This document shows, one piece after another, positions 1 to 64,000 of a stretch of 64,000 nt of DNA. The notes under the pieces are model-generated. The model saw nothing but the letters and a program-made list of their open reading frames with translations. It had not been told where the DNA came from and searched no databases. This stretch comes from Solobacterium sp. (GTDB lineage Bacteria; Bacillota_I; Bacilli_A; Erysipelotrichales; Erysipelotrichaceae), in NCBI GenBank assembly GCA_017941735.1, contig JAGAVW010000025.1:1-64000 (forward strand), read 5' to 3'. The position numbers and the translations under genes are program-made. How positions within the stretch are numbered: the stretch's first letter is position 1; each line of letters begins with the position of its first letter.

Positions 1-1164
1 GGTGCTGGTGTGCATGGAGGCGAAGTCATTGCGAGTGGGACGCCTAAAGAAATATTAAAAAATGAGCGCTCCATTACCGGACAATATTTATCCGGAAAAA
101 AACGAATTGAAGTGCCTGAAAAAAGACGCAAAGGTAACGGGAAATATGTGGAAGTATTTGGGGCAGCCGAACACAACCTCAAAGACATCAATGTGAAATT
201 CCCACTTGGGAAAATGATTTTAGTCACCGGTGTTTCAGGAAGTGGAAAGTCAACGTTAGTGAATGAAGTATTCATGAAGGCGGTCCAACAAAATCTTGGT
301 CGTACCAAAATCAAACCAGGAAAACATAAACGGATTAAAGGTTTAGATAACTTAGATAAACTCGTACAAATTGATCAAGACCCAATTGGTCGGACACCTC
401 GTTCAAACCCCGCAACGTATACAAGTGTATTTGATGATATCCGTAGTGTATTTGCGAATACTCCAGAAGCGAAGATGCGTGGGTATGATAAAGGACGCTT
501 TTCCTTTAATGTGAAAGGGGGACGTTGTGAGGCATGTTGGGGAGATGGTGTGAAAGTGATTTCAATGAACTTCTTACCCGATGTCTATGTGCCTTGTGAA
601 GTGTGCCATGGGAAACGCTACAACGAAGAGACCCTTGCGTGTACGTATCGTGGAAAAAGTATTTATGATGTCTTAGAGATGACGATTGAAGAAGCTTTAG
701 TCTTCTTCACAAATCATCCAAAGATTAAGAATAAATTACAGACCTTGTATGATGTTGGTTTAGGGTATTTAAAACTTGGTCAATCTTCAACGACGTTATC
801 TGGTGGGGAAGCACAACGTGTAAAGCTTGCCTCCGAATTACAAAAACGGCCAACAGGAAAAACAGTATATATTTTAGATGAACCAACAACCGGATTACAT
901 ACCGATGATGTGAGTCGTTTAATTGCGGTATTAGAAAGAATTGTGGATTCTGGAAATACAGTTATCGTGATTGAACATAATCTCGATGTGATTAAGTGTG
1001 CCGATTGGATTATTGATTTAGGTCCAGAAGGTGGGGATGATGGAGGAACCATTGTCACCCAAGGGACACCAGAAGAGGTTGCGAAAGATCCTAATTCTTG
1101 GACCGGTAAATATTTAGAAAAAGCATTATCTTGGACAAAAGAGAAAAAGAAAAAAGAGAAGTAA
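1..1164 (+). CDS. uvrA: UvrABC excinuclease subunit A, C-terminal part (cut by window edge)
   Basis: Damage-recognition ATPase of nucleotide excision repair. The reading frame is open from base 1, so the gene begins upstream. This is the second ABC ATPase half: Walker [10 protein letters not shown] near bases 229-255, a zinc module with CEAC (around 527-538) and CEVC (around 595-606), ABC signature LSGGEAQR (around 799-822) and Walker [12 protein letters not shown] (around 871-903). The Lys-rich end is a common ending for the family. hprK follows after 12 bases, so the two are probably co-transcribed. All visible catalytic and zinc residues are intact, so identity is secure; only the missing N-terminal half is unseen. 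Confidence 0.97.
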
Positions 1165-1176
1165 AGAGGTGAGAGT

Positions 1177-2136
1177 ATGGCACAAAAAGAATATTCACAA
1201 AAAGTAATGATTAAAAAGATTGTCGATTTCTTTCAGATGAAACAATTCACTGGCGATGAGAAGTCACTGGAGCGTTGGGTCATTGTGCCAGACGTGAATC
1301 GACCTGGTTTTGAATTAGCAGGTTATTTTCATAAGACCGAACCAAGACGCATAGTCATTATTGGGAATAAAGAGATGGAATACATCTCCCATATGAGTGA
1401 AGAAGATCAACGGGCACGTTATCCAATGATTACAGATGGCTTAACCCCAATGATTGTTATCACCAACAACAACACCTGCCCACCAATCTTGAAAGAGATT
1501 GCGGAAAAAGAGAATTTCCCAATCTTTGGGACAAGCCAAACAACCTCTCGCTTTGCGGTGGATTTAGTTTCGTACTTAGATGAAACCCTAGCGGAAGAAG
1601 ATACAGTTAGTGGTTCGTTATTAGTGGTATATGGAAAAGGTGTTCTCTTAACGGGAGAAAGTGGCATTGGAAAATCGGAAACCGCACTCGAATTAATTCG
1701 TAGTGGACATGTGCTAGTATCGGATGATCGCGTGGATGTACAACGTATTCATAACCACATTCATGGACATGCGCCAATGTTGATTGAAGGAAAATTGGAG
1801 ATGCGTGGCATTGGTATTATTGATGTAAGAAGAATGTATGGCGCAAGTTGTTTGAAGGCAAGAAATCGAATTGAAATGGTCATTCATTTATCGCATTATA
1901 ACGAGAATCATGAATACGAACGCATTGGTGATACAAAGGAAGAGTATACCGAAATTTTAGGTGTCCAAATTCCAACAGTGGAATTACCTGTTTCACCAGG
2001 TCGCTCAACCCGTATCATGGTAGAATCCGCAGTCACAAATCAAATCCTCAAAGAGCAAGGTTATCATAGTTCGAAAGAATTCCGTGACCAACTCTTAGAA
2101 TACTTAGAAGAAGAAAACAAGAAGCGAGGCTTATGA
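1177..2136 (+). CDS. hprK: HPr kinase/phosphorylase
   Basis: Bifunctional enzyme that phosphorylates HPr on Ser46 and reverses it, setting carbon catabolite control in Bacillota. The 319-aa length is normal. Walker A GESGIGKS lies near residues 159-166, followed by the SDDRVDV acidic pair, the EMRGIGIIDV signature and the C-terminal VELPVSPGRS motif. The RBS AGAGGTGAG precedes the ATG. An oddity: characterised enzymes carry a conserved His in an HGVLVD-type segment just before the P-loop, and here the segment reads VSGSLLVVYG, with Ser in place of His and Val in place of Asp. Kinase residues look intact; phosphorylase activity may differ (inference). The gene overlaps the next one by 4 bases. 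Confidence 0.95.
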   Translation: MAQKEYSQKVMIKKIVDFFQMKQFTGDEKSLERWVIVPDVNRPGFELAGYFHKTEPRRIVIIGNKEMEYISHMSEEDQRARYPMITDGLTPMIVITNNNTCPPILKEIAEKENFPIFGTSQTTSRFAVDLVSYLDETLAEEDTVSGSLLVVYGKGVLLTGESGIGKSETALELIRSGHVLVSDDRVDVQRIHNHIHGHAPMLIEGKLEMRGIGIIDVRRMYGASCLKARNRIEMVIHLSHYNENHEYERIGDTKEEYTEILGVQIPTVELPVSPGRSTRIMVESAVTNQILKEQGYHSSKEFRDQLLEYLEEENKKRGL

Positions 2137-2780
2137 GAAAAGAGCGAGCAGTCCTATTTGATTTTGATGGTACGCTCATTGATACAGAGCCAGCCATCCT
2201 CTATAGCTATGGGAAACTATTTGAAACCTATCGATCTAAGGAAGAATTTATACCCGAATACCAAGTGGCTGTATTAGGGCCTTCCATCGATTCGATGATT
2301 GCGCTTTATTTTCCGAATGAGGATACGCAAAAGCTCGTGGATGAATATCGTCATATTCAAAAAGAACATATGGAAGAATTAACCACCTTGATGCCACATG
2401 CCTTAGATTTACTCAAGTGGTTAAAAGAGGAAGGATATCCCGTTTCCCTTGTGTCATCAAGACGAAGAGATTCGATTGATAATGTATTAAACTTCCTACA
2501 TCTCAATGAATATTTTGAATTCAATGTGGGCTATGATGAAGTCAAAGAAGAAAAGCCACATCCAGAGGGAATTCTTAAAGCGATGGAATACTATGGATGC
2601 GAAAAAGGCATCTATATTGGGGATAGTCCCAATGATATCTTGGCAGGACAAAACGCAAACATCCCTACAGTTGGGTATGTATCAAAAGAAGAAAAAAGAT
2701 ACGCGATTGCGCAATGCGAACCAACGTATCTCATTACTGATTTAATGGAGGTAAAAGAAATCCTAGAAGGCTTAGATTAA
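2133..2780 (+). CDS. HAD-family phosphatase (PpaX-like)
   Basis: Haloacid dehalogenase superfamily hydrolase of 215 aa. Motif I is DFDGTLIDT near the N terminus with the nucleophile Asp, SSRRR supplies motif II, a conserved Lys lies in KEEKPHPEG, and IGDSPNDILAG is motif III. The helical cap sits between motifs I and II, as in the beta-phosphoglucomutase/PpaX subfamily. In Bacillus, ppaX lies downstream of hprK and hydrolyses pyrophosphate from HPr-Ser-P dephosphorylation; the direct overlap with hprK here supports the same job, although lgt, which lies between them in Bacillus, is absent. Substrate cannot be read from sequence. The stop codon is embedded in a terminator hairpin. Confidence 0.85.
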   Translation: MRKERAVLFDFDGTLIDTEPAILYSYGKLFETYRSKEEFIPEYQVAVLGPSIDSMIALYFPNEDTQKLVDEYRHIQKEHMEELTTLMPHALDLLKWLKEEGYPVSLVSSRRRDSIDNVLNFLHLNEYFEFNVGYDEVKEEKPHPEGILKAMEYYGCEKGIYIGDSPNDILAGQNANIPTVGYVSKEEKRYAIAQCEPTYLITDLMEVKEILEGLD

Positions 2781-2794
2781 GCCTTCTTTATTTT
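2765..2794 (+). terminator. Terminator overlapping two convergent stop codons
   Basis: Inverted repeat AGAAGGCTTA (2765-2774), loop GAT, TAAGCCTTCT (2778-2787), then TTATTTTG. It ends the hprK-HAD operon. The TAA of the HAD gene and the stop of the facing ECF gene both lie inside the hairpin, so the two genes overlap by 4 bases. Confidence 0.85.
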
Positions 2795-3301
2795 GTTTAC
2801 CGCTACCATAATTAAGGGGATTAAGATTAGCTGTAAAACAATACCAACAAATGCGTTGGTAAAAGCACCCGCTAAGAAAGCGGAAAAGGTAAAGGCCGTA
2901 CCACGTACGCCATGCATGACCATTTGCGCAATTCCCCAAACAATACGTCCCCCTAACATCGCAAGCACTAAAGTCACACAAATGGCAGTGAGATTCTTTT
3001 CTTTAAAGAAAGAATAGATTAGACCTGCTAAGCATCCATAAGTCATGAGCTCAAATGCCATAGGGATCGCACTTGGCATTGGTGGCATTCCAAATAAAAC
3101 GGAACGTAAGAGTGGGCAAATAAAGCCAACAAGGGCACCATATTGCCAACCACAAATAAAGCCACATAATAAAACAGGATAATGCATAGGGGATAACATC
3201 GCACCAATTTGTGGGATTTGTCCCGTGAGAAAAGGTAGGACTAAGCCAAGCGCTAAAAACATAGCCGCTAATGTTAGATTTTTAATTCTTAGTTGATTCA
3301 T
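2777..3301 (-). CDS. ECF transporter S component-like membrane protein
   Basis: Integral membrane protein of 174 aa with five or six hydrophobic segments. The pattern fits substrate-binding S components of energy-coupling factor transporters: an N-terminal LAAMFLALGLVLPFL helix, a GAMLSPMHYPVLLCGF loop and a GWQYGALVGFICPLL segment. Such proteins bind a vitamin or metal and work with EcfA/EcfT, which are not in this window. The start overlaps the larC stop by 20 bases, so the two are one transcript. Because LarC handles nickel, a nickel or cofactor-precursor substrate is possible, but that is inference from position only; the family also covers pantothenate, niacin and others. Confidence 0.75.
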   Translation of the reverse strand: MNQLRIKNLTLAAMFLALGLVLPFLTGQIPQIGAMLSPMHYPVLLCGFICGWQYGALVGFICPLLRSVLFGMPPMPSAIPMAFELMTYGCLAGLIYSFFKEKNLTAICVTLVLAMLGGRIVWGIAQMVMHGVRGTAFTFSAFLAGAFTNAFVGIVLQLILIPLIMVAVNKIKKA

Positions 3302-4496
3302 TGTTTAACTCCTTTTGTAATATTTGTTTTACTTCTTCAATACTTTGATTCGTCTTTTTAGCGATATTGGAAAGGTCTTCGTATTCATATTTCTTTTTTG
3401 TAACACCATAACCGGTTGAAATTTTTTCGTGTATCGTGCCTAGACTTGTTTGAAGTTCTTTCATGGAACGGTCTAAGACATAGCGTTCCTTTCTTGATTG
3501 GCGAATACCAATAGTTGTGGTGTGTTTGAAGAGAAGCGTGCGCATCATTTCTAAATGCGTTTCATCGGTAACTACTACAAGTAAAGTTCCAGGACGATTC
3601 TTTTTCATTTGTACCGGTATCGTGAATACATCACGGGCTCCATTTTCTAATAGGACTTCTGTACAATAGCCAATCTCTTCGGCACGCATATCATCGACGT
3701 TACATTCAAGTTCAATAATTTCATCGGTTTTTTCTTTTTCTGCCAGCATAACCCGTAGGCAATTGGGAATCCCAAAATCCTTTTTTCCTATTCCAATTCC
3801 AATCTTCTGAATGGTTAAGGTAGGAAGGGTTTCAAATTTTGACACAAAGTGCTTCAGTAGGGCAGCACCCGTTGGCGTACAAAGTTCACCTTCTACTTCT
3901 TCTTTACTATAAATGGGAATACCCATTAATAAATTCGCAGTTGCTGGAGCGGGAATCGGTAATAAGCCGTGGGCACATTTCACAAATCCACGGCCCACAT
4001 GGATAGGGGAAGCAAGGACTTCTTCAATCCCAAGATCTTCAAGTAATTGACATACCGCAGTGATATCTGCCACCGCATCCATCGCCCCAACTTCATGGAA
4101 GTGAATTTCTTCGACACTTTCGCCATGTACCTTACTTTCTGCTTCCGCAATCAATTGATAAATATGTAAGAAATCTTGTTTGACTTTTGTTGAAGCAGAG
4201 AGATGATCTTCGATGATGTGCTGTATGCCGTGAAGAGTCGCGTGGGAGTGATGGTCATGCGTATGATCATGATTGTGCTCATGTTCACCTTCTTCTTCGC
4301 CATGATAAGTTACCTGCATGTGGTAGCCCTCGATGCCATAGCTCATCATCTTTTCAAGATTGTATTGAATGCCAGGTAAACCCATATGATTCAATTTATC
4401 TACTTCTACTTGGGGGTCTTCAAATAAGCCAAGCAATGCAGCAGTCAGCATGTCACCAGCTGCACCAGAACTACAATCAATATAGAGTTGTTTCAT
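3282..4496 (-). CDS. larC: LarC nickel chelatase (nickel-pincer nucleotide synthesis)
   Basis: Inserts nickel into the pyridinium-bisthiocarboxylate mononucleotide to make the nickel-pincer cofactor of lactate racemase and related enzymes. The 404-aa protein starts MKQLYIDCSSGAAGDM, the family N terminus; I chose the ATG at 4494-4496 over an upstream ATG at 4583 because GGAAAGGAT sits just before it and homology begins there. A His-rich loop (about residues 72-85, HEHNHDHTHDHHSH) matches the metal-rich insert. The C-terminal LarC2 part is in the same frame, unlike Lactobacillus plantarum where a programmed frameshift joins LarC1 and LarC2. No larA, larB or larE lies nearby. Confidence 0.93.
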   Translation of the reverse strand: MKQLYIDCSSGAAGDMLTAALLGLFEDPQVEVDKLNHMGLPGIQYNLEKMMSYGIEGYHMQVTYHGEEEGEHEHNHDHTHDHHSHATLHGIQHIIEDHLSASTKVKQDFLHIYQLIAEAESKVHGESVEEIHFHEVGAMDAVADITAVCQLLEDLGIEEVLASPIHVGRGFVKCAHGLLPIPAPATANLLMGIPIYSKEEVEGELCTPTGAALLKHFVSKFETLPTLTIQKIGIGIGKKDFGIPNCLRVMLAEKEKTDEIIELECNVDDMRAEEIGYCTEVLLENGARDVFTIPVQMKKNRPGTLLVVVTDETHLEMMRTLLFKHTTTIGIRQSRKERYVLDRSMKELQTSLGTIHEKISTGYGVTKKKYEYEDLSNIAKKTNQSIEEVKQILQKELNNESTKN

Positions 4497-4525
4497 AGGC
4501 AACATCCTTTCCAAAAAAGAAAAGA

Positions 4526-4612
4526 TATACAAACAAAAATATCTTCTGATATGTATATCTTTTGTACTTCTGTACGAATGCAACTTCTGTTGCGATAACT
4601 ATTATACTATGG
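4526..4612 (-). promoter_or_regulatory. larC promoter and leader with three similar hairpins
   Basis: On the minus strand a TATAAT -10 box (complement of 4605-4610, in AGTATAATAG) is followed by a leader of about 100 nt. It holds three hairpins in a row, each with a C-AGAA-G closing and loop: GCAAC-AGAA-GTTGC (4580-4593), GTAC-AGAA-GTAC (4564-4575) and ATATC-AGAA-GATAT (4539-4552). The last also lies inside a larger repeat GATATAC/GTATATC. No T-run follows, so this is not a terminator. Function unknown; candidates are a protein-binding leader or DNA operators. Confidence 0.5.
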
Positions 4613-4689
4613 AATTGGTAAATTGAATCATAATCATGCCTAAATATTGTTTACAATAATACGAATAAATATTTACAAAATTAAAAGAA

Positions 4690-4848
4690 TATAATATATT
4701 ACATTCGTAGTAAAAAAATGATGACCACTTGTTGAGTATGCCACACCGTTCTAAACAAGAGATATAACTATCGATAGGTGGCCATTTTTGTTAGAACAGC
4801 TAAGCGCTTATGCGCCCCAACAAAGAACGGAATTATAAGGAGCACATT
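4690..4848 (+). promoter_or_regulatory. Probable promoter and structured leader of the surface protein
   Basis: A TATAAT box at 4690-4695 in very AT-rich sequence has no clear -35. The following 150 nt can fold: GTTCTAA (4748-4754) pairs with TTAGAAC (4791-4797) around the palindrome CTATCGATAG (4768-4777), and TAAGCGCTTA (4801-4810) is another palindrome. I compared it with riboswitch classes from memory and recognised none. Confidence 0.4.
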
Positions 4849-7800
4849 ATGAAAGAGAAAACCATGTTAAGAAAGATTTTCCCTATATTTTTAAGTTTGT
4901 TTATAGGGGTTGCGACAATCACGCCTGAAAGGATTATCGCAAACGAGGCAAATGAGGAAAGTGAAGTAACAGAAACCATCACAAATACTTCTGAAACACA
5001 AAGTGTTACGGAAGAGATTTTAGATGAAGAAATAAAAGAAGAGGTTTCAACAACCGAAGAGGTAGAATTGGTAGAAGAAAACCCAAATGACGTAAAACCA
5101 TCTTCTACTGAGGAAAGCCTTGAGCCGGTTGAGGATGAAACAACAGAATCTTTAAATCATGTGCTAGAAAATAATGAAGATGTCGTTGTAGAAAGTGCGA
5201 AAGAACCAGAAGTCATGGAGAATTCTTTATTTGCTGCTACATCGGGTGAACAAGACTGGTTACATTATTCCATTGACTTAGAATGGGATATTGCGGATCC
5301 AAGTCAAAAATATAACCAAAAGGTCATTACCGCATCGAGTGCCATTTTACAACCAAAGTATCGGTTAACAATTCAAACTTCTTCTGTTAACTATGCGGAA
5401 GAATCTATGGAAATCAGGCTTCCATATACCATGTTTACAAAAAGAGCAACCTCCATAAACCGTGATGGCTCTACGAAAGTATATAATCCAACAACCGTGA
5501 TGCCTTCGGACATTAGTGCACCACAATATCCAGAAACAAGTCCAAATTATTTCTTTAGTTATTGGGTTGATGAAGAAAACGATGAATTGGTATTTATCAA
5601 TACAAAATATATTCCTGCAGGTGAAAATACTACCGTCGAAGTCATGTATGATGTGAATCCTAATGTAATCATTGACTTAGATACCGCATCATTCCAAGCC
5701 AAAGCCAAAGCAACACCAGAGGCAGAACAAGCAGGCACCTATGAGGAAGAAGAGAGGGTTTCACCAACCATCACTTATCAACTTGACGTTGGTTTAGAAA
5801 GTATTACAGGCGTAACCGATTGCACTAAAGGAACCGGGTTTGAACCGGTAACGATAAAAGATGGATATCGTTACTATTTAGCTACAATTCTTTATTATGT
5901 AAGAGGGAACTCTCCCTATTTTGAAGAATTCACATTCGATTTTGCGGGGACCAATGGTGAAATTGTTGGTCCAGTTGAAAACTTTGAAAGCGGTACAACC
6001 ATGACCCTCGAAGAAGCAAAAGCCTATTATGCAATAGAGTCATTTATCAATGATGGGGGATCGAATAGAGAAGGCGATACTTCCGATGAGATGCAATGGC
6101 AAAGTGGATATAAAGTTTATGTGCGTTATCCAGATTCCGATGAAGTGGAAGAAGATGTTATGTATGTAACGAGTGATGTTACCGCATATGATGATGATAC
6201 ACATGAAGAGCCAGAAGACTATAATGATCGACTAAGCCGTAGTACAAGATATCACTATACTTGGCCTAAATATCCAGATAAACCACGTGGTATTTGGTAT
6301 AAAAACCCTGTTGGACAGAATCGCGACCGTGTAGAATTTGTAAGCACTCGCCCACAATATGTAACCAGTTCAACCGATAGTTATCGAGGACCTGCTCGTT
6401 TCTTTATTGGTGTGGAAGATGATCATGTCATTTTTTCACATAATGGGAATGGTAATCAACTTGTAATAACAGATACGGGGCTCGAACAAGAACGTGTCAT
6501 TGATAGAACTGGGGAAACCGAACCAAGTGGAGCACCCTATTTAGAATATGAAGTATGTGGTGTTTATTTACCCGTATTAGCTAATGGGAAATTGCGAATT
6601 TATAATGAAGAGACACAAAGTATTGATGCGTTTGATGGGGAATGGTTTGAGAGTATTGTGATTGAAGGCTCTACAGATGGTTCAACATGGGAAGAAGTAT
6701 ATACAGTTGCACATGACAATCCACATGACCCTTTAATAATTGGAGGTACGAATACCACTCCATACAGTGCAGATGTGACAGCAATGTGGGTTGGGAAAGG
6801 ATATCGCCAATTCCGCGTAACGTTTAACGGAGTGATAGAGAATATTGTTATCGACAAAGATATTGTTTGTGCTTATATGCATGGCACAGATGATACGTCT
6901 GACTATTTTTTACGACAGGAACTTGATCAATATACCAACTGGGCAAATATTGAACTATATAATACTACCGGTAGTAAAGAATACACCGTGCGTGACTGGG
7001 GAATGATAACTCTTTTCCCATTGACTGAATATGGAAGCTCGAGCGCACAGAAATTCACAGGTAGCGTAACCAATGATCCGGTCAATGAAATGGCACATGT
7101 GGAATTTAGCCTTAGAACAACCTATATCTACTCTTTAATCGAAGGAAACTTAGGAGATAATCCATCTGCGGATGCAGCAGGAAAAATCATGTACGATTTA
7201 AGACAAGCACATCCACATATTTTTGAAGAATTAAAAGATTTAGATGATGTAAAGACATTAGTTGGATATGATTTGTTGCCGGAGGGATATGTATTTGAAA
7301 AATTTATTGGGAACATGTCATATACTGATTCTATAAAAAGAAGAGGCACGGAAGCAAGGGTGAATCTTGGGTATGCAGATTATATAACTCCTACGATTAC
7401 CACAATCAATAACTATAAGAATACAAGACGTCAAATGGTCGTTTTCACTTGGGACATTGAAAACATTATTAAGACAAGAGCTTTAAATAAAGGGGTTTCT
7501 CCAACAAGACTTGTGTTGGAATCCTCCTATCTTGCGCAAATCTCATGGAATGATTTGGTGTTCTATCAAAATGAGCACAATCTCTATGGAGAGCAACGTG
7601 GAGATGGAAAAGAGGTTATGGGCGGTAGTGTAGATAATGGAAGCCCAGTTGATACGTGGATTAATTATGGTGTATTCCGTGAGGTGTTAGATGAAAACGG
7701 AGAGTATGCCTATAAAGATTTAAATGAAGATGGAGATAGTACATCCGCAAATACGTTATACGCGTATTCCACCGTTTCACCAAACGTAACCATGAGTGCG

Positions 7801-9579
7801 ACAACAGGCATTCAAAAGCACATCATGGGAGATTCTGAAACTTGGACTGACTTAGACCATACCGATATTAATAAAGAATACTATTATCGTGTACGTGTAT
7901 CGAATGGAGATAATACACATGTTACAGATTTGATTATCTATGACACGTTAGAAGAAGCTGCAAATACCCAATTGGAGACTGGAGAAGTAACGTGGAAAGG
8001 TTCTTTTAAGAGTATTGATGTTAGTTCGATTGAAGCGCATGGCTTTGCGCCAGTTGTATACTACTCCACCGCAGATCCAGCCGACTTAGATTACAACATT
8101 GTTACAGGTAGAGAAGATAACATCTGGATTGATGATACGACACTATGGTCCTCTGAAGTTCCATCCGATCCTTCTAAAGTGACAGCGGTTGCGGTCGATC
8201 TTCGCAAAATGCAAGATGGCTCGGATGCGGAGCTTGGTAAAAACCAAGGGGTAGAATTCTTTATCACAATGGTTGCGCCTCCAGAGTATCCAACCCTTAA
8301 AGATCCAGAAATGGTCTACGCAATTAATCGTCCTGCATACCATAGTTATCAATATGTTTCCTATGCTGCAGATGGTACCTACTTCACAGATATCGGTAGA
8401 AGAGTAAAAATCTACTTGGAACCAGTAGGTAGAATTACGGTTAAGAAAAACAGCGTAAATGAACCAACACCTGCAGATACAAAGTTTGTAGTAACTGGCC
8501 CAAATGATTATAAAGTTGAATTCTTATATTCCGATATGGTGGATGGTGTTTATAATATTGAACCCCTACAAATGGGGGAATACACCATTACCGAATATTT
8601 GAATGGAGAAGAATATAGTTGGGATGTTAGCTTTGATGGTGCCGCGAACCCTTCTAGTAGCTATGAAGATGGAGCAATTGTAACTTCTGGAAATGTAACA
8701 TTAGAGAATGCAGGCGATAGTCCGGTTGTAGAAATTACAAATACTTCCTATGGTGCGAAGATTCAAATCGAAGCGGAAAAAGTTTGGGAAGATGCAAACA
8801 ACCAAGATGGTGTTCGTCCAAAAGAAGTCACTGTGAATTTATTGGGAGATGGCGAATTAGTCACATCTCAAAAAGTGACAGAAGCAAATTCATGGAAGTG
8901 TACTTTTACCGATTTACCGAAATATAAAGAGTTCAAAGAAATCAAATATACACTTGAAGAAGAACCAGTCGAAGGATACGAATTGGTTGGTATTACAGAA
9001 AAGAAACAAGATGAAGAATTAGATAATGACAAGATTGAGGAATTGGATAATATAGAAACAAAATCCTATATCATTACGAATAAACATGTACCAGAGACAA
9101 TCAATCTCGTGGTTAAAAAGACATGGGAAGGTGATAGCGAAGATACGCGTCCAGCCACAATTGTTGTTAAACTTCTTGCGGATAAAAAAGAAATTCAAAG
9201 TAAAGAAATTAGCGTAAATGAACAATGGACCTATACTTTTGTAGATTTACCAAAATATAAAGATGGAAAAGAGATTGTTTATACCATCGAAGAAACAAAG
9301 GTAGAAGGGTATGAAGAACCTGTTGTGAAGAAGGATGGCGAGAGTGGATTTACCATCACAAATAAATATGTACCTACGCCAACGCCAACACCTTCTTCAT
9401 CTCCAACTCCAAAAGTCACGCCAACACCAACACCTAATGTACCTACAAAGACAACGGTCACAAAAGTACCAACACCTTATACTGGAGACAACTTCCATAG
9501 TGTTGTATGGATTGGATTATTGTTGGGTGCAATGATTACCATGTGTGGTTCCGTTTATTTCTTAAAGAAATCAAATTAA
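4849..9579 (+). CDS. Large cell-wall-anchored surface protein with Cna-B domains
   Basis: Secreted protein of 1576 aa. Start chosen at 4849 because AAGGAGCAC lies just before it; a longer frame from 4810 lacks an RBS. Order: signal peptide (about 1-33), very acidic Glu/Thr-rich linker (about 34-125), a long unrecognised beta-rich region (about 130-1190), then three Cna-B/SpaA-like domains (about 1196-1303, 1304-1415, 1418-1509). Repeats two and three show Lys in KVWED/KTWEG, Glu in YTLEEE/YTIEET and Asn in ITNK, as expected for intramolecular isopeptide bonds. A Thr/Pro stalk (about 1510-1543) leads to TPYTG (1542-1546), a hydrophobic helix and KKSN, a non-canonical sortase signal. Probably an adhesin; ligand unknown. 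Single-gene unit with its own terminator. Confidence 0.88.
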   Translation: MKEKTMLRKIFPIFLSLFIGVATITPERIIANEANEESEVTETITNTSETQSVTEEILDEEIKEEVSTTEEVELVEENPNDVKPSSTEESLEPVEDETTESLNHVLENNEDVVVESAKEPEVMENSLFAATSGEQDWLHYSIDLEWDIADPSQKYNQKVITASSAILQPKYRLTIQTSSVNYAEESMEIRLPYTMFTKRATSINRDGSTKVYNPTTVMPSDISAPQYPETSPNYFFSYWVDEENDELVFINTKYIPAGENTTVEVMYDVNPNVIIDLDTASFQAKAKATPEAEQAGTYEEEERVSPTITYQLDVGLESITGVTDCTKGTGFEPVTIKDGYRYYLATILYYVRGNSPYFEEFTFDFAGTNGEIVGPVENFESGTTMTLEEAKAYYAIESFINDGGSNREGDTSDEMQWQSGYKVYVRYPDSDEVEEDVMYVTSDVTAYDDDTHEEPEDYNDRLSRSTRYHYTWPKYPDKPRGIWYKNPVGQNRDRVEFVSTRPQYVTSSTDSYRGPARFFIGVEDDHVIFSHNGNGNQLVITDTGLEQERVIDRTGETEPSGAPYLEYEVCGVYLPVLANGKLRIYNEETQSIDAFDGEWFESIVIEGSTDGSTWEEVYTVAHDNPHDPLIIGGTNTTPYSADVTAMWVGKGYRQFRVTFNGVIENIVIDKDIVCAYMHGTDDTSDYFLRQELDQYTNWANIELYNTTGSKEYTVRDWGMITLFPLTEYGSSSAQKFTGSVTNDPVNEMAHVEFSLRTTYIYSLIEGNLGDNPSADAAGKIMYDLRQAHPHIFEELKDLDDVKTLVGYDLLPEGYVFEKFIGNMSYTDSIKRRGTEARVNLGYADYITPTITTINNYKNTRRQMVVFTWDIENIIKTRALNKGVSPTRLVLESSYLAQISWNDLVFYQNEHNLYGEQRGDGKEVMGGSVDNGSPVDTWINYGVFREVLDENGEYAYKDLNEDGDSTSANTLYAYSTVSPNVTMSATTGIQKHIMGDSETWTDLDHTDINKEYYYRVRVSNGDNTHVTDLIIYDTLEEAANTQLETGEVTWKGSFKSIDVSSIEAHGFAPVVYYSTADPADLDYNIVTGREDNIWIDDTTLWSSEVPSDPSKVTAVAVDLRKMQDGSDAELGKNQGVEFFITMVAPPEYPTLKDPEMVYAINRPAYHSYQYVSYAADGTYFTDIGRRVKIYLEPVGRITVKKNSVNEPTPADTKFVVTGPNDYKVEFLYSDMVDGVYNIEPLQMGEYTITEYLNGEEYSWDVSFDGAANPSSSYEDGAIVTSGNVTLENAGDSPVVEITNTSYGAKIQIEAEKVWEDANNQDGVRPKEVTVNLLGDGELVTSQKVTEANSWKCTFTDLPKYKEFKEIKYTLEEEPVEGYELVGITEKKQDEELDNDKIEELDNIETKSYIITNKHVPETINLVVKKTWEGDSEDTRPATIVVKLLADKKEIQSKEISVNEQWTYTFVDLPKYKDGKEIVYTIEETKVEGYEEPVVKKDGESGFTITNKYVPTPTPTPSSSPTPKVTPTPTPNVPTKTTVTKVPTPYTGDNFHSVVWIGLLLGAMITMCGSVYFLKKSN

Positions 9580-9587
9580 CGGGAATA

Positions 9588-9623
9588 GAAAGAAGATAAA
9601 TCGAAAGGTTTATCTTCTTTTTG
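9588..9623 (+). terminator. Terminator after the surface protein gene
   Basis: AGAAGATAAATC, loop GAAA, then GGTTTATCTTCT and TTTTT. The long AT-rich stem has one mismatched step next to the loop. It lies 10 bases after the stop. Confidence 0.85.
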
Positions 9624-9682
9624 ATGGAGAAGATGGTAACTTTTCAATTTTATTGTTTATAAACAGACATCAATTTGATATT

Positions 9683-9711
9683 TTGATATTTCCTTGGAAA
9701 GAGGATATACT
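9683..9711 (+). promoter_or_regulatory. Promoter of the cysS T-box transcript
   Basis: -35 TTGATA (9683-9688), 17-base spacer, -10 TATACT (9706-9711). The predicted start near 9718 coincides with the beginning of the T-box leader. Confidence 0.7.
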
Positions 9712-9715
9712 GAAT

Positions 9716-9911
9716 GAAACCGAGGATTAGAAGAAGTAATACATCACTTGTAGCGAGGGTAGTATGGTGAAAAGGCCCAACGATGTATGAAATGCATCTA
9801 GGAGGGATCATCTGAATCGAGTAGGATGAAACGTGACGCGCGTTAAGCGATTGAGAAGCAAGAAAAGTGGAACCACGCAGATGCGTCTTTTTGGAAGGCG
9901 CTTTTTATTTG
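9716..9911 (+). promoter_or_regulatory. Cysteine T-box riboswitch upstream of cysS
   Basis: tRNA-sensing leader that allows read-through when uncharged tRNA-Cys binds. The distal stem I bulge/loop sequence AGCGAGGG and GGTGAAAAGG (about 9753-9777) is followed by the specifier segment GAAATGCATC, giving codon TGC (9793-9795), which is Cys and matches the downstream gene. The T-box core AAAGTGGAACCACG lies near 9864-9877. The terminator is GCGTC (9885-9889), loop, GGCGC and a T-run (about 9898-9909). The competing antiterminator would pair the T-box core. Confidence 0.92.
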
Positions 9912-9923
9912 AGGGGGAGAATT

Positions 9924-11258
9924 ATGATTAAGTTATATAATACGAAAACATTAAAACTTGAAGAATTTAAACCAATTAAGGAAGATAAAGTCAGCATGTA
10001 TGTATGTGGGCCAACCGTTTATAACTATGCCCATATTGGCAACGCAAGACCGATGATTGTCTTTGATGTATTAAAGCGTTTATTTGAGGCAGAAGGTTAT
10101 GAAGTGACTTATGCATCAAACTTTACCGATGTAGATGATAAGATCATCAACAAAGCAGAAGAAGAAAATACAAGTGAAGCAGTGATTGCACAGCGCTATA
10201 TTGATGCCTATCAAGAAGTGCGTAGACAACTCAATACGGAACTTCCAGATATTACGCCACGTGTTACCGAAACGATGGATGAAATCATTGCCTTTATCGA
10301 TGATTTAGTAAAGAGCGGGCATGCCTATGAAGTCAATGGAGATGTCTATTTCTCCATTGATTCTGTGGATACCTATGGGGAAATCTCTCATCAAAACATG
10401 GAGATGTTAGAGGCTGGAGCACGGATAGAAGAAAATAGTCAAAAGAAGAATCCTTATGACTTTGCGTTATGGAAGAAAACCGATAAAGGGATTAAATGGG
10501 ATAGCCCATGGGGAGAAGGAAGACCAGGTTGGCATACGGAGTGCGTTGTGATGATCAACAATAACCTTGGGGAAAAGATTGATATCCATGGAGGTGGTAT
10601 GGATTTGCGTTTCCCACATCATGAAAATGAAGCAGCCCAACAAGAAGCCTTACACCATAATTCCCTAGCGAATTATTGGGTTCATAATGCGATGGTAAAT
10701 ATTGATGGCGATAAGATGTCTAAGTCTTTAGGGAATGTCTTATGGGCTAAAGATGTCATTGCGCAACTTGGCACGAATTTAACGAGATGGCTTGTTAGTT
10801 CCGTGCACTATCGTAAAGAATTAAATTTTAGTGAAGAGACAATTGAAACTGCACGGAAAGAATTAGAACGTGTCTTATTGCCTTTGCGCCAAGCAGATAT
10901 TAAGGCAGGTTTGAATGGCGTATCTTATACAGATGCGTATGAAGAAGCTTCCTATCGTGAATTTTTAGATCAATTAGATGATGATATGAATACCCCAAAT
11001 GCCTATGCGGTGATTTTTGAAACCGTAAAAAAACTAAATGGGGCATTACGTACCAAAGAAATCAATTATGAAGAAGTGGGAAAGTATCGTAATGCGGTGG
11101 AAAAAATGTTGAAGGTATTAGGTATTCAAGTGGAAAAGGTTGAAATCAGTGAGGAAGATCGTGTTTTATTTGAAGCATGGAATAAAGCAAAAGAAGAAAA
11201 GAATTTTGACTTAGCGGATTCGTATCGTGCAACGTTAAGTGAGAAAGGATTATTGTGA
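9924..11258 (+). CDS. cysS: Cysteine-tRNA ligase
   Basis: Charges tRNA-Cys. Class I synthetase of 444 aa, the usual length. The zinc-binding Cys28 precedes HIGN (37-40), the HIGH motif; further zinc ligands are visible in HTECVV and FPHHENE; KMSKS is at about 264-268. I start it at 9924 after GAGGGGGAG; the frame also runs upstream to 9867 but that part is T-box terminator. Expression should follow the T-box. The last bases overlap the next gene (GTGA), giving a tightly coupled cysS-mrnC-rlmB unit as in Bacillus. Confidence 0.97.
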   Translation: MIKLYNTKTLKLEEFKPIKEDKVSMYVCGPTVYNYAHIGNARPMIVFDVLKRLFEAEGYEVTYASNFTDVDDKIINKAEEENTSEAVIAQRYIDAYQEVRRQLNTELPDITPRVTETMDEIIAFIDDLVKSGHAYEVNGDVYFSIDSVDTYGEISHQNMEMLEAGARIEENSQKKNPYDFALWKKTDKGIKWDSPWGEGRPGWHTECVVMINNNLGEKIDIHGGGMDLRFPHHENEAAQQEALHHNSLANYWVHNAMVNIDGDKMSKSLGNVLWAKDVIAQLGTNLTRWLVSSVHYRKELNFSEETIETARKELERVLLPLRQADIKAGLNGVSYTDAYEEASYREFLDQLDDDMNTPNAYAVIFETVKKLNGALRTKEINYEEVGKYRNAVEKMLKVLGIQVEKVEISEEDRVLFEAWNKAKEEKNFDLADSYRATLSEKGLL

Positions 11259-11638
11259 GGGCAAAGGATTGTTCAGGTAGAACTTTAGCATTTTTAGGAG
11301 ATGCGGTGTGGTCACTCTTAGTGCGTAAACATCTCATTGAAAAAGGGGAAGGCATTGGGAAAGACTTACAAAAAAAGACCATTCATTTTGTCAGTGCCAA
11401 GGCACAAGCTTCCTTTTATGATGCTTTAAAAGAAAAGAACTTCTTTACGGAAGAGGAAGAAGAATATTTTAAACGCGGTCGTAATGCGAATGCAGGAAGT
11501 GTTCCAAAAAATACACCTGTTCCAATCTATCGAAAGAGTACGGGTTTTGAGGCTCTGATTGGTGCTCTTGAAATAGAACAAAAAGAAGACCGCATTTACG
11601 AAATATGGGAACAAGTAAGGACCCTCATGGGAGAGTAG
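11255..11638 (+). CDS. mrnC: Mini-ribonuclease III
   Basis: Double-strand-specific RNase that matures 23S rRNA ends in Bacillota. 127 aa, containing only the RNase III catalytic domain and no dsRNA-binding domain. LAFLGDAVWSLLVR is the family version of the RNase III signature, with the catalytic Asp in GDAVW; the C-terminal ALIGALEI segment carries the second acidic site. The start codon is GTG, overlapping the cysS stop. Its place between cysS and rlmB is the same as in Bacillus subtilis, which strengthens the call. Confidence 0.95.
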   Translation: MRAKDCSGRTLAFLGDAVWSLLVRKHLIEKGEGIGKDLQKKTIHFVSAKAQASFYDALKEKNFFTEEEEEYFKRGRNANAGSVPKNTPVPIYRKSTGFEALIGALEIEQKEDRIYEIWEQVRTLMGE

Positions 11639-11640
11639 CT

Positions 11641-12354
11641 ATGTCACAATTTGTGTATGGGAAAAACGTTATAAAACAAATTTTAACAAGTCCAGATGTC
11701 ATTCTTGAAGTTTATTTAGCAAGCGAAGACAAAGAGGTGTTAAAGGTTTGTCGCGAAAACAAGATTCCGTGTCACATTCTTTCTAAAAAAGAACTGTCAA
11801 AGCTTTCCAAATCAAAACACCACCAAGGCTATGTTGTGAAGCGGAAAGATTATCCAACCTATCCTTTGGAAGAATTGATTGCGCAAAAGAAAAGTGAACA
11901 TGGTTTACTGATCTTGTTAGATGAGATGGAAGATCCCCATAACTTAGGGGCCATCTTACGTACGGCAGATGCGATTGGGGCAGATGGTGTGATTTTTAAA
12001 AAGAATCATGCGGTTGGGTTAACCCCAACAGTCGCCAAAGTTTCAGCCGGCGCCATTGACCGGGTGAAGTGTGCAGAAGTGACAAACTTAACGCAAACGG
12101 CGAATAAATTAAAAGAAGCAGGCTATTGGATTCTTGGGGCCGATATGGACGGACAAGATTATCGCACTTTGGATTATGATTTCCATGTGGTACTTGTGAT
12201 CGGCAACGAAGGAAAAGGTATTTCCCGCTTACTAAGAGAAACCTGTGACTATATCATCTCTTTACCAATGGTAGGAGAGATGGAATCACTCAATGCTTCG
12301 GTAAGTGCAGGAATCCTACTTTACGAAATTAATAACAAACGTTTCCCCATCTAA
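11641..12354 (+). CDS. rlmB: 23S rRNA (guanosine-2'-O-)-methyltransferase RlmB-type (TrmH/SpoU family)
   Basis: SPOUT-fold RNA methyltransferase of 237 aa. An N-terminal RNA-binding substrate domain (MSQFVYGKNV to about residue 75) precedes the knotted domain with LDEMEDPHNLGAILRTADA (motif 1), VIGNEGKGISRL (motif 2) and IISLPMVGEMESLNASVSAGI (motif 3, split here by description only; it includes the Glu-Ser-Leu-Asn-Ala-Ser-Val run). Start at 11641 follows GGGAGAG; a longer frame from 11605 overlaps mrnC without an RBS. In Bacillus yacP follows; here it is missing and the sigma factor comes next. Confidence 0.93.
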   Translation: MSQFVYGKNVIKQILTSPDVILEVYLASEDKEVLKVCRENKIPCHILSKKELSKLSKSKHHQGYVVKRKDYPTYPLEELIAQKKSEHGLLILLDEMEDPHNLGAILRTADAIGADGVIFKKNHAVGLTPTVAKVSAGAIDRVKCAEVTNLTQTANKLKEAGYWILGADMDGQDYRTLDYDFHVVLVIGNEGKGISRLLRETCDYIISLPMVGEMESLNASVSAGILLYEINNKRFPI

Positions 12355-12367
12355 AAGGAGAGGAAAC

Positions 12368-12976
12368 ATGGAAAATCCATATGAATTGCTTTATATGCAT
12401 CGCTTAGGAAGCGAAGAAGCTTTAAAGCAAATTTTCAGCCTGTACCAACCGGTTGTACGTAACATTGTGCAACAGTTGATCAAGAAGATGAAACGCTTAG
12501 AAATCTATGAAGAAGATATGATACAAGAAGGTCTGATTGCGATCTCTCAAGCGATTGATACGTTTCGCTATGATCGCAATTGTTCCTTTGGGTCATTTCT
12601 TTATATGATTGTGCATCGAAAACTCTGTTCCTATTTACGTTATTATTCTTCAAAGCGTACACCTCAACCCCATAACACACTTTCTCTATCCCAATTTGTT
12701 TCTGAGTATGGGGTGGAATATGACTTTATCCCAAATGCGAATCCATTCAATGATCCAGAATTTTCACTTTATTATAACGAAGGACGGATGCGAATTCAGG
12801 AAAAGATGGCTTCCTTAACCCAAAAGGAACGTGACACACTGAAGATGTGGATAGAGAATAAATCTTATAAAGAGGCAAGTGAAGCATTAAACATCAGCTA
12901 TAAAGCTTATGACAATCGGTTACAGCGTTTAAAGAAAGCCATTAAAGAAGTGACCTACAATGACCCTATTGATTAG
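12368..12976 (+). CDS. sigH: Sigma-70 family RNA polymerase sigma factor, SigH-like
   Basis: Directs RNA polymerase to alternative promoters. 202 aa with region 2 (EDMIQEGLIAISQAIDTF, FGSFLYMIVHRKL), and region 4 HTH (LTQKERDTLKMW, SYKEASEALNISYKAYDNRL). Start at 12368 follows AAAGGAGAGG. The position between rlmB and rpmG-secE-nusG is where Spo0H/SigH sits in Bacillus and Clostridium, so I assign the symbol from synteny plus family, not from regulon. In non-sporulating Bacillota the same protein can govern competence or stress. Its stop codon lies in the terminator stem. Confidence 0.8.
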   Translation: MENPYELLYMHRLGSEEALKQIFSLYQPVVRNIVQQLIKKMKRLEIYEEDMIQEGLIAISQAIDTFRYDRNCSFGSFLYMIVHRKLCSYLRYYSSKRTPQPHNTLSLSQFVSEYGVEYDFIPNANPFNDPEFSLYYNEGRMRIQEKMASLTQKERDTLKMWIENKSYKEASEALNISYKAYDNRLQRLKKAIKEVTYNDPID

Positions 12977-12985
12977 GGTATTTTT
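12963..12985 (+). terminator. Terminator ending the cysS-sigH operon
   Basis: ACCCTA (12963-12968), loop TTGAT, TAGGGT (12974-12979), then ATTTTTG. The sigH stop codon TAG is the first three bases of the right arm. Confidence 0.8.
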
Positions 12986-13024
12986 GAATCTATGGGAAAC
13001 GAAAGAAGAATCCCTATAAAACAA

Positions 13025-13054
13025 TTGACGAGGGTGGAGAGGGTGTGCTATTGT
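13025..13054 (+). promoter_or_regulatory. Promoter of rpmG-secE-nusG
   Basis: -35 TTGACG (13025-13030), 18-base spacer, -10 TATTGT (13049-13054). It sits between the sigH terminator and rpmG. Confidence 0.65.
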
Positions 13055-13087
13055 AAGTAGGCATCCGAAAGGAGTTCTTTTTTATAT

Positions 13088-13240
13088 ATGGCGAAGGACA
13101 ATAAAGTGATCTTAGCTTGTGAGGTATGTTTATCACGCAACTACACAACATCGCATCGCAAAAATAGTGGGGCCCGTTTGGAACTCATGAAGTTTTGTCC
13201 TAAGTGCAATAAAAAGACACTTCATAAGGAAACTAAATAG
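13088..13240 (+). CDS. rpmG: 50S ribosomal protein L33 (zinc form)
   Basis: Small large-subunit protein of 50 aa starting [14 protein letters not shown]. Two CxxC pairs (CEVC and CPKC) mark the zinc-binding form, usually the one expressed in zinc-replete cells. The RBS AAAGGAG lies before a T-rich spacer and the ATG. It is followed by secE after 12 bases, matching the rpmG-secE-nusG order of Bacillus. Other L33 copies may exist outside the window. Confidence 0.95.
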
Positions 13241-13252
13241 GAGGTACCTATT

Positions 13253-13438
13253 ATGGATAAAACGTTTACTTGGAGCGGTATTAAAAAAGAAGCGAAGCGT
13301 GTACGTTGGCCAAAGGTCAAAGACGTGACGAGTAACACAGCCGAAGTCTTAATCTTCGTCGTTTTCTTTGCGTTATTCTTTGTCTTATGTGACTTTGCGA
13401 TTACCTTTATTTTACGTGCACTAGGAATTGGAGGTTAA
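13253..13438 (+). CDS. secE: Preprotein translocase subunit SecE
   Basis: Essential clamp of the SecYEG channel. 61 aa with the short single-helix Gram-positive form: amphipathic stretch IKKEAKRVRWPKVKDV, which carries the conserved RVxWP element, then one membrane helix (about residues 32-54). The RBS AGGAGG precedes the ATG. The nusG ribosome binding site GGAGG is inside the last codons, so translation of the two is coupled. Confidence 0.95.
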   Translation: MDKTFTWSGIKKEAKRVRWPKVKDVTSNTAEVLIFVVFFALFFVLCDFAITFILRALGIGG

Positions 13439-13439
13439 T

Positions 13440-14021
13440 ATGGAAAACGAAGTACAAAAACCTTTAATTGATGATGAAACAGAAAAACGTTGGTATGTCG
13501 TAAATACCTATTCTGGACATGAGAACCGGGTTAAAGATAACTTAGAAAAACGTGTTGAAAGCATGGGCATTCAAGATTACTTATTCCGGATTATTGTGGC
13601 CGAAGAACCAGAAATTGAAATCAAGAATGGAAAACAAATCGAAAAGATGCGCAATATGTTCCCAGGTTACGTATTTGTAGAAATGCGTATGACGGATGAT
13701 GCATGGTATGTTGTGCGTAATACACCAGGTGTAACTGGATTTATTGGATCATCTGGTGGTGGTGCGAAACCATTCCCTGTTTCCCCTGATGAGATGGAAT
13801 CCATCTTACGTCGAATGGGACAAAGCGACAAGAAGGTTGTGGTGGATTTCGGTGTAGGCGATACCGTCAAGATTTTGACCGGACCATTTATTGGTATGGA
13901 AGGCAAGATCAGTGCGATGAACGACCAAACCCAAGTCGCAAGTGTTCTAACCACACTCTTCGGGCGTGAAACCCCAACCGATATCAACTATAACGATCTA
14001 CAAAAAGTCGATATGGAATAA
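13440..14021 (+). CDS. nusG: Transcription termination/antitermination factor NusG
   Basis: Binds RNA polymerase and affects pausing, termination and coupling to ribosomes. 193 aa: NGN domain starting at KRWYVVNTYSGHENRV, with the MFPGYVFVEM segment, and a C-terminal KOW domain (VGDTVKILTGPFIGMEGKI). I place the start at the ATG at 13440 behind GGAGGTTAAT; an upstream TTG at 13428 is inside secE. An acidic N-terminal extension of about 18 residues precedes the NGN fold. A strong terminator follows at once. Confidence 0.96.
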   Translation: MENEVQKPLIDDETEKRWYVVNTYSGHENRVKDNLEKRVESMGIQDYLFRIIVAEEPEIEIKNGKQIEKMRNMFPGYVFVEMRMTDDAWYVVRNTPGVTGFIGSSGGGAKPFPVSPDEMESILRRMGQSDKKVVVDFGVGDTVKILTGPFIGMEGKISAMNDQTQVASVLTTLFGRETPTDINYNDLQKVDME

Positions 14022-14046
14022 GCAGGAATCCCTGCTTATTTTTTTA
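14020..14046 (+). terminator. Terminator after nusG
   Basis: AAGCAGG (14020-14026), loop AATC, CCTGCTT (14031-14037), then a T-run to 14046. It begins on the last base of the nusG stop codon. Confidence 0.9.
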
Positions 14047-14069
14047 TGCTTTTTGATATACTAGGAACG

Positions 14070-14900
14070 ATGAAAAAAAGGAAGATTAAACTATCAAGAG
14101 TTCTATTGTTATGTATGCCGATAATTGTGGCCCTTTTTTTCTTGCGTAATTGTGAAAGCACGTCACCAGCTATCAGTGAACCAACTAGTACACCCTTTGT
14201 CTATATAGATCCTGTCAATCCAAATCCCTATGACTTTGATAAACTCAAAAAGAATGGCCAGTTTTTAAGTTATGAAGATGAAAATTATCGTTCTTCCTTT
14301 GGGGTGGATGTGAGTTTTCATCAAGATGATATTGATTGGAATGCGTTTAAAGACGCAGGGGTAGAATTTGCGATGATACGGGCGGGTTATCGTGGGTATC
14401 AAACCGGTTACTTAAATACCGATACACGTTTTCATAATCGTATTAAAACTGCCATCGCTGCTGGGATTCCTGTAGGAGTGTATTTCTTTACCCAAGCCAT
14501 CAATGAAGAAGAAGCAATCGAAGAAGCAAGATATGTTTTAAAACTCGTCGAAGAATATCCATTAGATTTACCGATTGCGTTAGATATGGAGTTTGCGCAT
14601 GAAGAAGATCGCATTCATGATTTAAGCCCACGCGAAAGAACGGATATTGCCTTAGCCTTTGTGCGTGAAATAAAAAACGCCGGGTATGAGGCGATGGTAT
14701 ATAGTAGTGCTTCATGGCTTAAAGATGAGTTATATATGGAAGAGTTACAAGAGGAATGTTCCTTTTGGGTGGCTTCGTTTGATACGAAAGAGTGGCCTTA
14801 TGAATATGATTTCTCCATTTGGCAATATTCCTGTACAGGAGAATTAAATGGGGTTGATGTACCCATTGATTTAAATATCCGTATGATTCCTAAACAATAA
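14070..14900 (+). CDS. Glycoside hydrolase family 25 lysozyme, membrane-anchored or secreted
   Basis: Muramidase-type enzyme of 276 aa likely acting on peptidoglycan outside the cell. Residues about 4-26 form a signal or anchor helix after a Lys/Arg-rich start, then a Ser/Thr/Pro linker, then the GH25 barrel: GVDVSFHQDDIDW (with the catalytic-site Asp), AMIRAGYRGY, GVYFFTQA, LDMEFA (the DxE pair) and IWQYSCTGELNGV near the end. I prefer the ATG at 14070 to the one at 14046, which lies in the T-run of the nusG terminator. An NCES segment after the helix could also be a lipobox-like site, though poor. It faces a YigZ gene and overlaps its end. Confidence 0.88.
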   Translation: MKKRKIKLSRVLLLCMPIIVALFFLRNCESTSPAISEPTSTPFVYIDPVNPNPYDFDKLKKNGQFLSYEDENYRSSFGVDVSFHQDDIDWNAFKDAGVEFAMIRAGYRGYQTGYLNTDTRFHNRIKTAIAAGIPVGVYFFTQAINEEEAIEEARYVLKLVEEYPLDLPIALDMEFAHEEDRIHDLSPRERTDIALAFVREIKNAGYEAMVYSSASWLKDELYMEELQEECSFWVASFDTKEWPYEYDFSIWQYSCTGELNGVDVPIDLNIRMIPKQ

Positions 14901-15498
14901 CATCCACATAATGCGTTTCAATGAATTCAGGGGTAATACTTCCCTTTGAGAGAGAACCAATCTTTTCTAAGACCGGTTCTTTTTCTTCGCATTCAAAATA
15001 ACAGGTAATCGTTTCTTCATATTGAATTTCTTTTAGCTCATAATGTTTGCGAATCCATTGTTCAATGGTACCAGCTTCTTCATAAGGGAATACGACTTTC
15101 CAATAGGATACGGGTTTTTTGATGACCTTTGTGGCATTTTGTAGGGCGCTTGTTACAGCGCCAGCATAGGCACGAATAAGACCACCAGCCCCAAGTTTAA
15201 TGCCACCAAAATAGCGCACAACACAAGCACATACATTTTGAATATTCGCATTCTTAATGCTTTCTAACATTGGTACCCCTGCAGTACCACTAGGTTCTTT
15301 ATTATCGTTGGAACGTTGAATTTCATTGTTGGGGCCAACCACAAAAGCAGTGCATACGTGAGAGGCATCTGAAAACTCATTCCGAATGGCATCGATATAG
15401 GCACGTGCTTCTTCTTCGGAATGACATGGTTTTACACACGCAATAAAGCGTGATTTTTGAATGACAATGGTTTCGCGATGTTCTTCTTTAATCTGCAT
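14890..15498 (-). CDS. YigZ/IMPACT family protein
   Basis: Conserved protein of 202 aa, homologous to E. coli YigZ and eukaryotic IMPACT; biochemical role poorly known. Family features: start MQIKEEHRETIVIQKSRFIA, the SGTAGVPMLESI motif (after SNDNKEPS), and VVRYFGGIKLGAGGLIRAYAGA, followed by a ferredoxin-like C-terminal domain. I set the start at 15498: a TATAAT box on the minus strand (complement of 15514-15519) lies downstream of the longer alternative start at 15528, and homology begins at MQIKEE. Convergent overlap of 11 bases with the lysozyme gene. Confidence 0.88.
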   Translation of the reverse strand: MQIKEEHRETIVIQKSRFIACVKPCHSEEEARAYIDAIRNEFSDASHVCTAFVVGPNNEIQRSNDNKEPSGTAGVPMLESIKNANIQNVCACVVRYFGGIKLGAGGLIRAYAGAVTSALQNATKVIKKPVSYWKVVFPYEEAGTIEQWIRKHYELKEIQYEETITCYFECEEKEPVLEKIGSLSKGSITPEFIETHYVDVIV

Positions 15499-15513
15499 AG
15501 CTCTAACGCATTC

Positions 15514-15536
15514 ATTATAGCCATGCATGGTATAAT
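15514..15536. promoter_or_regulatory. Back-to-back promoter with central palindrome (yigZ / mutL)
   Basis: ATTATA (15514-15519) is a minus-strand TATAAT, the 10-base palindrome CCATGCATGG is at 15521-15530, and a plus-strand TATAAT is at 15531-15536. On the plus strand the box reads TGGTATAAT, an extended -10. The arrangement is nearly symmetrical. Confidence 0.5.
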
Positions 15537-15550
15537 AACGCTAGAAAATT

Positions 15551-17269
15551 ATGGGAAAGATTCATCAATTAGATACCCAAATCGCTAATATGATTGCGGC
15601 TGGTGAAGTCGTCGAAAGGCCAATGGGTATTGTCAAAGAACTTGTCGAAAATGCGATCGATGCTGGAAGTACACGCATCGATATTTCCGTTTGGGAAGGT
15701 GGACTCGAAAAAATTGTGGTTCGCGATAATGGGAGTGGGATGGATAGCGAAGATGCGGTGAATGCGTTTTTGCGTCATGCGACAAGTAAAATTGAGAAAG
15801 AAAAAGACTTATGGTCGATTCATACCTTAGGCTTTCGTGGCGAAGCACTTCCTTCCATTGCCTCGGTTTCCAAAACCACCCTTACAACAAGTGATGGGAA
15901 TACATCGACACGAGTCCAAATGGAATATGGGAAGCGTGTAAAAGTAAGTGCTTATCCATTTGATCAAGGAAGTGAAATCAGTGTCGAAGGTTTATTTTAT
16001 AAAACACCTGCGCGCTTAAAACATTTAAAAAGTGCTGCCTATGAGAATTCCTTAATTCAAGATGTGATTGTCCGTTTTGCCTTATCGCATCCAGATATAG
16101 CATTTGTCTTTAAGAGTGATGAAAAAGAAGCAGTGCGTACAACCGGGCAAGGAAATCTTTTAGAAGTGATGTATCAAGTTTGGGGAAGAGAAGTTGCGGA
16201 AAATAGTATTCCAGTAGATTTTCAAGATTATGATTACCATGTTACGGGGTATATCGTAAAACCAAATATCACCCGGGCTTCACGTAATTATCTTTATGTC
16301 TTTATCAACGGACGTATGGTGCGTACCTATCGTTTATACAAAGGCATCTTAGATGGGTATGAAGATTTCATTGTGAAAGGGCGTAATCCGATTGTGGTAT
16401 TGAATGTGGAAATGGATGCGCAAATTGTGGATGTGAATGTGCACCCTTCGAAGTGGGAAATTCGTTTATCCAAAGAAAACCAACTTCAATATTTATTAAG
16501 TGATGAAATCCGTAAGGCATTAAAGGGAACCTTACTTGCACCAAATACAAATGTCAAAGAAGCGATTGTACCAACCTATGAACCATTAGAGCTCGATACC
16601 AAAGAAGTCCTACAAGAAGCCTTTGTGGGAAAAGAAAAGAAAGAAGCACCAATGGTGGTGGAAGAGAAGGTTGTGCCATATGAAGAAAAGAAGACTTCTT
16701 TTCCCGAAATGAAAGTGTTAGGACAACTTCATCAAAAGTTTATTCTTTGCGAGTGTGAAGAGGGGCTTGCGATTTTAGACCAACATGCGTGCCAAGAAAG
16801 AGTCCACTATGAAGAGCTACTAGAAAAGTTGAATCAAGAGGTACCGCGTACCGAATTACTTGTGCCAATTTCCTTACAGGCAGGAGCGGATATCGTGATG
16901 CGAATGGATGAGCTCAATGAAGCATGCGCGGATTTAAAGATTCCTTTTGAAGCGTTTGGGAAAGATACGATTCTTGTGCGGGAAGTACCATTATGGATGC
17001 AGGAAGTAGAAGAGGAAGCCTTCTTGCATGATGTGATAGAACTCTTTAAAAATGAAACCAAACCAAGCTATCAAAAATTAGAAAAGAAAAAGATTGCGAC
17101 GATGGCGTGTCATCGTTCTATTCGCTTTCATCGCTCTTTAACCATGGAAGAAATGGAAGAAGTAGTAAAGCAATTATCTACCTGTGAAAATCCATATCAT
17201 TGTCCACATGGGCGACCCACCTTTGTCATCTTGGATGAAAAAGAATTAACCAAGGAGTTCTTGCGATGA
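15551..17269 (+). CDS. mutL: DNA mismatch repair protein MutL
   Basis: Couples mismatch recognition by MutS to strand removal. 572 aa. N-terminal GHKL ATPase: IAAGEVVERP, ELVENAIDAG, DNGSGM, GFRGEAL. The C-terminal endonuclease motif DQHACQERVHYEE (around residue 411 onward) shows this is the nicking type found in organisms without MutH; the ACHRS and CPHGRPT motifs complete the site. No RBS is evident and the extended -10 box is only about 15 bases before the ATG, so the mRNA may have a very short leader. No mutS in the window. It overlaps miaA by 4 bases. Confidence 0.96.
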   Translation: MGKIHQLDTQIANMIAAGEVVERPMGIVKELVENAIDAGSTRIDISVWEGGLEKIVVRDNGSGMDSEDAVNAFLRHATSKIEKEKDLWSIHTLGFRGEALPSIASVSKTTLTTSDGNTSTRVQMEYGKRVKVSAYPFDQGSEISVEGLFYKTPARLKHLKSAAYENSLIQDVIVRFALSHPDIAFVFKSDEKEAVRTTGQGNLLEVMYQVWGREVAENSIPVDFQDYDYHVTGYIVKPNITRASRNYLYVFINGRMVRTYRLYKGILDGYEDFIVKGRNPIVVLNVEMDAQIVDVNVHPSKWEIRLSKENQLQYLLSDEIRKALKGTLLAPNTNVKEAIVPTYEPLELDTKEVLQEAFVGKEKKEAPMVVEEKVVPYEEKKTSFPEMKVLGQLHQKFILCECEEGLAILDQHACQERVHYEELLEKLNQEVPRTELLVPISLQAGADIVMRMDELNEACADLKIPFEAFGKDTILVREVPLWMQEVEEEAFLHDVIELFKNETKPSYQKLEKKKIATMACHRSIRFHRSLTMEEMEEVVKQLSTCENPYHCPHGRPTFVILDEKELTKEFLR

Positions 17270-18168
17270 AAAAAGTACTTGTGATTGCAGGACCGACGGG
17301 GAGTGGAAAAAGTGCTTTTTCCATTGAAGTGGCAAAAGCATTCCAAACCGAAATCATCAGTGGTGATTCCATTCAAGTTTATAAAGGTTTAGATATTGGC
17401 TCAGGGAAAATAAAAGAAGAAGAGATGGAGGGCATTCCCCATCATTTATTGAGTTTTTTAAAACCCAATGAGAACTATTCGGTTGTCCAGTTTCAAAGAA
17501 TGGCACGTGCCTTAATTGAAACCATCAACCCTTTACCAATGATTGTGGGTGGGACAGGTTTTTATTTAAAATCTTGTCTTTATGATTATGAATTTACGGA
17601 TGAAGAAGGGGACTATGTGGATAAAGATTTAGAAGCCTATTCCAACGAAGAACTCTATGCCTTACTTCAAGAAAGTGATCCCATTCAAGCAGAAAAAATT
17701 CATGTGAATAATCGTTGGCGCTTACTTCGTAGTTTAACCAAACAAAAGCGCGCTGGCATTCCGCAAAGTGAAATCGAAGCAAAACAAAATCATCAGCCGA
17801 TTTATGATGTCTTTATTGCGGGATGTACGATGGAGCGAGAAGCTTTGTATGCGCGCATCAATGCTCGCGTAGAAGAAATGTTTCAAGAAGGTTTAGAGAA
17901 AGAAGTGCGTAACTTAATTGCGCAAGGATATCAATTTGAGGATCCTGGTTTAAGAGGGATTGGTTACCAAGAGTGGAAAGATTATTTAGAGGGGAATTGT
18001 AGTTTGGAAGAAGTGAAAGCCAATATTCAAAAGCATTCCCGTCAATATGCGAAACGACAATATACATGGCTCAATCACCAAATGGAAGTCCATTGGTTTG
18101 ATGCCTTAGATAACAATGCGCGCGAAGCAATGAAAAAGGAGATTAAGGCATGGTACGAGAAGAATTAG
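17266..18168 (+). CDS. miaA: tRNA dimethylallyltransferase
   Basis: Adds the dimethylallyl group to A37 of tRNAs reading UNN codons. 300 aa, normal size. P-loop GPTGSGKS at residues 9-16, SGDSIQVYKGLDIGSGK (substrate and DMAPP region), VGGTGFYLKS, and the basic RQYAKRQYTWL segment near the C terminus. It overlaps mutL, an arrangement (mutL-miaA) shared with many bacteria, and overlaps tcdA by 19 bases; together the three form a tRNA-modification and repair operon. Confidence 0.96.
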   Translation: MKKVLVIAGPTGSGKSAFSIEVAKAFQTEIISGDSIQVYKGLDIGSGKIKEEEMEGIPHHLLSFLKPNENYSVVQFQRMARALIETINPLPMIVGGTGFYLKSCLYDYEFTDEEGDYVDKDLEAYSNEELYALLQESDPIQAEKIHVNNRWRLLRSLTKQKRAGIPQSEIEAKQNHQPIYDVFIAGCTMEREALYARINARVEEMFQEGLEKEVRNLIAQGYQFEDPGLRGIGYQEWKDYLEGNCSLEEVKANIQKHSRQYAKRQYTWLNHQMEVHWFDALDNNAREAMKKEIKAWYEKN

Positions 18169-18884
18169 AACGCGTCTCCTTATTGATTGGGGAAGAAGCA
18201 CTTTCTACTTTAAACAAGGCAAGTGTACTTGTGGCGGGTGTTGGTGGAGTAGGTTCGTATGCGTGCGAAGCCTTAGCGCGTAGTGGCATTGGCCATCTTG
18301 TACTTGTTGATCAAGACGTCGTCGTCTCGTCCAATCTCAATCGGCAAATCATGGCAACCCATGATACAATCGGTATGAGCAAAGTCGAGGCGATGAAAAC
18401 ACGCATCCATAGCTATCAACCTTCGTGTCTTGTGGAAACAAAACAGATGTTTATTGGGGAAGATTGTAGCTTTGTGAAAGAGGTCGACTTTGTGATTGAT
18501 GCGATTGATACGGTTTCAAGTAAAATTGCCTTAATCAAAGCTTGTAAAGAGGCAAATATTCCCTTTATTAGTTCCTTAGGAATGGGAAATCGTTTAGACC
18601 CATCCGAAGTCGAAATAAGTGATTTATTTAAGACAAGTGGAGATCCCTTGGCGCGTAGTGTGCGTCAACTTGCGCGTAAGGCAGGTATCACAGGAGCCGT
18701 ACCGGTTTTAATCAGTAAAGAAAAGCCGATTAAACAAAATAGAATCGTCAATGAAGAATGTGCCACAAGAAAAGAGCGCATTCCACCTGCGAGTATGATT
18801 TTTGTGCCTGCAGAAGCAGGACTCTTAGCAGCGAGTTATGCGGTGCGTACCATCTTAGGAGGAAGTCAATATGAAAGCAAATGA
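18150..18884 (+). CDS. tcdA: tRNA threonylcarbamoyladenosine dehydratase (ThiF/E1-like)
   Basis: ATP-dependent enzyme that cyclises t6A37 of tRNA to ct6A. 244 aa. It has the adenylate-forming E1 fold: nucleotide motif AGVGGVGSYACEALARSG, then DQDVVVSSNLNRQ with the NLNRQ signature, and FVIDAIDTVSSK. NEECATRK near the C terminus holds a conserved Cys. Being cotranscribed with miaA, another A37-modifying enzyme, supports the tRNA role over ThiF or MoeB roles; the CxxC zinc pairs of those proteins are not evident. Confidence 0.88.
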   Translation: MVREELERVSLLIGEEALSTLNKASVLVAGVGGVGSYACEALARSGIGHLVLVDQDVVVSSNLNRQIMATHDTIGMSKVEAMKTRIHSYQPSCLVETKQMFIGEDCSFVKEVDFVIDAIDTVSSKIALIKACKEANIPFISSLGMGNRLDPSEVEISDLFKTSGDPLARSVRQLARKAGITGAVPVLISKEKPIKQNRIVNEECATRKERIPPASMIFVPAEAGLLAASYAVRTILGGSQYESK

Positions 18885-19557
18885 TAAAAGAATACGTGGA
18901 CGTTATATGAAAAGAAACATGATGATTTGGTTGTTTCTAGTGTTTCTTTCGATTTGTGGATTAGCGATCGCAGCTTTCTTCCTGCCAATTACGGAGATGA
19001 TTGGGGCGATTACGATTGTTGTTTTCCTTTTATTTGTCGCATTAATTGTGCTGAGCGTGATTGCGTTAATTAAATCGAATCGTTTAAAAAGTCGTATTAA
19101 ACGTCAAGGGAGTTTAGAATCCTTCAACGCAACCCCATTTGAAGAAGTTGGGAATAGTAAGACACTATTTGTGAATAAAGATTGGCTGGTTTGGAAACAA
19201 GGGTATCACTATGAACTCTTTGCGAAAGATCGTATTCGTGGCATTCAAGCCCGTCCAAACCAAAGAGAAGGGAATAAGATTGCGATATTAGATGTTTATA
19301 CAACCGACTATAATGAACCACAACCTGTTACCTATGAAGTAAAACCAAACGTCAACATTCCACAAATGTTATGGAATTGGGCAGGTTCAAGTACCGTTTC
19401 TTCCACAAGTGAACCGACCCCAACAGCTATGGCGCGTCCAGCTTTACAAGATGGGAAAGTTACTTGTCCATGTTGTATGGCACCAAATGATGCAAGTTTA
19501 GAATATTGTACCTATTGTGGTTCAAAACTTGCCCGGGTTCCAAACCAAGCACAATAA
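18871..19557 (+). CDS. Membrane protein with C-terminal zinc ribbon
   Basis: Uncharacterised protein of 228 aa. Two adjacent membrane helices lie at about residues 16-69 (WLFLVFLSICGLAIAAFFL and a second VVFLLFVALIVLSVIAL helix). A middle soluble domain resembles a short PH-like beta fold (inferred from alternating hydrophobic strands). A Ser/Thr/Pro linker leads to a zinc ribbon CPCC...CTYCG near the end. The RBS TAGGAGG lies inside the end of tcdA and the genes overlap by 14 bases. No function assigned. Confidence 0.75.
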   Translation: MKANDKRIRGRYMKRNMMIWLFLVFLSICGLAIAAFFLPITEMIGAITIVVFLLFVALIVLSVIALIKSNRLKSRIKRQGSLESFNATPFEEVGNSKTLFVNKDWLVWKQGYHYELFAKDRIRGIQARPNQREGNKIAILDVYTTDYNEPQPVTYEVKPNVNIPQMLWNWAGSSTVSSTSEPTPTAMARPALQDGKVTCPCCMAPNDASLEYCTYCGSKLARVPNQAQ

Positions 19558-19561
19558 GAAA

Positions 19562-19590
19562 TTTGACTTTTGGTCAAAATAATCTATCAT
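19562..19590 (+). promoter_or_regulatory. Promoter with inverted repeat over the -35 box
   Basis: -35 TTGACT (19563-19568), 16-base spacer, -10 TATCAT (19585-19590). Perfect inverted repeat TTTGAC-TTTTG-GTCAAA (19562-19578) covers the -35 region, so it is a candidate operator for the following gene. Confidence 0.55.
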
Positions 19591-19615
19591 GAAATCGTAT
19601 TAGGAGGGCAAGCTT

Positions 19616-20332
19616 ATGAGTGAAATGAATCGTACAACGACTTATACTGCGCTTGATACGGGTTTAAAAGCATACATCTTAAATGTCTTTACAAAAATGG
19701 GATTAGGCTTAGCGTTAACCGCGGCAATCGCATATTTTGGATATACAAGTTTAGCTTCCGGTGGCGCACTTGGGGCCATGGTTTTTGGGAATCCAATTAT
19801 TATGGTCATTCTTGTCGTATTACAACTTGGTTTATGTATTTGGTTATCAACTTCCTTACATAAACTCAATCCAACGACCGCATCCATTCTCTATTTTGCG
19901 TATTGTGCTATTACAGGAATTACCTTTAGCACCTTACCTTTTGTGTATGGATTTGGGAATGTCTTTACGGCTTTCTTATTTGCGGCAGTGATGTTTGGGG
20001 GTTGTGTGGTGATTGGACATACCACCAATGTCGATTTATCCCAATTCCGTGGTTTATTGTTAGGTGGCTTAGTGGCTTTGGTTATCACAACCATCCTATC
20101 TATCTTTATACCAATCTTAAGAGAGAGTCTTTTAATTAGTTATTTTGGGGTCATTCTCTTTCTTGGGTTAACGGCATATGATATGCAGAAAATTAAGCAT
20201 TTCTACTATTCAACTAATGATCCGGTATTACAAGAAAACTTAGCAACGTTTGGAGCTTTTGAACTCTACTTAGATTTTATCAACCTATTCTTACAAATCT
20301 TAAGAATCTTAGGTCGTAGAAGTCGTGATTAG
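19616..20332 (+). CDS. Bax inhibitor-1/YccA-type membrane protein
   Basis: Seven-helix membrane protein of 238 aa. Family cues are the N-terminal LKAYILNVFTKMGLGLALTAAIAY, the conserved FGAFELYLDFINLFLQILRILG C-terminus (shown only in part here: ELYLDFINLFL) and ALTAYDMQ-like segment GLTAYDMQKIK in helix six to seven. Family members form calcium-leak channels or interact with FtsH (YccA); in Bacillota the role is little studied. It has its own promoter and terminator. The RBS TAGGAGG sits before the ATG. Confidence 0.9.
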   Translation: MSEMNRTTTYTALDTGLKAYILNVFTKMGLGLALTAAIAYFGYTSLASGGALGAMVFGNPIIMVILVVLQLGLCIWLSTSLHKLNPTTASILYFAYCAITGITFSTLPFVYGFGNVFTAFLFAAVMFGGCVVIGHTTNVDLSQFRGLLLGGLVALVITTILSIFIPILRESLLISYFGVILFLGLTAYDMQKIKHFYYSTNDPVLQENLATFGAFELYLDFINLFLQILRILGRRSRD

Positions 20333-20334
20333 AG

Positions 20335-20364
20335 GAAGGAGTAACAAAGGTTACTCCTTCTTTT
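20335..20364 (+). terminator. Terminator after the BI-1 gene
   Basis: Perfect 11-base stem GAAGGAGTAAC (20335-20345) / GTTACTCCTTC (20350-20360) with loop AAAG, followed by TTTT. The next RBS lies only a few bases downstream. Confidence 0.9.
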
Positions 20365-20380
20365 ATATAAAGGAGAAGGC

Positions 20381-21082
20381 ATGCGTTTATTGGATTTTAA
20401 ATTTACCGAATATTATCACAAATATATCGTCTTTGAGGTTGATGCGTTGACGGAGCGTTGTAAAGAAGTCATTGCGGTTAAAGAAGAGGATTGTTTTGCG
20501 TTATGTTCCAATTATATCCGCCAAGATGGGATTCTTGCTTTCCCAATTTTAAGTATTGGTAAAAGCGTAGAAGATTGTCGTCGTGGTTTACAAAAGAATC
20601 AAATCTTAGGGGAGTTTGAACTTGAAGAAATAAAAGATTGTTCCTTAACTTTTGTGGAAGCTACTCCACGTATGGTGCGCAAAAATGAATTCGTATTAAA
20701 AGAAGAATTCTCCTATACCGAAGAAGAATTATTTGTCTTACGAAAAGATGCACGCTTAGATGGTGTACGGCAATTCCATCGTCCTGATTTTGTGCGCGTA
20801 GGGATTTTAGATGGTACGTATTTATATGAATACTTTATGCGTGTTGAAGAATTAGAGATGCCTTTTATTAATGGGAAATTGGTTCATGTACCAAAGAGTG
20901 ATAAATACGTTTATAATAATGAACATGTCAAGGCTTTACCTATCTTCTTTGCGGGGGCATATCATCTGTTGGCTGTTTATGTCGGAGAAAAGATGTCTAA
21001 AGAAGAAAAGGAAATGGTAGAGTCCATTCAAAAAGGGATGGAAGAAGAGCTTGGCATCAGTTATCGTACCTTAAAGAATTAG
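20381..21082 (+). CDS. Uncharacterised protein, first gene of a three-gene unit
   Basis: I do not recognise this 233-aa protein. It has no signal peptide or membrane helix, is rich in acidic residues, and shows alternating beta-like segments. The RBS AAAGGAGAAGG precedes the ATG. It ends 8 bases before a CpXC-domain gene, which in turn overlaps a rhodanese-thioredoxin lipoprotein gene, so the three likely share a transcript. The lack of a promoter between the preceding terminator and this ORF (only about 15 bases) suggests that transcription starts upstream and reads through the terminator in part. Confidence 0.7.
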   Translation: MRLLDFKFTEYYHKYIVFEVDALTERCKEVIAVKEEDCFALCSNYIRQDGILAFPILSIGKSVEDCRRGLQKNQILGEFELEEIKDCSLTFVEATPRMVRKNEFVLKEEFSYTEEELFVLRKDARLDGVRQFHRPDFVRVGILDGTYLYEYFMRVEELEMPFINGKLVHVPKSDKYVYNNEHVKALPIFFAGAYHLLAVYVGEKMSKEEKEMVESIQKGMEEELGISYRTLKN

Positions 21083-21090
21083 GAGTATCC

Positions 21091-21726
21091 ATGCAAGAAG
21101 CAAGAACGATTAATTATGAATGTCCTTATTGTCATAAAACCTTTGAAGTACAGCTTTATGATGTGGTCAATGCGGAAGATGTCGATTTAAAAGAACGCTG
21201 TATGTCGGGAGATATATTTCGTGTGAGTTGTCCACATTGTAAGAAAGACTATCTCATACAATATCCACTCGTTTACATCGATCAAGCCAATCGATTCATT
21301 TTGTGGTTATCCCAAAATGAAATGGGGGAAGCGTTGCGTGCTTATACAAAGAATATGAAAGGCTATAAATTCCGTCGGTGTGAAAGCATTGCGCAGTTTG
21401 TGGAAAAGATTCAAATCTTTGAAGATGGTATTGATGATGTGATGGTGGAACTTGCGAAATACGATTGTTTTATAGAGTTTGTGGATAATAAAAAAGGAAA
21501 ACCAGAAGACATTACTTCCATTGAATACCAAAAGGCAGATAATGGGGTAATTAAGATTAATGTGCGTACGGATGATCAAGGTATGTCGTTTTTAATTCCT
21601 GTCTCAATGTTGGAAGAAGAGATGGCTGAGCATCCAGATTATTATGAAGTGAATAACGAAGAATTCCCACTCATTAATGGGGAATGGATTCGTAGTCTTT
21701 TCCAAGAAAGTGCAGGGGAAGCATGA
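21091..21726 (+). CDS. CpXC domain protein
   Basis: Protein of 211 aa with an N-terminal CpXC domain: CPYC at about residues 11-14 and CPHC at about 50-53, expected to bind zinc. The family is widespread in gut Bacillota with no known biochemical role. The rest is acidic and soluble, with no membrane helix. It overlaps the following lipoprotein gene by 4 bases (ATGA). Linkage with a protein carrying redox-type Cys motifs may hint at a thiol or metal role, which is inference only. Confidence 0.8.
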   Translation: MQEARTINYECPYCHKTFEVQLYDVVNAEDVDLKERCMSGDIFRVSCPHCKKDYLIQYPLVYIDQANRFILWLSQNEMGEALRAYTKNMKGYKFRRCESIAQFVEKIQIFEDGIDDVMVELAKYDCFIEFVDNKKGKPEDITSIEYQKADNGVIKINVRTDDQGMSFLIPVSMLEEEMAEHPDYYEVNNEEFPLINGEWIRSLFQESAGEA

Positions 21727-22805
21727 GACGGTTTATAGCTTTCTTCTTATGCCTATTTTTGATGGCTTGTGGCACAAAGCCCTTACCCAAACCACAAGTA
21801 ACGACAGGAATTCGTGGGGAACAGTTTGGGATTGATGCGAACATCAATGAAAAGACGATTGATCAATATTTGAATCGCGAAGATAGTGTCTATATTGATT
21901 TGCGTATGTTGAAGGATGAAGCAAACTACGAAGCCATTGGGGGCGATTCCTATTTATCGGGTTTTGTGGAAGGATTTGAAGTAGTTCCTTATCCATATCT
22001 TGTGAATGTGGAAAATCTACCAAAAGAAGTAGGGGAAGGTTACCAAGGCCCAACATTATTCACGAAGAATGGTTCTACTTATCAAGAAAACTATTTTGAA
22101 TCGATGGATATCCTCGAGCATTTATTCCCAAAAGACAAAACCCTTTTCCTCATGTGTGGGGGTGGCGGTTATGCCGGGATGATGAAGGAAATGTTGATTG
22201 CTTTAGGATGGGATGAAAATAAAATTTATAACGTAGGTGGTTATTGGTATTACGAAGGTGACCATAAGGTACAAGTGGAACGAAAACTCGATGGAAAATC
22301 CTATTATGATTTTTCAAAGGTGAACTATCATCCAATTCTTTTTGAAAATCTTAAAGCTTTGAAGCAAGAGAATACCCAAGAAGAAAAAGAAGAAGTGGTT
22401 GTTTCGGAATCTTCCATTCCGAATATTACCGTTTCTGAAATCGATAAACGGAATGAGAATAAAGAGACCTATGCGGTATATGTTTATTTACCGGGTTGTG
22501 CCACTTGCGCAAGTTTCTTACCAATTATTAGTGAATATCGAGACGCGAATCTCATTGATATTGTCTCCATTTCCTACAAAGATACGGAGGGTACGGGCTC
22601 CATCGTTGAAAAAGAAGTGGAATATGCGCCTTCCATACTTCTCTTTGAGAATGGACAATTAAAGGCAAAACTTACCGCAGATGGGGAAGAAGATAAAGTC
22701 TATTACGAAAGTGTAGAGAATCTTTCCAAGTGGTTTCATGAGCAATTGGGCATCGAGGAAATCCAAGATGACAATAGTGGTTGTTCCGTACAAGCTTGTG
22801 GATAA
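21723..22805 (+). CDS. Lipoprotein with rhodanese-like and thioredoxin-like domains
   Basis: Exported protein of 360 aa. Signal peptide ends in the lipobox LMACG, so the mature protein starts at a lipidated Cys near residue 17. A rhodanese-like domain follows (DSVYIDLRML, then catalytic-loop-like LMCGGGGYAGMM with Cys145, and the IYNVGGYWYYEG segment). The second half is thioredoxin-like with CATC (Cys259 and Cys262) and YAPSILLFENGQL, which resembles the cis-Pro region. Two more Cys are near the C terminus (GCSVQACG). Likely an extracytoplasmic thiol or sulfur redox protein; partner unknown. No strong alternative. Confidence 0.82.
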   Translation: MRRFIAFFLCLFLMACGTKPLPKPQVTTGIRGEQFGIDANINEKTIDQYLNREDSVYIDLRMLKDEANYEAIGGDSYLSGFVEGFEVVPYPYLVNVENLPKEVGEGYQGPTLFTKNGSTYQENYFESMDILEHLFPKDKTLFLMCGGGGYAGMMKEMLIALGWDENKIYNVGGYWYYEGDHKVQVERKLDGKSYYDFSKVNYHPILFENLKALKQENTQEEKEEVVVSESSIPNITVSEIDKRNENKETYAVYVYLPGCATCASFLPIISEYRDANLIDIVSISYKDTEGTGSIVEKEVEYAPSILLFENGQLKAKLTADGEEDKVYYESVENLSKWFHEQLGIEEIQDDNSGCSVQACG

Positions 22806-22810
22806 TTTCA

Positions 22811-22839
22811 TTGACGCAAAGCCCAATTAATAGTAGTAT
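22811..22839 (+). promoter_or_regulatory. Promoter of rplK-rplA
   Basis: -35 TTGACG (22811-22816), 17-base spacer, -10 TAGTAT (22834-22839). It starts just after the preceding stop codon. Confidence 0.75.
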
Positions 22840-22843
22840 AGAT

Positions 22844-22939
22844 GCGCACACATTTTTTGTGCGCTTCATGCGTGGGAGGGTGAGCAACTCATCCGTTTAC
22901 CACTGCATGTGGACTTTCTAGAATAAGGAGGTAAGCCAC
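22844..22939 (+). promoter_or_regulatory. rplK leader with hairpin and conserved-looking motif
   Basis: A 5' hairpin GCGCACA (22844-22850) / TGTGCGC (22858-22864) is followed by GTGGGAGG (22872-22879) and ACCACTG (22899-22905), whose GTGG/CCAC ends can pair. The same GTGGGAGG...CCACTG pair occurs in the rpsJ leader at about 38.2 kb. It may be an r-protein autoregulatory element; that is inference. Confidence 0.45.
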
Positions 22940-23365
22940 ATGGCAAAGAAAGTTGCAAAAGTAACAAAGTTACAATTTCCGGCTGGTGGTGCAAAACCAG
23001 GCCCAGCTCTTGCATCTGCAGGCATCAACATGCCACAGTTCTGCACAGAGTTTAACGACAAGACGAAAGATCGTCATGGCGACATCGTACCTGTTATCTT
23101 AACAGCGTATGAAGACAAAACCTTTGATTTTGTCATCAAGACAACGCCAGCAGCAGTATTACTCAAGAAAGCTGCCGGAGTTCAAAAAGCATCAGGTACT
23201 CCAAAGACTGTAAAAGCAGGTAAGATTACCGAAGCACAATTACGTGAAATCGCAGAGTACAAAATGCCTGACTTAAATGCGAATGATGTGGAAGCAGCAA
23301 TGAAAATCATTGCGGGTACAGCACGCAACATGGGCATTACAATTGAAGGATGGGAGGAGAAATAA
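22940..23365 (+). CDS. rplK: 50S ribosomal protein L11
   Basis: Stalk-base protein binding the GTPase-associated region of 23S rRNA. 141 aa, normal length: N-terminal domain with [23 protein letters not shown] (the Pro-rich hinge, only partly quoted: [13 protein letters not shown]), and C-terminal RNA-binding domain with [18 protein letters not shown]. It is followed 2 bases later by rplA. Unlike Bacillus, rplJ and rplL do not follow. Confidence 0.97.
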
Positions 23366-23367
23366 TC

Positions 23368-24045
23368 ATGGCAGGTAAGAAATACAATGAAATGAAAGCT
23401 ATGATTGATCGCTCCAAGACTTATCCATATCAAGAAGCAATCACATTAGCAAAGAAAACAAATCCAGCAAAGTTTGACGCATCGGTAGAAGCAAGTTTCT
23501 ACTTAAATGTAGATCCACGTCAAGCAGAACAAAATATTCGTGGCGCAATGGTTCTTCCAAATGGAACAGGCCGTTCGCAAAGAGTGCTTGTGATTACACA
23601 AGGGCCAAAAGAAGAAGAAGCAAAGAATGCTGGCGCTGATTATGTTGGTGGAAATGATATGATCGAAAAAATCCAAGGTGGATGGCTCGATTTCGATATC
23701 ATCGTATGTACACCAGATATGATGGGCGCGCTAGGTAAATTAGGTAAACAATTAGGTCCTAAAGGCTTAATGCCAAACCCAAAAACCGGAACTGTAACCC
23801 AAGACGTTGCGAAAGCAGTCGATGAAATCAAGAAGGGTAAAGTAGAATACCGTGTAGACAAAGATGGAAACCTCAATGTCATGATTGGAAAAGCTTCCTT
23901 CTCTGATGAAGCATTGGCACAAAACTTCAAAGCACTTTATGACCAACTCGTTAAGATTAAACCAGCTACGGTCAAAGGTGCATTCATGAAGAGCGTTACT
24001 GTTTCCACAACCATGGGACCTGGCGTACGTGTCACAATTGAATAA
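23368..24045 (+). CDS. rplA: 50S ribosomal protein L1
   Basis: L1-stalk protein and often a translational repressor of its own operon. 225 aa; residues include [27 protein letters not shown] and the [19 protein letters not shown]-binding signature, and [17 protein letters not shown] at the C terminus. I start at 23368, after GGAGGAG, instead of a GTG-like upstream codon at 23350 inside rplK. A strong terminator follows, so the operon is only rplK-rplA. Confidence 0.97.
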
Positions 24046-24049
24046 TTTG

Positions 24050-24078
24050 AAAACTTGGGTTTCCCAAGTTTTTATTTT
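24050..24078 (+). terminator. Terminator after rplA
   Basis: Perfect stem AAAACTTGGG (24050-24059) / CCCAAGTTTT (24063-24072), loop TTT, T-rich tail. Confidence 0.92.
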
Positions 24079-24136
24079 AAAAACATGCATAATAAAGGTG
24101 CATAGTTTTCCTATATTTTGAAACGACTTATGGATT

Positions 24137-24161
24137 AAAAAGGCACCTTTTAGGAGGTGCC
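24137..24161 (-). terminator. Terminator of the nucleosidase operon
   Basis: Read on the minus strand: GGCACCT (24161-24155), loop, AGGTGCC (24148-24142), then TTTTT (24141-24137). Confidence 0.88.
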
Positions 24162-24169
24162 ATTTAAGG

Positions 24170-24877
24170 TTAAGCTTCAAATCCTGTATCAAAAGAGGAT
24201 TCGGTTAATTGATCAATAATTTTTAAGAGAACTTCTAGAGCTAAGACAGAAGTGCTCTTTTTTTCAGACCAGTATTCATTCGCATCGCCAGTTAATCCAT
24301 CGGAAACAACTTTGATAAATAAGCTTGGAATCTTATTCTTATGACAAGTTAAGAGAATTCCTGCCGCTTCCATTTCACAGATATCCGCTGAGAAAGTCTC
24401 ACGTAATTCATTTTTCTTTTCCATTGACCCAACAAACTTATCACCAGAAGCACAAGTTGCTTCGTATAGACGAGGTTCTACCTCTTTTGCGATTTGGATG
24501 AGGGTGCGACTTGGATAAAGATAGATGGAAGGGTAATCTGAATAACGACCTATTTCTACATTGTCAATTTGACTTGTATCAAAATCATAATGCACAACCT
24601 TATCCACAATGCAGATGCTTTGAATTTTCATCTCTTCACTAAGGCCCCCAACAATTCCATAGTTCATAATTATATCTACCTTGCATTCGCTGATTAAACG
24701 TTGGGTCGCAATGGTGGCAGCGATTTCCCCGGGTCCACTACGATATAAATACAATTCATGTGCTTGGCGTTTATAAACTGAAACTTCTTGATTACATAAT
24801 TGCATCGTACTAGTAGGTTCTCCTAATACGATATTGATTGCTTCGAACTCAACAGCTACTACAATTCCAATTTTCAT
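24170..24877 (-). CDS. Nucleoside phosphorylase family protein, MTA/SAH nucleosidase-like
   Basis: PNP/UDP phosphorylase superfamily enzyme of 235 aa, most like 5'-methylthioadenosine/S-adenosylhomocysteine nucleosidases. Visible: MKIGIVVAVEFEA (family starts with a catalytic acidic residue in an xExE context), SGPGEIAA, NYGIVGGL, CEMEAAGIL with the ribose-binding Met-Glu, and VVSDG with the catalytic Asp. Sequence near the base-binding site diverges from textbook MTAN, so another nucleoside substrate is possible. It starts 6 bases after a 549-aa membrane protein gene, so the two are co-transcribed. Confidence 0.8.
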   Translation of the reverse strand: MKIGIVVAVEFEAINIVLGEPTSTMQLCNQEVSVYKRQAHELYLYRSGPGEIAATIATQRLISECKVDIIMNYGIVGGLSEEMKIQSICIVDKVVHYDFDTSQIDNVEIGRYSDYPSIYLYPSRTLIQIAKEVEPRLYEATCASGDKFVGSMEKKNELRETFSADICEMEAAGILLTCHKNKIPSLFIKVVSDGLTGDANEYWSEKKSTSVLALEVLLKIIDQLTESSFDTGFEA

Positions 24878-24883
24878 AGGGTT

Positions 24884-26533
24884 TTATTGCTCCTTGTCTT
24901 GTCGTGTAATTTCTCTTACGGATTGTACGAATATCACGATGGATACAATGAGGATGATGATACAGATGGAGGAAACCGTTCCAAAAATGTAGGTCCATGG
25001 TGCTTCAATCGTATTATGAGACATCAAATAAACAACATAATAGGTATCGGTAATCGCCGAAATTGCGGCCAAGAAAGAAATAAGACCAAGTCCAATTTGG
25101 AAACGGTTTGCGGAACGCTTTTCATGTTGCGATTCTTTTTGTCGTTTTTTTTCTTTACTGCGTTCAAGCTCATCCTGTTTCTTCATGACGGTTTCTTGTT
25201 GTAACTCATTCAGCGCAGCTAAGCCAGCGGTAACGGACGCAACGTCTTCTTTAATCTTGAGGCGCTCAATGATATAAGAATAGAATTCATTTTGGTGGGT
25301 GATATGACTAACGGTTGTGACAATACTCTTAACAATAAACAAATTAATCCTTGCGCCAATCATAGAAATCAGTTGTGAGAGTTTCTCGGTATCATCATTA
25401 ATACTGATATAAGATTCATAACGATTGGGTAATAAGGTGGAAGTATAAACCGCATAGCGCATCAAAGAAGCAGATTGATAGACACCACGAATATACAATA
25501 AGAAATAATGGCGCATAATACGCACATATTGGCGCTCCATAAAGAAGAGTTTATTTTCTTCACTTGCCCACGCAAAGTATCCACAGCCTTCAATATCGGC
25601 TGACCAATAAAGGTTTGAGAAAGGGTTCTTAATCATATTGCCGATTTGTTCGGTCATTTCGTAAGTTTCGCGATACCCATTGGTTAAGTAATAAACCGTA
25701 CGCAAGGTATCATAATCCTTTTTCCAATCTGCACTATCCTTTTTAAATACCGCATACGTAAACAATAAAGCTTTATCAGCACTGGTTGTCGCAATACGTT
25801 GGTTCAACCAGTTGGTTTTTTCTTGGAGTTCTTCCAAGGTGAGGTGACTATAGGTTTGATCGCGCAATAAGTCGGTATAGTAGTTCTTATTACTTGCGGG
25901 GAAGGAAACGTTCAAAAAAGAAAGACGGTTCACAAGCCACGTTCCTAACATAAATGGAACATATTCTTGTCCACTATCTTGGACTTGTAGTTTATCGGTT
26001 GAAAGCCAAATGTGGTTATTCTTTCCACGGCTTAATTCTTTAAAGAGATTTTGGAAGTGAATGAGTTCAAGGGAAGTAGGGGTTTTGGTTTCATCTAAAT
26101 CGGTTTCATACCAAATTAAACCTACGCCACTACGGAAGACATATAAACCCATATCGATGATGGATAACGGAATGGTTTTTGAATCTTTATCCAAATAGGT
26201 ATCATAAGAAAACAACATTTCAAAATGTTCATCCGTTAAATATTCATATTTCCAATAGAGTCCCATTTTATCGATATTCTTGGAGTAATCAATGGGTCCT
26301 GTTAAACAGAATTCATTGGCAATATAGGTGTAAAGGTCTTGATCATCATATAAAAGAGAAGAGCGTACCCAATGCCCTTCGACACGGTGATTTTCTTTAT
26401 GAAAGAAAGCATAAGGAAAATCTTGGTGATTATCGATACGTTCACAGATTTCTTCAAAGGAGGCGTCATCAATGTCGTATTCAAAGGGGACAATGTAGCG
26501 AGTTCTAAGCTTTATAATTTCATAATTCTTCAT
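24884..26533 (-). CDS. Unrecognised protein with coiled coil and two C-terminal membrane helices
   Basis: Large protein of 549 aa that I cannot place in a family. Residues 1 to about 430 look soluble, with many aromatic and acidic residues. A Lys/Glu/Arg-rich charged helix (about 440-480, QDELERSKEKKRQKE and on) resembles a coiled coil. Two membrane helices follow (about 482-503 and 516-540). This layout, with a large cytoplasmic domain hung on two C-terminal helices, recalls CorA-type membrane proteins, but the Gly-Met-Asn motif is not present. Cotranscribed with the nucleosidase gene downstream. Confidence 0.7.
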   Translation of the reverse strand: MKNYEIIKLRTRYIVPFEYDIDDASFEEICERIDNHQDFPYAFFHKENHRVEGHWVRSSLLYDDQDLYTYIANEFCLTGPIDYSKNIDKMGLYWKYEYLTDEHFEMLFSYDTYLDKDSKTIPLSIIDMGLYVFRSGVGLIWYETDLDETKTPTSLELIHFQNLFKELSRGKNNHIWLSTDKLQVQDSGQEYVPFMLGTWLVNRLSFLNVSFPASNKNYYTDLLRDQTYSHLTLEELQEKTNWLNQRIATTSADKALLFTYAVFKKDSADWKKDYDTLRTVYYLTNGYRETYEMTEQIGNMIKNPFSNLYWSADIEGCGYFAWASEENKLFFMERQYVRIMRHYFLLYIRGVYQSASLMRYAVYTSTLLPNRYESYISINDDTEKLSQLISMIGARINLFIVKSIVTTVSHITHQNEFYSYIIERLKIKEDVASVTAGLAALNELQQETVMKKQDELERSKEKKRQKESQHEKRSANRFQIGLGLISFLAAISAITDTYYVVYLMSHNTIEAPWTYIFGTVSSICIIILIVSIVIFVQSVREITRQDKEQ

Positions 26534-26595
26534 AGTAATGACCTCATCATTATTATATTGAAAGATATTTTATTTTGGAAATGATAAAAATATTT

Positions 26596-26611
26596 TATAA
26601 TGAATAATATG
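26596..26611 (+). promoter_or_regulatory. -10 box at the rhomboid start
   Basis: TATAAT (26596-26601) overlaps the first possible ATG (26600). If it is a true -10 box, transcription begins near 26608 and the second ATG (26609) would be used on an almost leaderless mRNA. No RBS is seen before either ATG. Confidence 0.4.
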
Positions 26612-27175
26612 AAAAAGATAACTTGGAATTCCCCAGTGATTTTAGGATTTGCGTTATTATCTGGAATTGCCTTGATTGCAAACTTACTCACCAACGGAAG
26701 AGCGAATCAATTATTTTTCAGTGTATATCGTAGTTCCTTCTCCGATCCGCTTGCGTATTTGCGGATGGTAACGCATGTATTGGGGCATGCGAGTGTGCAA
26801 CACTACTCAAATAATATGCTGATTTTCTTATTGATTGGACCATTACTAGAAGAAAAATATGGGAGTAAAAAGTTACTTCTAGTAATCGTGCTTGTAGCTC
26901 TTGTCACAAGCATTGTGCATCTTCTATTCAATGCGAATACAGCATTATTAGGTGCAAGTGGTGTTGTGTTTGCGTTTATTCTATTAGCATCCATTACAGG
27001 CTCAACGAAAGAAAATGAGATTCCATTAACCTTTATCATCGTGACACTTCTATATATTGGTGAACAAATCTATGAAGTATTCTTTCTAAGAGACAATGTT
27101 TCACAATTAACCCATATCGTTGGTGGCGTAGTTGGCGCATTAGTGGGTTTGTATTTGCGTAAAGATAAATCATGA
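26600..27175 (+). CDS. Rhomboid family intramembrane serine protease
   Basis: Six-helix membrane protease of 191 aa (188 if the ATG at 26609 is used). Catalytic Ser120 is in GASGVVFAF and catalytic His172 in THIVGGVVGAL; HYSNNMLIF carries the conserved Asn of helix two. These three elements are diagnostic of rhomboids. It would cut membrane helices of client proteins within the membrane. The next gene, a barnase-like RNase with a single N-terminal hydrophobic helix, overlaps by 4 bases, which makes that RNase a candidate client (inference). Confidence 0.88.
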   Translation: MNNMKKITWNSPVILGFALLSGIALIANLLTNGRANQLFFSVYRSSFSDPLAYLRMVTHVLGHASVQHYSNNMLIFLLIGPLLEEKYGSKKLLLVIVLVALVTSIVHLLFNANTALLGASGVVFAFILLASITGSTKENEIPLTFIIVTLLYIGEQIYEVFFLRDNVSQLTHIVGGVVGALVGLYLRKDKS

Positions 27176-27690
27176 AACGTAAAATCTTAATCGGGTTGTC
27201 GATTGTCTTTATTCTTTTTGGTCTATTCTTATTAGCCAAAGGACCCAAAGAGCAACCGACCCCGATTGCCTCTTCAAATGTAGTCGAACCTTCCGCGAGT
27301 GAACAGCCACAAGCATCCGTTTCAATTAAGGAAACGGATGAATTTGATACGAAAGAGGAAGTGGCCCTCTATATCTATACTTTTGGACATTTACCAAATA
27401 ATTACATGACCAAAAAAGAAGCACGCAAAAAAGGATGGGACGGGGGAGCGTTACATCTTGTTGTGCCAGGGAAATGTATTGGTGGGGATGTGTATTCTAA
27501 CTTTGAAGGAACACTCCCAGAAAAAGCAGGACGTACGTATTATGAATGTGATATCGATACGCTGACAAAGAAAAAGCGTGGCGCAAAGCGCATCGTCTTT
27601 TCAAATGACGGCTTAGTGTATTACACAAACGATCACTATGATACGTTTGAATTACTATATGGAGAGGAAGCTTATGAAAACAAGAATTGA
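27172..27690 (+). CDS. Barnase-like extracellular guanyl-type ribonuclease
   Basis: Protein of 172 aa with an N-terminal hydrophobic helix (about 6-24: signal peptide or anchor), a Pro/Ser linker and a C-terminal barnase domain. Matches to barnase: NYMTKKEARKKGW, PGKCIGGDVYSNFEG, LPEKAGRTYYECDI and TNDHYDTF. By alignment the catalytic triad is Glu125, Arg140 and His155, spaced as Glu73, Arg87 and His102 in barnase, so activity is expected. Followed at once by its barstar gene, whose start codon is inside this gene. Likely a secreted toxic RNase or nutrient RNase. Confidence 0.93.
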   Translation: MKRKILIGLSIVFILFGLFLLAKGPKEQPTPIASSNVVEPSASEQPQASVSIKETDEFDTKEEVALYIYTFGHLPNNYMTKKEARKKGWDGGALHLVVPGKCIGGDVYSNFEGTLPEKAGRTYYECDIDTLTKKKRGAKRIVFSNDGLVYYTNDHYDTFELLYGEEAYENKN

Positions 27691-27961
27691 CATCGATGAT
27701 TTACGCATGACAAGTAAAAAAGATATTCATGCATATCTCAAAGAAGTTTTCAATTTTCCAGAGTATTATGGTAAAAACTTGGATGCGTTATACGATAGCC
27801 TTTGTGAAATTGATGAAGATAAAGAAATCGTATTTACAGATAAGAGCTTACGAAGCATTTGTGACAATGAGTATGCGTATCGCGTTTTGATGGTCTTTGG
27901 GAAGGCCGCAATGAATAACCCGCATTTACACATTCAATTTCGGAGAAGTCAAGATGATTAA
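27674..27961 (+). CDS. Barstar family ribonuclease inhibitor
   Basis: Cytoplasmic immunity protein of 95 aa that should bind and block the preceding RNase. Family pattern: FPEYYGKNLDALYDSLCEI, which is the barnase-binding helix with Asp residues (compare NLDALWD in barstar). I start at the ATG at 27674 behind GAGAGGAAG; a longer frame from 27638 has no RBS and homology begins at MKTRIDID. It overlaps the RNase gene by 17 bases and the HAD gene by 8. Confidence 0.93.
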   Translation: MKTRIDIDDLRMTSKKDIHAYLKEVFNFPEYYGKNLDALYDSLCEIDEDKEIVFTDKSLRSICDNEYAYRVLMVFGKAAMNNPHLHIQFRRSQDD

Positions 27962-28619
27962 AGGCCTCTTATTCGATTTGGATGCGACCTTAACGGACCG
28001 TGTACAATCCGCATACAACATGTATCGCTTCATTGTGGAAAGTGAAGTTCCTGAAATGGATCCAGATTCCCTTGCGTTTGAGACAATTGTGCAGCGCATG
28101 ATGTTATGGGATGAGTATGGGACGATAGAAAAAGAACATATTTTTGAACGGACAAAGCGTCTGTTTATTCCTCATTTAGATGTGGAAGAGTGGAGTAAAC
28201 GATGGTATGAAGAATTTTATTTACATATTGTCTTACAGAAGAATTGTATCGAAATTTTAAAGCGTTTAAAGGAAAAGTACTTATTAGGTATCGTGACCAA
28301 TGGCTCTTCTTTTTCACAAAACAAAAAGATTGATTATCTTGGCTTACGGGAATTATTTGATACCGTAATTGTCAGTGAAGATTTTGGGATTCGAAAACCA
28401 GATCCGAGTATCTTTTTAGAGGCTGCGAAGAATTTAGAGTTAGAACCAAATGAAGTTGCCTTTATTGGTGATACCTTTGCGACAGATGTGGTAGGGGCAA
28501 TACAAGCTGGAATGTTACCGATATGGTTTTCAAGGGAACATCTTTGTCCTTCCAACATGGAGATCTTACAAATGAAATCCTTAGAAGAAGTAGAAAACTA
28601 TTTCTTGGAGAGAACATGA
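27954..28619 (+). CDS. HAD-family hydrolase (YjjG-like)
   Basis: Haloacid dehalogenase superfamily phosphatase of 221 aa. Motif I DLDATLTD has the catalytic Asp pair but Ala in the usual Gly position (DxDxT kept). Motif II is VTNGSS, the Lys is in IRKPDPSIF, and motif III is IGDTFATDVVGA. A helical cap sits between motifs I and II. The family includes nucleotidases such as YjjG; substrate here is unknown. It sits in the rhomboid-barnase-barstar operon and overlaps both neighbours. Confidence 0.87.
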   Translation: MIKGLLFDLDATLTDRVQSAYNMYRFIVESEVPEMDPDSLAFETIVQRMMLWDEYGTIEKEHIFERTKRLFIPHLDVEEWSKRWYEEFYLHIVLQKNCIEILKRLKEKYLLGIVTNGSSFSQNKKIDYLGLRELFDTVIVSEDFGIRKPDPSIFLEAAKNLELEPNEVAFIGDTFATDVVGAIQAGMLPIWFSREHLCPSNMEILQMKSLEEVENYFLERT

Positions 28620-29086
28620 AAAGAGTGACAATCCTGCCACTTATTTTCTTATTGGGATGTGCAACGAATGCGCCCGTAGAAGCACCCAGTGCTACCCCAG
28701 AAGTAGCGGTAGCAATAGAAAGGGAAGAAGAGATGGTTATCTATATCAATGAAGAAATGGTAGAAGTCGCTTGGGAAGAAAACCAAGCAGTTAAAGAATT
28801 ACAAGAAAAAGTAAAAGAAGCACCAGTGGAAATCCAAATGTCCATGTATGGAGGTTTTGAACAAGTAGGCTCCTTAGGCTTTTCCTTAACAAGAGAAGAT
28901 TCGCAAATGGTTACTTCTTGTGGGGACCTGGTGCTATATTCTGGGGATCAAATTGTTGTCTTCTATGGTTCCAATAGTTGGGCTTATACCAAGCTTGGGA
29001 AAATCACTTCTTTAAGTGATGAAGAAATTGTCGCACGTTTGTCAAAAGGAGATGTGACCTTGACCTTCCAAATGGATGCGAAATGA
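28616..29086 (+). CDS. Lipoprotein with cyclophilin-like domain
   Basis: Exported lipoprotein of 156 aa. Lipobox LLGCA follows a short hydrophobic stretch, so the mature form begins at Cys16. After a Pro/Ala/Glu linker, the C-terminal domain resembles the small cyclophilin-like fold (pattern IYINEEMVEV, then SCGDLVLYSGDQIVVFYGSNSWAYTKLGKI in part: GDLVLYSGDQIVVFYG). I start at 28616, overlapping the HAD stop (ATGA), rather than 28523. No catalytic role is established for this domain family. Confidence 0.75.
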   Translation: MKRVTILPLIFLLGCATNAPVEAPSATPEVAVAIEREEEMVIYINEEMVEVAWEENQAVKELQEKVKEAPVEIQMSMYGGFEQVGSLGFSLTREDSQMVTSCGDLVLYSGDQIVVFYGSNSWAYTKLGKITSLSDEEIVARLSKGDVTLTFQMDAK

Positions 29087-29092
29087 TTCTCC

Positions 29093-29120
29093 TTACAAAA
29101 AATAACAATTACTTTATAAT
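29093..29120 (+). promoter_or_regulatory. Promoter of the YegP-like gene
   Basis: -35 TTACAA (29093-29098), 16-base spacer, -10 TATAAT (29115-29120). Confidence 0.6.
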
Positions 29121-29161
29121 AATATTAATACTTATGCTTTATCTCACAGGAGGTTTTTAAA

Positions 29162-29527
29162 ATGGGAAAATTTTTAGTAAAGCAAACAAAAACAGGCTTC
29201 AAATTTGATTTGAAAGCATCGAATGGGGAAATCATAGCGACATCCGAAGTGTATAGCACAGAGGGCTCTTGTGTGAAAGGGGTAGAAAGTGTAAAAGCAA
29301 ACGCTCCAATCGCAGCAGTGGAAAATCAAACAGAGGAAGGTTACACAAAAGAAAAGAATCCAAAATTCGAAGTCTATAAAGACAAAGGGGATGAGTTCCG
29401 TTTCCGCCTCAAAGCAAAGAATGGACAAGTTATCGCAGTGAGTGAAGGCTATACTGCTTTAAAGAATTGTCTGAATGGGATTGCGTCTGTTCGTAAGAAT
29501 GCTGAATCTCCAATTGAAAAAGAATAA
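29162..29527 (+). CDS. YegP/DUF1508 family protein with two repeats
   Basis: Small basic protein of 121 aa made of two tandem DUF1508 repeats (about 1-50 and 60-115). Each contains the pattern FxFxLKAxNGxxIAxSExY followed by a short helix with CxxGIxSVxxNA; compare FDLKASNGEIIATSEVY with FRLKAKNGQVIAVSEGY. The family is common, and no firm function is known. The RBS CAGGAGG is good. It has its own promoter and sits alone; no obvious terminator follows. Confidence 0.88.
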   Translation: MGKFLVKQTKTGFKFDLKASNGEIIATSEVYSTEGSCVKGVESVKANAPIAAVENQTEEGYTKEKNPKFEVYKDKGDEFRFRLKAKNGQVIAVSEGYTALKNCLNGIASVRKNAESPIEKE

Positions 29528-29564
29528 AGAGATAATTTAAACAAGTTAAGGCACAAAATTATTC

Positions 29565-29593
29565 TTGTATATTTTGCATAATTATCCTATATA
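29565..29593 (+). promoter_or_regulatory. Possible promoter of the DUF937 gene
   Basis: -35 TTGTAT (29565-29570), 17-base spacer, -10 TATATA (29588-29593). Confidence 0.45.
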
Positions 29594-29623
29594 ATTAAAT
29601 TAATAATAAAGGTAGGGAGAAAT

Positions 29624-30403
29624 ATGAATTTATTACAATTATTACTTCAAGTTATGCTTTCAGGCAACTCTGTAAATTCCGTCTCGAATAAGACTGGAAT
29701 TTCCTCCAAGCTTGTGAAGAAACTCATTATGCTTGCGGTTCCTATGTTAATTAAGTACATGACTCAAAATGCGTCTTCCACTTCTGGTGCGCAAAGTTTG
29801 TTAGGTGCTTTATTACAACATAAGAACACACGTTCTATGGCAGAACAAATCGACGAAGTCGATGAAGAAGACGGTGCAAAGATCATTGGTCATATCTTAG
29901 GAAATGACAAAGAAAAAGTGGTTGATGAATTAGCAACCGAAACAGGCTTAAATACAAGCGAAGTTTCTAGAGGCTTAGGCGCAATCGCTCCAGCATTGTT
30001 ATCTGGCTTATCTGCAGCTACAAGTGCTGCATCTGCTGGTAGCAATGGCGTCGATCTTACGAGTCTACTTAGCACATTTGGTGGTGCACAAGCACAAGAC
30101 AATAAGTTTGGCTTAGATGATGTATTAGGAATGTTCCTACAACAACAGCAAGCACAACAAGTACAACAAGAACAAAAACCACAAGGTTTATTAAGTTCTT
30201 TGTTTGGTGGAAGCAAACCACAACAAACACAACAAGTACAACCAACAGATATGTTGAGTGCATTACTCAGTGCGCAACAACAAAAACCACAGACTAATTC
30301 TGTACTTGGAACCTTGTTAGGTGGAGCACAAAGCCAACAACAAGCACAAAGTACATTAGATGGTACAGATTTATTAAATCTATTAATGGCATTGAAGAAA
30401 TAA
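29624..30403 (+). CDS. DUF937 (YidB-like) family protein with Gln-rich tail
   Basis: Protein of 259 aa. The first 130 residues match the DUF937 pattern of bundled helices with small-residue-rich segments (for example ILGNDKEKVVDELATETGL and SRGLGAIAPALLSGL). The second half is low-complexity, rich in Gln, Ala, Gly and Leu (FLQQQQAQQVQQEQKP), with three spaced LLSxLFGG/LLGG-type motifs. No signal peptide. Function unknown. A terminator shared with the facing regulator gene region follows. Confidence 0.8.
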   Translation: MNLLQLLLQVMLSGNSVNSVSNKTGISSKLVKKLIMLAVPMLIKYMTQNASSTSGAQSLLGALLQHKNTRSMAEQIDEVDEEDGAKIIGHILGNDKEKVVDELATETGLNTSEVSRGLGAIAPALLSGLSAATSAASAGSNGVDLTSLLSTFGGAQAQDNKFGLDDVLGMFLQQQQAQQVQQEQKPQGLLSSLFGGSKPQQTQQVQPTDMLSALLSAQQQKPQTNSVLGTLLGGAQSQQQAQSTLDGTDLLNLLMALKK

Positions 30404-30410
30404 TGAAAGA

Positions 30411-30436
30411 AAGCGTCCATTGGACGCTTTTTTTAT
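30411..30436 (+). terminator. Terminator after the DUF937 gene
   Basis: AAGCGTCC (30411-30418), loop ATT, GGACGCTT (30422-30429), T-run. Strong on the plus strand. Confidence 0.9.
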
Positions 30437-31470
30437 ACCTTTTTTGCTGCTTTCATTAATAGGTTTGCAGTAGAAACATCAGTAATTAACACATTACCTA
30501 GTCCACCGCGTACGGCACCCAATAATGGCTTAACCATGTTTTCTCCAAACCCAAAAATAATGGAAATTGGAACGTCTTTAATCTGTTGGTAGGAGATCCC
30601 ATAATAGTGCTTATTCCAATCGCAAGAAATCAAATCACCATTAATGTCATAATAAATACCACATATCGAACCGACCGCATTCTTCTTTGTCAATTCATCA
30701 ATTTGTTCTCTAGAAATATAATTGTTAATTTCCACAGGTAATATTTGTCTTTTCTTGCTAAAAGGTGCTACTTGAGAAAGTAGAATGTTGCAATCATTAA
30801 ACTTTGAAAAAGTTTCTTTTAATACAGGATTAGCGCTTAAATTGATTTTCTTCTGAGAATATAATGGACAATCGAGCGCATAGAATTTTGCATCGTAAAC
30901 ATGTGTTATTTTTTGTAATACAGCTTTTGTTTCTTCTATAACACTTGGACTAAGTGCTAGTCCCATTGCCTGTACCACTTCAAGATGACAAGGGTATAAC
31001 TGCTTCACTTTACAAATTGTTTGATTAACCCCATAACAACCAGATACGCCTAATGTTACTTCTCCACTTAATTGGTGAATTAAATAAAGCGCAACAAAAT
31101 CTGTAATTGCCTCAAATTTTTCGTCATAGGAACTAAGCTTTGAATCATCAATTGGCAGGGCAGTTTTGAGGTTCAAAGATCTCTTCAATTGTCTTTGAAT
31201 ATTGGGGTCAATGTCCATGATTTGTTTTACATTTACTTCAACAATTCCAATCTTATTAGCTTTCGAAAGTAATCGAGATACTTTGGAACGTGAAAAATTA
31301 ATGCGCTGTGCAATTTCCTCCTGTTCCATTTTTAAATCATAGTACATGTGAGCAACTTGCGAAATCAGCGCACTATTTTTATACGATTCTTCAAAATTTT
31401 CTAATTCTTCGAAACTTTTTAATTTATAGTTTTCTGGATAAATGATTTTTTCTTTTACAGCCTTTTTCAT
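30433..31470 (-). CDS. SorC/DeoR-type sugar-binding transcriptional regulator
   Basis: Regulator of 345 aa, last gene of the minus-strand ABC operon. N-terminal winged HTH (MYYDLKMEQEEIAQRINFSRSKVSRLL in part: EEIAQRINFSRSKVSRLL), followed by the SorC effector domain (GVSGCYGVN, GDLISCDW, GAVRGGLGNVLITD near the C terminus, which resembles the family's phosphate-sugar-binding Gly-rich turn). Such proteins bind a phosphorylated small ligand. Likely controls the operon and the divergent NTF2-like genes through the inverted repeats at 36.5-36.6 kb (inference). Confidence 0.88.
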   Translation of the reverse strand: MKKAVKEKIIYPENYKLKSFEELENFEESYKNSALISQVAHMYYDLKMEQEEIAQRINFSRSKVSRLLSKANKIGIVEVNVKQIMDIDPNIQRQLKRSLNLKTALPIDDSKLSSYDEKFEAITDFVALYLIHQLSGEVTLGVSGCYGVNQTICKVKQLYPCHLEVVQAMGLALSPSVIEETKAVLQKITHVYDAKFYALDCPLYSQKKINLSANPVLKETFSKFNDCNILLSQVAPFSKKRQILPVEINNYISREQIDELTKKNAVGSICGIYYDINGDLISCDWNKHYYGISYQQIKDVPISIIFGFGENMVKPLLGAVRGGLGNVLITDVSTANLLMKAAKKV

Positions 31471-31487
31471 CTGTAATTAATTATAAC

Positions 31488-32468
31488 TTATTCAGCATCT
31501 TTTAGTTGTTCTTGCATTCGTTTTTTCTTAATGAAGTGATTAACAATTGCATTTTGAACTGGTTCAAAACAAAGAGCTAGTACGAGAACGATACCTTTTA
31601 CCATCGTTTGAACGTGCTCTGTTGCCCCAATTAACAATAGACCATTATTTAGAATACCAATAATCATAACGCCTGCAATGGTACCTTCAATGGAGCCACC
31701 ACCTCCTGCAAAACTAACACCACCAAGAATAACCGCAGTCATAACATCCATCTCTAAACCAATACCAGTACCTGGTTGAGCAGAACTGACACGAGCTAAC
31801 ATGACGATCGCGGAAATTCCAGTAAAGAAGCCACAGAGTAAAAAGGAGGCTAAGCGTACTTTCTTGACATCAATTCCTTGTAATCTAGCAGCTTCATTGT
31901 TTCCTCCGATGGCATAAAAATAACGTCCAAAATAAGAAAACTTAAGAATGAAGATGCCAATTGCAACGACAATCAATAAAATGATGACAGGAGTAGGGAT
32001 AATACCAACATATCCCTTACCTAAAAAACCGAGTCGTTGGTCTAAACCACCAATTGGTAAGCCGTTTGAAAGTGTATAACTTAAGCCTTTTAAGATTTGA
32101 CCTGTACCTAAGGTGATAATCATAGGGGCTAGATTTGTGCGTGTTACAATAAAACCATTGAACGCACCTGCGCAAACAGCCAATAATACACCGAGCAAAG
32201 CAGCAACCCAAACATCAACCCCACGATTATTTAGAATGCCAATTGTAATACCAACAAGAGAAATAATTGAGCCGACGGATAAATCGACCCCACCTGATAT
32301 TGCAACAAAAGTCATACCGGTTGCACAAACACCTAATACCGCAATTTGTCTTAACACAGTAATTAAATTATCGAAAGTTAAAAAGACGGGGGAAGCGATG
32401 GAAAAGACAATAAATAGCATTAACAATGCCAAATAGATACCAGTCGTTTTACTAACTTTTATTTTCAT
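31488..32468 (-). CDS. ABC transporter permease, ribose/monosaccharide type
   Basis: Membrane permease of 326 aa with about eight to ten helices, of the RbsC/branched-chain-like family. Characteristic pieces: VAISGGVDLSVGSIISLVG (in part), NLAPMIITLGTGQILKG, and IGGNNEAARLQGIDVKKVR, the cytoplasmic EAA-like loop that contacts the ATPase. It is the only permease of the operon, so it should form a homodimer working with the fused double ATPase next to it. The substrate is set by the binding lipoprotein and is unknown. Confidence 0.93.
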   Translation of the reverse strand: MKIKVSKTTGIYLALLMLFIVFSIASPVFLTFDNLITVLRQIAVLGVCATGMTFVAISGGVDLSVGSIISLVGITIGILNNRGVDVWVAALLGVLLAVCAGAFNGFIVTRTNLAPMIITLGTGQILKGLSYTLSNGLPIGGLDQRLGFLGKGYVGIIPTPVIILLIVVAIGIFILKFSYFGRYFYAIGGNNEAARLQGIDVKKVRLASFLLCGFFTGISAIVMLARVSSAQPGTGIGLEMDVMTAVILGGVSFAGGGGSIEGTIAGVMIIGILNNGLLLIGATEHVQTMVKGIVLVLALCFEPVQNAIVNHFIKKKRMQEQLKDAE

Positions 32469-32478
32469 AATTCCTCCA

Positions 32479-33969
32479 TTACAACGGTTTTACCGCTTTT
32501 GACGCATATTGCAGAACTAAGTCTTGTGAGAATTCCTCTTTTTGTAGTTCACCAGAAATACGTCCTTCTGAATAAACTAGGATTCGATCTGACATTCCTA
32601 ATAGCTCTGACATATCGGAAGAAATCATAATGATTGCCATTCCTCTTGCCGCCAAATCATTAATAATTTTATAAATTTCAAATCGTGCTCCCACATCAAT
32701 TCCTTGTGTTGGTTCATCAAATATCAAGACCTTCATATTTGATGCTAGCCATCTACTAATGACCACTTTTTGTTGATTCCCACCACTTAAATCTGCAACT
32801 GCTTCATCGAGTGAAGAAGTTTTTATATTAATCGCTTCTTTATAAGCATTGACTGCATCAAGTTCTTTTTTCTTATTTACAACTATCCAGTCACAATACT
32901 CTTTAATGGTTAGAATCGAAAAGTTAAATTTTACACTGCTTCCTTGGAATAAACTTAGTCGTTTTCGATCTTCACATATTAAGCCGATTCCATTTTTAAT
33001 AATTTCAGAGGGGGAAATACGTTTAATTTCTTTTCCTTCAATAAATACTTGACCTCGATCAATGGGGAGATATCCTAAAATGGACATTGCGGTTTCAGAA
33101 CGCCCTGACCCAACAAGACCACCAAGACCTAGCACTTCACCTTTGCGTACTTTAAAAGAAATATTATGAAGTTTATCACTATAGAGGTTTTTTATTTCGA
33201 AAACCTCTTCACCAATGGTGGCATTGCGTTGTGGATATTCTTCTGTTAATTCACGTCCGACCATTAATCGAATTAATTTATTGTGATCTAAATTACTGGT
33301 TAACTCCGTTGTTACTTTTTGGCCGTCACGTAAAATGGTGACACGATCCGCCATCTCAAATATTTCATCGAGTCGATGTGAAATATAAATAATAGCGACA
33401 CCTTTTTGTTTCAAATTAGAAATGACTTCAAATAGCAATTTTACCTCACTTGTACTAAGTGTTGAAGTGGGTTCATCCATGATTAAGATTTTTGCATTTT
33501 TGGAAATAGCACGAACGATTTCTACCAGTTGCATATAGGAGTTGGAAAGATTGCCTACGATTTCATTTGGATCAATCGATAAACCTAATGCTTTAAATTC
33601 TTTTAGTGCTAAGTCATTCATTTCTTTTCGATTTAAAATGATGCCGTTTTTTGGCTCGCGACCTAGAAAAATATTTTCAGAAACAGTCATGGGCATGACT
33701 AATGAAAAGTCTTGATAGATAACAGCAATTCCATTTTCTTGCGATATCATAGGATTTCCTGTTTCCATCTTTTGGCCATTTACGATGATTTCGCCATCAT
33801 CTGGCTTTACTGCCCCAGAAACCATTTTAATTAAAGTAGATTTACCGGCGCCATTTTCGCCAACAATTGCATGAACTTGGCCAGGATAAAATTCATCTGA
33901 AAAATGGTCTAAAGCAACAACACCGGGGTAAATTTTTGTTAGATGATTAATTTTTAATATCGGTTCCAT
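32479..33969 (-). CDS. ABC transporter ATP-binding protein, two fused domains (RbsA/MglA type)
   Basis: Energises import through the neighbouring permease. 496 aa with two ABC domains: the first has Walker A GENGAGKST, ABC signature region LSNSYMQLVEIVRAI and Walker B ILIMDEPTSTL; the second has a degenerate Walker A (GLVGSGRSE), signature LSGGNQQKVVISRWL and Walker B VLIFDEPTQGID. A degenerate second P-loop is normal for sugar-type ATPases of this class. A hairpin lies in the 75-base gap upstream of this gene. Confidence 0.94.
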   Translation of the reverse strand: MEPILKINHLTKIYPGVVALDHFSDEFYPGQVHAIVGENGAGKSTLIKMVSGAVKPDDGEIIVNGQKMETGNPMISQENGIAVIYQDFSLVMPMTVSENIFLGREPKNGIILNRKEMNDLALKEFKALGLSIDPNEIVGNLSNSYMQLVEIVRAISKNAKILIMDEPTSTLSTSEVKLLFEVISNLKQKGVAIIYISHRLDEIFEMADRVTILRDGQKVTTELTSNLDHNKLIRLMVGRELTEEYPQRNATIGEEVFEIKNLYSDKLHNISFKVRKGEVLGLGGLVGSGRSETAMSILGYLPIDRGQVFIEGKEIKRISPSEIIKNGIGLICEDRKRLSLFQGSSVKFNFSILTIKEYCDWIVVNKKKELDAVNAYKEAINIKTSSLDEAVADLSGGNQQKVVISRWLASNMKVLIFDEPTQGIDVGARFEIYKIINDLAARGMAIIMISSDMSELLGMSDRILVYSEGRISGELQKEEFSQDLVLQYASKAVKPL

Positions 33970-33995
33970 AAATACCTCGAATTCACAAAGAAGTA

Positions 33996-34030
33996 GTACA
34001 TTGCTTACTCAAATTGAATAAGCAATGTAC
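33996..34030 (-). repeat. Intercistronic inverted repeat in the ABC operon
   Basis: Perfect 12-base arms GTACATTGCTTA (33996-34007) and TAAGCAATGTAC (34019-34030) with an 11-base loop. No T-run in either direction. It could be an RNA processing or stabilising hairpin or a regulator site; TTGCTTA resembles the half-sites upstream of the operon. Confidence 0.8.
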
Positions 34031-34044
34031 CGGAGAAAAGGTTA

Positions 34045-34728
34045 TTAAAGATTGTTTTCGTTTAAGTACCATTTTTCGTCGTCCCATGTATCATATGGCT
34101 TTGGGGCGATTGGAATGGATGTTTGGATGAAATCCACTGTATAGGGATTATGCGTAGGTGGGAGTTCTTTTGCGACACCGGTTTTCACAGTATACTTCGT
34201 TGTATCGCCAACCCATCCTTTTTCAAAAGAGAATTTACCACCACCATTACTACAAATGCGGAGGTGCCATAATTTCCAAGCCTTTTCTGCTTCATCATAA
34301 ATGAAGTCATTTGCATAGGCTAAAAAACACCATACAGCTTTTAGTTCGCCAGCTTCATTCACAATCGTTTCATAACCTGGAGATTCCCATGTGCCACGTG
34401 CTGTTTTCCCGTCTTTTGCAATCTCGATGCAGGGATTGGTTAAGTAGTGTTTTAATACGATACCCTTGGAGGCATCTTCATCCATATAAAAGTTTTTTTC
34501 GAAAATCATATGCACTTTATCTGGTCCGATTAATTCTTCACTTACCGCAAACTGCATGGATACATCATCACGATTCATTGCAAAGTGACCAATGTGCTTA
34601 TGCATAAATTTTTGGTTATGAACATTTTCGTATTTTGCCATTAAATTACAAATTTCATTTTTCGATTTCAGCAACCAGAGCTCATGTTCTAGTGCTTCCA
34701 CTTTTTCAAGTATTTCTTCGTTTGTCAT
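34045..34728 (-). CDS. NTF2/SnoaL-like protein (scytalone-dehydratase-type fold), paralog 1
   Basis: Predicted NTF2-fold enzyme of 227 aa, a fold used by dehydratases and isomerases on small cyclic substrates. A coiled N-terminal helix (EEILEKVEALEHELWLLKS) precedes the ARGTWESPGYE strand and the HLRI...KGWVGDT element. Shared with the two plus-strand paralogs: NPCIEIAKDGKTARGTW here, TPIIEVAKDVKSARAVW and TPIIEVNKDNSKARGLW there. The order in the operon is lipoprotein, MBL, this gene, ATPase. Substrate unknown. Overlaps the MBL gene by 4 bases. Confidence 0.75.
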   Translation of the reverse strand: MTNEEILEKVEALEHELWLLKSKNEICNLMAKYENVHNQKFMHKHIGHFAMNRDDVSMQFAVSEELIGPDKVHMIFEKNFYMDEDASKGIVLKHYLTNPCIEIAKDGKTARGTWESPGYETIVNEAGELKAVWCFLAYANDFIYDEAEKAWKLWHLRICSNGGGKFSFEKGWVGDTTKYTVKTGVAKELPPTHNPYTVDFIQTSIPIAPKPYDTWDDEKWYLNENNL

Positions 34729-35465
34729 TCTTCTTCAAGCCTTTCTTTTAATTCAACTAATGCAGTATCCAATGCTACTTTTAAAACATTTGCACAATCT
34801 TCTTTTCCAAAACTTACATAGTAATGTCCAGGAAGAAGGATATCTGCAACTTCTTCGTTCATACGACGTAAAGAATTTACATAACCTTTCACATCGGAAC
34901 CTGGTGGCATAAAGGGAAGTCCAATAGTAATATCATCGTGTGGTGGATCAGGTTGGATTTCTAGGAAGTCTCCTAACGCAATCGCAACTTTATCCTTGAG
35001 ATATACTTTGATCGCTACCGAACCAGGAGAATGTCCTGGGATATGAATGATTTCAAATTTTGTGCCATTGATATCAAAGACATCTTTATCTTTTACAACG
35101 ACATCCACTTTGGTTGGTGTGAAGACTGCGCCTGGAAAAAGTTTTTCTATGATGGGAGGGAATCCATTTTCAATCTCATCTGCATCTTCCGGTCCAACAT
35201 AAAGTTTGGATCCAAGTTCTTTCACACGGAAACAATTCCCAGAATGATCAAAATGAGAGTGGGTTAGGAAAGTGTGGGTGATTGGATAAGAATCCAATCC
35301 CCACTCCTTTAAACCGTTCATAATGGTATTCCATTGTTGTTCAGAAAATCCAGGGTCAATCATGACAAGTTCATCGCCACATTTTACAACATAGCTATTT
35401 GAGTTTGTACGATAGTCAACTCCACTTAATTTATATAGATTTTCACATAATTGCATTAAATTCAC
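34725..35465 (-). CDS. Metallo-beta-lactamase fold hydrolase
   Basis: MBL-fold hydrolase of 246 aa. The metal site HxHxDH is present as HSHFDHSG, with further ligands likely in HIPGHSPGS and LPGHYYVS. YRTNSNSYVVKCGDELVMIDPG is a typical family opening (quoted in part: ELVMIDPG). Such enzymes hydrolyse esters, lactones, thioesters or other bonds. With a transporter and NTF2-like proteins in the same operon, it probably opens or deconjugates the imported compound; that is inference. Overlaps the NTF2-like gene (ATGA). Confidence 0.9.
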   Translation of the reverse strand: MNLMQLCENLYKLSGVDYRTNSNSYVVKCGDELVMIDPGFSEQQWNTIMNGLKEWGLDSYPITHTFLTHSHFDHSGNCFRVKELGSKLYVGPEDADEIENGFPPIIEKLFPGAVFTPTKVDVVVKDKDVFDINGTKFEIIHIPGHSPGSVAIKVYLKDKVAIALGDFLEIQPDPPHDDITIGLPFMPPGSDVKGYVNSLRRMNEEVADILLPGHYYVSFGKEDCANVLKVALDTALVELKERLEEE

Positions 35466-35472
35466 CTAAATT

Positions 35473-36477
35473 CTATTTAACAAAGGTGCTTGCAGAAGAA
35501 GCATCAATTTTATCAACATTCATAGGGATAATAGTTTCGGTTTGTGTACCTTCAATTAGACTAGTAGCTAAATCAACACAACGGATACCTAAAACCAAAC
35601 TATCAACATCGGTGCTTCCTTTATAGAATCCTTTACCATTGATCATTTCTTCAGCACCTACAGCTGAAATATCACTACCAAATACCGCAGTCTTAGCAGG
35701 ATCTTTTCCGGAAGCTTCCATTGCTTGTGCTGCACCTAATGCGGCACCATCAGTAAGCGTTGCAACAACACTGATGTTTGGATTTGCTTGTAATAAACTT
35801 TCAACAGCATCTAATGCACCTGGTGTATCAAGTGCAGCTGCAACACCGACGATTTTCGCATTTGGAGCTAAGGAAGTAATGGTTTCTTTTACTGCTGCGT
35901 CTCTTTCATTGGTGTTTGCCATACCTAAGCCCATTTCAAGAACTGCAACTTCTGCTTCTCCATTTAATTCATTGTTAATGAAATCCGCAACCATTTCACC
36001 TACAGCTGTACCAACTGCTTTGTTGTCACAAACATAGAATGCATCATAAACACCAGAATCCATACCAAAAGAAAGAATCTTAATGCCTTTTGATTGCGCG
36101 TCTTCAAGTGTAGATTTTAAAGCATCCGCATCCACACATTGGACAACGATTGCATCCACGCCTTGAATAATCATAGTTTCAACATCACTAATTTGCTTTG
36201 CTGGATCCCCACCTGCATCACCAACAACAAGCGTATAACCAAGTTCATCACATCTCTTTTGTGCATCATCACGAATTACTGCAATAGATGTGTCAGATAG
36301 ACTCATGAATGCAAAACCAATTTTGTAAGCTTTTGATTCTTCGCTAGAGGCTGCAGACTCTGCAGTTGTAGGTGTTTCAGCACTTGCACTTGCAGGTGCA
36401 TCGGTAGAACTTGTTGCAGTATTGCTACAAGCAACTAGCGTTGTAAGCGCTAACATGATGGAAAATAGTTTTTTCAT
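35473..36477 (-). CDS. Substrate-binding lipoprotein, periplasmic-binding-protein type
   Basis: First gene of the operon, 334 aa. Lipobox LVACS gives a lipidated Cys17. A Ser/Thr/Ala linker precedes a LacI/RbsB-like two-lobed domain: YKIGFAFMSLSDTSIAVIRDDAQKRC (in part: KIGFAFMSLSD), GVDAIVVQCVDADAL, ATLTDGAALGAAQAME and AVFGSDIS. It captures the ligand for the permease. The family includes ribose, galactofuranose, xylose and AI-2 binding proteins; the ligand here cannot be read. RBS GGAGGAAG is visible in the minus-strand sequence. Confidence 0.93.
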   Translation of the reverse strand: MKKLFSIMLALTTLVACSNTATSSTDAPASASAETPTTAESAASSEESKAYKIGFAFMSLSDTSIAVIRDDAQKRCDELGYTLVVGDAGGDPAKQISDVETMIIQGVDAIVVQCVDADALKSTLEDAQSKGIKILSFGMDSGVYDAFYVCDNKAVGTAVGEMVADFINNELNGEAEVAVLEMGLGMANTNERDAAVKETITSLAPNAKIVGVAAALDTPGALDAVESLLQANPNISVVATLTDGAALGAAQAMEASGKDPAKTAVFGSDISAVGAEEMINGKGFYKGSTDVDSLVLGIRCVDLATSLIEGTQTETIIPMNVDKIDASSASTFVK

Positions 36478-36517
36478 TTTTCTTCCTCCTATCTAATGAT
36501 GAAAAACTAATATCTAT

Positions 36518-36610
36518 GGATATTGGAACAATATCCTTTGTTAGTTGCATACTAGCAAAGCGATAAAATTGTATGCAATGGAAAATAGGGGCATTGCACA
36601 TACGTGCAAT
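36518..36610. promoter_or_regulatory. Three inverted repeats in the divergent spacer
   Basis: GGATATTG-GAA-CAATATCC (36518-36536, 8-base arms); TTGCATAC (36545-36552) with GTATGCAA (36571-36578); ATTGCAC-ATAC-GTGCAAT (36593-36610, 7-base arms). All three are perfect and lie between the divergent operons, the likely operators of the SorC-type regulator or a second factor. Confidence 0.6.
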
Positions 36611-36675
36611 GTGAAAAAACATGTTAAGTTTGTGTTCGCATTTTTTATGATTATGTTAGGAAGTGAGGGAAACTT

Positions 36676-37341
36676 ATGATTAACTTGGAGCGTAAAGAAA
36701 AATTACGCAATCAAATGATTCGACTAGAAGCATATAATGAAATCCAAAATCAAATGGGACGTTTTACAGCAGCAATTAATTATAAAGAAATGAAATGTAT
36801 GTCTTTTTTTTCTAATGAAAGAGAAGACGTATCCTTAGAGTATGCGGATGAAGGCATATTTGTGGGAAGAGAAGCAATCCAAACTTTTCTTTCGGAATCG
36901 ATAGGAAAAGGATATGAAGAAGGAGAGTTAATTGATTTCCAATTAACAACACCAATTATTGAAGTTGCAAAAGATGTAAAGAGTGCACGTGCAGTATGGT
37001 GGTCACCAGGAATCACCTCTTTAGCTAAGGAGAACAACAATCCACAACCTATTTGGTTATGGGGAGAGGTAGCGGTAGATTTTGTATATGAAAACGGGCA
37101 ATGGCTCATTTTGCATCTGCATTATTTCCGCACTGTGAAATGTGATTATCATAAAGGATGGGTGGAAGATACAAGTATGATTAACCGACCCAATATCCCC
37201 ATGCATCCTCTTGCTCAACCGACAACTTATCATAATCCATACCATTCAAAAGCAATACGTTATGGAATACCTGCGGCGCCTTATGCCTATGAAACAGAAG
37301 ATGGTGCAAATTGGATGTTACGGAATGATAAAACAAAATAA
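36676..37341 (+). CDS. NTF2/SnoaL-like protein, paralog 2
   Basis: Protein of 221 aa, first of two plus-strand genes facing the ABC operon. It shares with paralog 1 the N-terminal helix (QNQMGRFTAAIN), the MKCMSFFSNEREDVSLEY segment, TTPIIEVAKDVKSARAVWWSPG and the KGWVEDTS element near residue 155-165. RBS GAAGTGAGGG precedes the ATG. Family members act as dehydratases or isomerases, or as non-catalytic binding proteins. It is followed after 9 bases by paralog 3. Confidence 0.75.
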   Translation: MINLERKEKLRNQMIRLEAYNEIQNQMGRFTAAINYKEMKCMSFFSNEREDVSLEYADEGIFVGREAIQTFLSESIGKGYEEGELIDFQLTTPIIEVAKDVKSARAVWWSPGITSLAKENNNPQPIWLWGEVAVDFVYENGQWLILHLHYFRTVKCDYHKGWVEDTSMINRPNIPMHPLAQPTTYHNPYHSKAIRYGIPAAPYAYETEDGANWMLRNDKTK

Positions 37342-37350
37342 GAGGTGGCT

Positions 37351-38013
37351 ATGATTACAATTGAAGATTTAGATGTGTTAGAGGAAGATGAGTTTGCCGA
37401 ATTAGAAAGGCGAATCGAAACACAAATAGCAATATGGGAAATCAAAAACCTGAGAGGGAGGATGGCAATTTTTCATGATGATCAACATATAGGGGAGCCA
37501 CGTCTTGAATTAAAGGCAATTCATCATCCTAGCTTTGATGTGGAAGGAGAGATGAATTTTCGAAAGACACCCGTTGTGGATAGTTTAGAGGGAAATATGT
37601 TGATTCACCCTATCACAACACCAATCATCGAAGTAAATAAAGACAATTCAAAGGCAAGAGGTCTTTGGTGGTCAATCGGAATAGAGGGTTTATCTAAGTT
37701 TCGCGAGACACCCATGGCAATATGGAGTGTTGGCATGATTCCAGGCGTTCATGTAAAAGAAAAAGATGGATGGAAGATATTGTCAGGTATGTGGCAACGA
37801 ACAACAAAAAATGAATTCCATGCAGGTTGGGTAGAGGATATGCAACCAACAAATACCCGTCCACAGATTTCAAAAGAAGAGGATAGGGCGCGTTTAGGTA
37901 AATATGCATACCAAAAAAATGAAAAGCGTAAATCTATTTCGCAACCTCCTTATCCGGATACATGGGAAAAATATCCTGATGAACTTGACCAAACGTGGCA
38001 AGAAATGAAGTAA
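37351..38013 (+). CDS. NTF2/SnoaL-like protein, divergent paralog 3
   Basis: Protein of 220 aa. The start is the ATG at 37351 behind AGAGGTGG; the frame also allows a GTG at 37345. It keeps the TTPIIEVNKDNSKARGLWWSIG strand (quoted in part) and HAGWVEDMQ but has lost most residues of the middle part seen in paralog 2, and its N-terminal half is rewritten and acidic. It might be a partner subunit rather than a second enzyme; mixed catalytic and degenerate pairs are known in this fold (inference). A terminator follows. Confidence 0.7.
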   Translation: MITIEDLDVLEEDEFAELERRIETQIAIWEIKNLRGRMAIFHDDQHIGEPRLELKAIHHPSFDVEGEMNFRKTPVVDSLEGNMLIHPITTPIIEVNKDNSKARGLWWSIGIEGLSKFRETPMAIWSVGMIPGVHVKEKDGWKILSGMWQRTTKNEFHAGWVEDMQPTNTRPQISKEEDRARLGKYAYQKNEKRKSISQPPYPDTWEKYPDELDQTWQEMK

Positions 38014-38058
38014 AAGTCATATAAATTCCCTTTTCTTGGGAAATAATTTGAAAAATGT

Positions 38059-38093
38059 AAGCGGAAACATAAAAATTTCCGCTTTTCTGTTTG
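38059..38093 (+). terminator. Terminator after the NTF2-like pair
   Basis: AAGCGGAAA (38059-38067), loop CATAAAAA, TTTCCGCTT (38076-38084), then TTCTGTTT. A smaller hairpin TTCCC/GGGAA lies just before. Confidence 0.8.
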
Positions 38094-38157
38094 AAAAAGG
38101 TTGAAAAGGCAACCAAAATGAAAATTTTCATTATTTTAAAAAAGTTTAAAAAAATGC

Positions 38158-38186
38158 TTGCATAAGCCATTTTAGAGTGATATTAT
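38158..38186 (+). promoter_or_regulatory. Promoter of the S10 ribosomal operon
   Basis: -35 TTGCAT (38158-38163), 17-base spacer, -10 TATTAT (38181-38186). It is the only clear promoter before the 14-kb ribosomal cluster. Confidence 0.75.
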
Positions 38187-38199
38187 ACCAAAGCACTCG

Positions 38200-38305
38200 T
38201 GTAGACGTGGGAGGTTGCCGGCACGCTGAAAGACGTTGTCACAACGTGATAACCGGGGAATTTCCACTGAGCGATTCCTATATATAAATAGGAAGTGAAT
38301 ATAAG
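38200..38305 (+). promoter_or_regulatory. rpsJ leader, probable r-protein autoregulatory element
   Basis: The leader holds GTGGGAGG (38208-38215), TTGCCGG (38214-38220) that can pair with CCGG (about 38254-38257), a small hairpin ACGTTG-TCA-CAACGT (about 38233-38247) and TTCCACTG (about 38263-38270) able to pair back to GTGGG. In Bacillus the S10 leader is bound by L4. The same GTGGGAGG...CCACTG pair occurs before rplK. Confidence 0.55.
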
Positions 38306-38317
38306 GAGGAAAAATTC

Positions 38318-38629
38318 ATGGCAAAAAACGCTGTAAGAATTCGTTTGAAGGCTTATGAGAACAGAAATCTAGATGCAGCCAGCCAAAAAATTGTTGAGAC
38401 TGTCAACAATCATGGCGCAAAAAAGATTGTAGGACCTGTTCCACTTCCAACGGAAAGAGAAGTGATTACAGTACTACGTGCTGTTCACAAGTACAAGGAC
38501 TCTCGTGAGCAATTCGAGATCCGCACGCACAAGAGACTAATTGAAATCATTGGTCCTAGTGCTGAGACGATTGATGCACTCAGTAGATTAGATCTACCTA
38601 GTGGTGTAGACATCGAAATCAAGCTTTAA
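38318..38629 (+). CDS. rpsJ: 30S ribosomal protein S10
   Basis: 103 aa, standard length; also the NusE transcription antitermination factor with NusB. Visible segments: [22 protein letters not shown] (in part), [17 protein letters not shown] and [12 protein letters not shown], and SGVDIEIKL at the end. RBS ATAAGGAGG. It opens the S10-spc-alpha cluster. No tuf or fus genes lie directly upstream, unlike Bacillus. Confidence 0.98.
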
Positions 38630-38652
38630 GGAAAGGGACCGGGTGATTAAAT

Positions 38653-39423
38653 ATGAAAGGTATCTTAGGACGTAAACTCGGCATGACGCAAGTCTTTACA
38701 GAAAATGGAGCACTCATTCCAGTTACTGTAATTGAAGTACAACCAAACGTCGTGTTGCAGAAGAAAACAAATGAGATCGACGGTTATGAAGCACTACAAC
38801 TTGGCTATGAAGATGTCAAAGAACAACGTGCAAACAAGCCATCGATTGGACATGCAAAGAAAGCAAACACTGCGCCAAAGAAATACATCCGTGAAATCAA
38901 AGCAGATGAAATGATGGACCAAGAAGTTGGTGCACTTATCAAAGCAGATGTATTCGAAGCAGGTGATGTCGTAGATGTAACTGGTATTTCTAAAGGTAAA
39001 GGATACTCAGGTACAATCAAACGTTACAACGCACATCGTGGTCCAGAATCGCACGGTGGTTCCAAAAACGTTCGTCACATTGGATCATTAGCAACAACAG
39101 GTCGTAACAATGGACGTATCGAAAAGAACACACCAATGCCAGGACACTTAGGAGTTGATACAACAACCAACCAAAACTTAACGGTTATTAAGGTTGATGC
39201 AGAAGAAGGCTACATTCTCGTTAAGGGAAATGTACCAGGTCCAAGAAAAGGACTTGTCATCATTAAGACAACTGTAAAACCGGTTAAGAAAGTTGCGGTA
39301 GAAGAATTAATCAGCTACGCAAAAGAAGAACCAGTCGTGGAAGAAGCTCCTGCAGAGGAAGAAGTTGTAGAAGAAACTCCAGTTGAAGAAGCTGCTCCAG
39401 CAGAAAACGAAGAAGGAAAGTAG
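38653..39423 (+). CDS. rplC: 50S ribosomal protein L3 with acidic C-terminal tail
   Basis: 256 aa; standard L3 is about 205-215 aa. The core starts MKGILGRKLGMTQVF and includes the long loop KGKGYSGTIKRYNAHRGPESHGG (in part: YNAHRGPESHGGS) that reaches the peptidyl-transferase centre, then VPGPRKGLVIIKTTVK at the end of the core. From about residue 212 there is a tail of some 45 residues rich in Glu, Pro, Ala and Val (EEAPAEEEVVEETPVEE), with no recognisable fold. It likely extends from the ribosome surface. Confidence 0.97.
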   Translation: MKGILGRKLGMTQVFTENGALIPVTVIEVQPNVVLQKKTNEIDGYEALQLGYEDVKEQRANKPSIGHAKKANTAPKKYIREIKADEMMDQEVGALIKADVFEAGDVVDVTGISKGKGYSGTIKRYNAHRGPESHGGSKNVRHIGSLATTGRNNGRIEKNTPMPGHLGVDTTTNQNLTVIKVDAEEGYILVKGNVPGPRKGLVIIKTTVKPVKKVAVEELISYAKEEPVVEEAPAEEEVVEETPVEEAAPAENEEGK

Positions 39424-39435
39424 AGGAGGTAAGTC

Positions 39436-40065
39436 ATGTCTAAGGTTGATGTATTTAGCCAGGAAGCCAAAAAAGTTAAGACAATGGATCTTTCTGACGA
39501 AGTATTTGGAATCGAACCAAATCAACAAGCAATTTATGATGCGGTCCTCGTCTACCAAGCTGGTTTAAGACAAGGCACACATAACACACTTACAAGAGCC
39601 TATGTAAGTGGTACAGGTAAAAAACCATTCCGTCAAAAAGGAACAGGTAGAGCACGTCAAGGTTCAACACGTGCAACACAATGGAGAGGTGGCGCCATCG
39701 CATTTGGTCCACATCCACGTAAATATGGTTACAAGTTGAACCGCAAAGTTCGTCAATTAGCACTCCGTAGTGCATTAAGTGAAAAGTTACAAGGTGAAAA
39801 CTTAACTGTTCTTGAAAACTTGAACTTTGACGAAATGAAAACAAAGAAAGCTGTTGCGCTAATGAAGGCGTTTGAATTTGACCGCAAGACATTATTCGTT
39901 GCGGATGCATCGGAAGATTATGACAATGCATACATCTCCATGCGTAACATTCCAAATGCATTAGTCGTCTGTGTAGAAGAATTAAATGTTTATGACATCG
40001 TCAATGCAGATAAGATTGTCTTCACAGAAGCAGCGGCTACGACAGCTGGGGAGGTATTTGCATAA
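39436..40065 (+). CDS. rplD: 50S ribosomal protein L4
   Basis: 209 aa, usual length. It binds 23S rRNA and lines the exit tunnel. The flexible loop KPFRQKGTGRARQGSTRATQWRGG is present (in part: GTGRARQGSTR). In Bacillus L4 is the repressor of its operon via the S10 leader, which fits the structured leader seen upstream. RBS AGAGGAGG. Overlaps rplW by one base. Confidence 0.97.
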   Translation: MSKVDVFSQEAKKVKTMDLSDEVFGIEPNQQAIYDAVLVYQAGLRQGTHNTLTRAYVSGTGKKPFRQKGTGRARQGSTRATQWRGGAIAFGPHPRKYGYKLNRKVRQLALRSALSEKLQGENLTVLENLNFDEMKTKKAVALMKAFEFDRKTLFVADASEDYDNAYISMRNIPNALVVCVEELNVYDIVNADKIVFTEAAATTAGEVFA

Positions 40066-40358
40066 TGAGTGCTCGTGACATTATCATTCGCCCAATTATC
40101 ACCGAAAAGAGTATGCGTGATAATAGTGAAGGCAATAAGGTTTACTTCGAAGTACGCAAAGACGCAAACAAAACAGCTGTTGCGCAGGCAATCGAAGAGA
40201 TCTATCACATCAAGCCTGAAAAAGTAAACATTGTAAACGTTCATCCAAAAACAAAACGTGTTGGACGTTACACTGGTAAGACAAACGCAGTGCGTAAAGC
40301 AATTGTGAAGTTACCAGAAGGACAAGATATCAGCTTGTTCAATGACGAGAATAAATAA
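40065..40358 (+). CDS. rplW: 50S ribosomal protein L23
   Basis: 97 aa, at the exit of the peptide tunnel, where it docks trigger factor and SRP. IIRPIITEKSM at the start and KRVGRYTGKTNAVRKAIVKL at the C-terminal half are family features (quoted in part: GRYTGKTNAVRKA). It starts at the base that ends rplD, so the two are translationally coupled. A 64-base gap, with a small GGAG/CTCC hairpin, separates it from rplB. Confidence 0.97.
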   Translation: MSARDIIIRPIITEKSMRDNSEGNKVYFEVRKDANKTAVAQAIEEIYHIKPEKVNIVNVHPKTKRVGRYTGKTNAVRKAIVKLPEGQDISLFNDENK

Positions 40359-40422
40359 GCTGATACAACTATCGGAGGAAGACGCGATCTCCGGATAAGA
40401 TGCGAAAGGAAAGTAGAGAAAA

Positions 40423-41256
40423 ATGACAGTCATTAAGTATAAGCCGACGACAAATGGTCGTCGCAACATGACGACACTCAGCAATGACCGCATTACAAAG
40501 TCAAAGCCAGAGAAAAGCTTGGTCGTCAAAAAAGTAAGCACTGGTGGCCGTGGTAATACAGGACGTATTACAACAAGACATCACGGCGGCGGTGTCAAAC
40601 AAAAATACAGAATTATTGATTTCAAGAGAAACAAAGACAACATCGAAGGTGTTGTAGCAGCAATTGAGTACGATCCAAATCGTAACGCAAACATTGCCCT
40701 CATCAACTATAAAGATGGTGAAAAACGCTACATTATCTGCCCACAACAACTTGAAGTAGGCAATAAAGTCATCAGTGGCGAAGCGGTGGACATCAAGGTC
40801 GGAAATGCGATGGAACTTCGCAACATTCCAGAAGGTACCTTCGTACACTGTGTCGAGATGACCCCAGGAAAAGGTGGACAAATGGCACGTGCTGCTGGAT
40901 GTTCCGCACAAATCCTAGGCTTCGATGGCCCATATGCAACCTTACGTTTATCCAGTGGTGAAGTTCGTAAAGTGCGCAACAACTGCCGCGCAACCGTTGG
41001 TATCGTAGGAAATGAAGACTACAGTTTGATTAACTGGGGTAAAGCAGGTCGTAATCGTTGGAAGGGTATTCGCCCAACCGTACGTGGTTCTGCGATGAAC
41101 CCGGTTGACCACCCACACGGTGGTGGTGAAGGACGTACACCAGTTGGACGTAAATCGCCAATGACCCCATGGGGCAAGAAAGCAATGGGTGTTAAGACAC
41201 GTAAACATAAGAAAGCATCTAACGCACTCATCATGAGTCGCCGTAAAGGTAAGTAA
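40423..41256 (+). CDS. rplB: 50S ribosomal protein L2
   Basis: 277 aa, standard. Structural core of the large subunit near the peptidyl-transferase centre. The N-terminal TNGRRNMTT, GRNNxGRIT-like [16 protein letters not shown], and the signature [27 protein letters not shown] (in part: [13 protein letters not shown]), with the conserved His in DHPHGGG, are all intact. RBS GAAAGGAAAG. Confidence 0.98.
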
Positions 41257-41275
41257 TTGAAAGGAGAAAGAAAAA

Positions 41276-41650
41276 ATGTCAAGAAGTGTTAAAAAAGGTC
41301 CATTCTGTGATGCAAGCTTGATGAAAAAAGTAGAAGCACAAAATGCCGCAAACCGTAAAGAAGTGATTAAGACATGGTCTCGCCGTTCAGTTATTTATCC
41401 AAGCTTTGTAGAACATACATTCGCTGTATACAACGGCAAAGAACATGTGCCAGTCTATGTTACCGAAGATATGGTTGGACATAAACTTGGTGAATTCGTA
41501 TTAACACGTCGCTTTGGTGGACATGGCGACAGCAAAGGAACTACCTCTGGTGGTGGAGGCGGAAATGCCGCTGCACTCGCAGCAGCTAATGCTGCATCAA
41601 GCGCAGCACCTGCTCCAGCAGCTGCACCAGCTGAGGATAAGGAAGCGTAA
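41276..41650 (+). CDS. rpsS: 30S ribosomal protein S19 with Gly/Ala-rich tail
   Basis: 124 aa, where the usual length is about 92. The core is normal: [38 protein letters not shown] (in part: [11 protein letters not shown]) and [16 protein letters not shown]. After about residue 88 comes a tail of roughly 35 residues: a Gly run, then Ala-rich and Ala/Pro-rich sequence ending in acidic residues ([17 protein letters not shown]). S19's C-terminus normally lies near the A-site tRNA and the S13 tail, so a long tail there is notable. Confidence 0.97.
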
Positions 41651-41664
41651 GGAGGAGAATGAAT

Positions 41665-42000
41665 ATGGATGTAAAAGCTACTGCTAAAACCGTTCGTTGC
41701 ACCCCTCGTAAAGCTCGCTTAGTCTTAGACCTAATTCGTGGCAAGAGTGTAGAAGAAGCACTCGCAATGCTACAATTCATGCCTAACCAAGCAGCTGGCG
41801 CTGTAGCGAAAGTAGTCAAAAGTGCTGCGGCTAACGCAACACACAATCATCAATTAGATGAAACAAAACTCTATGTAAAGAGTTGTTATGCAGACGAAGG
41901 AATCGTCATGAAGAGATGGATGCCTCGCGCAAAAGGTAGTGCATCACAAATTCTAAAGAGAACGAGCCACATTACAGTTGTGGTATCGGATGAGAAGTAA
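41665..42000 (+). CDS. rplV: 50S ribosomal protein L22
   Basis: 111 aa. [25 protein letters not shown] (in part: [13 protein letters not shown]) and the tunnel-lining hairpin [22 protein letters not shown] (in part: [13 protein letters not shown]) identify it. A second ATG at 41659 lies six bases upstream; I prefer 41665 because GGAGG (41651-41655) is then 9 bases away instead of 3. Confidence 0.96.
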
Positions 42001-42017
42001 GGAGGAAAAGCGAAGCT

Positions 42018-42878
42018 ATGGGACAAAAAGTAAGCCCGATCGGCATGAGAGTTGGCGTTATCCGCGACTGGGAATCCAGATGGTATGCAGAAAAAGCTGA
42101 CTTTGGTGAATTGTTAAATGAAGATGTAAAAGTTCGCGAATTCCTTTCGAAAGAATTGAAAGATGCGTACATCTCTCACATTGAAATTGAACGTACTTCA
42201 AAGAAAGATTTGAAAGTCATTATCCGCTGTTCAAGACCTGGTGCTGCCGTTGGTAAAGATGACAATGGTAAGGACCGTATGGATGTCTTGAAACAAAAGA
42301 TTTCCAAATTGGTTGGCGATAAGAACGTAAAGATTGATGTCGTACAAATCGCAAATCCAGATTTAGATGCAACCTTAGTTGCTCGTAAGATCTGCGAACA
42401 ATTAGAACAACGTCAATCCTTCCGTATTGCGCAAAAGAAAGCCATCCAACAAACTATGCGTTCTGGCGCAAAAGGAATTAAAACTTTAGCGGCTGGTCGT
42501 TTAGGTGGAGCAGAAATTGCTCGTTCTGAAGGTTACTCTCAAGGTGTTGTACCTTTACATACATTGCGTAGTGACATTGACTATGCGTGGGATGAAGCAC
42601 ATACAACGTATGGAAAAATTGGTGTAAAAGTTTGGATCTGCCGTGGCGAAGTATTGCCAGGACAAATGGTCAAAGAACCAGAAGCACCAGCACGTCCAGC
42701 ACGTGACAACCGTCGTGGTGGCAAAAACAACCGTGGCGATCGTAGACCTGGCCGTTCACGTAAAGAAGAAAATGCGGAAGCTCCAGTAGAGGCACAAAAC
42801 GTTGCTGCACCAGTGGAAACACCGGTTGAAGCACCAGTAACCGCCCCAGAAGAAACAACAGAGGGAGGTAACGAATAA
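42018..42878 (+). CDS. rpsC: 30S ribosomal protein S3 with basic-then-acidic tail
   Basis: 286 aa, against about 205-220 for most bacteria. The core has [26 protein letters not shown] (in part: [14 protein letters not shown]), a KH domain, and the [13 protein letters not shown] signature of the mRNA-entry helicase site. From about residue 221 the tail is first Arg/Gly-rich ([17 protein letters not shown]) and then Glu/Pro/Val/Ala-rich. It follows L22 at 17 bases and overlaps rplP by one base. Confidence 0.97.
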
Positions 42879-43294
42879 TGTTAATGCCAAAACGTACAAA
42901 ATACAGAAGACCTCATCGTTTGAGTTATGAAGGCCGTGCAAAAGCAGGACGTGAATTAGCGTTCGGTGATTACGGTATCGTAGCAGACGAAGGTGCATAT
43001 ATCAGCAGTAACCAAATCGAAGCTGCACGTATCGCTATGACACGTTATATGGACCGTGGTGGTAAAGTATGGATTAAAATTTTCCCACATTTAGCAAAAA
43101 CAAAGAAACCTCTCGAAGTTCGTATGGGTTCTGGTAAAGGTGCTCCTGATCATTGGGTAGCTGTTGTTCAACCAGGTAGAATCCTATTCGAAATCGCCGG
43201 GGTGAGTGAAGAAGTGGCACGTGAAGCATTGCGCTTAGGCGCGAACAAACTTTGCGTCAAGACCCGCTTTGTAAAAAGGGAAGGCGGTAAGTAA
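42878..43294 (+). CDS. rplP: 50S ribosomal protein L16
   Basis: 138 aa, standard. [14 protein letters not shown] is the family N terminus; [48 protein letters not shown] (in part: [17 protein letters not shown]) and [14 protein letters not shown] follow. It contacts the A-site tRNA elbow region. The start codon shares a base with the S3 stop. Confidence 0.98.
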
Positions 43295-43296
43295 TC

Positions 43297-43491
43297 ATGA
43301 ACGTAAAAGAAATTAGAGATATGAGCAACGAAGAACTTGCAAAAGAAATCGATGCGCTCAAAGAAGAACTATATGGATTACGTTTCCAACAAGCTACAGG
43401 CGGATTGGAAAACCCAGCCCATATGAAAGATGTTCGTAAAACAATCGCACGTATTAAAACCGTGATGACAGAACGTGCAAAAGGTGAGTAA
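43297..43491 (+). CDS. rpmC: 50S ribosomal protein L29
   Basis: 64 aa helical hairpin near the tunnel exit. [31 protein letters not shown] (in part: [15 protein letters not shown]) matches the family. It starts 2 bases after rplP. The usual L16-L29-S17 order is kept. Confidence 0.96.
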
Positions 43492-43505
43492 AGGAGGACA
43501 AAGTC

Positions 43506-43766
43506 ATGGAAAGAAATAATCGTAAAGTATTGCGTGGCGTTGTCGTATCCGACAAGATGGACAAAACCATTGTTGTCCAAATCGAAACCACGAAGAGTCA
43601 TCCATTATACGGAAGACGTGTAAAGTATTCCAATAAATTCAAAGCACACGATGCAAACAACGAAGCACATGTTGGCGATACGGTCGAAATCATGGAGACG
43701 AGACCACTATCCAAAGACAAACACTTCCGTCTTGTACGTGTCGTTGAAAAAGCAGTAATTCTATAA
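43506..43766 (+). CDS. rpsQ: 30S ribosomal protein S17
   Basis: 86 aa OB-fold protein binding 16S rRNA early in assembly. [26 protein letters not shown]-like [32 protein letters not shown] (in part: [17 protein letters not shown]) are diagnostic. RBS AAGGAGG. Confidence 0.97.
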
Positions 43767-43785
43767 ACACTGGGAGGAGAAAGCA

Positions 43786-44154
43786 ATGATTCAAAATGAA
43801 AGTAGATTGAAAGTCGCTGATAACACCGGTGCAAAAGAGTTATTGGTGATTCGCTGCTTGGGCGGTAGTCGCCGTCGGTCAGCAAACATTGGCGATGTTG
43901 TAGTATGCACAGTGAAATCTGCAATTCCAAATGGATCTGTGAAACAAGGACAAGTCGTTAAATGTGTAATCGTACGTAGCGTTTATGGCTTACGTCGTGA
44001 CAACGGTAGTTATATTAAATTTGATGAAAACGCAGCTGTTATCATCAAAGATGATATGACACCACAAGGTACACGTATTTTTGGACCGGTCGCAAGAGAA
44101 CTTCGTGATAAAGGTTACATGAAGATTGTCTCCTTAGCACCGGAAGTATTATAG
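43786..44154 (+). CDS. rplN: 50S ribosomal protein L14
   Basis: 122 aa, standard length, opening the spc-type part of the cluster. [27 protein letters not shown] (in part: [14 protein letters not shown]) and [28 protein letters not shown] (in part: [13 protein letters not shown]) are family signatures. Contacts 16S rRNA bridge B8. RBS GGGAGGAG. Confidence 0.98.
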
Positions 44155-44165
44155 GAGGTCGCAAG

Positions 44166-44489
44166 ATGAAGATTAAAACAGGTGATACAGTAAAAGTCAT
44201 TAGTGGCCACTATAAAGGAACAACAGGCGAAGTAAAAGCGGTTAGTCCTAAGAAACATAAGATTATTGTGGAAGGTGTCAACATTGTCAAACAATCTCTT
44301 AAGCCTACACAGGCTAATCCAGATGGTGGCATTGTGGAACGTGAAGCAGCAATCGATATCAGCAACGTCATGTTGTATGACAGCAAAGCAAAGAAAGCTG
44401 GTCGTGTTGGATTCTCAACTGGTAAAAAAGGTGAGAAAGTTCGTATCAACAAAGGAACTGGCAAAGAAGTCAAGGAGGCTAAGAAATAA
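44166..44489 (+). CDS. rplX: 50S ribosomal protein L24
   Basis: 107 aa. A KOW motif ([21 protein letters not shown], in part: [13 protein letters not shown]) and [20 protein letters not shown] (in part: [13 protein letters not shown]) identify it. Initiates 50S assembly. It overlaps rplE by one base. Confidence 0.97.
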
Positions 44490-45037
44490 TGAACCGTTTG
44501 GAAGAAAAATACAAAGAAACGATCAAGCCTGCCTTGATTAAGGAGTTTGGTTACACAAGTTCAATGGAAGCTCCAAAGCTTGAAAAAGTAGTCATTAACT
44601 TCGGTGTTGGAGATGCGATTACCAATCCAAAATTATTGGAAGAAGCAGTCTCTGAATTAACACAAATCTCTGGTCAAAAACCAGTTATCACAAAAGCGAA
44701 GAAATCCATTGCGAACTTCAAATTACGTGAAGGCATGGCAATCGGATGTAAAGTTACACTTCGTGGAACACGTATGTATGACTTCCTCGACAAGTTGATC
44801 AACGTGTCATTACCACGTGTGCGTGACTTCCATGGTGTTTCTGGGACCGCATTTGATGGTCGTGGAAATTACACCTTAGGTGTTCGTGAACAATTGATTT
44901 TCCCAGAAATCAACTTCGATAAAGTTGGGAAAATCCGTGGTATGGATATTGTCATCGTTACAAGTGCGAAGACAAACAAAGAAGCATATGCATTACTAGA
45001 ACAATTAGGAATGCCATTTGCGAAAGTAGGAGGTTAA
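44489..45037 (+). CDS. rplE: 50S ribosomal protein L5
   Basis: 182 aa, standard. Binds 5S rRNA and P-site t[39 protein letters not shown] (in part: [19 protein letters not shown]) and [29 protein letters not shown] (in part: [15 protein letters not shown]) are present. The start codon overlaps the L24 stop. Confidence 0.98.
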
Positions 45038-45042
45038 GAATT

Positions 45043-45228
45043 ATGGCAAAAACATCTTTGAAAATTAAACAGAGCCGTCCTGCTAAATTCTCCACTAGAG
45101 AATACACACGTTGTGAACGTTGTGGACGTCCACATTCTGTCTTAAAGAAATATAAATTATGTCGTATTTGTTTCAGAGAATTGGCATACAAAGGCCAAAT
45201 CCCTGGAGTAAAGAAGGCTAGTTGGTAA
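45043..45228 (+). CDS. rpsN: 30S ribosomal protein S14, zinc type (type Z)
   Basis: 61 aa with CERC and CRIC, four Cys that bind zinc; the short zinc form is typical of Bacillota. [12 protein letters not shown] at the start and the family ending GVKKASW are intact. RBS GTAGGAGG overlaps the end of rplE. Confidence 0.97.
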
Positions 45229-45244
45229 AGGAGGAACACGAGAT

Positions 45245-45646
45245 ATGAATATGACAGATCCTATCGCCGATATGCTGACAAGAATTCGTAATGGCGTACA
45301 GGCTAACATGGAAACCGTCGATGTGGTTCCGGTATCAAAGGTTAAGACAGAAATTGCTCGAATCCTTAAAGAAGAAGGATACATCGAAAAATATGCAATC
45401 ACAGGAGAAGGCATTGAAAAGAAAATGACGGTCACATTGAAATATGGACCAAACAAAGAAAAAGTCATTTCTGGAATCAAGCGTATCTCCAAACCAGGAC
45501 TTCGCGTTTATGCAAAACAAAACGCAATTCCAAAAGTCTTGAATGGGTTAGGCGTTGCCATCATTTCCACAAGCCAGGGTATGATGACAGATAAAGACGC
45601 ACGCAAGAAACATGCAGGCGGCGAAGTCGTTGCCTACATCTGGTAA
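45245..45646 (+). CDS. rpsH: 30S ribosomal protein S8
   Basis: 133 aa. [15 protein letters not shown] near the start, [39 protein letters not shown] (in part: [17 protein letters not shown]) and the ending GGEVVAYIW are family signatures. In E. coli it represses the spc operon. I use the ATG at 45245, 10 bases after GGAGG; ATG 45251 is the alternative. Confidence 0.97.
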
Positions 45647-45664
45647 TAAGGAAAGGAAAAGAAA

Positions 45665-46213
45665 ATGTCACGTATCGGAAATAAAGCGATTACCGTTCCT
45701 GCCGGTGTTGAAATTGAAATCACCGAAGGGAATGAGGTGACGGTAAAAGGTCCTAAGGGAACGCTAACAAGAAAGTTTTCCCCACTCATTGGAATTGAGA
45801 ACAAGGACGGAATTATCACAGTCACCCGTCCGAATGAGGAAAAACACACAAAACAACTTCACGGCACAACACGTGCCCTACTCAACAGTATGATCACAGG
45901 TTGCCACGAAGGCTTCACCAAAACACTTGAGATTGTCGGTATTGGTTACCGTGCATCCATTCAAGGAAAGAAGCTAACGATGGGTCTAGGCTTCTCGCAT
46001 CCAGTTGAATTCGAGATTCCAAGTGATCTCACTGTAGAAACACCAGATCAAAACACAATCAACGTTACAGGGATTGATAAACAACGTGTCGGCGAATTTG
46101 CCGCAAACGTACGCGCAGCTAAGAAACCAGAACCTTATGGAGGAAAAGGTGTTCGCTACAAGGGTGAACATGTCCGTCGTAAGGAAGGTAAGACAGCAGC
46201 TGCTAAGAAATAG
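45665..46213 (+). CDS. rplF: 50S ribosomal protein L6
   Basis: 182 aa. [31 protein letters not shown] and the C-terminal signature [24 protein letters not shown] (in part: [20 protein letters not shown]) are standard. It binds near the sarcin-ricin loop. RBS GGAAAGG. Confidence 0.98.
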
Positions 46214-46227
46214 GAAAGGAGTATACA

Positions 46228-46584
46228 ATGCTTAAGAAAACAAAGAAAAATGAAGAGCGTTTACGCAGACATGCACGTGTCCGTCGTATTGTCAGCGGTA
46301 CTCCTGAGTGCCCTAGATTGAATGTGTTCCGTTCAAACAAGCATATCTATGCGCAAGTCATTGACGACTCCACAGGAAAAACCTTGTGTGCTTCTAGCTC
46401 TGAACTATTGAAACTTGAAAATGGTGGAAATATTGAAGCAGCGAAGAAAGTCGGCGAAGACATCGCAAAGAGATGTAAAGACGCTAAGATTGAATCTGTA
46501 AAGTTCGACCGTGGCGGTTATGTATATCACGGTAGAGTCCAAGCCCTTGCGGATGCCGCAAGAGAAGGCGGACTGAAGTTCTAA
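46228..46584 (+). CDS. rplR: 50S ribosomal protein L18
   Basis: 118 aa; 5S rRNA binding protein. [37 protein letters not shown] (in part: [18 protein letters not shown]) and [24 protein letters not shown] (in part: [18 protein letters not shown]) are diagnostic. RBS GAAAGGAG. Confidence 0.98.
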
Positions 46585-46600
46585 GAAAGGAGAGTACATT

Positions 46601-47119
46601 ATGGCAGAACGTAAACCATTTAGAAAACCACGTGAACCAAAAGAGTTCGATGATGTTGTAGTCTCCATTAACCGTGTTAGTAAAACTGTTAAAGGTGGAC
46701 GTAGAATGAGATTCAGTGCCCTTGTTGTTGTAGGAGATCATAAAGGTCGTGTAGGCTTTGGTCTTGGTAAAGCAGCAGAAGTACCTGATGCAATCAAGAA
46801 AGCAACCGAAGCTGCAAACAAGAATGTATTCCGTGTACAACTTGTTGAAGACAACCGTACCGTTCCACATGCAGCACAAGGTAAGCATGGTGCAGCAAAT
46901 GTCTTCTTGAAACCAGCTGCTCCTGGTACTGGAGTTATCGCTGGTGGTGCAGTTCGTTCTATTTTGGAACTTGCTGGCATTAGTGATGTGTTATCGAAAG
47001 TTATCGGTAGCCGTACACCAGTTAACGTTGTACAAGCTACATGCAAAGCACTTCAAAGTATGAGAACAGTAGAAGACGTTGCAAAAACACGCGAAAAGAA
47101 AGTCGCAGAAATTCGATAA
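46601..47119 (+). CDS. rpsE: 30S ribosomal protein S5
   Basis: 172 aa. [42 protein letters not shown] (in part: [17 protein letters not shown]) and [23 protein letters not shown] (in part: [18 protein letters not shown]) identify it; central to decoding accuracy. In Bacillus rpmD (L30) follows; here only 12 bases separate it from rplO, so L30 is missing at this site. Confidence 0.98.
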
Positions 47120-47131
47120 GGAGGAGCGAAC

Positions 47132-47572
47132 ATGAAGTTAAATGAACTAAAAGCAAACGATGGCGCGCGCTTCACATCGAAACGACTTGGTCGTGGCCAA
47201 GGTTCCGGTCAAGGTAAGACAGCTGGAAAAGGTCACAAAGGACAAAACGCGCGTAGCGGTGGCGGTGTCGCAATTGGGTTCGAAGGTGGACAAACACCTC
47301 TCTATAAGAGAATCCCAATGCGTGGATTTACAAACCGTAATCGTAAAGAATACGCTATCGTAAACGTAAAAGACTTGAACAAATTTGAGGATGGGGTTGT
47401 TGTAAACTTCGAATCCTTAAAGGCAGCAGGTCTTGTGAAAAAACCTTTAGATGGACTAAAGATTTTGGGAAATGGAAAACTTGAAAAGAAACTCACTGTT
47501 CAAGCTAACAAATTTACGAAATCCGCAGAAAAAGCCATTGTAGAAGCAGGCGGAACAGCAGAGGTGCTGTAA
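47132..47572 (+). CDS. rplO: 50S ribosomal protein L15
   Basis: 146 aa. The Gly/Arg/Lys-rich start [29 protein letters not shown] (in part: [20 protein letters not shown]) and [17 protein letters not shown] (in part) are typical. It follows S5 without rpmD and ends one base before secY. Confidence 0.98.
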
Positions 47573-47573
47573 T

Positions 47574-48854
47574 ATGTTACGCACTTTCGCCAGTTTCTTT
47601 AAGAATAAAGAGATTCGTAACAAGATTCTCTTTACCTTGGCGATGTTACTTATCTATCGCATCGGTGCATCCATTCCTGTTCCAGGTATTAACACCGAAG
47701 CATTAGCAGCACAAATCGCTGACAACTCCATCCTCAGCATGATGAACATGCTGGGTGGTGGCGCCTTCGAGCGTATGTCCGTATTTGCGATGGGTGTTGG
47801 GCCATACATTACCGCAAGTATTATCATCCAGCTTCTCAGTATGGATGTCATCCCTGCGTTAACCGAAATGGCGAAGTCTGGACAAACTGGCCGGACGAAA
47901 ATGGATAAGATTACCCGTTACCTTGGCGTTGTGCTTGCCTTTGTACAAGCCGCAAGCTTGGTATATGGATTTGATCGCCAATATGCAATATTGGAAAGTT
48001 CAAAACTCTCAACCTACTTGTTTGTTGCGACGGTCTTGACGGCTGGAACCATGTTCCTCTTATGGATTGGGGATCGCATCAGCTTGAAGGGTGTAGGAAA
48101 CGGTATCTCCATGATTATCTTTGCGGGTATCGTATCAAATATGCCAGCGAGTTTTGCGCAAGTATTCAATATTGAAGTTGCCGGTGCTGCAAATGGTGCG
48201 GCATTCAGTGGTGTATTAAGATTCTTACTTTATTGTGTATTGTATCTTGTCATTATTGTGGGAGTTATCATTATGCAACTTGCACAAAGAAAGATACCAA
48301 TCCAATATACCTCGAGTTCGAATACAAGAGGAAACGATATTACCTACTTGCCATTTAAGATTAACTCTGCAAGCGTAATTCCTGTCATCTTTGCTTCCGC
48401 AATCATGACAGCCCCACAAATCATCTTGAGTTTCATAAACGCAGATGCATATCGTACGGTCAGTAACTTCTTAAGTTTACAAAGACCAGTGGGCTTAATT
48501 ATCTATGCAGTATTAACCTTCTTGTTTACCTTCTTCTATACCGACTTACAAGTCGATCCAGAAAAGGTAGCAGAGAATTTAGGTAAGAGTGGCGCTTATA
48601 TCCCAGGCATTCGTCCTGGCACTGAAACAAAGACGTATTTGAAGAAAGTCATTCATCGAATTACGGTCTTAGGTGCAACGGCATTAACTATCGTAGCAGT
48701 ATTACCATACTTGTTACCAATGTTAAATATCTTGCCCGCAAGCACTGCTTTAGGTGGAACCGGTATTATTATCGTAGTTGGTGTTGCGATGGAAACAGTC
48801 TCGCAATTAAAGGGACAACTAACACAGAAACAGTATCACGGTTTCCTAAAATAG
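47574..48854 (+). CDS. secY: Preprotein translocase subunit SecY
   Basis: 426 aa, ten membrane helices; the channel of the Sec translocon. Visible: KILFTLAMLLIYRIGASIPVPGI (in part: LLIYRIGASIPVPGI), the plug region, GNGISMIIFAGIVSNMP and GIRPGTETKTYL, a cytosolic loop contacting SecA. SecE is encoded at 13.25 kb. It starts one base after the rplO stop. Confidence 0.98.
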   Translation: MLRTFASFFKNKEIRNKILFTLAMLLIYRIGASIPVPGINTEALAAQIADNSILSMMNMLGGGAFERMSVFAMGVGPYITASIIIQLLSMDVIPALTEMAKSGQTGRTKMDKITRYLGVVLAFVQAASLVYGFDRQYAILESSKLSTYLFVATVLTAGTMFLLWIGDRISLKGVGNGISMIIFAGIVSNMPASFAQVFNIEVAGAANGAAFSGVLRFLLYCVLYLVIIVGVIIMQLAQRKIPIQYTSSSNTRGNDITYLPFKINSASVIPVIFASAIMTAPQIILSFINADAYRTVSNFLSLQRPVGLIIYAVLTFLFTFFYTDLQVDPEKVAENLGKSGAYIPGIRPGTETKTYLKKVIHRITVLGATALTIVAVLPYLLPMLNILPASTALGGTGIIIVVGVAMETVSQLKGQLTQKQYHGFLK

Positions 48855-48864
48855 GAGGAGCGAT

Positions 48865-49515
48865 ATGAATATTCTGATTATGGGTCCAGCAGGGTCTGGA
48901 AAAGGTACAATGTCGGAACGTATCATTGATGCGTATGACATTCCTCACATTTCGACAGGCGATATGCTTAGAGAAAATGTACGCAACAACACCGAATTAG
49001 GACAAGAGGCAAAGTCTTATATGGAGGCTGGAAAGCTTGTTCCTGATGAAGTTATCAACGCAATGGTTGAGAAGAGACTTCTTGAACCAGATTGTCAAAA
49101 AGGATACTTATTAGATGGTTTCCCAAGAACTTTAGTGCAAGCACAAGCATTTAGTGAAATTGCTGAAAAGATTGGAAAACCAATCGAAACTGTAATCGCG
49201 TTAGAAGTTCCAATGGAAGTTCTTGAAAAACGCATTACTGGTCGTCGTGTTTGTTCCGAATGTGGTGCCATTTACCACATTGAAGGACATCCTACAAAAG
49301 TAGAAGGTGTGTGTGATGTTTGCGGTGGCGCAGTTGTGCAACGTAAAGATGACACCATCGAACAATTGAAGGTCCGTATGGAAGAATACGAAAATAGCAC
49401 AAAACCAGTAATTGATTATTACGGTGAGAAAGGCCTCGTGCATACGATTGACGCTTCACGGAATCGTGAAATCGTCTTTGCAGAGGTACAGGAGGCTTTA
49501 GGAGAGGTTGCGTAA
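48865..49515 (+). CDS. adk: Adenylate kinase (zinc-lid type)
   Basis: Interconverts ATP + AMP and 2 ADP. 216 aa. P-loop GPAGSGKGT at residues 7-15, STGDMLR for AMP binding, DGFPRT, and a long lid with four Cys (CSEC and CDVC) for structural zinc, typical of Gram-positive enzymes. In Bacillus map sits between adk and infA; here infA comes next, after a hairpin-containing spacer. RBS TAGGAGGAG. Confidence 0.98.
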   Translation: MNILIMGPAGSGKGTMSERIIDAYDIPHISTGDMLRENVRNNTELGQEAKSYMEAGKLVPDEVINAMVEKRLLEPDCQKGYLLDGFPRTLVQAQAFSEIAEKIGKPIETVIALEVPMEVLEKRITGRRVCSECGAIYHIEGHPTKVEGVCDVCGGAVVQRKDDTIEQLKVRMEEYENSTKPVIDYYGEKGLVHTIDASRNREIVFAEVQEALGEVA

Positions 49516-49560
49516 ACTGGTGCGAGTTTCTCGCACCAGGCGTAAACCTGGAAAGAGAGA
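49516..49560 (+). promoter_or_regulatory. Competing hairpins between adk and infA
   Basis: Perfect stem CTGGTGCGAG (49517-49526) / CTCGCACCAG (49530-49539), loop TTT. CCAGG (49536-49540) can instead pair with CCTGG (49547-49551), so the two structures exclude each other. GCGTAAACTGG (49511-49520) and GCGTAAACCTGG (49540-49551) are near repeats. No T-run, so not a simple terminator. Confidence 0.6.
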
Positions 49561-49564
49561 TTGA

Positions 49565-49783
49565 ATGGGAAAACAGGACGTCATTGAAATGGATGGCATC
49601 GTGGAGGATACTCTCCCTAACGCCAACTTCAAGGTGAAACTTCAGAATGGAATGGAGATTCGTGCTCACGTTGCTGGTAAAATCCGTATGAATTACATTC
49701 GCATTTTACCAGGCGATCGGGTCACCGTCGAAATTTCACCTTATGATTTAACACGTGGGCGCATAACATATCGGCATAAATAA
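49565..49783 (+). CDS. infA: Translation initiation factor IF-1
   Basis: 72 aa OB-fold protein that sits in the A site of the 30S subunit during initiation. [28 protein letters not shown] (in part: [14 protein letters not shown]), [27 protein letters not shown] (in part: [16 protein letters not shown]) are canonical. A second, diverged IF-1-like gene lies at 60.06 kb. RBS AAAGAGAG is modest. Confidence 0.98.
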
Positions 49784-49816
49784 TGCCCGAAGGACTTGAG
49801 TCCAGGAGGAAGAATT

Positions 49817-49930
49817 ATGAAAGTAAGACCATCAGTAAAACCGATTTGTGACAAATGCAGGATTATTAAGCGCAAAGGCGTAGTTATGGTTATTTGCGAG
49901 AATCCAAAGCATAAACAAAGACAAGGTTAA
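49817..49930 (+). CDS. rpmJ: 50S ribosomal protein L36 (zinc form)
   Basis: 37 aa: starts [14 protein letters not shown] and ends KHKQRQG. The zinc ligands Cys11, Cys14, Cys27 and His32 are all present. RBS CAGGAGGAAG. Found between infA and rpsM, as in Bacillus. Confidence 0.97.
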
Positions 49931-49950
49931 GAAAAAGGAGAAAGAGACAT

Positions 49951-50316
49951 ATGGCACGTATAGCTGGTGTGGATATTCCTTCGAATAAGCGAATTGTAAT
50001 ATCCCTAACCTATATTTACGGAATCGGTCCAACAACTGCGAAGAAGATTCTTGCGGAATGTGGAATCGATGAAAACATTCGTACACGTGATTTGACGGAT
50101 GAGCAAGAAACAGCAATTCGTCAAAAAGTAGACGAAATCAAAACAGAAGGTGATTTGCGTCGTGAACGTGCACTGAACATTAAGCGTTTAATGGAAATTG
50201 GTTGTTACCGTGGAATCCGTCACAGACGTCAATTGCCTGTGCATGGACAACGTACAAGAACCAATGCACGTACACGTAAAGGACCACGTCGTACCGTGGC
50301 GAACAAGAAGAAATAA
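49951..50316 (+). CDS. rpsM: 30S ribosomal protein S13
   Basis: 121 aa. [26 protein letters not shown] (in part: [14 protein letters not shown]) and [29 protein letters not shown] (in part: [20 protein letters not shown]) are standard. Contacts the large subunit at bridge B1 and, via its tail, the P-site tRNA. RBS AAAGGAG. Confidence 0.98.
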
Positions 50317-50332
50317 CGGGAGGATCTAAATC

Positions 50333-50728
50333 ATGGCAGATAATAGAAAAAAGACCGGCCGTAAGAAGAAAGTTAGACGTAATGTGGCCAAGGGTGTTGC
50401 ACACATCCATTCCACATTCAACAATACGATCGTAACAATTACCGATGAGGCTGGAAATGCAATTGCTTGGAGTTCTGCTGGAGCTTTAGGTTATAAAGGT
50501 TCCCGTAAGAGTACTCCTTATGTAGCACAACTATGTGCAGAAGCTGCAGCAAAAGCAGCTGTAACACAAGGCGTGAAAACGGTTGAAGTAAATGTCAAAG
50601 GCCCAGGCCCAGGACGTGAAGCTGCCGTTCGTTCCTTACAAGTTGCAGGACTTGAAATCACAGCAATCAATGATGTGACGCCAATTCCTCACAACGGATG
50701 CCGTCCACCAAAGAGACCACGTGGATAA
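50333..50728 (+). CDS. rpsK: 30S ribosomal protein S11
   Basis: 131 aa. [26 protein letters not shown]-like [14 protein letters not shown], and [19 protein letters not shown] (in part: [15 protein letters not shown]) identify it; it lines the platform near the E site. It is followed by rpoA after 22 bases. Confidence 0.98.
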
Positions 50729-50750
50729 AGATATTACAGGAGGAAATAGC

Positions 50751-51710
50751 ATGCAAAAATTTGAACGCGCCGATTTTGAAGTTGAAGAATATGTTGAATC
50801 TGATAACTATGGAAAGTTTGTCTTAGCACCACTTGAAAGAGGGTTCGGGACAACAATCGGGAATGCGCTACGCAGAGTCCTACTGTCATCTTTGCCAGGT
50901 GCGGCAGTATTCTCTATCAAAGTGGATGGTGTATACCATGAATTCACTACAATTCCAGGCGTTCGTGAAGATGTATCGATGATCATTCTTCAATTGAAAC
51001 AACTTGTTATGACAATTGATGATGATGAAACATACACTTTACAAATCTCCGCAAAGGGACCTGGGGTTGTAACAGCAGGGGATATCATTTGCCCAGCACA
51101 AGTTGAAGTTCTAAACAAAGACTTAGAAATCGCACACTTAGAAAAAGGTGCAACACTTGAAATGGAACTTCGTGCAAAGAACGGTCGTGGTTATGTTGGA
51201 AGTGATTTAAACAAACAACTCAACCAAGGTAGTTCACAAGGAATTGGAACAGTATTTACCGATTCCATCTATACCCCAATTCAAAAGGTATCGTATGAAG
51301 TTGAACCAACACGTGTTGGTCAAGATACAAACTATGATAGTTTAACAATGGAAGTTTGGACCGATGGTTCCATCAACCCACAAAAAGCATTATCTATGGG
51401 TGCTAAAATCTTAATGGATCACTTAGATATCGTTGCGAACATCAACGAAGATGTACTCAACATGGAAGATGTTCTAAAAGAAGGTGGACCAGAATTACCA
51501 AGCAAAGGACAACAGATGATGATTGAAGATTTGGATCTCTCTGTCCGTTCTTATAACTGCTTAAAGCGTGCTGGGATTCAAACTGTTGATGAACTAACAC
51601 AAAAGACCGAGGATGAGATGATGCGTGTCCGCAACCTCGGAAAGAAATCTTTGAAAGAGGTTAAGGACAAGCTCATTGAGTTAGGTATGGGCTTTAGGTC
51701 CTTCGATTAA
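50751..51710 (+). CDS. rpoA: DNA-directed RNA polymerase subunit alpha
   Basis: 319 aa. N-terminal dimerisation domain with [31 protein letters not shown] (in part: [20 protein letters not shown]) and C-terminal alphaCTD ([28 protein letters not shown]) that binds UP elements and activators. Start at 50751 behind AGGAGG; a longer frame from 50721 overlaps rpsK and is unlikely. Confidence 0.98.
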
Positions 51711-51724
51711 AGGAGGATAGAACG

Positions 51725-52084
51725 ATGATCAATCGTAGATTTGGAAGAAAAGCAGATCACCGTAAAGCAATGATGCGTAACTTAGCAACATCCATCATTC
51801 TCTACGGCCGTGTAGAAACAACGGAAGCAAAAGCAAAAGATATGCGTTCGGTTGTGGATGAGTTAATCACACTTGGTAAAAAAGGTGATTTAGCTGCACG
51901 TAGAAGAGCTGCAGCATACGTACGTAACGTACTTGATGAAGAAACAGGCAAAACAGCACTTCAAAAATTGTTTGAAGATGTTGCGCCTAAGTATGCAGAC
52001 CGTAATGGTGGATATACAAGAGTCATCAAAACAGGTACACGTCGTGGTGATGCTGCACCAATGGCTATCATTGAATTAGTATAA
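51725..52084 (+). CDS. rplQ: 50S ribosomal protein L17
   Basis: 119 aa. [35 protein letters not shown] (in part: [16 protein letters not shown]) is diagnostic, and [25 protein letters not shown] (in part: [14 protein letters not shown]) ends it. Its last 35 bases before the stop's final base recur 2,951 bases downstream (55000-55034) with an RRG codon run using different synonymous codons. The gene itself is intact and ends the cluster. Confidence 0.98.
52049..52083 (+). repeat. Left copy of rplQ 3'-end repeat
   Basis: Thirty-five bases from GATGCTGCACC to GAATTAGTATA, identical to 55000-55034. This is the end of the intact rplQ gene and marks the left edge of the insertion. Confidence 0.95.
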
Positions 52085-52091
52085 CTACATT

Positions 52092-52114
52092 AACTCCTAG
52101 AAATAGGAGTTTTT
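52092..52114 (+). terminator. Terminator of the ribosomal cluster (left copy)
   Basis: AACTCCTA (52092-52099), loop GAAA, TAGGAGTT (52104-52111), then TTTG. Its core CTCCTAGAAATAGGAG recurs at 55044-55059. Confidence 0.88.
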
Positions 52115-52193
52115 GTTTGAGTTTTATATTTTATGCAAATATCAAGTTGAATTTGATAAATGCATAATATATAATTGTGTTGAGGATGTAAAC

Positions 52194-53426
52194 ATGATAA
52201 AAAGAACCATATACAAACAAGTATTAGATACTATTAAAAATAGGCCAGTCACTTTAATAACTGGTGCAAGACAAGTCGGAAAAACAACCATCTGTAAACA
52301 ACTTGTTAAAGAGAAGGCTTTTAATTATGTTTCTTTAGATAATATACGAGAAAGAAAAGAAGCAATTGATGATCCTGAAATGTTTTTACAGCTACATCCA
52401 TCTCCACTAATTATCGATGAAGTGCAATATGCACCAGAATTATTTGATGTAATTGAATCAATTGTAAATGATAGTAAATTTAAAAACGATTCTAATTATG
52501 GCATGTATGTTTTAACTGGTTCACAATCATATAATTTAATGCAAGGAGTCAGCCAATCTATGGCAGGAAGAATAGGCATAATAGAAATATCTCCTTTGAG
52601 TTATAGCGAAATAAAAAAAACTAAAGAAGAACCTTTTAATGTTGAAATTATTAAAATTCAAAATAGGATTAAATCATTAAGAATAAAAGTAGATGATTTG
52701 TATAAAATAATAATTAAAGGTTTTTATCCTGAGTTACATGATAATGCAAGTCTTGATGAAGAAAGTTTTTATGCCGATTATGTTAAGACCTATATCGAAA
52801 GAGATGTTTCGCAATTAATTAATGTTAAAGATAAATTGTTATTTCAATCTTTTTTAGAATTAATTGCATCAATGACCGGTGAAGAGTTGGTATATGCAAA
52901 TGTGTCTAAAGTTTTAGGAGTAAGTATTGATACTATTAAATCATGGATAAGTGTTTTAATGGCTGGTTCAATAATTACTTTAATTGAGCCATATAATGAA
53001 GACTCAATTACAAAAAGAATAGTAAAAAGACCAAAGATTATTTTTAATGATACTGGTTTAGCTTGTTATTTAGCAGGATTTAATGATCCAGAGACATTAA
53101 AAAGAAGTAGATTTGCTGGGCACTTTGTGGAAACATATATAATAAACGAAATTATAAAATCATATAAAAACAATAACGAATCTTGTCGTTTCTATTATTA
53201 TCGTGATAGTAACCAAAACGAAATTGATTTAATTATGTTAAAGAATGGAGTTCTTACACCAATAGAATGTAAAACAGGGGTTAAATTTAACTCTTCTAAT
53301 GTCAAGAGTTTTAAGCAATTGAATAAAACTAAATACGAAATAGGAACAGGCTGTATAATATGTAATACTGACACAATTTATAAGGTGGATGACAACGTAT
53401 ATGCTATACCAATAACATCTATTTAG
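52194..53426 (+). CDS. AAA-type ATPase with DUF4143 domain
   Basis: Protein of 410 aa from the ATPase family whose members pair an AAA_14 domain with DUF4143. Walker A GARQVGKTT is near residues 22-30, Walker B LIIDEVQYAPELFD near 65-78, a sensor-like YVLTGSQSYNLM follows, and the C-terminal part has the DUF4143 nuclease-like pattern with DSNQNEIDLIMLKNGVLTPIECK (in part: NEIDLIMLKNG and PIECKTG: the E-D-ExK-like residues of a restriction-type fold). Start at 52194 after GAGGATG. Family roles are unknown; many are found on mobile islands. Codon use is AT-rich, unlike its neighbours. Confidence 0.88.
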   Translation: MIKRTIYKQVLDTIKNRPVTLITGARQVGKTTICKQLVKEKAFNYVSLDNIRERKEAIDDPEMFLQLHPSPLIIDEVQYAPELFDVIESIVNDSKFKNDSNYGMYVLTGSQSYNLMQGVSQSMAGRIGIIEISPLSYSEIKKTKEEPFNVEIIKIQNRIKSLRIKVDDLYKIIIKGFYPELHDNASLDEESFYADYVKTYIERDVSQLINVKDKLLFQSFLELIASMTGEELVYANVSKVLGVSIDTIKSWISVLMAGSIITLIEPYNEDSITKRIVKRPKIIFNDTGLACYLAGFNDPETLKRSRFAGHFVETYIINEIIKSYKNNNESCRFYYYRDSNQNEIDLIMLKNGVLTPIECKTGVKFNSSNVKSFKQLNKTKYEIGTGCIICNTDTIYKVDDNVYAIPITSI

Positions 53427-53505
53427 TTATCAAAATAATGACCAAATAAAGTCCTGGAAATAGGAATAATGCATATAAAAATGTAATGATATATGTCTAA
53501 AATCA

Positions 53506-53682
53506 GTGCAAATAATCAATACAGTCGATACTTACGCAAATGGTATGCCAACTCAATGCGAATTAGATGCTGCAAGAATGATTAACGAAGAACTCGATTT
53601 GAGAGGAGATTCACATATTATCCTAATTCCGAAAAATGTAGATGTTTCAGAAATTTCTGATTATTTAAGGGGGAACAAATAA
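53506..53682 (+). pseudogene. Orphan C-terminal fragment, possible polymorphic toxin tip
   Basis: Open frame of about 58 codons with no good start (a GTG at 53506 without RBS; a stop lies at 53476). It reads VDTYANGMPTQCELDAARM and ends DVSEISDYLRGNK. The end lies 1 base before the next gene, the usual spacing between the end of a polymorphic toxin and its immunity gene. It is too short for a full domain, so I think it is the 3' remnant of a larger gene. The family is not identified; a short intact protein cannot be excluded. Confidence 0.5.
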
Positions 53683-53683
53683 T

Positions 53684-54217
53684 ATGAATTTAGACATTAA
53701 CTACTTTTGTACATACGATGAACAAGAAAAATTACTTAACTTTTTGCTTGATTCAAATTCGTTAACAGTATATTCTGACGGGATCAAGAAAAATAAAGAG
53801 GATTTTTTGGTGAAAACATTCAATGAAGAATTAAAAAAAACCCACAGAAGAGCAGATGGACATAATGAATATTTTTTTAGTTTTGATAAGGAAGTCGAGA
53901 TAAGGACACTTTGGACAAAAGGAGATGATTCAATAAGTTATTTACTCGGCCCATCTGACATCAATTGTAATGGTATAGATGTAAAAGCCTGTTCCTATGA
54001 AGATAATATGATTCTATTTGGTAGAATTTCTACTATATTTGTTAATGATAAAAAGATAGAAGCTTTTAAAGAATTAAAAAAGTTTATGCGTGGAAAATAT
54101 AAGAAGAAAGGTAGATGGTATATATCAAACACAATATTAGATAATCCATCTAATTATAGACTTATTCCGGTTGCTGCTAGATTACAACCAATAGAAGGAG
54201 ACTTAAAATTTTATTAA
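53684..54217 (+). CDS. Unrecognised protein, candidate immunity protein
   Basis: Protein of 177 aa with no signal peptide or membrane helix. It begins MNLDINYFCTYDEQEKLLNF and is rich in charged and aromatic residues, with alternating beta-like strands. I do not recognise the family. RBS AAGGGGG lies in the end of the fragment before it. Its position directly behind a toxin-tip-like remnant and before a SUKH gene makes an immunity role plausible, by context only. Confidence 0.6.
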   Translation: MNLDINYFCTYDEQEKLLNFLLDSNSLTVYSDGIKKNKEDFLVKTFNEELKKTHRRADGHNEYFFSFDKEVEIRTLWTKGDDSISYLLGPSDINCNGIDVKACSYEDNMILFGRISTIFVNDKKIEAFKELKKFMRGKYKKKGRWYISNTILDNPSNYRLIPVAARLQPIEGDLKFY

Positions 54218-54306
54218 TACTTAGTATAAGATCCAACTTGTTTAGAAAAACACTCATGAACAATTTTCACATTTTGGTTAGCATAGCTTTTATAAATAGG
54301 AGGTAT

Positions 54307-54885
54307 ATGAAAATGTTAATATCGTGTTTTCGAAATGAAGATAATATGAATAATCTATTAATGTTTGAAGAGCGCTATTCGATTATTCTACCGAATGATT
54401 ATAAGAGATTTATAATTAAATATAACGGAGGTTACACTCCTGAAACATATGTTTCTAAGTGTAAAAGCAACATCAATGTTTTGTTCGGTTTAAACATAAA
54501 AGAAGAAGAATATGATTTAAACACTATACTTGAGAATAAAGGATTGGCTTATGAAATGTTAAAACAAGAACTATTGGTGATTGGCGAAAACGAATGGGGA
54601 GACTATTTTTCTATAAACATTAATAAAACATCAAATAATTACGGAGGAGTTACTTTTAAATACCACGACAAGGAGAAGATATTATACACAGCTGAATCAT
54701 TTGAAAAATTCACAAAACTATGTAAAAGCAGAGTTTTAGAAAAACCGTGGTCAATTGAAGAACGTTGGGAAAGGGTTAGAAAAGCGGGCAACGAAGATAA
54801 AATAAATGATTATATTTTAAAAACGTGGCGAGACGAGATAGATTTTTATGAAAGTATTAATCAAGAAGAGTTGATACTGGATTAA
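54307..54885 (+). CDS. SMI1/KNR4 (SUKH) family immunity-type protein
   Basis: Protein of 192 aa. The SUKH pattern is seen in FEERYSIILPNDYKRFIIKYNGGYTP (in part: ERYSIILPNDYKRFI and YNGG), then GLNIKEEEYDLNTILE and IGENEWGDYFSININ (GDYF matches the family's second motif). SUKH proteins neutralise many polymorphic toxins. I chose ATG 54307 behind TAGGAGG; the longer frame from 54238 begins at TTG with no RBS. The cognate toxin is not in this window beyond the fragment at 53506-53682. Confidence 0.82.
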   Translation: MKMLISCFRNEDNMNNLLMFEERYSIILPNDYKRFIIKYNGGYTPETYVSKCKSNINVLFGLNIKEEEYDLNTILENKGLAYEMLKQELLVIGENEWGDYFSININKTSNNYGGVTFKYHDKEKILYTAESFEKFTKLCKSRVLEKPWSIEERWERVRKAGNEDKINDYILKTWRDEIDFYESINQEELILD

Positions 54886-54999
54886 AAAAATGAATACTTA
54901 CATCGTTAATACGACCGTTAATCACTTACACAGTTTGCTTGAAATAGTCACCCGTTAATTGTTAATAATATTAATAAAATACCCAATAATCGCAGAGGC

Positions 55000-55034
55000 G
55001 ATGCTGCACCAATGGCTATCATTGAATTAGTATA
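55000..55034 (+). repeat. Right copy of rplQ 3'-end repeat
   Basis: Identical to 52049-52083. The flanking codons 54991-54999 (CGC AGA GGC) still encode RRG, so the copied coding segment is 54991-55035. No start codon or remaining rplQ sequence is upstream. Confidence 0.95.
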
Positions 55035-55036
55035 GT

Positions 55037-55068
55037 AACAAAGCTCCTAGAAATAGGAGCTTTGTTTT
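55037..55068 (+). terminator. Terminator (right copy)
   Basis: AACAAAGCTCCTA (55037-55049), loop GAAA, TAGGAGCTTTGTT (55054-55066), T-run. It is a 13-base stem, longer than the left copy but with the same CTCCTA-GAAA-TAGGAG core. Confidence 0.9.
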
Positions 55069-55111
55069 ATAAAAAGAGAAAGCTAGACAAGTGCTAGTAG
55101 AGAGTTTTATT

Positions 55112-55858
55112 TCAAAATAATAGTATTTCAATGCATTTAAAAACAAAGTAGAAAACATGAATCATAAAAATACAGAACAATACAAGTAAAAGGGTGTATT
55201 TCACTCCACCACCAGAAATCGTAGTTAATCTTTTTAGCATGGAGTTATTTTCATCCCCAGTAAGAAACATATAGTTACGATTTGTTAATCGATCAATGAT
55301 ATAGACAATGCAAGCAATACACAAGATTGTAAAAATGGATTTCCAAACGTCTCCATAATCAATGGAAATCTCTCTAAAAACAAAACGCATTGTCACATAG
55401 GCGATAATTAATCCGTGGAAAAGAAATTGATGAAGGGTGAAGAAATTCCAAACGGGAAGCGCATCGGTGGTTGGATAGATAAGTGCCATAATGGCAGCAG
55501 GCAAAAATAAAACTAATAACATAACGCGAATAAAAGTGATATTAGGATTAAACGCATCAACCACAATACAATAGGCACCAAAACTACAAATTTCGATTGG
55601 AATATAGTTCAATGCATCTCCATGATTTAAATAGATAACAAGTAATTTAATCGCTTCGCTCACCATCAAAGTAAGAGCTGTCACTTTTCGAATCATGGAT
55701 TGCGTTTCAGCATTTGCATGGATATAAATAAGCGTGATAAAAAAAGTAAATAAAACGACAACCAATAACATGAGTAGATGCTTTTTAGAAAATACACGAT
55801 AGCCAATGTTCTTGTTGGAATCTATTTCGCGCATCCAAAAATAGTTTTTATCATACAT
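55112..55858 (-). CDS. YwaF-like membrane protein
   Basis: Integral membrane protein of 248 aa with about six helices. The pattern IPIEICSFGAYCIVVDAF, then LPVWNFFTLHQFLFHGLIIAYVTM (in part: FFTLHQFLFHGLIIA with His residues) resembles the YwaF/TIGR02206 family. No enzyme activity is known for it. The start is at 55858; it is transcribed away from the lysoplasmalogenase-like gene. Confidence 0.75.
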   Translation of the reverse strand: MYDKNYFWMREIDSNKNIGYRVFSKKHLLMLLVVVLFTFFITLIYIHANAETQSMIRKVTALTLMVSEAIKLLVIYLNHGDALNYIPIEICSFGAYCIVVDAFNPNITFIRVMLLVLFLPAAIMALIYPTTDALPVWNFFTLHQFLFHGLIIAYVTMRFVFREISIDYGDVWKSIFTILCIACIVYIIDRLTNRNYMFLTGDENNSMLKRLTTISGGGVKYTLLLVLFCIFMIHVFYFVFKCIEILLF

Positions 55859-55975
55859 ACATTTATTATAGTCGATTTAAACAGGAAAACTTTAAAAAGA
55901 CACCTTAAAAATTGGAATATCCATTGGTTTACAGAATTTACTCTAGTTGGATCATTAGAAAAGACAGATAGAATA

Positions 55976-56005
55976 AATCCATTTCGAAACGAAGCGAAAT
56001 GGATT
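55976..56005 (+). repeat. Inverted repeat in the 55.86-56.12 kb spacer
   Basis: AATCCATTTCG (55976-55986) / CGAAATGGATT (55995-56005), 11-base arms, loop AAACGAAG. Poor T-run, so an imperfect terminator or a stray repeat. A second weaker hairpin with GTTTC/GAAAC lies near 56057-56073. I see nothing else in this 260-base spacer. Confidence 0.7.
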
Positions 56006-56118
56006 CTTCTATAGTGGTTTATATATTAGCCATTATCACCTTTTTATCTTGTTTCGTTTTGAAACGATAAAGAGGTTTGCTACATACTTTTGGTGGACAA
56101 ACGCTATAATGAAAATAG

Positions 56119-56784
56119 ATGAAATATGTATTCTTAATACTATTAATCGTTTTTACGGTAAAACATTTAATTGATAGTTGGAATGATGATGCGAAAAAAA
56201 GAGCATACACAAAACCATTCTTACTTATTTTGATTATTCTTTTTTACTTGTTTTCTACAGAAGAATATTCGATTCCTTTATTGATAGCTTTAACAGCTAG
56301 CTGGTTAGGTGATCTATTATTAATCCCTAAAGGGCATAAATGGTTTACGTTGGGTGGCATTAGTTTTATGATTAGCCACTTTTTCTATATCTTTGCCTTT
56401 TATGGCAGCATTCAGTTTTCTAAAATACCTTGGATTATGATCATACTAATTGCGTTGCTTTATTATGGAATCTCTTTAAAGATTATCTTCATGCTTAAAA
56501 AGGATACGTCCAAGATTATGATAGCGACCATCTATTTTTATCTGTTATGTAATAGCACAATGAATGTGTTTGCGTTAATGCGCTTTATCAGCCATCCTTC
56601 AGTTGGCTCCTTCATTGCGTTTATTGGTGCATTATTATTCTTTATTTCGGATTGTACTGTCATTCTCGTGCGCTATTCAAAGAAACCTGAAATCATTTTC
56701 AAGAAACATTTTACAGTGATGCTAACGTATATTGTTGGACAGTTTTTGATTACACTCGGAATTGTGTTAGGCAATGTTAGGTGA
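56119..56784 (+). CDS. YhhN/TMEM86 family lysoplasmalogenase-like membrane protein
   Basis: Eight-helix membrane protein of 221 aa. Conserved family points: YTKPFLLILII (TKP near the start), SWLGDLLLIPKG (GD pair), GGISFMISHFFYIFAF with the conserved His, and IGALLFFISDCTVI with Ser-Asp. Family enzymes hydrolyse lysoplasmalogen vinyl-ether bonds, consistent with anaerobic bacteria that make plasmalogens; activity here is untested. Weak RBS. Confidence 0.82.
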   Translation: MKYVFLILLIVFTVKHLIDSWNDDAKKRAYTKPFLLILIILFYLFSTEEYSIPLLIALTASWLGDLLLIPKGHKWFTLGGISFMISHFFYIFAFYGSIQFSKIPWIMIILIALLYYGISLKIIFMLKKDTSKIMIATIYFYLLCNSTMNVFALMRFISHPSVGSFIAFIGALLFFISDCTVILVRYSKKPEIIFKKHFTVMLTYIVGQFLITLGIVLGNVR

Positions 56785-56871
56785 TTGTAAAAAAGGTAGG
56801 ATTGTTTGACGGTGAGGAATACAATGGATGATATAGTTAATTAAAAATGAATTTGAAAGGATCTATAAAAG

Positions 56872-57528
56872 ATGAACAAATTATGGAAATTAGGACTCAG
56901 TTCGATTCTAGTATATGGCTTAGCTTCATGTGGGAATAAAACAGAAGCAGTGGATCCAAATTTTGAATGGAGTCGACAAGGTGTGTTTCAATCGGAAGAT
57001 GAATCAGAGATGATGATGGTGTATAAGTCTGAGACACCAGGTTATGAAGGTTGGTCTGTTGGTTATTATGCAGGTGAAGAGGTGCACGGTTGGATTATTC
57101 AACAAGAAGGGAATACGTTGCATGGAAACTTGACTGCTCCTGGGGAAGGAGAAGAATATATTGTCACAGTGAAAGAATCTGGAGAAAAGGATTTATTGTT
57201 GATCACACCAGATGGGAAAGAACATACATTTAAACCAAAAGAGCTTCCTCCAGTTGTGGCAACTATGACGGTCAATACAGAAGGTCTAGGAAGACTTGCG
57301 TATGCTAGAGAAGGGGAAGAGGTTGTATTTGATGAAAACTTCCCAACCCAATCAATCTATGAAGGATTAGCTGAACCAACAACTTTCACAATTACTGCTA
57401 AGCCAGATGAAGGATGGAAGTTCGTGAAGTGGAAGTTGAATGGGGAAGACTATTCCACAGAAGATACCATCACCGTTCATGTTGATCAAAATATGGATTT
57501 GGTTGCGGTATTTGAATTTGAGAATTAA
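56872..57528 (+). CDS. Lipoprotein with InlB-type beta repeat
   Basis: Exported lipoprotein of 218 aa. Lipobox LASCG puts the lipidated Cys at residue 20. Residues about 35-130 form an unrecognised beta-rich domain with many charged residues. The C-terminal 75 residues match a divergent InlB B-repeat: TFTITAKPDEGWKFVKWKLNGE then VDQNMDLVAVFE (quoted in part). Surface binding or structural role is likely. RBS AAAGGATC. A terminator follows. Confidence 0.8.
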   Translation: MNKLWKLGLSSILVYGLASCGNKTEAVDPNFEWSRQGVFQSEDESEMMMVYKSETPGYEGWSVGYYAGEEVHGWIIQQEGNTLHGNLTAPGEGEEYIVTVKESGEKDLLLITPDGKEHTFKPKELPPVVATMTVNTEGLGRLAYAREGEEVVFDENFPTQSIYEGLAEPTTFTITAKPDEGWKFVKWKLNGEDYSTEDTITVHVDQNMDLVAVFEFEN

Positions 57529-57543
57529 TTATGTATATACAAC

Positions 57544-57568
57544 AAAAAGGGAAATATCCCTTTTTGAT
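57544..57568 (+). terminator. Terminator after the InlB-repeat lipoprotein
   Basis: AAAAAGGGA (57544-57552), loop AATA, TCCCTTTTT (57557-57565). Confidence 0.88.
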
Positions 57569-57571
57569 TTG

Positions 57572-57652
57572 GTATTCTTGCCAAATAGAATAACGAATCA
57601 CCTACTTGCCCAAACAATCGAAGAGAATATGATATTTATTACACATGATTAA
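57572..57652 (+). pseudogene. Short fragment resembling the end of a PIN-domain toxin
   Basis: This frame lacks a start and reads VFLPNRITNHLLAQTIEENM and then IFITHD-stop. PIN-domain (VapC-type) proteins carry a segment like DRLLAQAIEEDMTLITHD there. Only about 26 codons are present, so it is a remnant at best. A chance match is possible. No antitoxin gene is near. Confidence 0.35.
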
Positions 57653-57737
57653 AAATTTAAATCTTATAAAAGTAAAAATATCATGTTCGAATAAATCACA
57701 AATAGTGCATAAGCGCTTTTTTGTTTGGAGTTTGTGT

Positions 57738-57746
57738 TGGTATAAT
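57738..57746 (+). promoter_or_regulatory. Extended -10 promoter of the hydrolase gene
   Basis: TGGTATAAT (57738-57746) is an extended -10 box; no clear -35. A small hairpin AGTGC-ATAA-GCGCT with a T-run at 57704-57722 lies just upstream and may end earlier transcripts. The rest of the 57.53-57.78 kb spacer holds only the PIN-like remnant. Confidence 0.55.
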
Positions 57747-57775
57747 GAAAAAAAGAGAGTTTAGAGGGAAACATC

Positions 57776-59725
57776 ATGAAAAAGAAGAAGAGTTTTTTAA
57801 GTATCTTATGTACACTCTTTATTGTTTCCGCTAGCCTTTGTATGTGGCAGGCAAACAATATCCAAAAAGATCATGGTCAGATTGAGATTCTAGATGGTGC
57901 AATTGATCGTGGGGATGGTTTATTAATGTACAAGCTTTATAAACCACAAACCGCAACGAGCCAAAATAAAGCACCAGCTGTTTTGTTGCTGCATGGCTAT
58001 CAAAACGATCATGAAACCTGTGCAGCTTATGCGATTGAACTCGCAAGAAGAGGGGCAGTTGTTCTTAGTTTAGATGAGTATGGGCATGGCGCAAGTACAC
58101 TTGGGTTATTGAATCGAGGTTATGTCAATCATGTTGTGAAAGTGAATTATGGGGAAGATTCGGTTGAGGATGGAACTTTCAAAAGTATTGGTGGTTCCTT
58201 ACGCTATCGCGTCTTGATGAATTTTTCAAATTTATCTTTCTTCAAGGACCGTTATTCCAAAGACGATGCGGGCAATCGAATCATTGATTCTTCTTGTGGC
58301 GGTAGTATTGCCTATGACTTTTTATCAAAGTTAGATTATGTGGATAATAAGCGCATGGCTGTATCGGGTCACTCGATGGGAACTTGGTCAAGTTGGAGTG
58401 TGGCAGCGGATTACGCAAATACAGACATTGCCCCAAGAGCCATTGTCTTACAGTGTGGAGAATTATTTACGAATGATGCGTATGATGCTTCAAAGATAAA
58501 GTTTAATAATGTCTTATTATTACAGGCAAAATACGATGAGTTTTCTTACTTTAGAGATTACAAACGAGTCGTCGATGATAATTTATTGAAATCAAATTTA
58601 CGTACATCTTTCTTAAATACCACGGCTGAAAAAGCAAAGTGGAATACGACGTATGGAAACTTTGAAGATGGAAGTGCACGTCGCATGGAACTTCTTTATA
58701 CCAATCACCGTTTAACCACGCATCATATTGGTGGCTTAAATGTCGCAATCGATTGGTTTGATCAAGCAATCGGTTTACCAAATCGGATTTCACAAGTCAT
58801 TGCGATTCAAAAAGAATACTATGTATTAACGGCGATGCTTCTTGTGTTGGCGAGTCTATTCCCACTCATGGCTTTATTGTTGGATATGAAATTCTTTGAA
58901 GGTATAAAACAAACCTTACCACCAATTGAACATTGTGTTTCAAAAGAAGGATGGCGAAAGGGTGCACTGATTACGATTTTCTTATCTGGTGCAACATTCC
59001 CCTTTATGACGCAACTTGGGCATGCCTTACTTCCATTACCTGAAAACATCTTCCGTATGACCATTGGGAATGGTTTCTTAGGTTGGTACTTAATTCTAAT
59101 TGTGATTATGATTATCACTTCCTTTATCACTAGAAACAACAATAAGAAAAAGGGCATTGAAAATGAGAAGTTTGATTGGATGGTCTTCTTGAAGTCATTG
59201 TTATTAGCTTTTGTCTTAATGCTATTTATGTATGTGGTCAATCTTGTTTATTATTTACTATTTGATTTGGATTTACGTTTCATTTGGCCTTTCTTCCGTC
59301 CATTTAACTTAGAACGTTTAGGTCAATTCTTTGTATATTTACCATTCTTTGCGCTTTTCTATGTATTGAATAACTCCAAGATCATGCGTGATTTACGTAC
59401 CCATTCAACTTATGAAAAAGGAATCTTTGGCTTTATTAAGAATTGGTTTGCGAACTTCTTATTAATGGCAGGTGGGGTATTAATCATTGTTTTAATTGAA
59501 TATATCCCATTCTTCGCGAACATTGGGCCAGGTGCAGACCTATTATTTGGATCGACTTTTGGAGGCCCATTTATGTCTATCTTGATTCTATTCGTGCCAC
59601 AAGTATTATTCTTTTCGATTCTTTGTACATATGCATATCGTTTGACGGGAAGAGCATATACTGGAGCGCTTTTAACTGCTATGTTAGCATGTTGGATTGT
59701 GACAGGTGGATCGGCAATTCTCTAA
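57776..59725 (+). CDS. Membrane-bound alpha/beta hydrolase
   Basis: Protein of 649 aa combining an extracytoplasmic alpha/beta hydrolase domain (about 50-340) with about seven C-terminal membrane helices (about 355-649). An N-terminal signal anchor (about 6-24) puts the hydrolase outside. Oxyanion region VLLLHGYQNDHET, nucleophile Ser in GHSMG (about residue 199), with AIVLQCGELF and the TNHRLTTHH segment supplying likely acid and His. Substrate unknown; possibly envelope lipid or glycolipid esters. It stands alone with its own promoter and terminator. Confidence 0.8.
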   Translation: MKKKKSFLSILCTLFIVSASLCMWQANNIQKDHGQIEILDGAIDRGDGLLMYKLYKPQTATSQNKAPAVLLLHGYQNDHETCAAYAIELARRGAVVLSLDEYGHGASTLGLLNRGYVNHVVKVNYGEDSVEDGTFKSIGGSLRYRVLMNFSNLSFFKDRYSKDDAGNRIIDSSCGGSIAYDFLSKLDYVDNKRMAVSGHSMGTWSSWSVAADYANTDIAPRAIVLQCGELFTNDAYDASKIKFNNVLLLQAKYDEFSYFRDYKRVVDDNLLKSNLRTSFLNTTAEKAKWNTTYGNFEDGSARRMELLYTNHRLTTHHIGGLNVAIDWFDQAIGLPNRISQVIAIQKEYYVLTAMLLVLASLFPLMALLLDMKFFEGIKQTLPPIEHCVSKEGWRKGALITIFLSGATFPFMTQLGHALLPLPENIFRMTIGNGFLGWYLILIVIMIITSFITRNNNKKKGIENEKFDWMVFLKSLLLAFVLMLFMYVVNLVYYLLFDLDLRFIWPFFRPFNLERLGQFFVYLPFFALFYVLNNSKIMRDLRTHSTYEKGIFGFIKNWFANFLLMAGGVLIIVLIEYIPFFANIGPGADLLFGSTFGGPFMSILILFVPQVLFFSILCTYAYRLTGRAYTGALLTAMLACWIVTGGSAIL

Positions 59726-59830
59726 AATAAATAAGTTTTATATAGATGATAGAATTTAGACAATATCTCAAATGTGTTTAGAGTTCACAAAAAACCCTTG
59801 CATTTAGAATAAAATAATGTAATATGTAAT

Positions 59831-59858
59831 TGAGGGAGCAATATCCCTCATTTTTTTT
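59831..59858 (+). terminator. Terminator after the hydrolase gene
   Basis: TGAGGGA (59831-59837), loop GCAATA, TCCCTCA (59844-59850), T-run of eight. A promoter-like TTGCAT (59798-59803)...TAATAT (59820-59825) pair with 16-base spacer lies just before it, which may be coincidence. A second weak hairpin CGTCGTC/GATGACG is at 59873-59891. Confidence 0.88.
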
Positions 59859-59949
59859 ATCTTTAAATTGGTCGTCGTCTACTTGATGACGTTTATTTTA
59901 TATATCCATAAAAATATGAATCGATAATATAACCATTACTTTAAGTGGA

Positions 59950-60055
59950 ATGGCAAAAAGCAAATATATTATTGCCATACTTATAATCTATATCGCATAT
60001 AACAATAAGAATAGATGCTATGATAAAAATGATAATAGTTATGGAGGATTTACTT
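59950..60055 (+). promoter_or_regulatory. Probable promoter and operator of the IF-1-like gene
   Basis: Perfect inverted repeat ATGGCAA (59950-59956) / TTGCCAT (59972-59978) lies just before TATAAT (59982-59987), i.e. over the expected -35 region. A leader of about 60 nt ends in the strong RBS GGAGG (60043-60047). The rest of the 330-base spacer from 59726 holds the terminators already listed. Confidence 0.5.
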
Positions 60056-60337
60056 ATGGCATTAAACGAAAAAAATATACTGAGCGATGAAGAATTAGAT
60101 CATGTTTCTGGTGGTGCAGGAGAAAATGGATATGTTGAAATAAACGGAACTGTAATCGAGGTTTTACCTAATAGTGGTTTTACCGTTCAATTAGATAATG
60201 GTGAAGTTATAACAGCTTATATGTCTGGAGTTTTAAGAATGAATTATGTTCGTATATTTGTTGGTGATCGTGTGACTGTAAAACGCGGAATTAGTGATGG
60301 TTCTAGCGCAAGGGTTACATATAAATTCAAAGCTTAA
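60056..60337 (+). CDS. IF-1-like OB-fold protein with double-glycine leader
   Basis: Protein of 93 aa joining two unlike parts. Residues 1-20 (MALNEKNILSDEELDHVSGG) look like a class II bacteriocin leader, LSxEEL-x2-V-x-GG, cut after Gly20 by peptidase-containing ABC exporters. Residues 25-92 align with the infA product of this window, by hand about 31 of 67 identical, including LPN, NG, RMNY-R and GDRVTV. The C-terminal YDLTRGRI of IF-1, which touches 16S rRNA, is replaced by SDGSSARV. I chose the ATG at 60056 because GGAGG is 8 bases before it; a longer frame from 60020 has none. No exporter, immunity gene or modification enzyme is within view. Function unknown. Confidence 0.85.
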   Translation: MALNEKNILSDEELDHVSGGAGENGYVEINGTVIEVLPNSGFTVQLDNGEVITAYMSGVLRMNYVRIFVGDRVTVKRGISDGSSARVTYKFKA

Positions 60338-60380
60338 TTATGATTCAAAATAGAGACTGGCTCAATATAGGTTAAAGATT

Positions 60381-60417
60381 AGCACAGGATTTGATAGGTG
60401 TTTTACCTGTGCTTTTG
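60381..60417 (+). terminator. Terminator after the IF-1-like gene
   Basis: AGCACAGG (60381-60388) / CCTGTGCT (60406-60413), 17-base loop, TTTTG. The remaining spacer to 60617 shows no other clear feature. Confidence 0.75.
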
Positions 60418-60617
60418 TATAGTAGATTTCATCAAAACAATAATCAAATATTTCAATATCAATTACCTTTAACATTCCCGTTTTCTCCAATGTTTAAAGG
60501 ATTCTTTATTGAGACATTTTCATTTTGGAATCACAATTAGTTTTATACTGATTACAGAATCCATATAGTTGTGATAAAATTAACATACTAAAGGGCTTCA
60601 TAGATGAGGAGGACATC

Positions 60618-63413
60618 ATGATACCAGAGAAATATAAGAATTATATGTTCAACGAGAATGACTTTTTCAATGAGGATTATAAGTGCGAAGATCCGGAAAA
60701 GGAAAAGCTCGTTAAAGAGTTGGCATGCCTAATTACGGATGATATCAACATGAAAAAACCAACTGATATCACGCCACAAGATCCAGATTTTTGGATTTTA
60801 GACCGTTTATTAACCAAAGAACAAATTAAGTTTATGCTGACATTCCAAAAGAAGAGAGTTGTAAAACTCTTACCAGAAGAAATGGCAGCACGCAACAACA
60901 TGACACCAGAAGAAGCAGAGAAGATGGCATTCGAAATCTGTGAAATTGGCCTCATGGAATTTGACCGGGAAAACCCAGAAAAAAGAAGACAATATTTCAT
61001 TCCGAAATGGGTAGTTGGTTCTGGTGAATACATGATGATGACATCGTGGTTACTAGAAAAACATCCAGAAATTGCGACCTTCTTCAACTATGCCTCGAGT
61101 GTTCCGGTTGGAAAAGTTGCACGCTTTGTTCCGCCAGGAGGAGGCGGACTTGGCATGCATGTTATTCCTGTTGAAAAAGCAATTGAACATGAAAGCAAGT
61201 CGGTATCGGTAGAACATTTATCACACTGGTTAAAGAAATACGATAAGTATTGTGTTGATGTTTGTTCGTGTCGTCGTCAACAGGCAATGCGTGGGGAAGG
61301 CGTTGGCGATATCGAAGGCTATATGTGCTTAGCAGTAGGCGATATGGCAGAGTATGTCGTTGAAACCCATAAAGATGCAAAATACATTACGTACGAAGAA
61401 GTTATGGATATCTTAAAGATCTCCGAAGAAAAAGGATTTGTACACCAAATTACAAACCTGGATGGAGAAGATAAGATTGTTGGTATCTGTAACTGTTCAG
61501 CAGGCGCATGTAATGCGATTCGTACTTCCCAATTATTCAATACACCAAATATGTCTGCTTCCGCATATCGTGCGCATGTCGATCGTGAAAAGTGTGTCGC
61601 ATGTGGAAAGTGTGTCGAAGTTTGTCCAGTTGGTGCAGCTAAGCTTGGTCAAAAGCTATGTCTCCAAAATGGCGAAGAAGTGAAGTATAAATTAACCGAA
61701 CTTCCAGATGCGCAAAAGTGGGGAACGGATAAGTGGAATAAGAATTATCGTGAAGATGCGAAAATCAATACTTATGAAAAAGGAACCGCACCTTGTAAGG
61801 CGGCATGTCCTGCTCACTTAGCAGTACAAGGCTATATTAAGATGGCTGCAGAAGGGCGCTATCTAGATGCCTTAAAACTCATCAAACAAGATAACCCATT
61901 CCCAGCGGTTTGTGGTGCAGTATGTAATAAACGCTGTGAAGATCATTGTACAAGAGGAACGATTGATCAACCAGTTGCGATTGATGAAATCAAGAAGTTT
62001 ATTGCAGCCCAAGAATTAAACGCAGAAGTACGTTATATTCCAAATTGTTATAACGATGTTGGTGAACAATGGGGCGATGAATACAAGGTGGCAATCATTG
62101 GTGCTGGCCCAGCTGGTTTATCGGCTGCCTTCTATCTAAGAAAACAAGGTTATCCAGTTACAGTCTTTGAAAAAGAAGAAAAACCTGGTGGCATGTTGAT
62201 GTATGGAATTCCAAACTTCCGCTTAGAAAAGAAAGTCATTGAAGCAGAAATCGATGTCATTCGTGCCATGGGTGCTGAGATTAAGTGTGGCGTGGAAGTT
62301 GGAAAAGACATCACAATTCCAGAATTAAGAAAACAAGGTTATAAAGCATTCTTTGTCGCAATTGGTATGCAGGCAGGAAGAAAAGCAAATATACCAAACG
62401 AAGAGTATGCGGAAAGTGGTGTTGATTTCTTACGTCGCGCAAATGGAAATCCTGGCGAATTACTCCATGGTAAGACGGTTGTAATTGGTGGCGGTAACGT
62501 AGCAATTGACGTAGCACGTTGTGCATTTAGAGCAGGTGCTTCGGATGTTGAAATGTATTGCTTAGAAGGACCAGATGAAATGCCAGCAGCAAAAGATGAA
62601 ATCGCCGAAGCAAAAGAAGAGGGCGTTTCCATTAAGAACTGTTGGGGTCCAAAAGAAATCCTTGTCAAAGATGGAAAGATTACAGGCATTGTGATGAAAC
62701 AATGTACACAAGTTTATGACAAAGATGGTAAATTCAATCCAGTCTATGATGAAAATGAATTAAAGACAGTAGAATGTGAACACGTTCTATTATCCATTGG
62801 CCAAGCAGCTGTTCTTGGTGACTTACTCAAAGATACCAAAGTAGTTGTAAGACCAAATGGAACCATCGAAGCAAACCCAGTTACCTATCAAACTGCTGAA
62901 GAAGATATTTTCGTTGGTGGCGATATTTTCCATGGCGCACGGTTTGCGATTGATGCGATTGAAACTGGACGCAAAGCGTATATCAGTATCAACCGTTTCG
63001 TCCACTATGGACAAAGCTTAACGATTGGTAGAGACTTAAGAGAATTCAACGAATTAGATAAAGAGGATATTCGTGTTGAATCTTATGACAACGCACAAAG
63101 ACAAGTTCCAGGCTTGAAGCCAGGTGATGCAAAAAATACCTATGATGATTTACGTCTTGCCTTAACCGAAGAACAAGTCAAAGCAGAAGCAAATCGTTGC
63201 TTGAAGTGTGGGGTATCCTTTGTGGATGTCAATCGTTGTATCGGTTGTGGTCTATGTACAACACGTTGTGAATTTGATGCGATTAAATTAACAAGAGATA
63301 TGCCAGCAGCTTCAAGAATGTATACAGCTGAAAACGGGAAACTCAAAGCCATCCTTCCACATATCGTAAAACGTGGTATTAAGATCTTACTTAACAATAA
63401 GAAGAACCAATAA
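60618..63413 (+). CDS. Large FAD-dependent, Fe-S oxidoreductase (glutamate synthase small-subunit-like)
   Basis: Composite redox enzyme of 931 aa. The first 300 residues are an unrecognised domain with Cys clusters: CSCRRQQAMRGEG (about 217), GYMCLAVG (about 236) and GICNCSAGACNAIR (about 291). A 4Fe-4S ferredoxin motif CVACGKCVEVCP follows (about 326-337). Then comes a GltD-like part: PCKAACPAH (about 392), Fe-S ligands CGAVCNKRCEDHC, FAD motif GAGPAGLSAAFYLRKQG (about 494), NAD(P)H motif VIGGGNVAIDVARC (about 620), GGDIFHGARFAIDAIETGRKA, and a last 4Fe-4S CIGCGLCTTRC (about 868). Probably moves electrons between NAD(P)H and a low-potential carrier. RBS GAGGAGG. Confidence 0.88.
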   Translation: MIPEKYKNYMFNENDFFNEDYKCEDPEKEKLVKELACLITDDINMKKPTDITPQDPDFWILDRLLTKEQIKFMLTFQKKRVVKLLPEEMAARNNMTPEEAEKMAFEICEIGLMEFDRENPEKRRQYFIPKWVVGSGEYMMMTSWLLEKHPEIATFFNYASSVPVGKVARFVPPGGGGLGMHVIPVEKAIEHESKSVSVEHLSHWLKKYDKYCVDVCSCRRQQAMRGEGVGDIEGYMCLAVGDMAEYVVETHKDAKYITYEEVMDILKISEEKGFVHQITNLDGEDKIVGICNCSAGACNAIRTSQLFNTPNMSASAYRAHVDREKCVACGKCVEVCPVGAAKLGQKLCLQNGEEVKYKLTELPDAQKWGTDKWNKNYREDAKINTYEKGTAPCKAACPAHLAVQGYIKMAAEGRYLDALKLIKQDNPFPAVCGAVCNKRCEDHCTRGTIDQPVAIDEIKKFIAAQELNAEVRYIPNCYNDVGEQWGDEYKVAIIGAGPAGLSAAFYLRKQGYPVTVFEKEEKPGGMLMYGIPNFRLEKKVIEAEIDVIRAMGAEIKCGVEVGKDITIPELRKQGYKAFFVAIGMQAGRKANIPNEEYAESGVDFLRRANGNPGELLHGKTVVIGGGNVAIDVARCAFRAGASDVEMYCLEGPDEMPAAKDEIAEAKEEGVSIKNCWGPKEILVKDGKITGIVMKQCTQVYDKDGKFNPVYDENELKTVECEHVLLSIGQAAVLGDLLKDTKVVVRPNGTIEANPVTYQTAEEDIFVGGDIFHGARFAIDAIETGRKAYISINRFVHYGQSLTIGRDLREFNELDKEDIRVESYDNAQRQVPGLKPGDAKNTYDDLRLALTEEQVKAEANRCLKCGVSFVDVNRCIGCGLCTTRCEFDAIKLTRDMPAASRMYTAENGKLKAILPHIVKRGIKILLNNKKNQ

Positions 63414-63418
63414 GTAAA

Positions 63419-63449
63419 GAAGATCAGCTTAATTGCTGATCTTCTTTTT
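63419..63449 (+). terminator. Terminator between oxidoreductase and hypA
   Basis: Perfect 10-base stem GAAGATCAGC (63419-63428) / GCTGATCTTC (63435-63444), loop TTAATT, TTTTT. The hypA stop codon lies in its left arm and loop. Confidence 0.92.
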
Positions 63450-63792
63450 CTTCCGCTTCTATTTGTTTGATGTTACATTCATTGCCTTCTACAAGATAAG
63501 TATGTTCACTATGGCAATAAGGACAAATCTTTCCATACTCTACTGTTTCATATTCTTGTTTACAATCTTCACAAAAGGTAACGGCTTTAATCACTTCAAT
63601 ATAGAGTTTGGCATCCTTTAAGAGAGGATGCTTTCTTTTGAAATAATCCCAACACTCTTCAAAATAGTCTGTCATGATACCAGAGACTTCTCCAATCTCT
63701 AAGGTAACCGAACCAATCTTTGAAAGATGATTTTCTTCTGCTAATTCATCCAAAGTTTTTGCGACATGTGTGACAATACTCAATTCATGCAT
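63424..63792 (-). CDS. hypA: Hydrogenase nickel incorporation protein HypA
   Basis: Nickel metallochaperone of 122 aa, for NiFe hydrogenase and sometimes urease. The N-terminal MHELSIV provides the nickel-binding His2; the zinc site has two CxxC pairs (CEDC and CPYC). Length is near the usual 113-120 with a short acidic tail. It is downstream of hypB on the minus strand with 1 base between them. No hydrogenase genes are in view; they should lie beyond the right edge, or HypA/B may serve another nickel enzyme. Confidence 0.95.
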   Translation of the reverse strand: MHELSIVTHVAKTLDELAEENHLSKIGSVTLEIGEVSGIMTDYFEECWDYFKRKHPLLKDAKLYIEVIKAVTFCEDCKQEYETVEYGKICPYCHSEHTYLVEGNECNIKQIEAEEKEDQQLS

Positions 63793-63793
63793 A

Positions 63794-64000
63794 TTAATCT
63801 TCTTTCCATTTCTTTATTTCTTCTTTTAACCAATCTTCCCATGCTTCCATTCCTTCTCCAGTTTTCGCACTGACAGGGAAGATTTGAATGTCTTTATTTA
63901 AATACTTCACACGTTCCTTACATTTCTCTAAATCAAAATCAAAATAAGGTAACGCATCCATCTTCGTGATAACAAGCGCATCACTTGTTTGAAACATAAG
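63794..64000 (-). CDS. hypB: Hydrogenase nickel incorporation GTPase HypB, C-terminal part (cut by window edge)
   Basis: C-terminal 69 residues of HypB, open to the window edge. It carries SDALVITKMDALPYFDF, where TKMD is the NKxD base-specificity motif of the GTPase, and VSAKTGEGMEAW, the SAK motif (quoted as seen). HypB hydrolyses GTP to release nickel to its target. It precedes hypA in the same operon. The N-terminal His-rich or P-loop region is outside the window. Confidence 0.93.
   Translation of the reverse strand, partial: LMFQTSDALVITKMDALPYFDFDLEKCKERVKYLNKDIQIFPVSAKTGEGMEAWEDWLKEEIKKWKED

Follow-up and report, generated by a model that had tools for sequence, protein, structure and literature searches.

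Tandem (A)NGAA-loop hairpins upstream of larC in Solobacterium sp. probably belong to a transcription attenuator of a nickel cofactor regulon

The three tandem C-AGAA-G hairpins that precede larC in a Solobacterium sp. contig probably form the 5' part of a transcription attenuator over larC and the adjoining ECF transporter gene, within a nickel/nickel-pincer nucleotide (NPN) regulon set by a factor that binds (A)NGAA loops, a reading to which we give a probability of about 0.7. Comparison across genomes shows conserved hairpins, alternative structures, a shared gene set and co-occurrence, and suggests that the window (the whole 64,000-nucleotide stretch of DNA that was analysed) holds one copy of an apparently undescribed leader RNA family, widespread among gut bacteria, many of which have it upstream of genes for nickel cofactors and transport. 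A literature search covering titles and abstract openings, together with passages of PMC3369931, PMC7702098, PMC11796402 and PMC8934654, found no comparable lar, nickel or NPN leader RNA. Scans with Rfam 15 covariance models placed no family over the leader in the window, at 10 loci at the gathering score or at 4 loci up to E = 1.

The original prediction described three hairpins in a row ahead of larC, with different stems and the same AGAA loop, and the sequence bears this out exactly, on the larC strand (Table 1). The triple is real and beyond chance. When we required Watson-Crick stems of at least 4 around C-AGAA-G, the window was found to hold three such hairpins on the minus strand and one on the plus strand. 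First-order Markov simulation of 800 strands, each of 64 kb, gave a mean of 0.235 hairpins per strand and not one pair or triple within 60 nt. By itself hairpin 3 is weak (-1.9 kcal/mol), and the minimum-energy fold of the leader keeps hairpin 1 and replaces hairpin 3 with an A/U-rich stem that surrounds its place, the terminator-like stem of Table 1; hairpin 3 may itself compete with the 3' arm of that stem. A terminator scan requiring three G-C pairs did not call this stem and its U-run. From the position of the TATAAT element, the transcript would start at about hairpin 1.

Table 1. Features of the larC leader and adjoining genes (positions in the window)
Feature	Position	Strand	Basis or remark
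-10-like TATAAT	4601..4606	-	Sequence; no good -35 hexamer; no full sigma-70 site listed by promoter scan
Hairpin 1, GCAAC-AGAA-GTTGC, putative upstream recognition hairpin (type A/B)	4580..4593	-	Relatives have counterparts with other stems
Hairpin 2, GTAC-AGAA-GTAC	4564..4575	-	Antiterminator (P2) position in model alignment; CGTAC-AGAA-GTACG in L023 and L025
Hairpin 3, ATATC-AGAA-GATAT	4539..4552	-	Corresponds in position to P3, the NGAA hairpin inside the terminator
Terminator-like stem, 5' arm AAAAGATATAC	4553..4563	-	Predicted fold and R3 alignment
Terminator-like stem, 3' arm GTATATCTTTT	4520..4530	-	Could alternatively pair with the 3' arm of hairpin 3
U-run CTTTTTT, 3' of the stem	4513..4519	-	Sequence
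Shine-Dalgarno GGAAAGG of larC	4506..4512	-	Sequence
larC, NPN cofactor biosynthesis, 404 aa	3282..4496	-	NCBIfam TIGR00299 and NF052512 above cut-off; Pfam PF01969
ECF transporter S component, overlapping the end of larC	2777..3301	-	PF12822

Elsewhere in the window, a large surface protein with Cna_B domains is encoded divergently from larC (4852-9579, plus strand), and a gene for a HypA-like nickel chaperone (63424-63792, minus strand; 84.2 bits, slightly under the curated 88.1) adjoins one for a large NAD(P)/Fe-S oxidoreductase.

Scanning a genome collection for LarC gave 80 loci, mostly from Clostridia. The 400 nt directly upstream of clostridial larC contain the hairpins at 2 of the 80 loci, and many of the loci carry hairpin arrays where the lar operon begins, 1-2 kb further upstream. 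There, the order of elements is a promoter, hairpin A (often with a 5-nt ANGAA loop), hairpin B (NGAA), a linker, the antiterminator hairpin P2 (for example, GTATACC-ATGAA-GGTATGC), the hairpin P3 (for example, CTC-TGAA-GAG), a complement of the P2 3' arm and a U-run. Typical copies, mostly from Firmicutes, comprise one or two free-stem (A)NGAA hairpins followed by an antiterminator with the same loop, whose 3' arm can alternatively pair downstream to give a terminator enclosing another NGAA hairpin. The predicted folds of two such leaders (L047 and L195) are the terminator, and three others (L030, L109 and L190) have no evident terminator.

Both alternative structures covary in an alignment of 16 sites. 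For the terminator with its nested P3, 81.6% of cells are paired in these seed sites, with a covariation of 0.476 against a maximum of 0.438 when the pairing is slid, a narrow margin. R2, a covariance model built on the terminator part, matches 24 of the 80 loci at E < 0.1, and on 32 sites aligned with it P2, which is unfitted and lies outside the model, has 86.6% of cells paired, double changes in six of seven pairs and a covariation of 0.516 against 0.226 at most when slid; terminator counts on the same sites would lean toward R2 because the alignment was made with it. At 47 of 50 sites, at least one (A)NGAA hairpin (72 hairpins in total) falls within the 115 nt that precede the modelled part, as compared to 2/50 for the next 125 nt upstream and 1/50 for the antisense strand. 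Among sites that played no part in building R2, 32 of 35 have upstream hairpins, or 25 of 28 once the 7 previously noticed by their hairpins are set aside. One counted hairpin, at L290, lies inside the preceding DUF3842 gene and may be there by chance. These findings support the reading of covarying stems under a constant loop as a repeated RNA recognition element, which recurs in relatives on the sense strand with compensatory changes. The loop itself proved less fixed than had been proposed: AGAA is the commonest (32 of the 72), followed by AGGAA (13), TGAA (12), ATGAA (5), CGAA (4), AAGAA (4) and ACGAA (2), in a search that took (A)NGAA loops only and left out 4-nt GGAA. AGNN does not cover the TGAA and CGAA loops, so the suggested parallel with yeast double-strand RNA-binding proteins is not supported; the AGNN tetraloop hairpins of yeast Rnt1p resemble the three in the window by their AGAA loop and differ from the family, which has TGAA, CGAA and 5-nt loops in other copies and a bacterial leader context.

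The copy in the window is diverged, with an A/U-rich terminator stem that overlaps little with the antiterminator. Searches with R2 and with a further covariance model, R3, which covers P2 and P3, did not find it, window- or genome-wide. When R3 was run without filters on 401 bases, it matched the leader at 4571-4506 (17.1 bits, E = 0.0012; next best, 4.1 bits), aligning hairpin 2 with P2 and placing hairpin 3 inside the terminator-like stem. Since the wider searches miss this copy, its placement rests more on its hairpins, its gene context and the similar leaders L023 and L025 (CGTAC-AGAA-GTACG and CATATC-AGAA-GGTATG) than on the model. As in clostridial lar leaders, the (A)NGAA hairpins precede a nickel/NPN gene and lie on its sense strand. 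Two simpler searches were set aside: of 15 matches to a triple CAGAAG pattern in the same genome, 14 are not leaders and look like low-complexity coding repeats, and a single-hairpin model (R1) held too little information, matching mostly coding sequence and a few ordinary terminators.

In the genus, 50 of 60 genomes searched have a LarC match. Hairpins with C-[ACT]GAA-G occur within 260 nt upstream of larC at 10 of 25 loci, and L030 additionally has two, so the expectation that relatives share them in their larC leaders holds for these loci and not for the others, where they are absent. Across 18 genus hairpins, double changes are seen in five of six pairs and one pair is invariant, which is illustrative only because the hairpins were selected for pairing. 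Several relatives have a stem with a U-run behind it that encloses the last hairpin or competes with it. At least eight genomes without larC hairpins (G001, G006, G009, G010, G016, G021, G022 and G028) have a model match with the same architecture before another gene of the set.

How wide this set is was seen from site searches in 50 whole genomes, 40 genus genomes and 150 genomes of the family to which the L047 genome belongs. The first gene after the 62 sites encodes a small membrane protein (SMP1) at 23, an ECF S component at 11, LarC at 10, LarE at 5, LarB at 4, SBP_bac_5 at 3, a TonB receptor at 2, and Peripla_BP_2, a FecCD permease and CbiM-PDGLE at 1 each, with none at 1; the reference proteins for the SBP5, PBP2, FecCD, TonB, CbiM and ECF-S assignments were drawn from these same sites. 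Not counted as sites were G091, G102, G112, G073:C19, G103:C5, G103:C16, G103:C31:1422, G079:C2, G087:C13 and G082:C53 from the 50 genomes, which lack such hairpins or a nearby set gene, except G102, left out uninspected. From the genus, L297, L298, L300 and L303 were left out, as were, uninspected, L301, L302 and the weaker matches that have no locus. Weak matches with E > 0.01 beyond those of the 50 genomes were likewise left uninspected, and L310 (G198) was retained in the tally and scored as a miss. The leader that had been taken for a larC element does precede larC, and it belongs to a nickel/NPN gene set rather than to larC alone. Both neighbours in the window, larC and the ECF gene, lie behind a leader of their own elsewhere, the window S component being 61% identical over 169 residues to the L304 protein, whose gene stands alone behind a leader.

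Where read, SMP1 is usually followed by a second small membrane protein. Such pairs, the commonest genes behind the leader, are found in L047 (2366-2773 and 2791-3105, plus strand) and L278 (1576-1935 and 1959-2264, plus strand), and had no family match in Pfam (the L047 pair and the first L278 protein) or NCBIfam (the L278 pair). For two of the three SBP_bac_5 proteins, which were scanned, the nearest NCBIfam models are Opp4A and NikA, both below cut-off. Nickel as the theme of the regulon is suggested by these gene families; CbiM-, FecCD- and TonB-type systems carry cobalt, corrinoids or iron too. In two genomes, tandem NGAA hairpins precede an apparent SAM-dependent methyltransferase gene (L077, 5226-5290, plus strand; L329, 1983, plus strand), which may have a role in the metabolism of a nickel chelator or cofactor.

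The Solobacterium genome itself has a second hairpin pair on another contig (L190, G000:C55), before a DUF362 gene that is followed by a DUF3842 gene. DUF362 proteins are encoded behind such hairpins in two genomes (L190, 1934-2824, minus strand, two hairpins; L136 in G061, 1535-2515, plus strand, one), and DUF362 is possibly an NPN-related enzyme. The same genome also encodes a second, shorter LarC-like protein of 319 aa (L156, G000:C59:8000-12000, 1067-2026, plus strand), and the next gene encodes an aldo/keto reductase with ferredoxin motifs; a reductase gene of this type lies ahead of larC itself in several relatives.

A DUF3842 gene often adjoins the leader, and the two co-occur across genomes, in statistics that ignore kinship between genomes that are not independent: DUF3842 is found in 23 of 23 genomes with an R2 match at E <= 0.01 versus 9 of 27 others in the 50-genome set, chosen partly by leader presence or absence at larC (Fisher, 4e-7), in 9 of 10 genomes with an R3 match versus 25 of 140 others in the family sample, evenly drawn and not leader-selected except for its centre G069 (p = 5e-6), and in 13 of 13 genus genomes with an R3 match (E <= 0.01) versus 19 of 27 others (p = 0.037). 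The tenth R3 match in the family sample (L310) has neither hairpins nor a set gene. A few of the 25 family genomes that have DUF3842 and no R3 match at E <= 0.01 carry tandem hairpins missed by the model, for example, before larB in L333 and before a lipoprotein gene in L327. The leader and DUF3842 are on separate contigs in 17 of the 28 leader genomes tallied. An AlphaFold2 model of DUF3842 (pLDDT 82.7) has a Rossmann-like alpha/beta fold with nucleotide-binding relatives, and Foldseek gave Rossmann-like matches, the best being the UbiX-like decarboxylase 1sbz (E = 2.1e-4). A PDB sequence search returned nothing significant, no known RNA-binding domain was found in the structure model or by Foldseek, and a literature search found no paper on DUF3842. 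On the strength of co-occurrence DUF3842 is the best candidate for the factor that reads the loops, with the odds about even; it could merely be another member of the pathway. Binding of a dinucleotide-like ligand would suit the sensing of NPN intermediates derived from NaAD. In PyrR-type attenuation, an enzyme-fold protein acts as an RNA-binding attenuator, which Rossmann-like DUF3842 would parallel, with another RNA, another fold and no homology shown.

A ligand-binding riboswitch, in which the RNA would sense nickel or NPN with no protein involved, is unlikely. Such a switch would account for a nickel/NPN-themed gene set and for an attenuator-like RNA with covarying alternative structures, but hairpin number varies by site, the stems are free and only short repeated loops are fixed, so that the leader looks like a repeated docking site rather than one aptamer; in addition, it matches no Rfam family, and its presence tracks a protein family. 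The NiCo (czcD) riboswitch, likewise a nickel-related leader RNA, is a four-helix aptamer upstream of efflux genes, whereas the leader here consists of repeated simple hairpins before uptake and cofactor genes and finds no match in Rfam scans. We consider it very improbable that the hairpins are constitutive 5' stems or ordinary terminators that protect or end transcripts, their loop reflecting a preference for stability. Transcripts are commonly stabilised by stems close to their start, and some R1 matches are plain terminators with this loop, but C-[ACT]GAA-G is absent from 84 other terminator-like hairpins (0/44 in 264 kb of the same genome and 0/40 in 200 kb of seven related genomes, where C-GGAA-G occurs in 2 of the 40) and is therefore not a general terminator habit; alternative pairing and a narrow gene set would also go unexplained.

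Recognition by a known ANTAR antiterminator has very little to recommend it beyond the overall plan, which in passages of PMC3369931 and PMC8934654 is likewise one of tandem hairpins, the second competing with a terminator. The dual-hairpin targets in the eut, nasF and amiE leaders also combine small tandem hairpins in which the loops are conserved and the stems are free, and their last hairpin overlaps a terminator to which it is the alternative. Their loops, though, are hexanucleotides whose first base is A and whose fourth is G according to the same passages (PMC3369931, PMC8934654), as opposed to 4-nt NGAA or 5-nt ANGAA here, where an extra NGAA hairpin is nested in the terminator; they serve mainly nitrogen-related genes rather than nickel/NPN genes. 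Loop sequence and gene content rule out ANTAR as the reader in the window's genome (94% complete), in which PF03861 has no match, barring a gene in the missing 6%; it is present in 13 of 40 genus genomes at E <= 0.001 and missing from 9 of the 13 with an R3 match at E <= 0.01. Equally improbable is a role as DNA operators for a nickel or lactate regulator, the other option that had been raised, since, for all that these are inverted repeats close to a -10 element, their arms differ from repeat to repeat around a fixed asymmetric centre, they keep to the sense strand (47/50 versus 1/50), the leaders that were read follow promoter-like sequences and mostly close with a U-run, and two mutually exclusive covarying RNA structures are seen.

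In a transcription attenuator read by an (A)NGAA-binding factor, free leader RNA would fold as the terminator, and because the L047 and L195 leaders do so by default, a factor would be needed to keep P2. We infer a trans-acting factor that would read the (A)NGAA loops, binding successive hairpins as they emerge, P2 last, and so stabilise them and prevent termination; nickel/NPN genes would be switched on when nickel or the cofactor is short. In the few copies beside the ribosome-binding site, control may instead be translational, as suggested by L030, L109 and L190 with no evident terminator. The direction of control may also be the opposite: at L190 the ribosome-binding site is covered in part by the second hairpin, whose stabilisation would turn the gene off rather than on, and the predicted fold does not form that hairpin. 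In a bolder version, which we put forward tentatively and hold to be somewhat less than an even bet, DUF3842 would found a new class of RNA-binding antiterminator, a Rossmann-like protein that senses nickel or a cofactor intermediate derived from nicotinic acid, clamps (A)NGAA hairpins in nascent leaders and thereby switches the whole nickel/NPN regulon in Firmicutes and in at least two Gram-negative genomes.

As far as literature searches show, control of nickel uptake and NPN cofactor synthesis in gut anaerobes is undescribed at the RNA level. By marking a regulon, the leader family would assign a number of uncharacterised genes, those for the two small membrane proteins, the ECF S component, DUF362 and DUF3842, to nickel/NPN metabolism. 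It offers a candidate RNA-binding regulator of a new kind that is open to direct testing, and it would also provide a sequence handle for nickel transporters and NPN-dependent enzymes.

Follow-up and report, generated by a model that had tools for sequence, protein, structure and literature searches.

The window, a stretch of 64 000 nucleotides of a Solobacterium genome (contig JAGAVW010000025.1), carries two genes of the IF-1 family on the forward strand (table 1). One is the canonical infA; the other, designated P0001, codes for an IF-1 paralogue fused to a double-glycine (GG) leader. The open reading frame of P0001 has exactly the position, length and sequence ascribed to it in the initial annotation of this DNA. 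The frame is favoured by coding statistics (+0.19 per codon, against −0.46 to −0.95 for the other tested frames and +0.14 for infA). A longer version starting at ATG 60020 has an open frame and no comparable ribosome-binding site. A terminator-like hairpin separates the promoter from the upstream gene, and P0001 probably forms a transcription unit of its own.

Table 1. Features of P0001, its flanks and the infA paralogue in the window.
Feature	Position	Strand	Basis
P0001, GG-leader IF-1 fusion gene, 93 aa	60056..60337, stop included	+	open reading frame, profiles, coding statistics
Leader MALNEKNILSDEELDHVSGG, ends in SGG, predicted cleavage after G20	60056..60115	+	TIGR01847, position matrix, lineage consensus
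Predicted mature protein, 73 aa, 7.9 kDa, OB-fold IF-1 core	60116..60334	+	PF01176, TIGR00008, AlphaFold model
Ribosome-binding site GGAGG, 8 nt ahead of ATG 60056	60043..60047	+	sequence
ECF-type promoter-like site TGCCA-N16-CGCATA, 56 nt 5' of the start codon	59973..59999	+	−35 element and spacing as at other GG genes
Possible terminator: hairpin with a T-rich stretch after it	60381..60413	+	weak: −12 kcal/mol, z −1.97
Terminator-like hairpin, located between promoter and upstream gene	59831..59850	+	
Canonical infA, comparison paralogue without leader, ribosomal-protein region	49565..49783	+	

The double-glycine leader of P0001

The presence of a GG leader, as originally proposed, is borne out by two kinds of score. 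Taken alone, the leader matches TIGR01847 with 18.5 bits (cut-off 15.7). A position matrix built from 60 distinct leaders, all from other species, gives it 32.5 bits, compared with a training-set average of 31.0 and a best score of 0.96 bits among 2057 control ORFs, from which a second copy of P0001 itself was excluded. On this matrix, 10 million random 16-mers score 18.5 bits at most and 50 000 shuffles all stay below the P0001 leader, which exceeds chance expectation.

The leader fits the lineage consensus L-[ST]-D-E-E-L-[ED]-x-[VI]-S-G-G. The leader set comprises 71 GG-leader proteins of the window's genome and its genus, gathered partly by a regular expression in which the hydrophobic positions and the GG are fixed, and by a profile of the window genome's own leaders; P0001 also matches at positions −11 to −8, −6 and −3, which the regular expression leaves free. 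Judged by the profile of its own lineage, the N-terminal extension belongs with ordinary GG leaders and is not unrelated to them. A Nif11-like fusion, one of the readings first suggested, has to be abandoned, and the leader was likewise rejected as an NHLP leader: alone, it scores 12 bits against TIGR03793, for which the cut-off is 50.9.

An NHLM exporter, a GG-leader repertoire and a shared promoter motif

The genome of the window (G000) was searched for a C39 exporter and contains one C39 peptidase, at G000:C58:11898–14078. It is an NHLM ABC1 protein (TIGR03796, 908.6 bits, cut-off 853.3), in which the Cys, His and Asp motifs of the peptidase are present by eye (ECGAAC, NHFVVL and NDPA). The ABC2 partner directly adjoins it on its 3' side (TIGR03797, 728.9 bits, cut-off 709.4), and a short HlyD-like protein with a partial match to TIGR03794 is encoded ahead of it. 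With a GG leader and a C39 exporter in one genome, the processing of P0001 foreseen in the initial annotation is upheld as a prediction. The P0001 gene does not adjoin the exporter genes. Downstream of ABC2 lie a 66-aa ORF, which contains LLDDAALSFATGG, and then an ECF sigma factor gene; an ECF-type sigma gene also adjoins the NHLM operon in G021. The 66-aa ORF (L042:16302–16529, on G000:C58, approximate) has its own promoter site, and its product may act as a cargo, as a chaperone or as an anti-sigma factor.

The definition of NHLM exporters involved TOMM and lanthipeptide clusters (PMC2887384), a context that would suit a RiPP-like precursor whose GG part is also recognized by a modifying enzyme and whose core is modified before export. 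We give this reading hardly any credence: neither near the exporter of this genome nor in the related NHLM loci read was a RiPP modification enzyme noticed, and the core of P0001 is a folded domain with zero cysteines.

Beside P0001, the genome encodes at least nine further GG-leader mini-proteins, with cores that are zinc-ribbon-like, S1-like (weak, E 0.02) or of unknown fold. The protein with the S1-like OB domain (L047:8508–8840, G000:C10) is possibly a second translation-type OB cargo, given a weak match. Related species have, among other cores, many zinc ribbons, families that look helical and a thioredoxin with CGPC. The thioredoxin (L144:588–965, G032:C284; PF00085, 5e-16), which has a TGGA-N16-CGTATA promoter, appears to be a second housekeeping-type fold serving as GG-leader cargo. 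The same genome carries four tandem GG-leader paralogues whose zinc-ribbon-like cores are similar and whose leaders have diverged (L143:618–1870, G032:C261). Directly 3' of an NHLM ABC2 gene, one protein has two successive GG motifs followed by a CxxC...H core (L190:8352–8789, G025:C323). Six genomes (G021, G032, G009, G010, G044 and G063) have 12–21 GG-leader matches each at E 0.2, possibly unusually large repertoires.

Three or more GG leaders are found in 14 of the 18 genus genomes with an NHLM-type C39 exporter versus 1 of the 52 without (Fisher 2e-10, kinship ignored), as counted with a leader model trained on the window genome's own leaders. The other NHLM-positive genomes have one GG match (three genomes) or none (one genome). 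The sole NHLM-negative genome with at least three leaders, G027, whose completeness is 70 per cent, contains a gene similar in length to ABC2. GG genes adjoin NHLM exporter genes in G001, G025 and G009.

The GG genes also share a promoter motif. The word CGTATA occurs within 250 nt upstream of 31 of the 71 GG genes versus 18 of 337 other ORFs (resampled null mean 2.4, maximum 8), with a −35 element 16 nt ahead of it, which is TGGA in most species and TGCCA in the genome of the window. In the DNA analysed from related species, TGGA-N15..17-CGTATA has 24 sites, of which 20 stand ahead of GG genes and a further three ahead of a small ORF at NHLM loci; most of this DNA was fetched around GG or NHLM genes, a bias in favour of such counts. 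Genome-wide, TGCCA-N15..17-CGYATA has 10 sites in G000, versus 6 for the reversed pattern. All four TGCCA-N16-CGTATA sites of this genome precede GG-motif genes, at 21–35 nt; they are the gene of the S1-like protein, that of a zinc-ribbon protein, the 66-aa ORF ahead of the ECF gene and, on contig C21, the gene of a 95-aa GG-leader zinc-ribbon protein (L228, G000:C21:59388 onward). The last was found only via the promoter motif, having been missed by leader searches. At P0001, the −10 element is CGCATA, one base off CGTATA, with the −35 element and the spacing unchanged; since the other two N16-CGCATA sites of the genome fall within genes, the P0001 site is weaker evidence than the motif overall. 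From the type of motif and the gene neighbourhood, we infer that the GG genes would be under the control of an ECF sigma factor, with which the ECF-type sigma gene at the NHLM operon of G021 agrees. P0001 is one member of a large, probably co-regulated set of GG-leader mini-proteins, not an isolated oddity.

The IF-1 core and the distribution of the fusion

IF-1 is a near-universal cytoplasmic translation factor. The IF-1 paralogy of P0001, originally seen by hand alignment, is confirmed by two profiles: residues 28–90 match PF01176 with 55.2 bits (cut-off 30.2) and the protein matches TIGR00008, the infA equivalog, with 67.5 bits (cut-off 61.15). It is 45 per cent identical to the canonical infA product over 71 residues, and the solved structures closest to it in sequence are all IF-1; the core has no bacteriocin-core match in Pfam or NCBIfam. 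An AlphaFold model of modest confidence (mean pLDDT 65), built from three sequences and with the leader disordered, aligns with the IF-1 structure 4ql5 at a TMt of 0.87 (by target length), and its best PDB matches are IF-1, with TMt up to 0.90.

Conservation of the core was judged against 51 distinct other IF-1 sequences. Among the 39 positions conserved in at least 90 per cent of IF-1s, P0001 keeps 22, including R41, R46, G50, D51 and R66, and has changed 17, including K39, P59, Y60, L62, G65 and R70, all invariant in the 51 other sequences. The branch leading to P0001 measures about 1.0 substitutions per site, versus at most 0.22 for every other IF-1. In contacts of IF-1 with the 30S subunit, K39 and M42 touch G530, R41 and R46 touch A1492/A1493, and H35, Y60, R64 and R66 face uS12 (PMC10913371). 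Of these contact residues, R41, R46 and R66 are kept in P0001 and K39, Y60 and R64 are lost. The A-site loop (IF-1 residues 38–47, which inserts at A1492/A1493) is largely kept as GVLRMNYVRI, with R41, M42, N43, Y44 and R46 retained.

A second loop had been singled out in the initial annotation as altered and as the contact with 16S rRNA. It is indeed altered (YDLTRGRI to SDGSSARV), but it is not the main 16S contact; Y60, R64 and R66 of IF-1 belong to this loop and face uS12 (PMC10913371). Overall, P0001 mostly retains the decoding-site loop of IF-1 and has a changed other face. To judge from sequence and model, the core is most likely a captured, fast-evolved IF-1 that has kept the OB fold and lost part of the ribosome-contact surface.

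The retained A-site loop, together with R41, R46 and R66, makes some binding of P0001 to the 30S subunit possible. It would fit a cytoplasmic IF-1 variant with an uncleaved extension, acting on the cell's own ribosomes, for example as a stress-induced modulator of initiation, and a stress factor would suit ECF control. We consider such a variant unlikely, given a near-consensus GG leader that is common to unrelated cores and linked to the NHLM exporter, the changes at otherwise invariant residues and the length of the branch.

The GG-leader IF-1 fusion is known from one draft genome only. The survey of genomes suggested at the outset covered 273 genomes of the family, 316 of the order and a sample of 392 of the phylum, plus a set of relatives, and found the fusion nowhere else; such searches would catch an IF-1 with a similar leader, and a strongly diverged version less surely. 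A phage or plasmid origin was considered and rejected, the three most extended matches there being, when read out, ordinary IF-1s without a GG leader; a scan of viral contigs found no relative. Nor was an orthologue found at the same locus: beside 11 related copies of the downstream gene, up to 1.5 kb of flank contains neither P0001 nor the upstream hydrolase, the closest of these copies (G011) beginning at a contig end.

Second IF-1 copies in G037, G047, G066, G068, G075 and G124 lack a leader. A second, leaderless IF-1 type, shorter by one residue (DAIQIDGVVTDIMPNAFKVEL), occurs in some relatives, at L050–L053 (G068, G037, G047 and G066) and at L059–L066; further species of the genus yielded this shorter type alone. 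In the tree, P0001 is placed among IF-1s from the order's second family and not with those of its own genus (support 0.74, on a very long branch), and the core may have arisen by duplication or by transfer.

Restriction to a single genome would be expected of a decaying or chance fusion, that is, a recent functionless accident or an assembly error. We hold this to be very unlikely: the frame is intact, codon use is normal, the gene has a ribosome-binding site, its own promoter-like site and a near-consensus leader, and 22 of the 39 highly conserved IF-1 positions survive despite the long branch. The gene also lies in the interior of a 98.5-kb contig, 38 kb from its nearer end.

Interpretation and comparison with known systems

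P0001 is, in our judgement, quite probably a cargo of an ECF-controlled NHLM export regulon, with a core derived from a duplicated or acquired, fast-evolved IF-1. The ECF sigma factor encoded beside the NHLM exporter would activate small GG-leader genes scattered over the genome, and the NHLM C39 peptidase/ABC transporter would cleave each leader after Gly-Gly and export the core. After duplication or acquisition, rapid evolution would have kept the OB fold of IF-1 and removed part of its ribosome-contact surface, turning a cytoplasmic translation factor into a probably secreted 73-aa protein. Computed support comes from the leader, the IF-1 homology and fold, the exporter, the co-occurrence and the shared promoter motif; ECF control, leader cleavage and export are deduced. 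By analogy with the family, the product would be cleaved after G20 and exported as a protein of 73 aa and 7.9 kDa. This size fits C39 export, because CvaAB, a different C39 exporter (microcin V), accepts unrelated cargos limited mainly by length, carrying 26–66 aa well and 116 aa poorly (PMC10231218).

Our leading guess for the role of secreted P0001 outside the cell is an interbacterial or envelope-related one. A bolder version, which we consider rather doubtful, makes P0001 a natural secreted mimic of IF-1: taken up by neighbouring bacteria, it would act on their ribosomes, with the 30S decoding-site loop preserved and other contacts gone. On this view, a single ECF-controlled NHLM exporter would have drawn its secreted effectors, P0001 among them, from a range of housekeeping-type folds (IF-1, thioredoxin, S1-like, zinc ribbons).

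The putative export of P0001 as NHLM cargo suggests that GG-leader export may recruit ready-made folded domains, and the case offers a direct genomic model for secreted proteins arising from housekeeping genes. The ECF-type promoter motif predicts members of the regulon and revealed one that leader searches had missed, and the role of NHLM exporters in this lineage becomes testable. GG-leader export via an NHLM C39 transporter is known; IF-1 as its putative cargo is without precedent found. In the open literature searched, no paper pairs IF-1 with an export leader, and the literature on NHLM with sigma factors and on GG leaders on known folds reports no such system.

Like bacterial IF-1 (infA; PF01176, TIGR00008), P0001 has an OB-fold core above both cut-offs with R41, M42, N43, Y44 and R46 kept; unlike it, P0001 has a GG leader, lies outside the ribosomal operon on a long branch and lacks K39, P59, Y60, L62, R64 and G65, in a genome that retains a normal infA. 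With GG-leader bacteriocins and microcins (TIGR01847, PF10439), it shares the leader residues L(−12), L(−7), V(−4), G(−2) and G(−1), a C39 exporter in the genome and the size of the precursor; it differs in a core that is a translation factor without a bacteriocin-core match and in a gene located away from the exporter.

The exporter resembles the NHLM export system (TIGR03794/03796/03797; Haft et al. 2010, PMC2887384) in that ABC1 and ABC2 are above cut-off and adjacent and a short HlyD-like protein is present. The cargo leaders here are short GG leaders and not nitrile-hydratase-like (TIGR03793), no modification enzymes were noticed and an ECF sigma factor is linked.

A synthetic 18-residue peptide from the β3–β4 loop of IF-1 inhibits bacterial growth, membrane effects not being excluded by its authors (PMC10913371). 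P0001 keeps most of the homologous loop, but the peptide is a designed synthetic one and not a natural secreted protein; it makes an antibacterial role for P0001 conceivable and proves nothing for it. Small GG-motif proteins are also found in Synechococcus elongatus, where a C39 peptidase transporter, PteB, assists the secretion of EbfG1–4, proteins of 9–10 kDa (PMC4997328). Unlike P0001 and its relatives, the EbfG proteins have mature parts without a known domain, with no IF-1 or thioredoxin cores, and a role in biofilm formation (PMC4997328); C39-exported GG-motif proteins thus need not be antibiotics.
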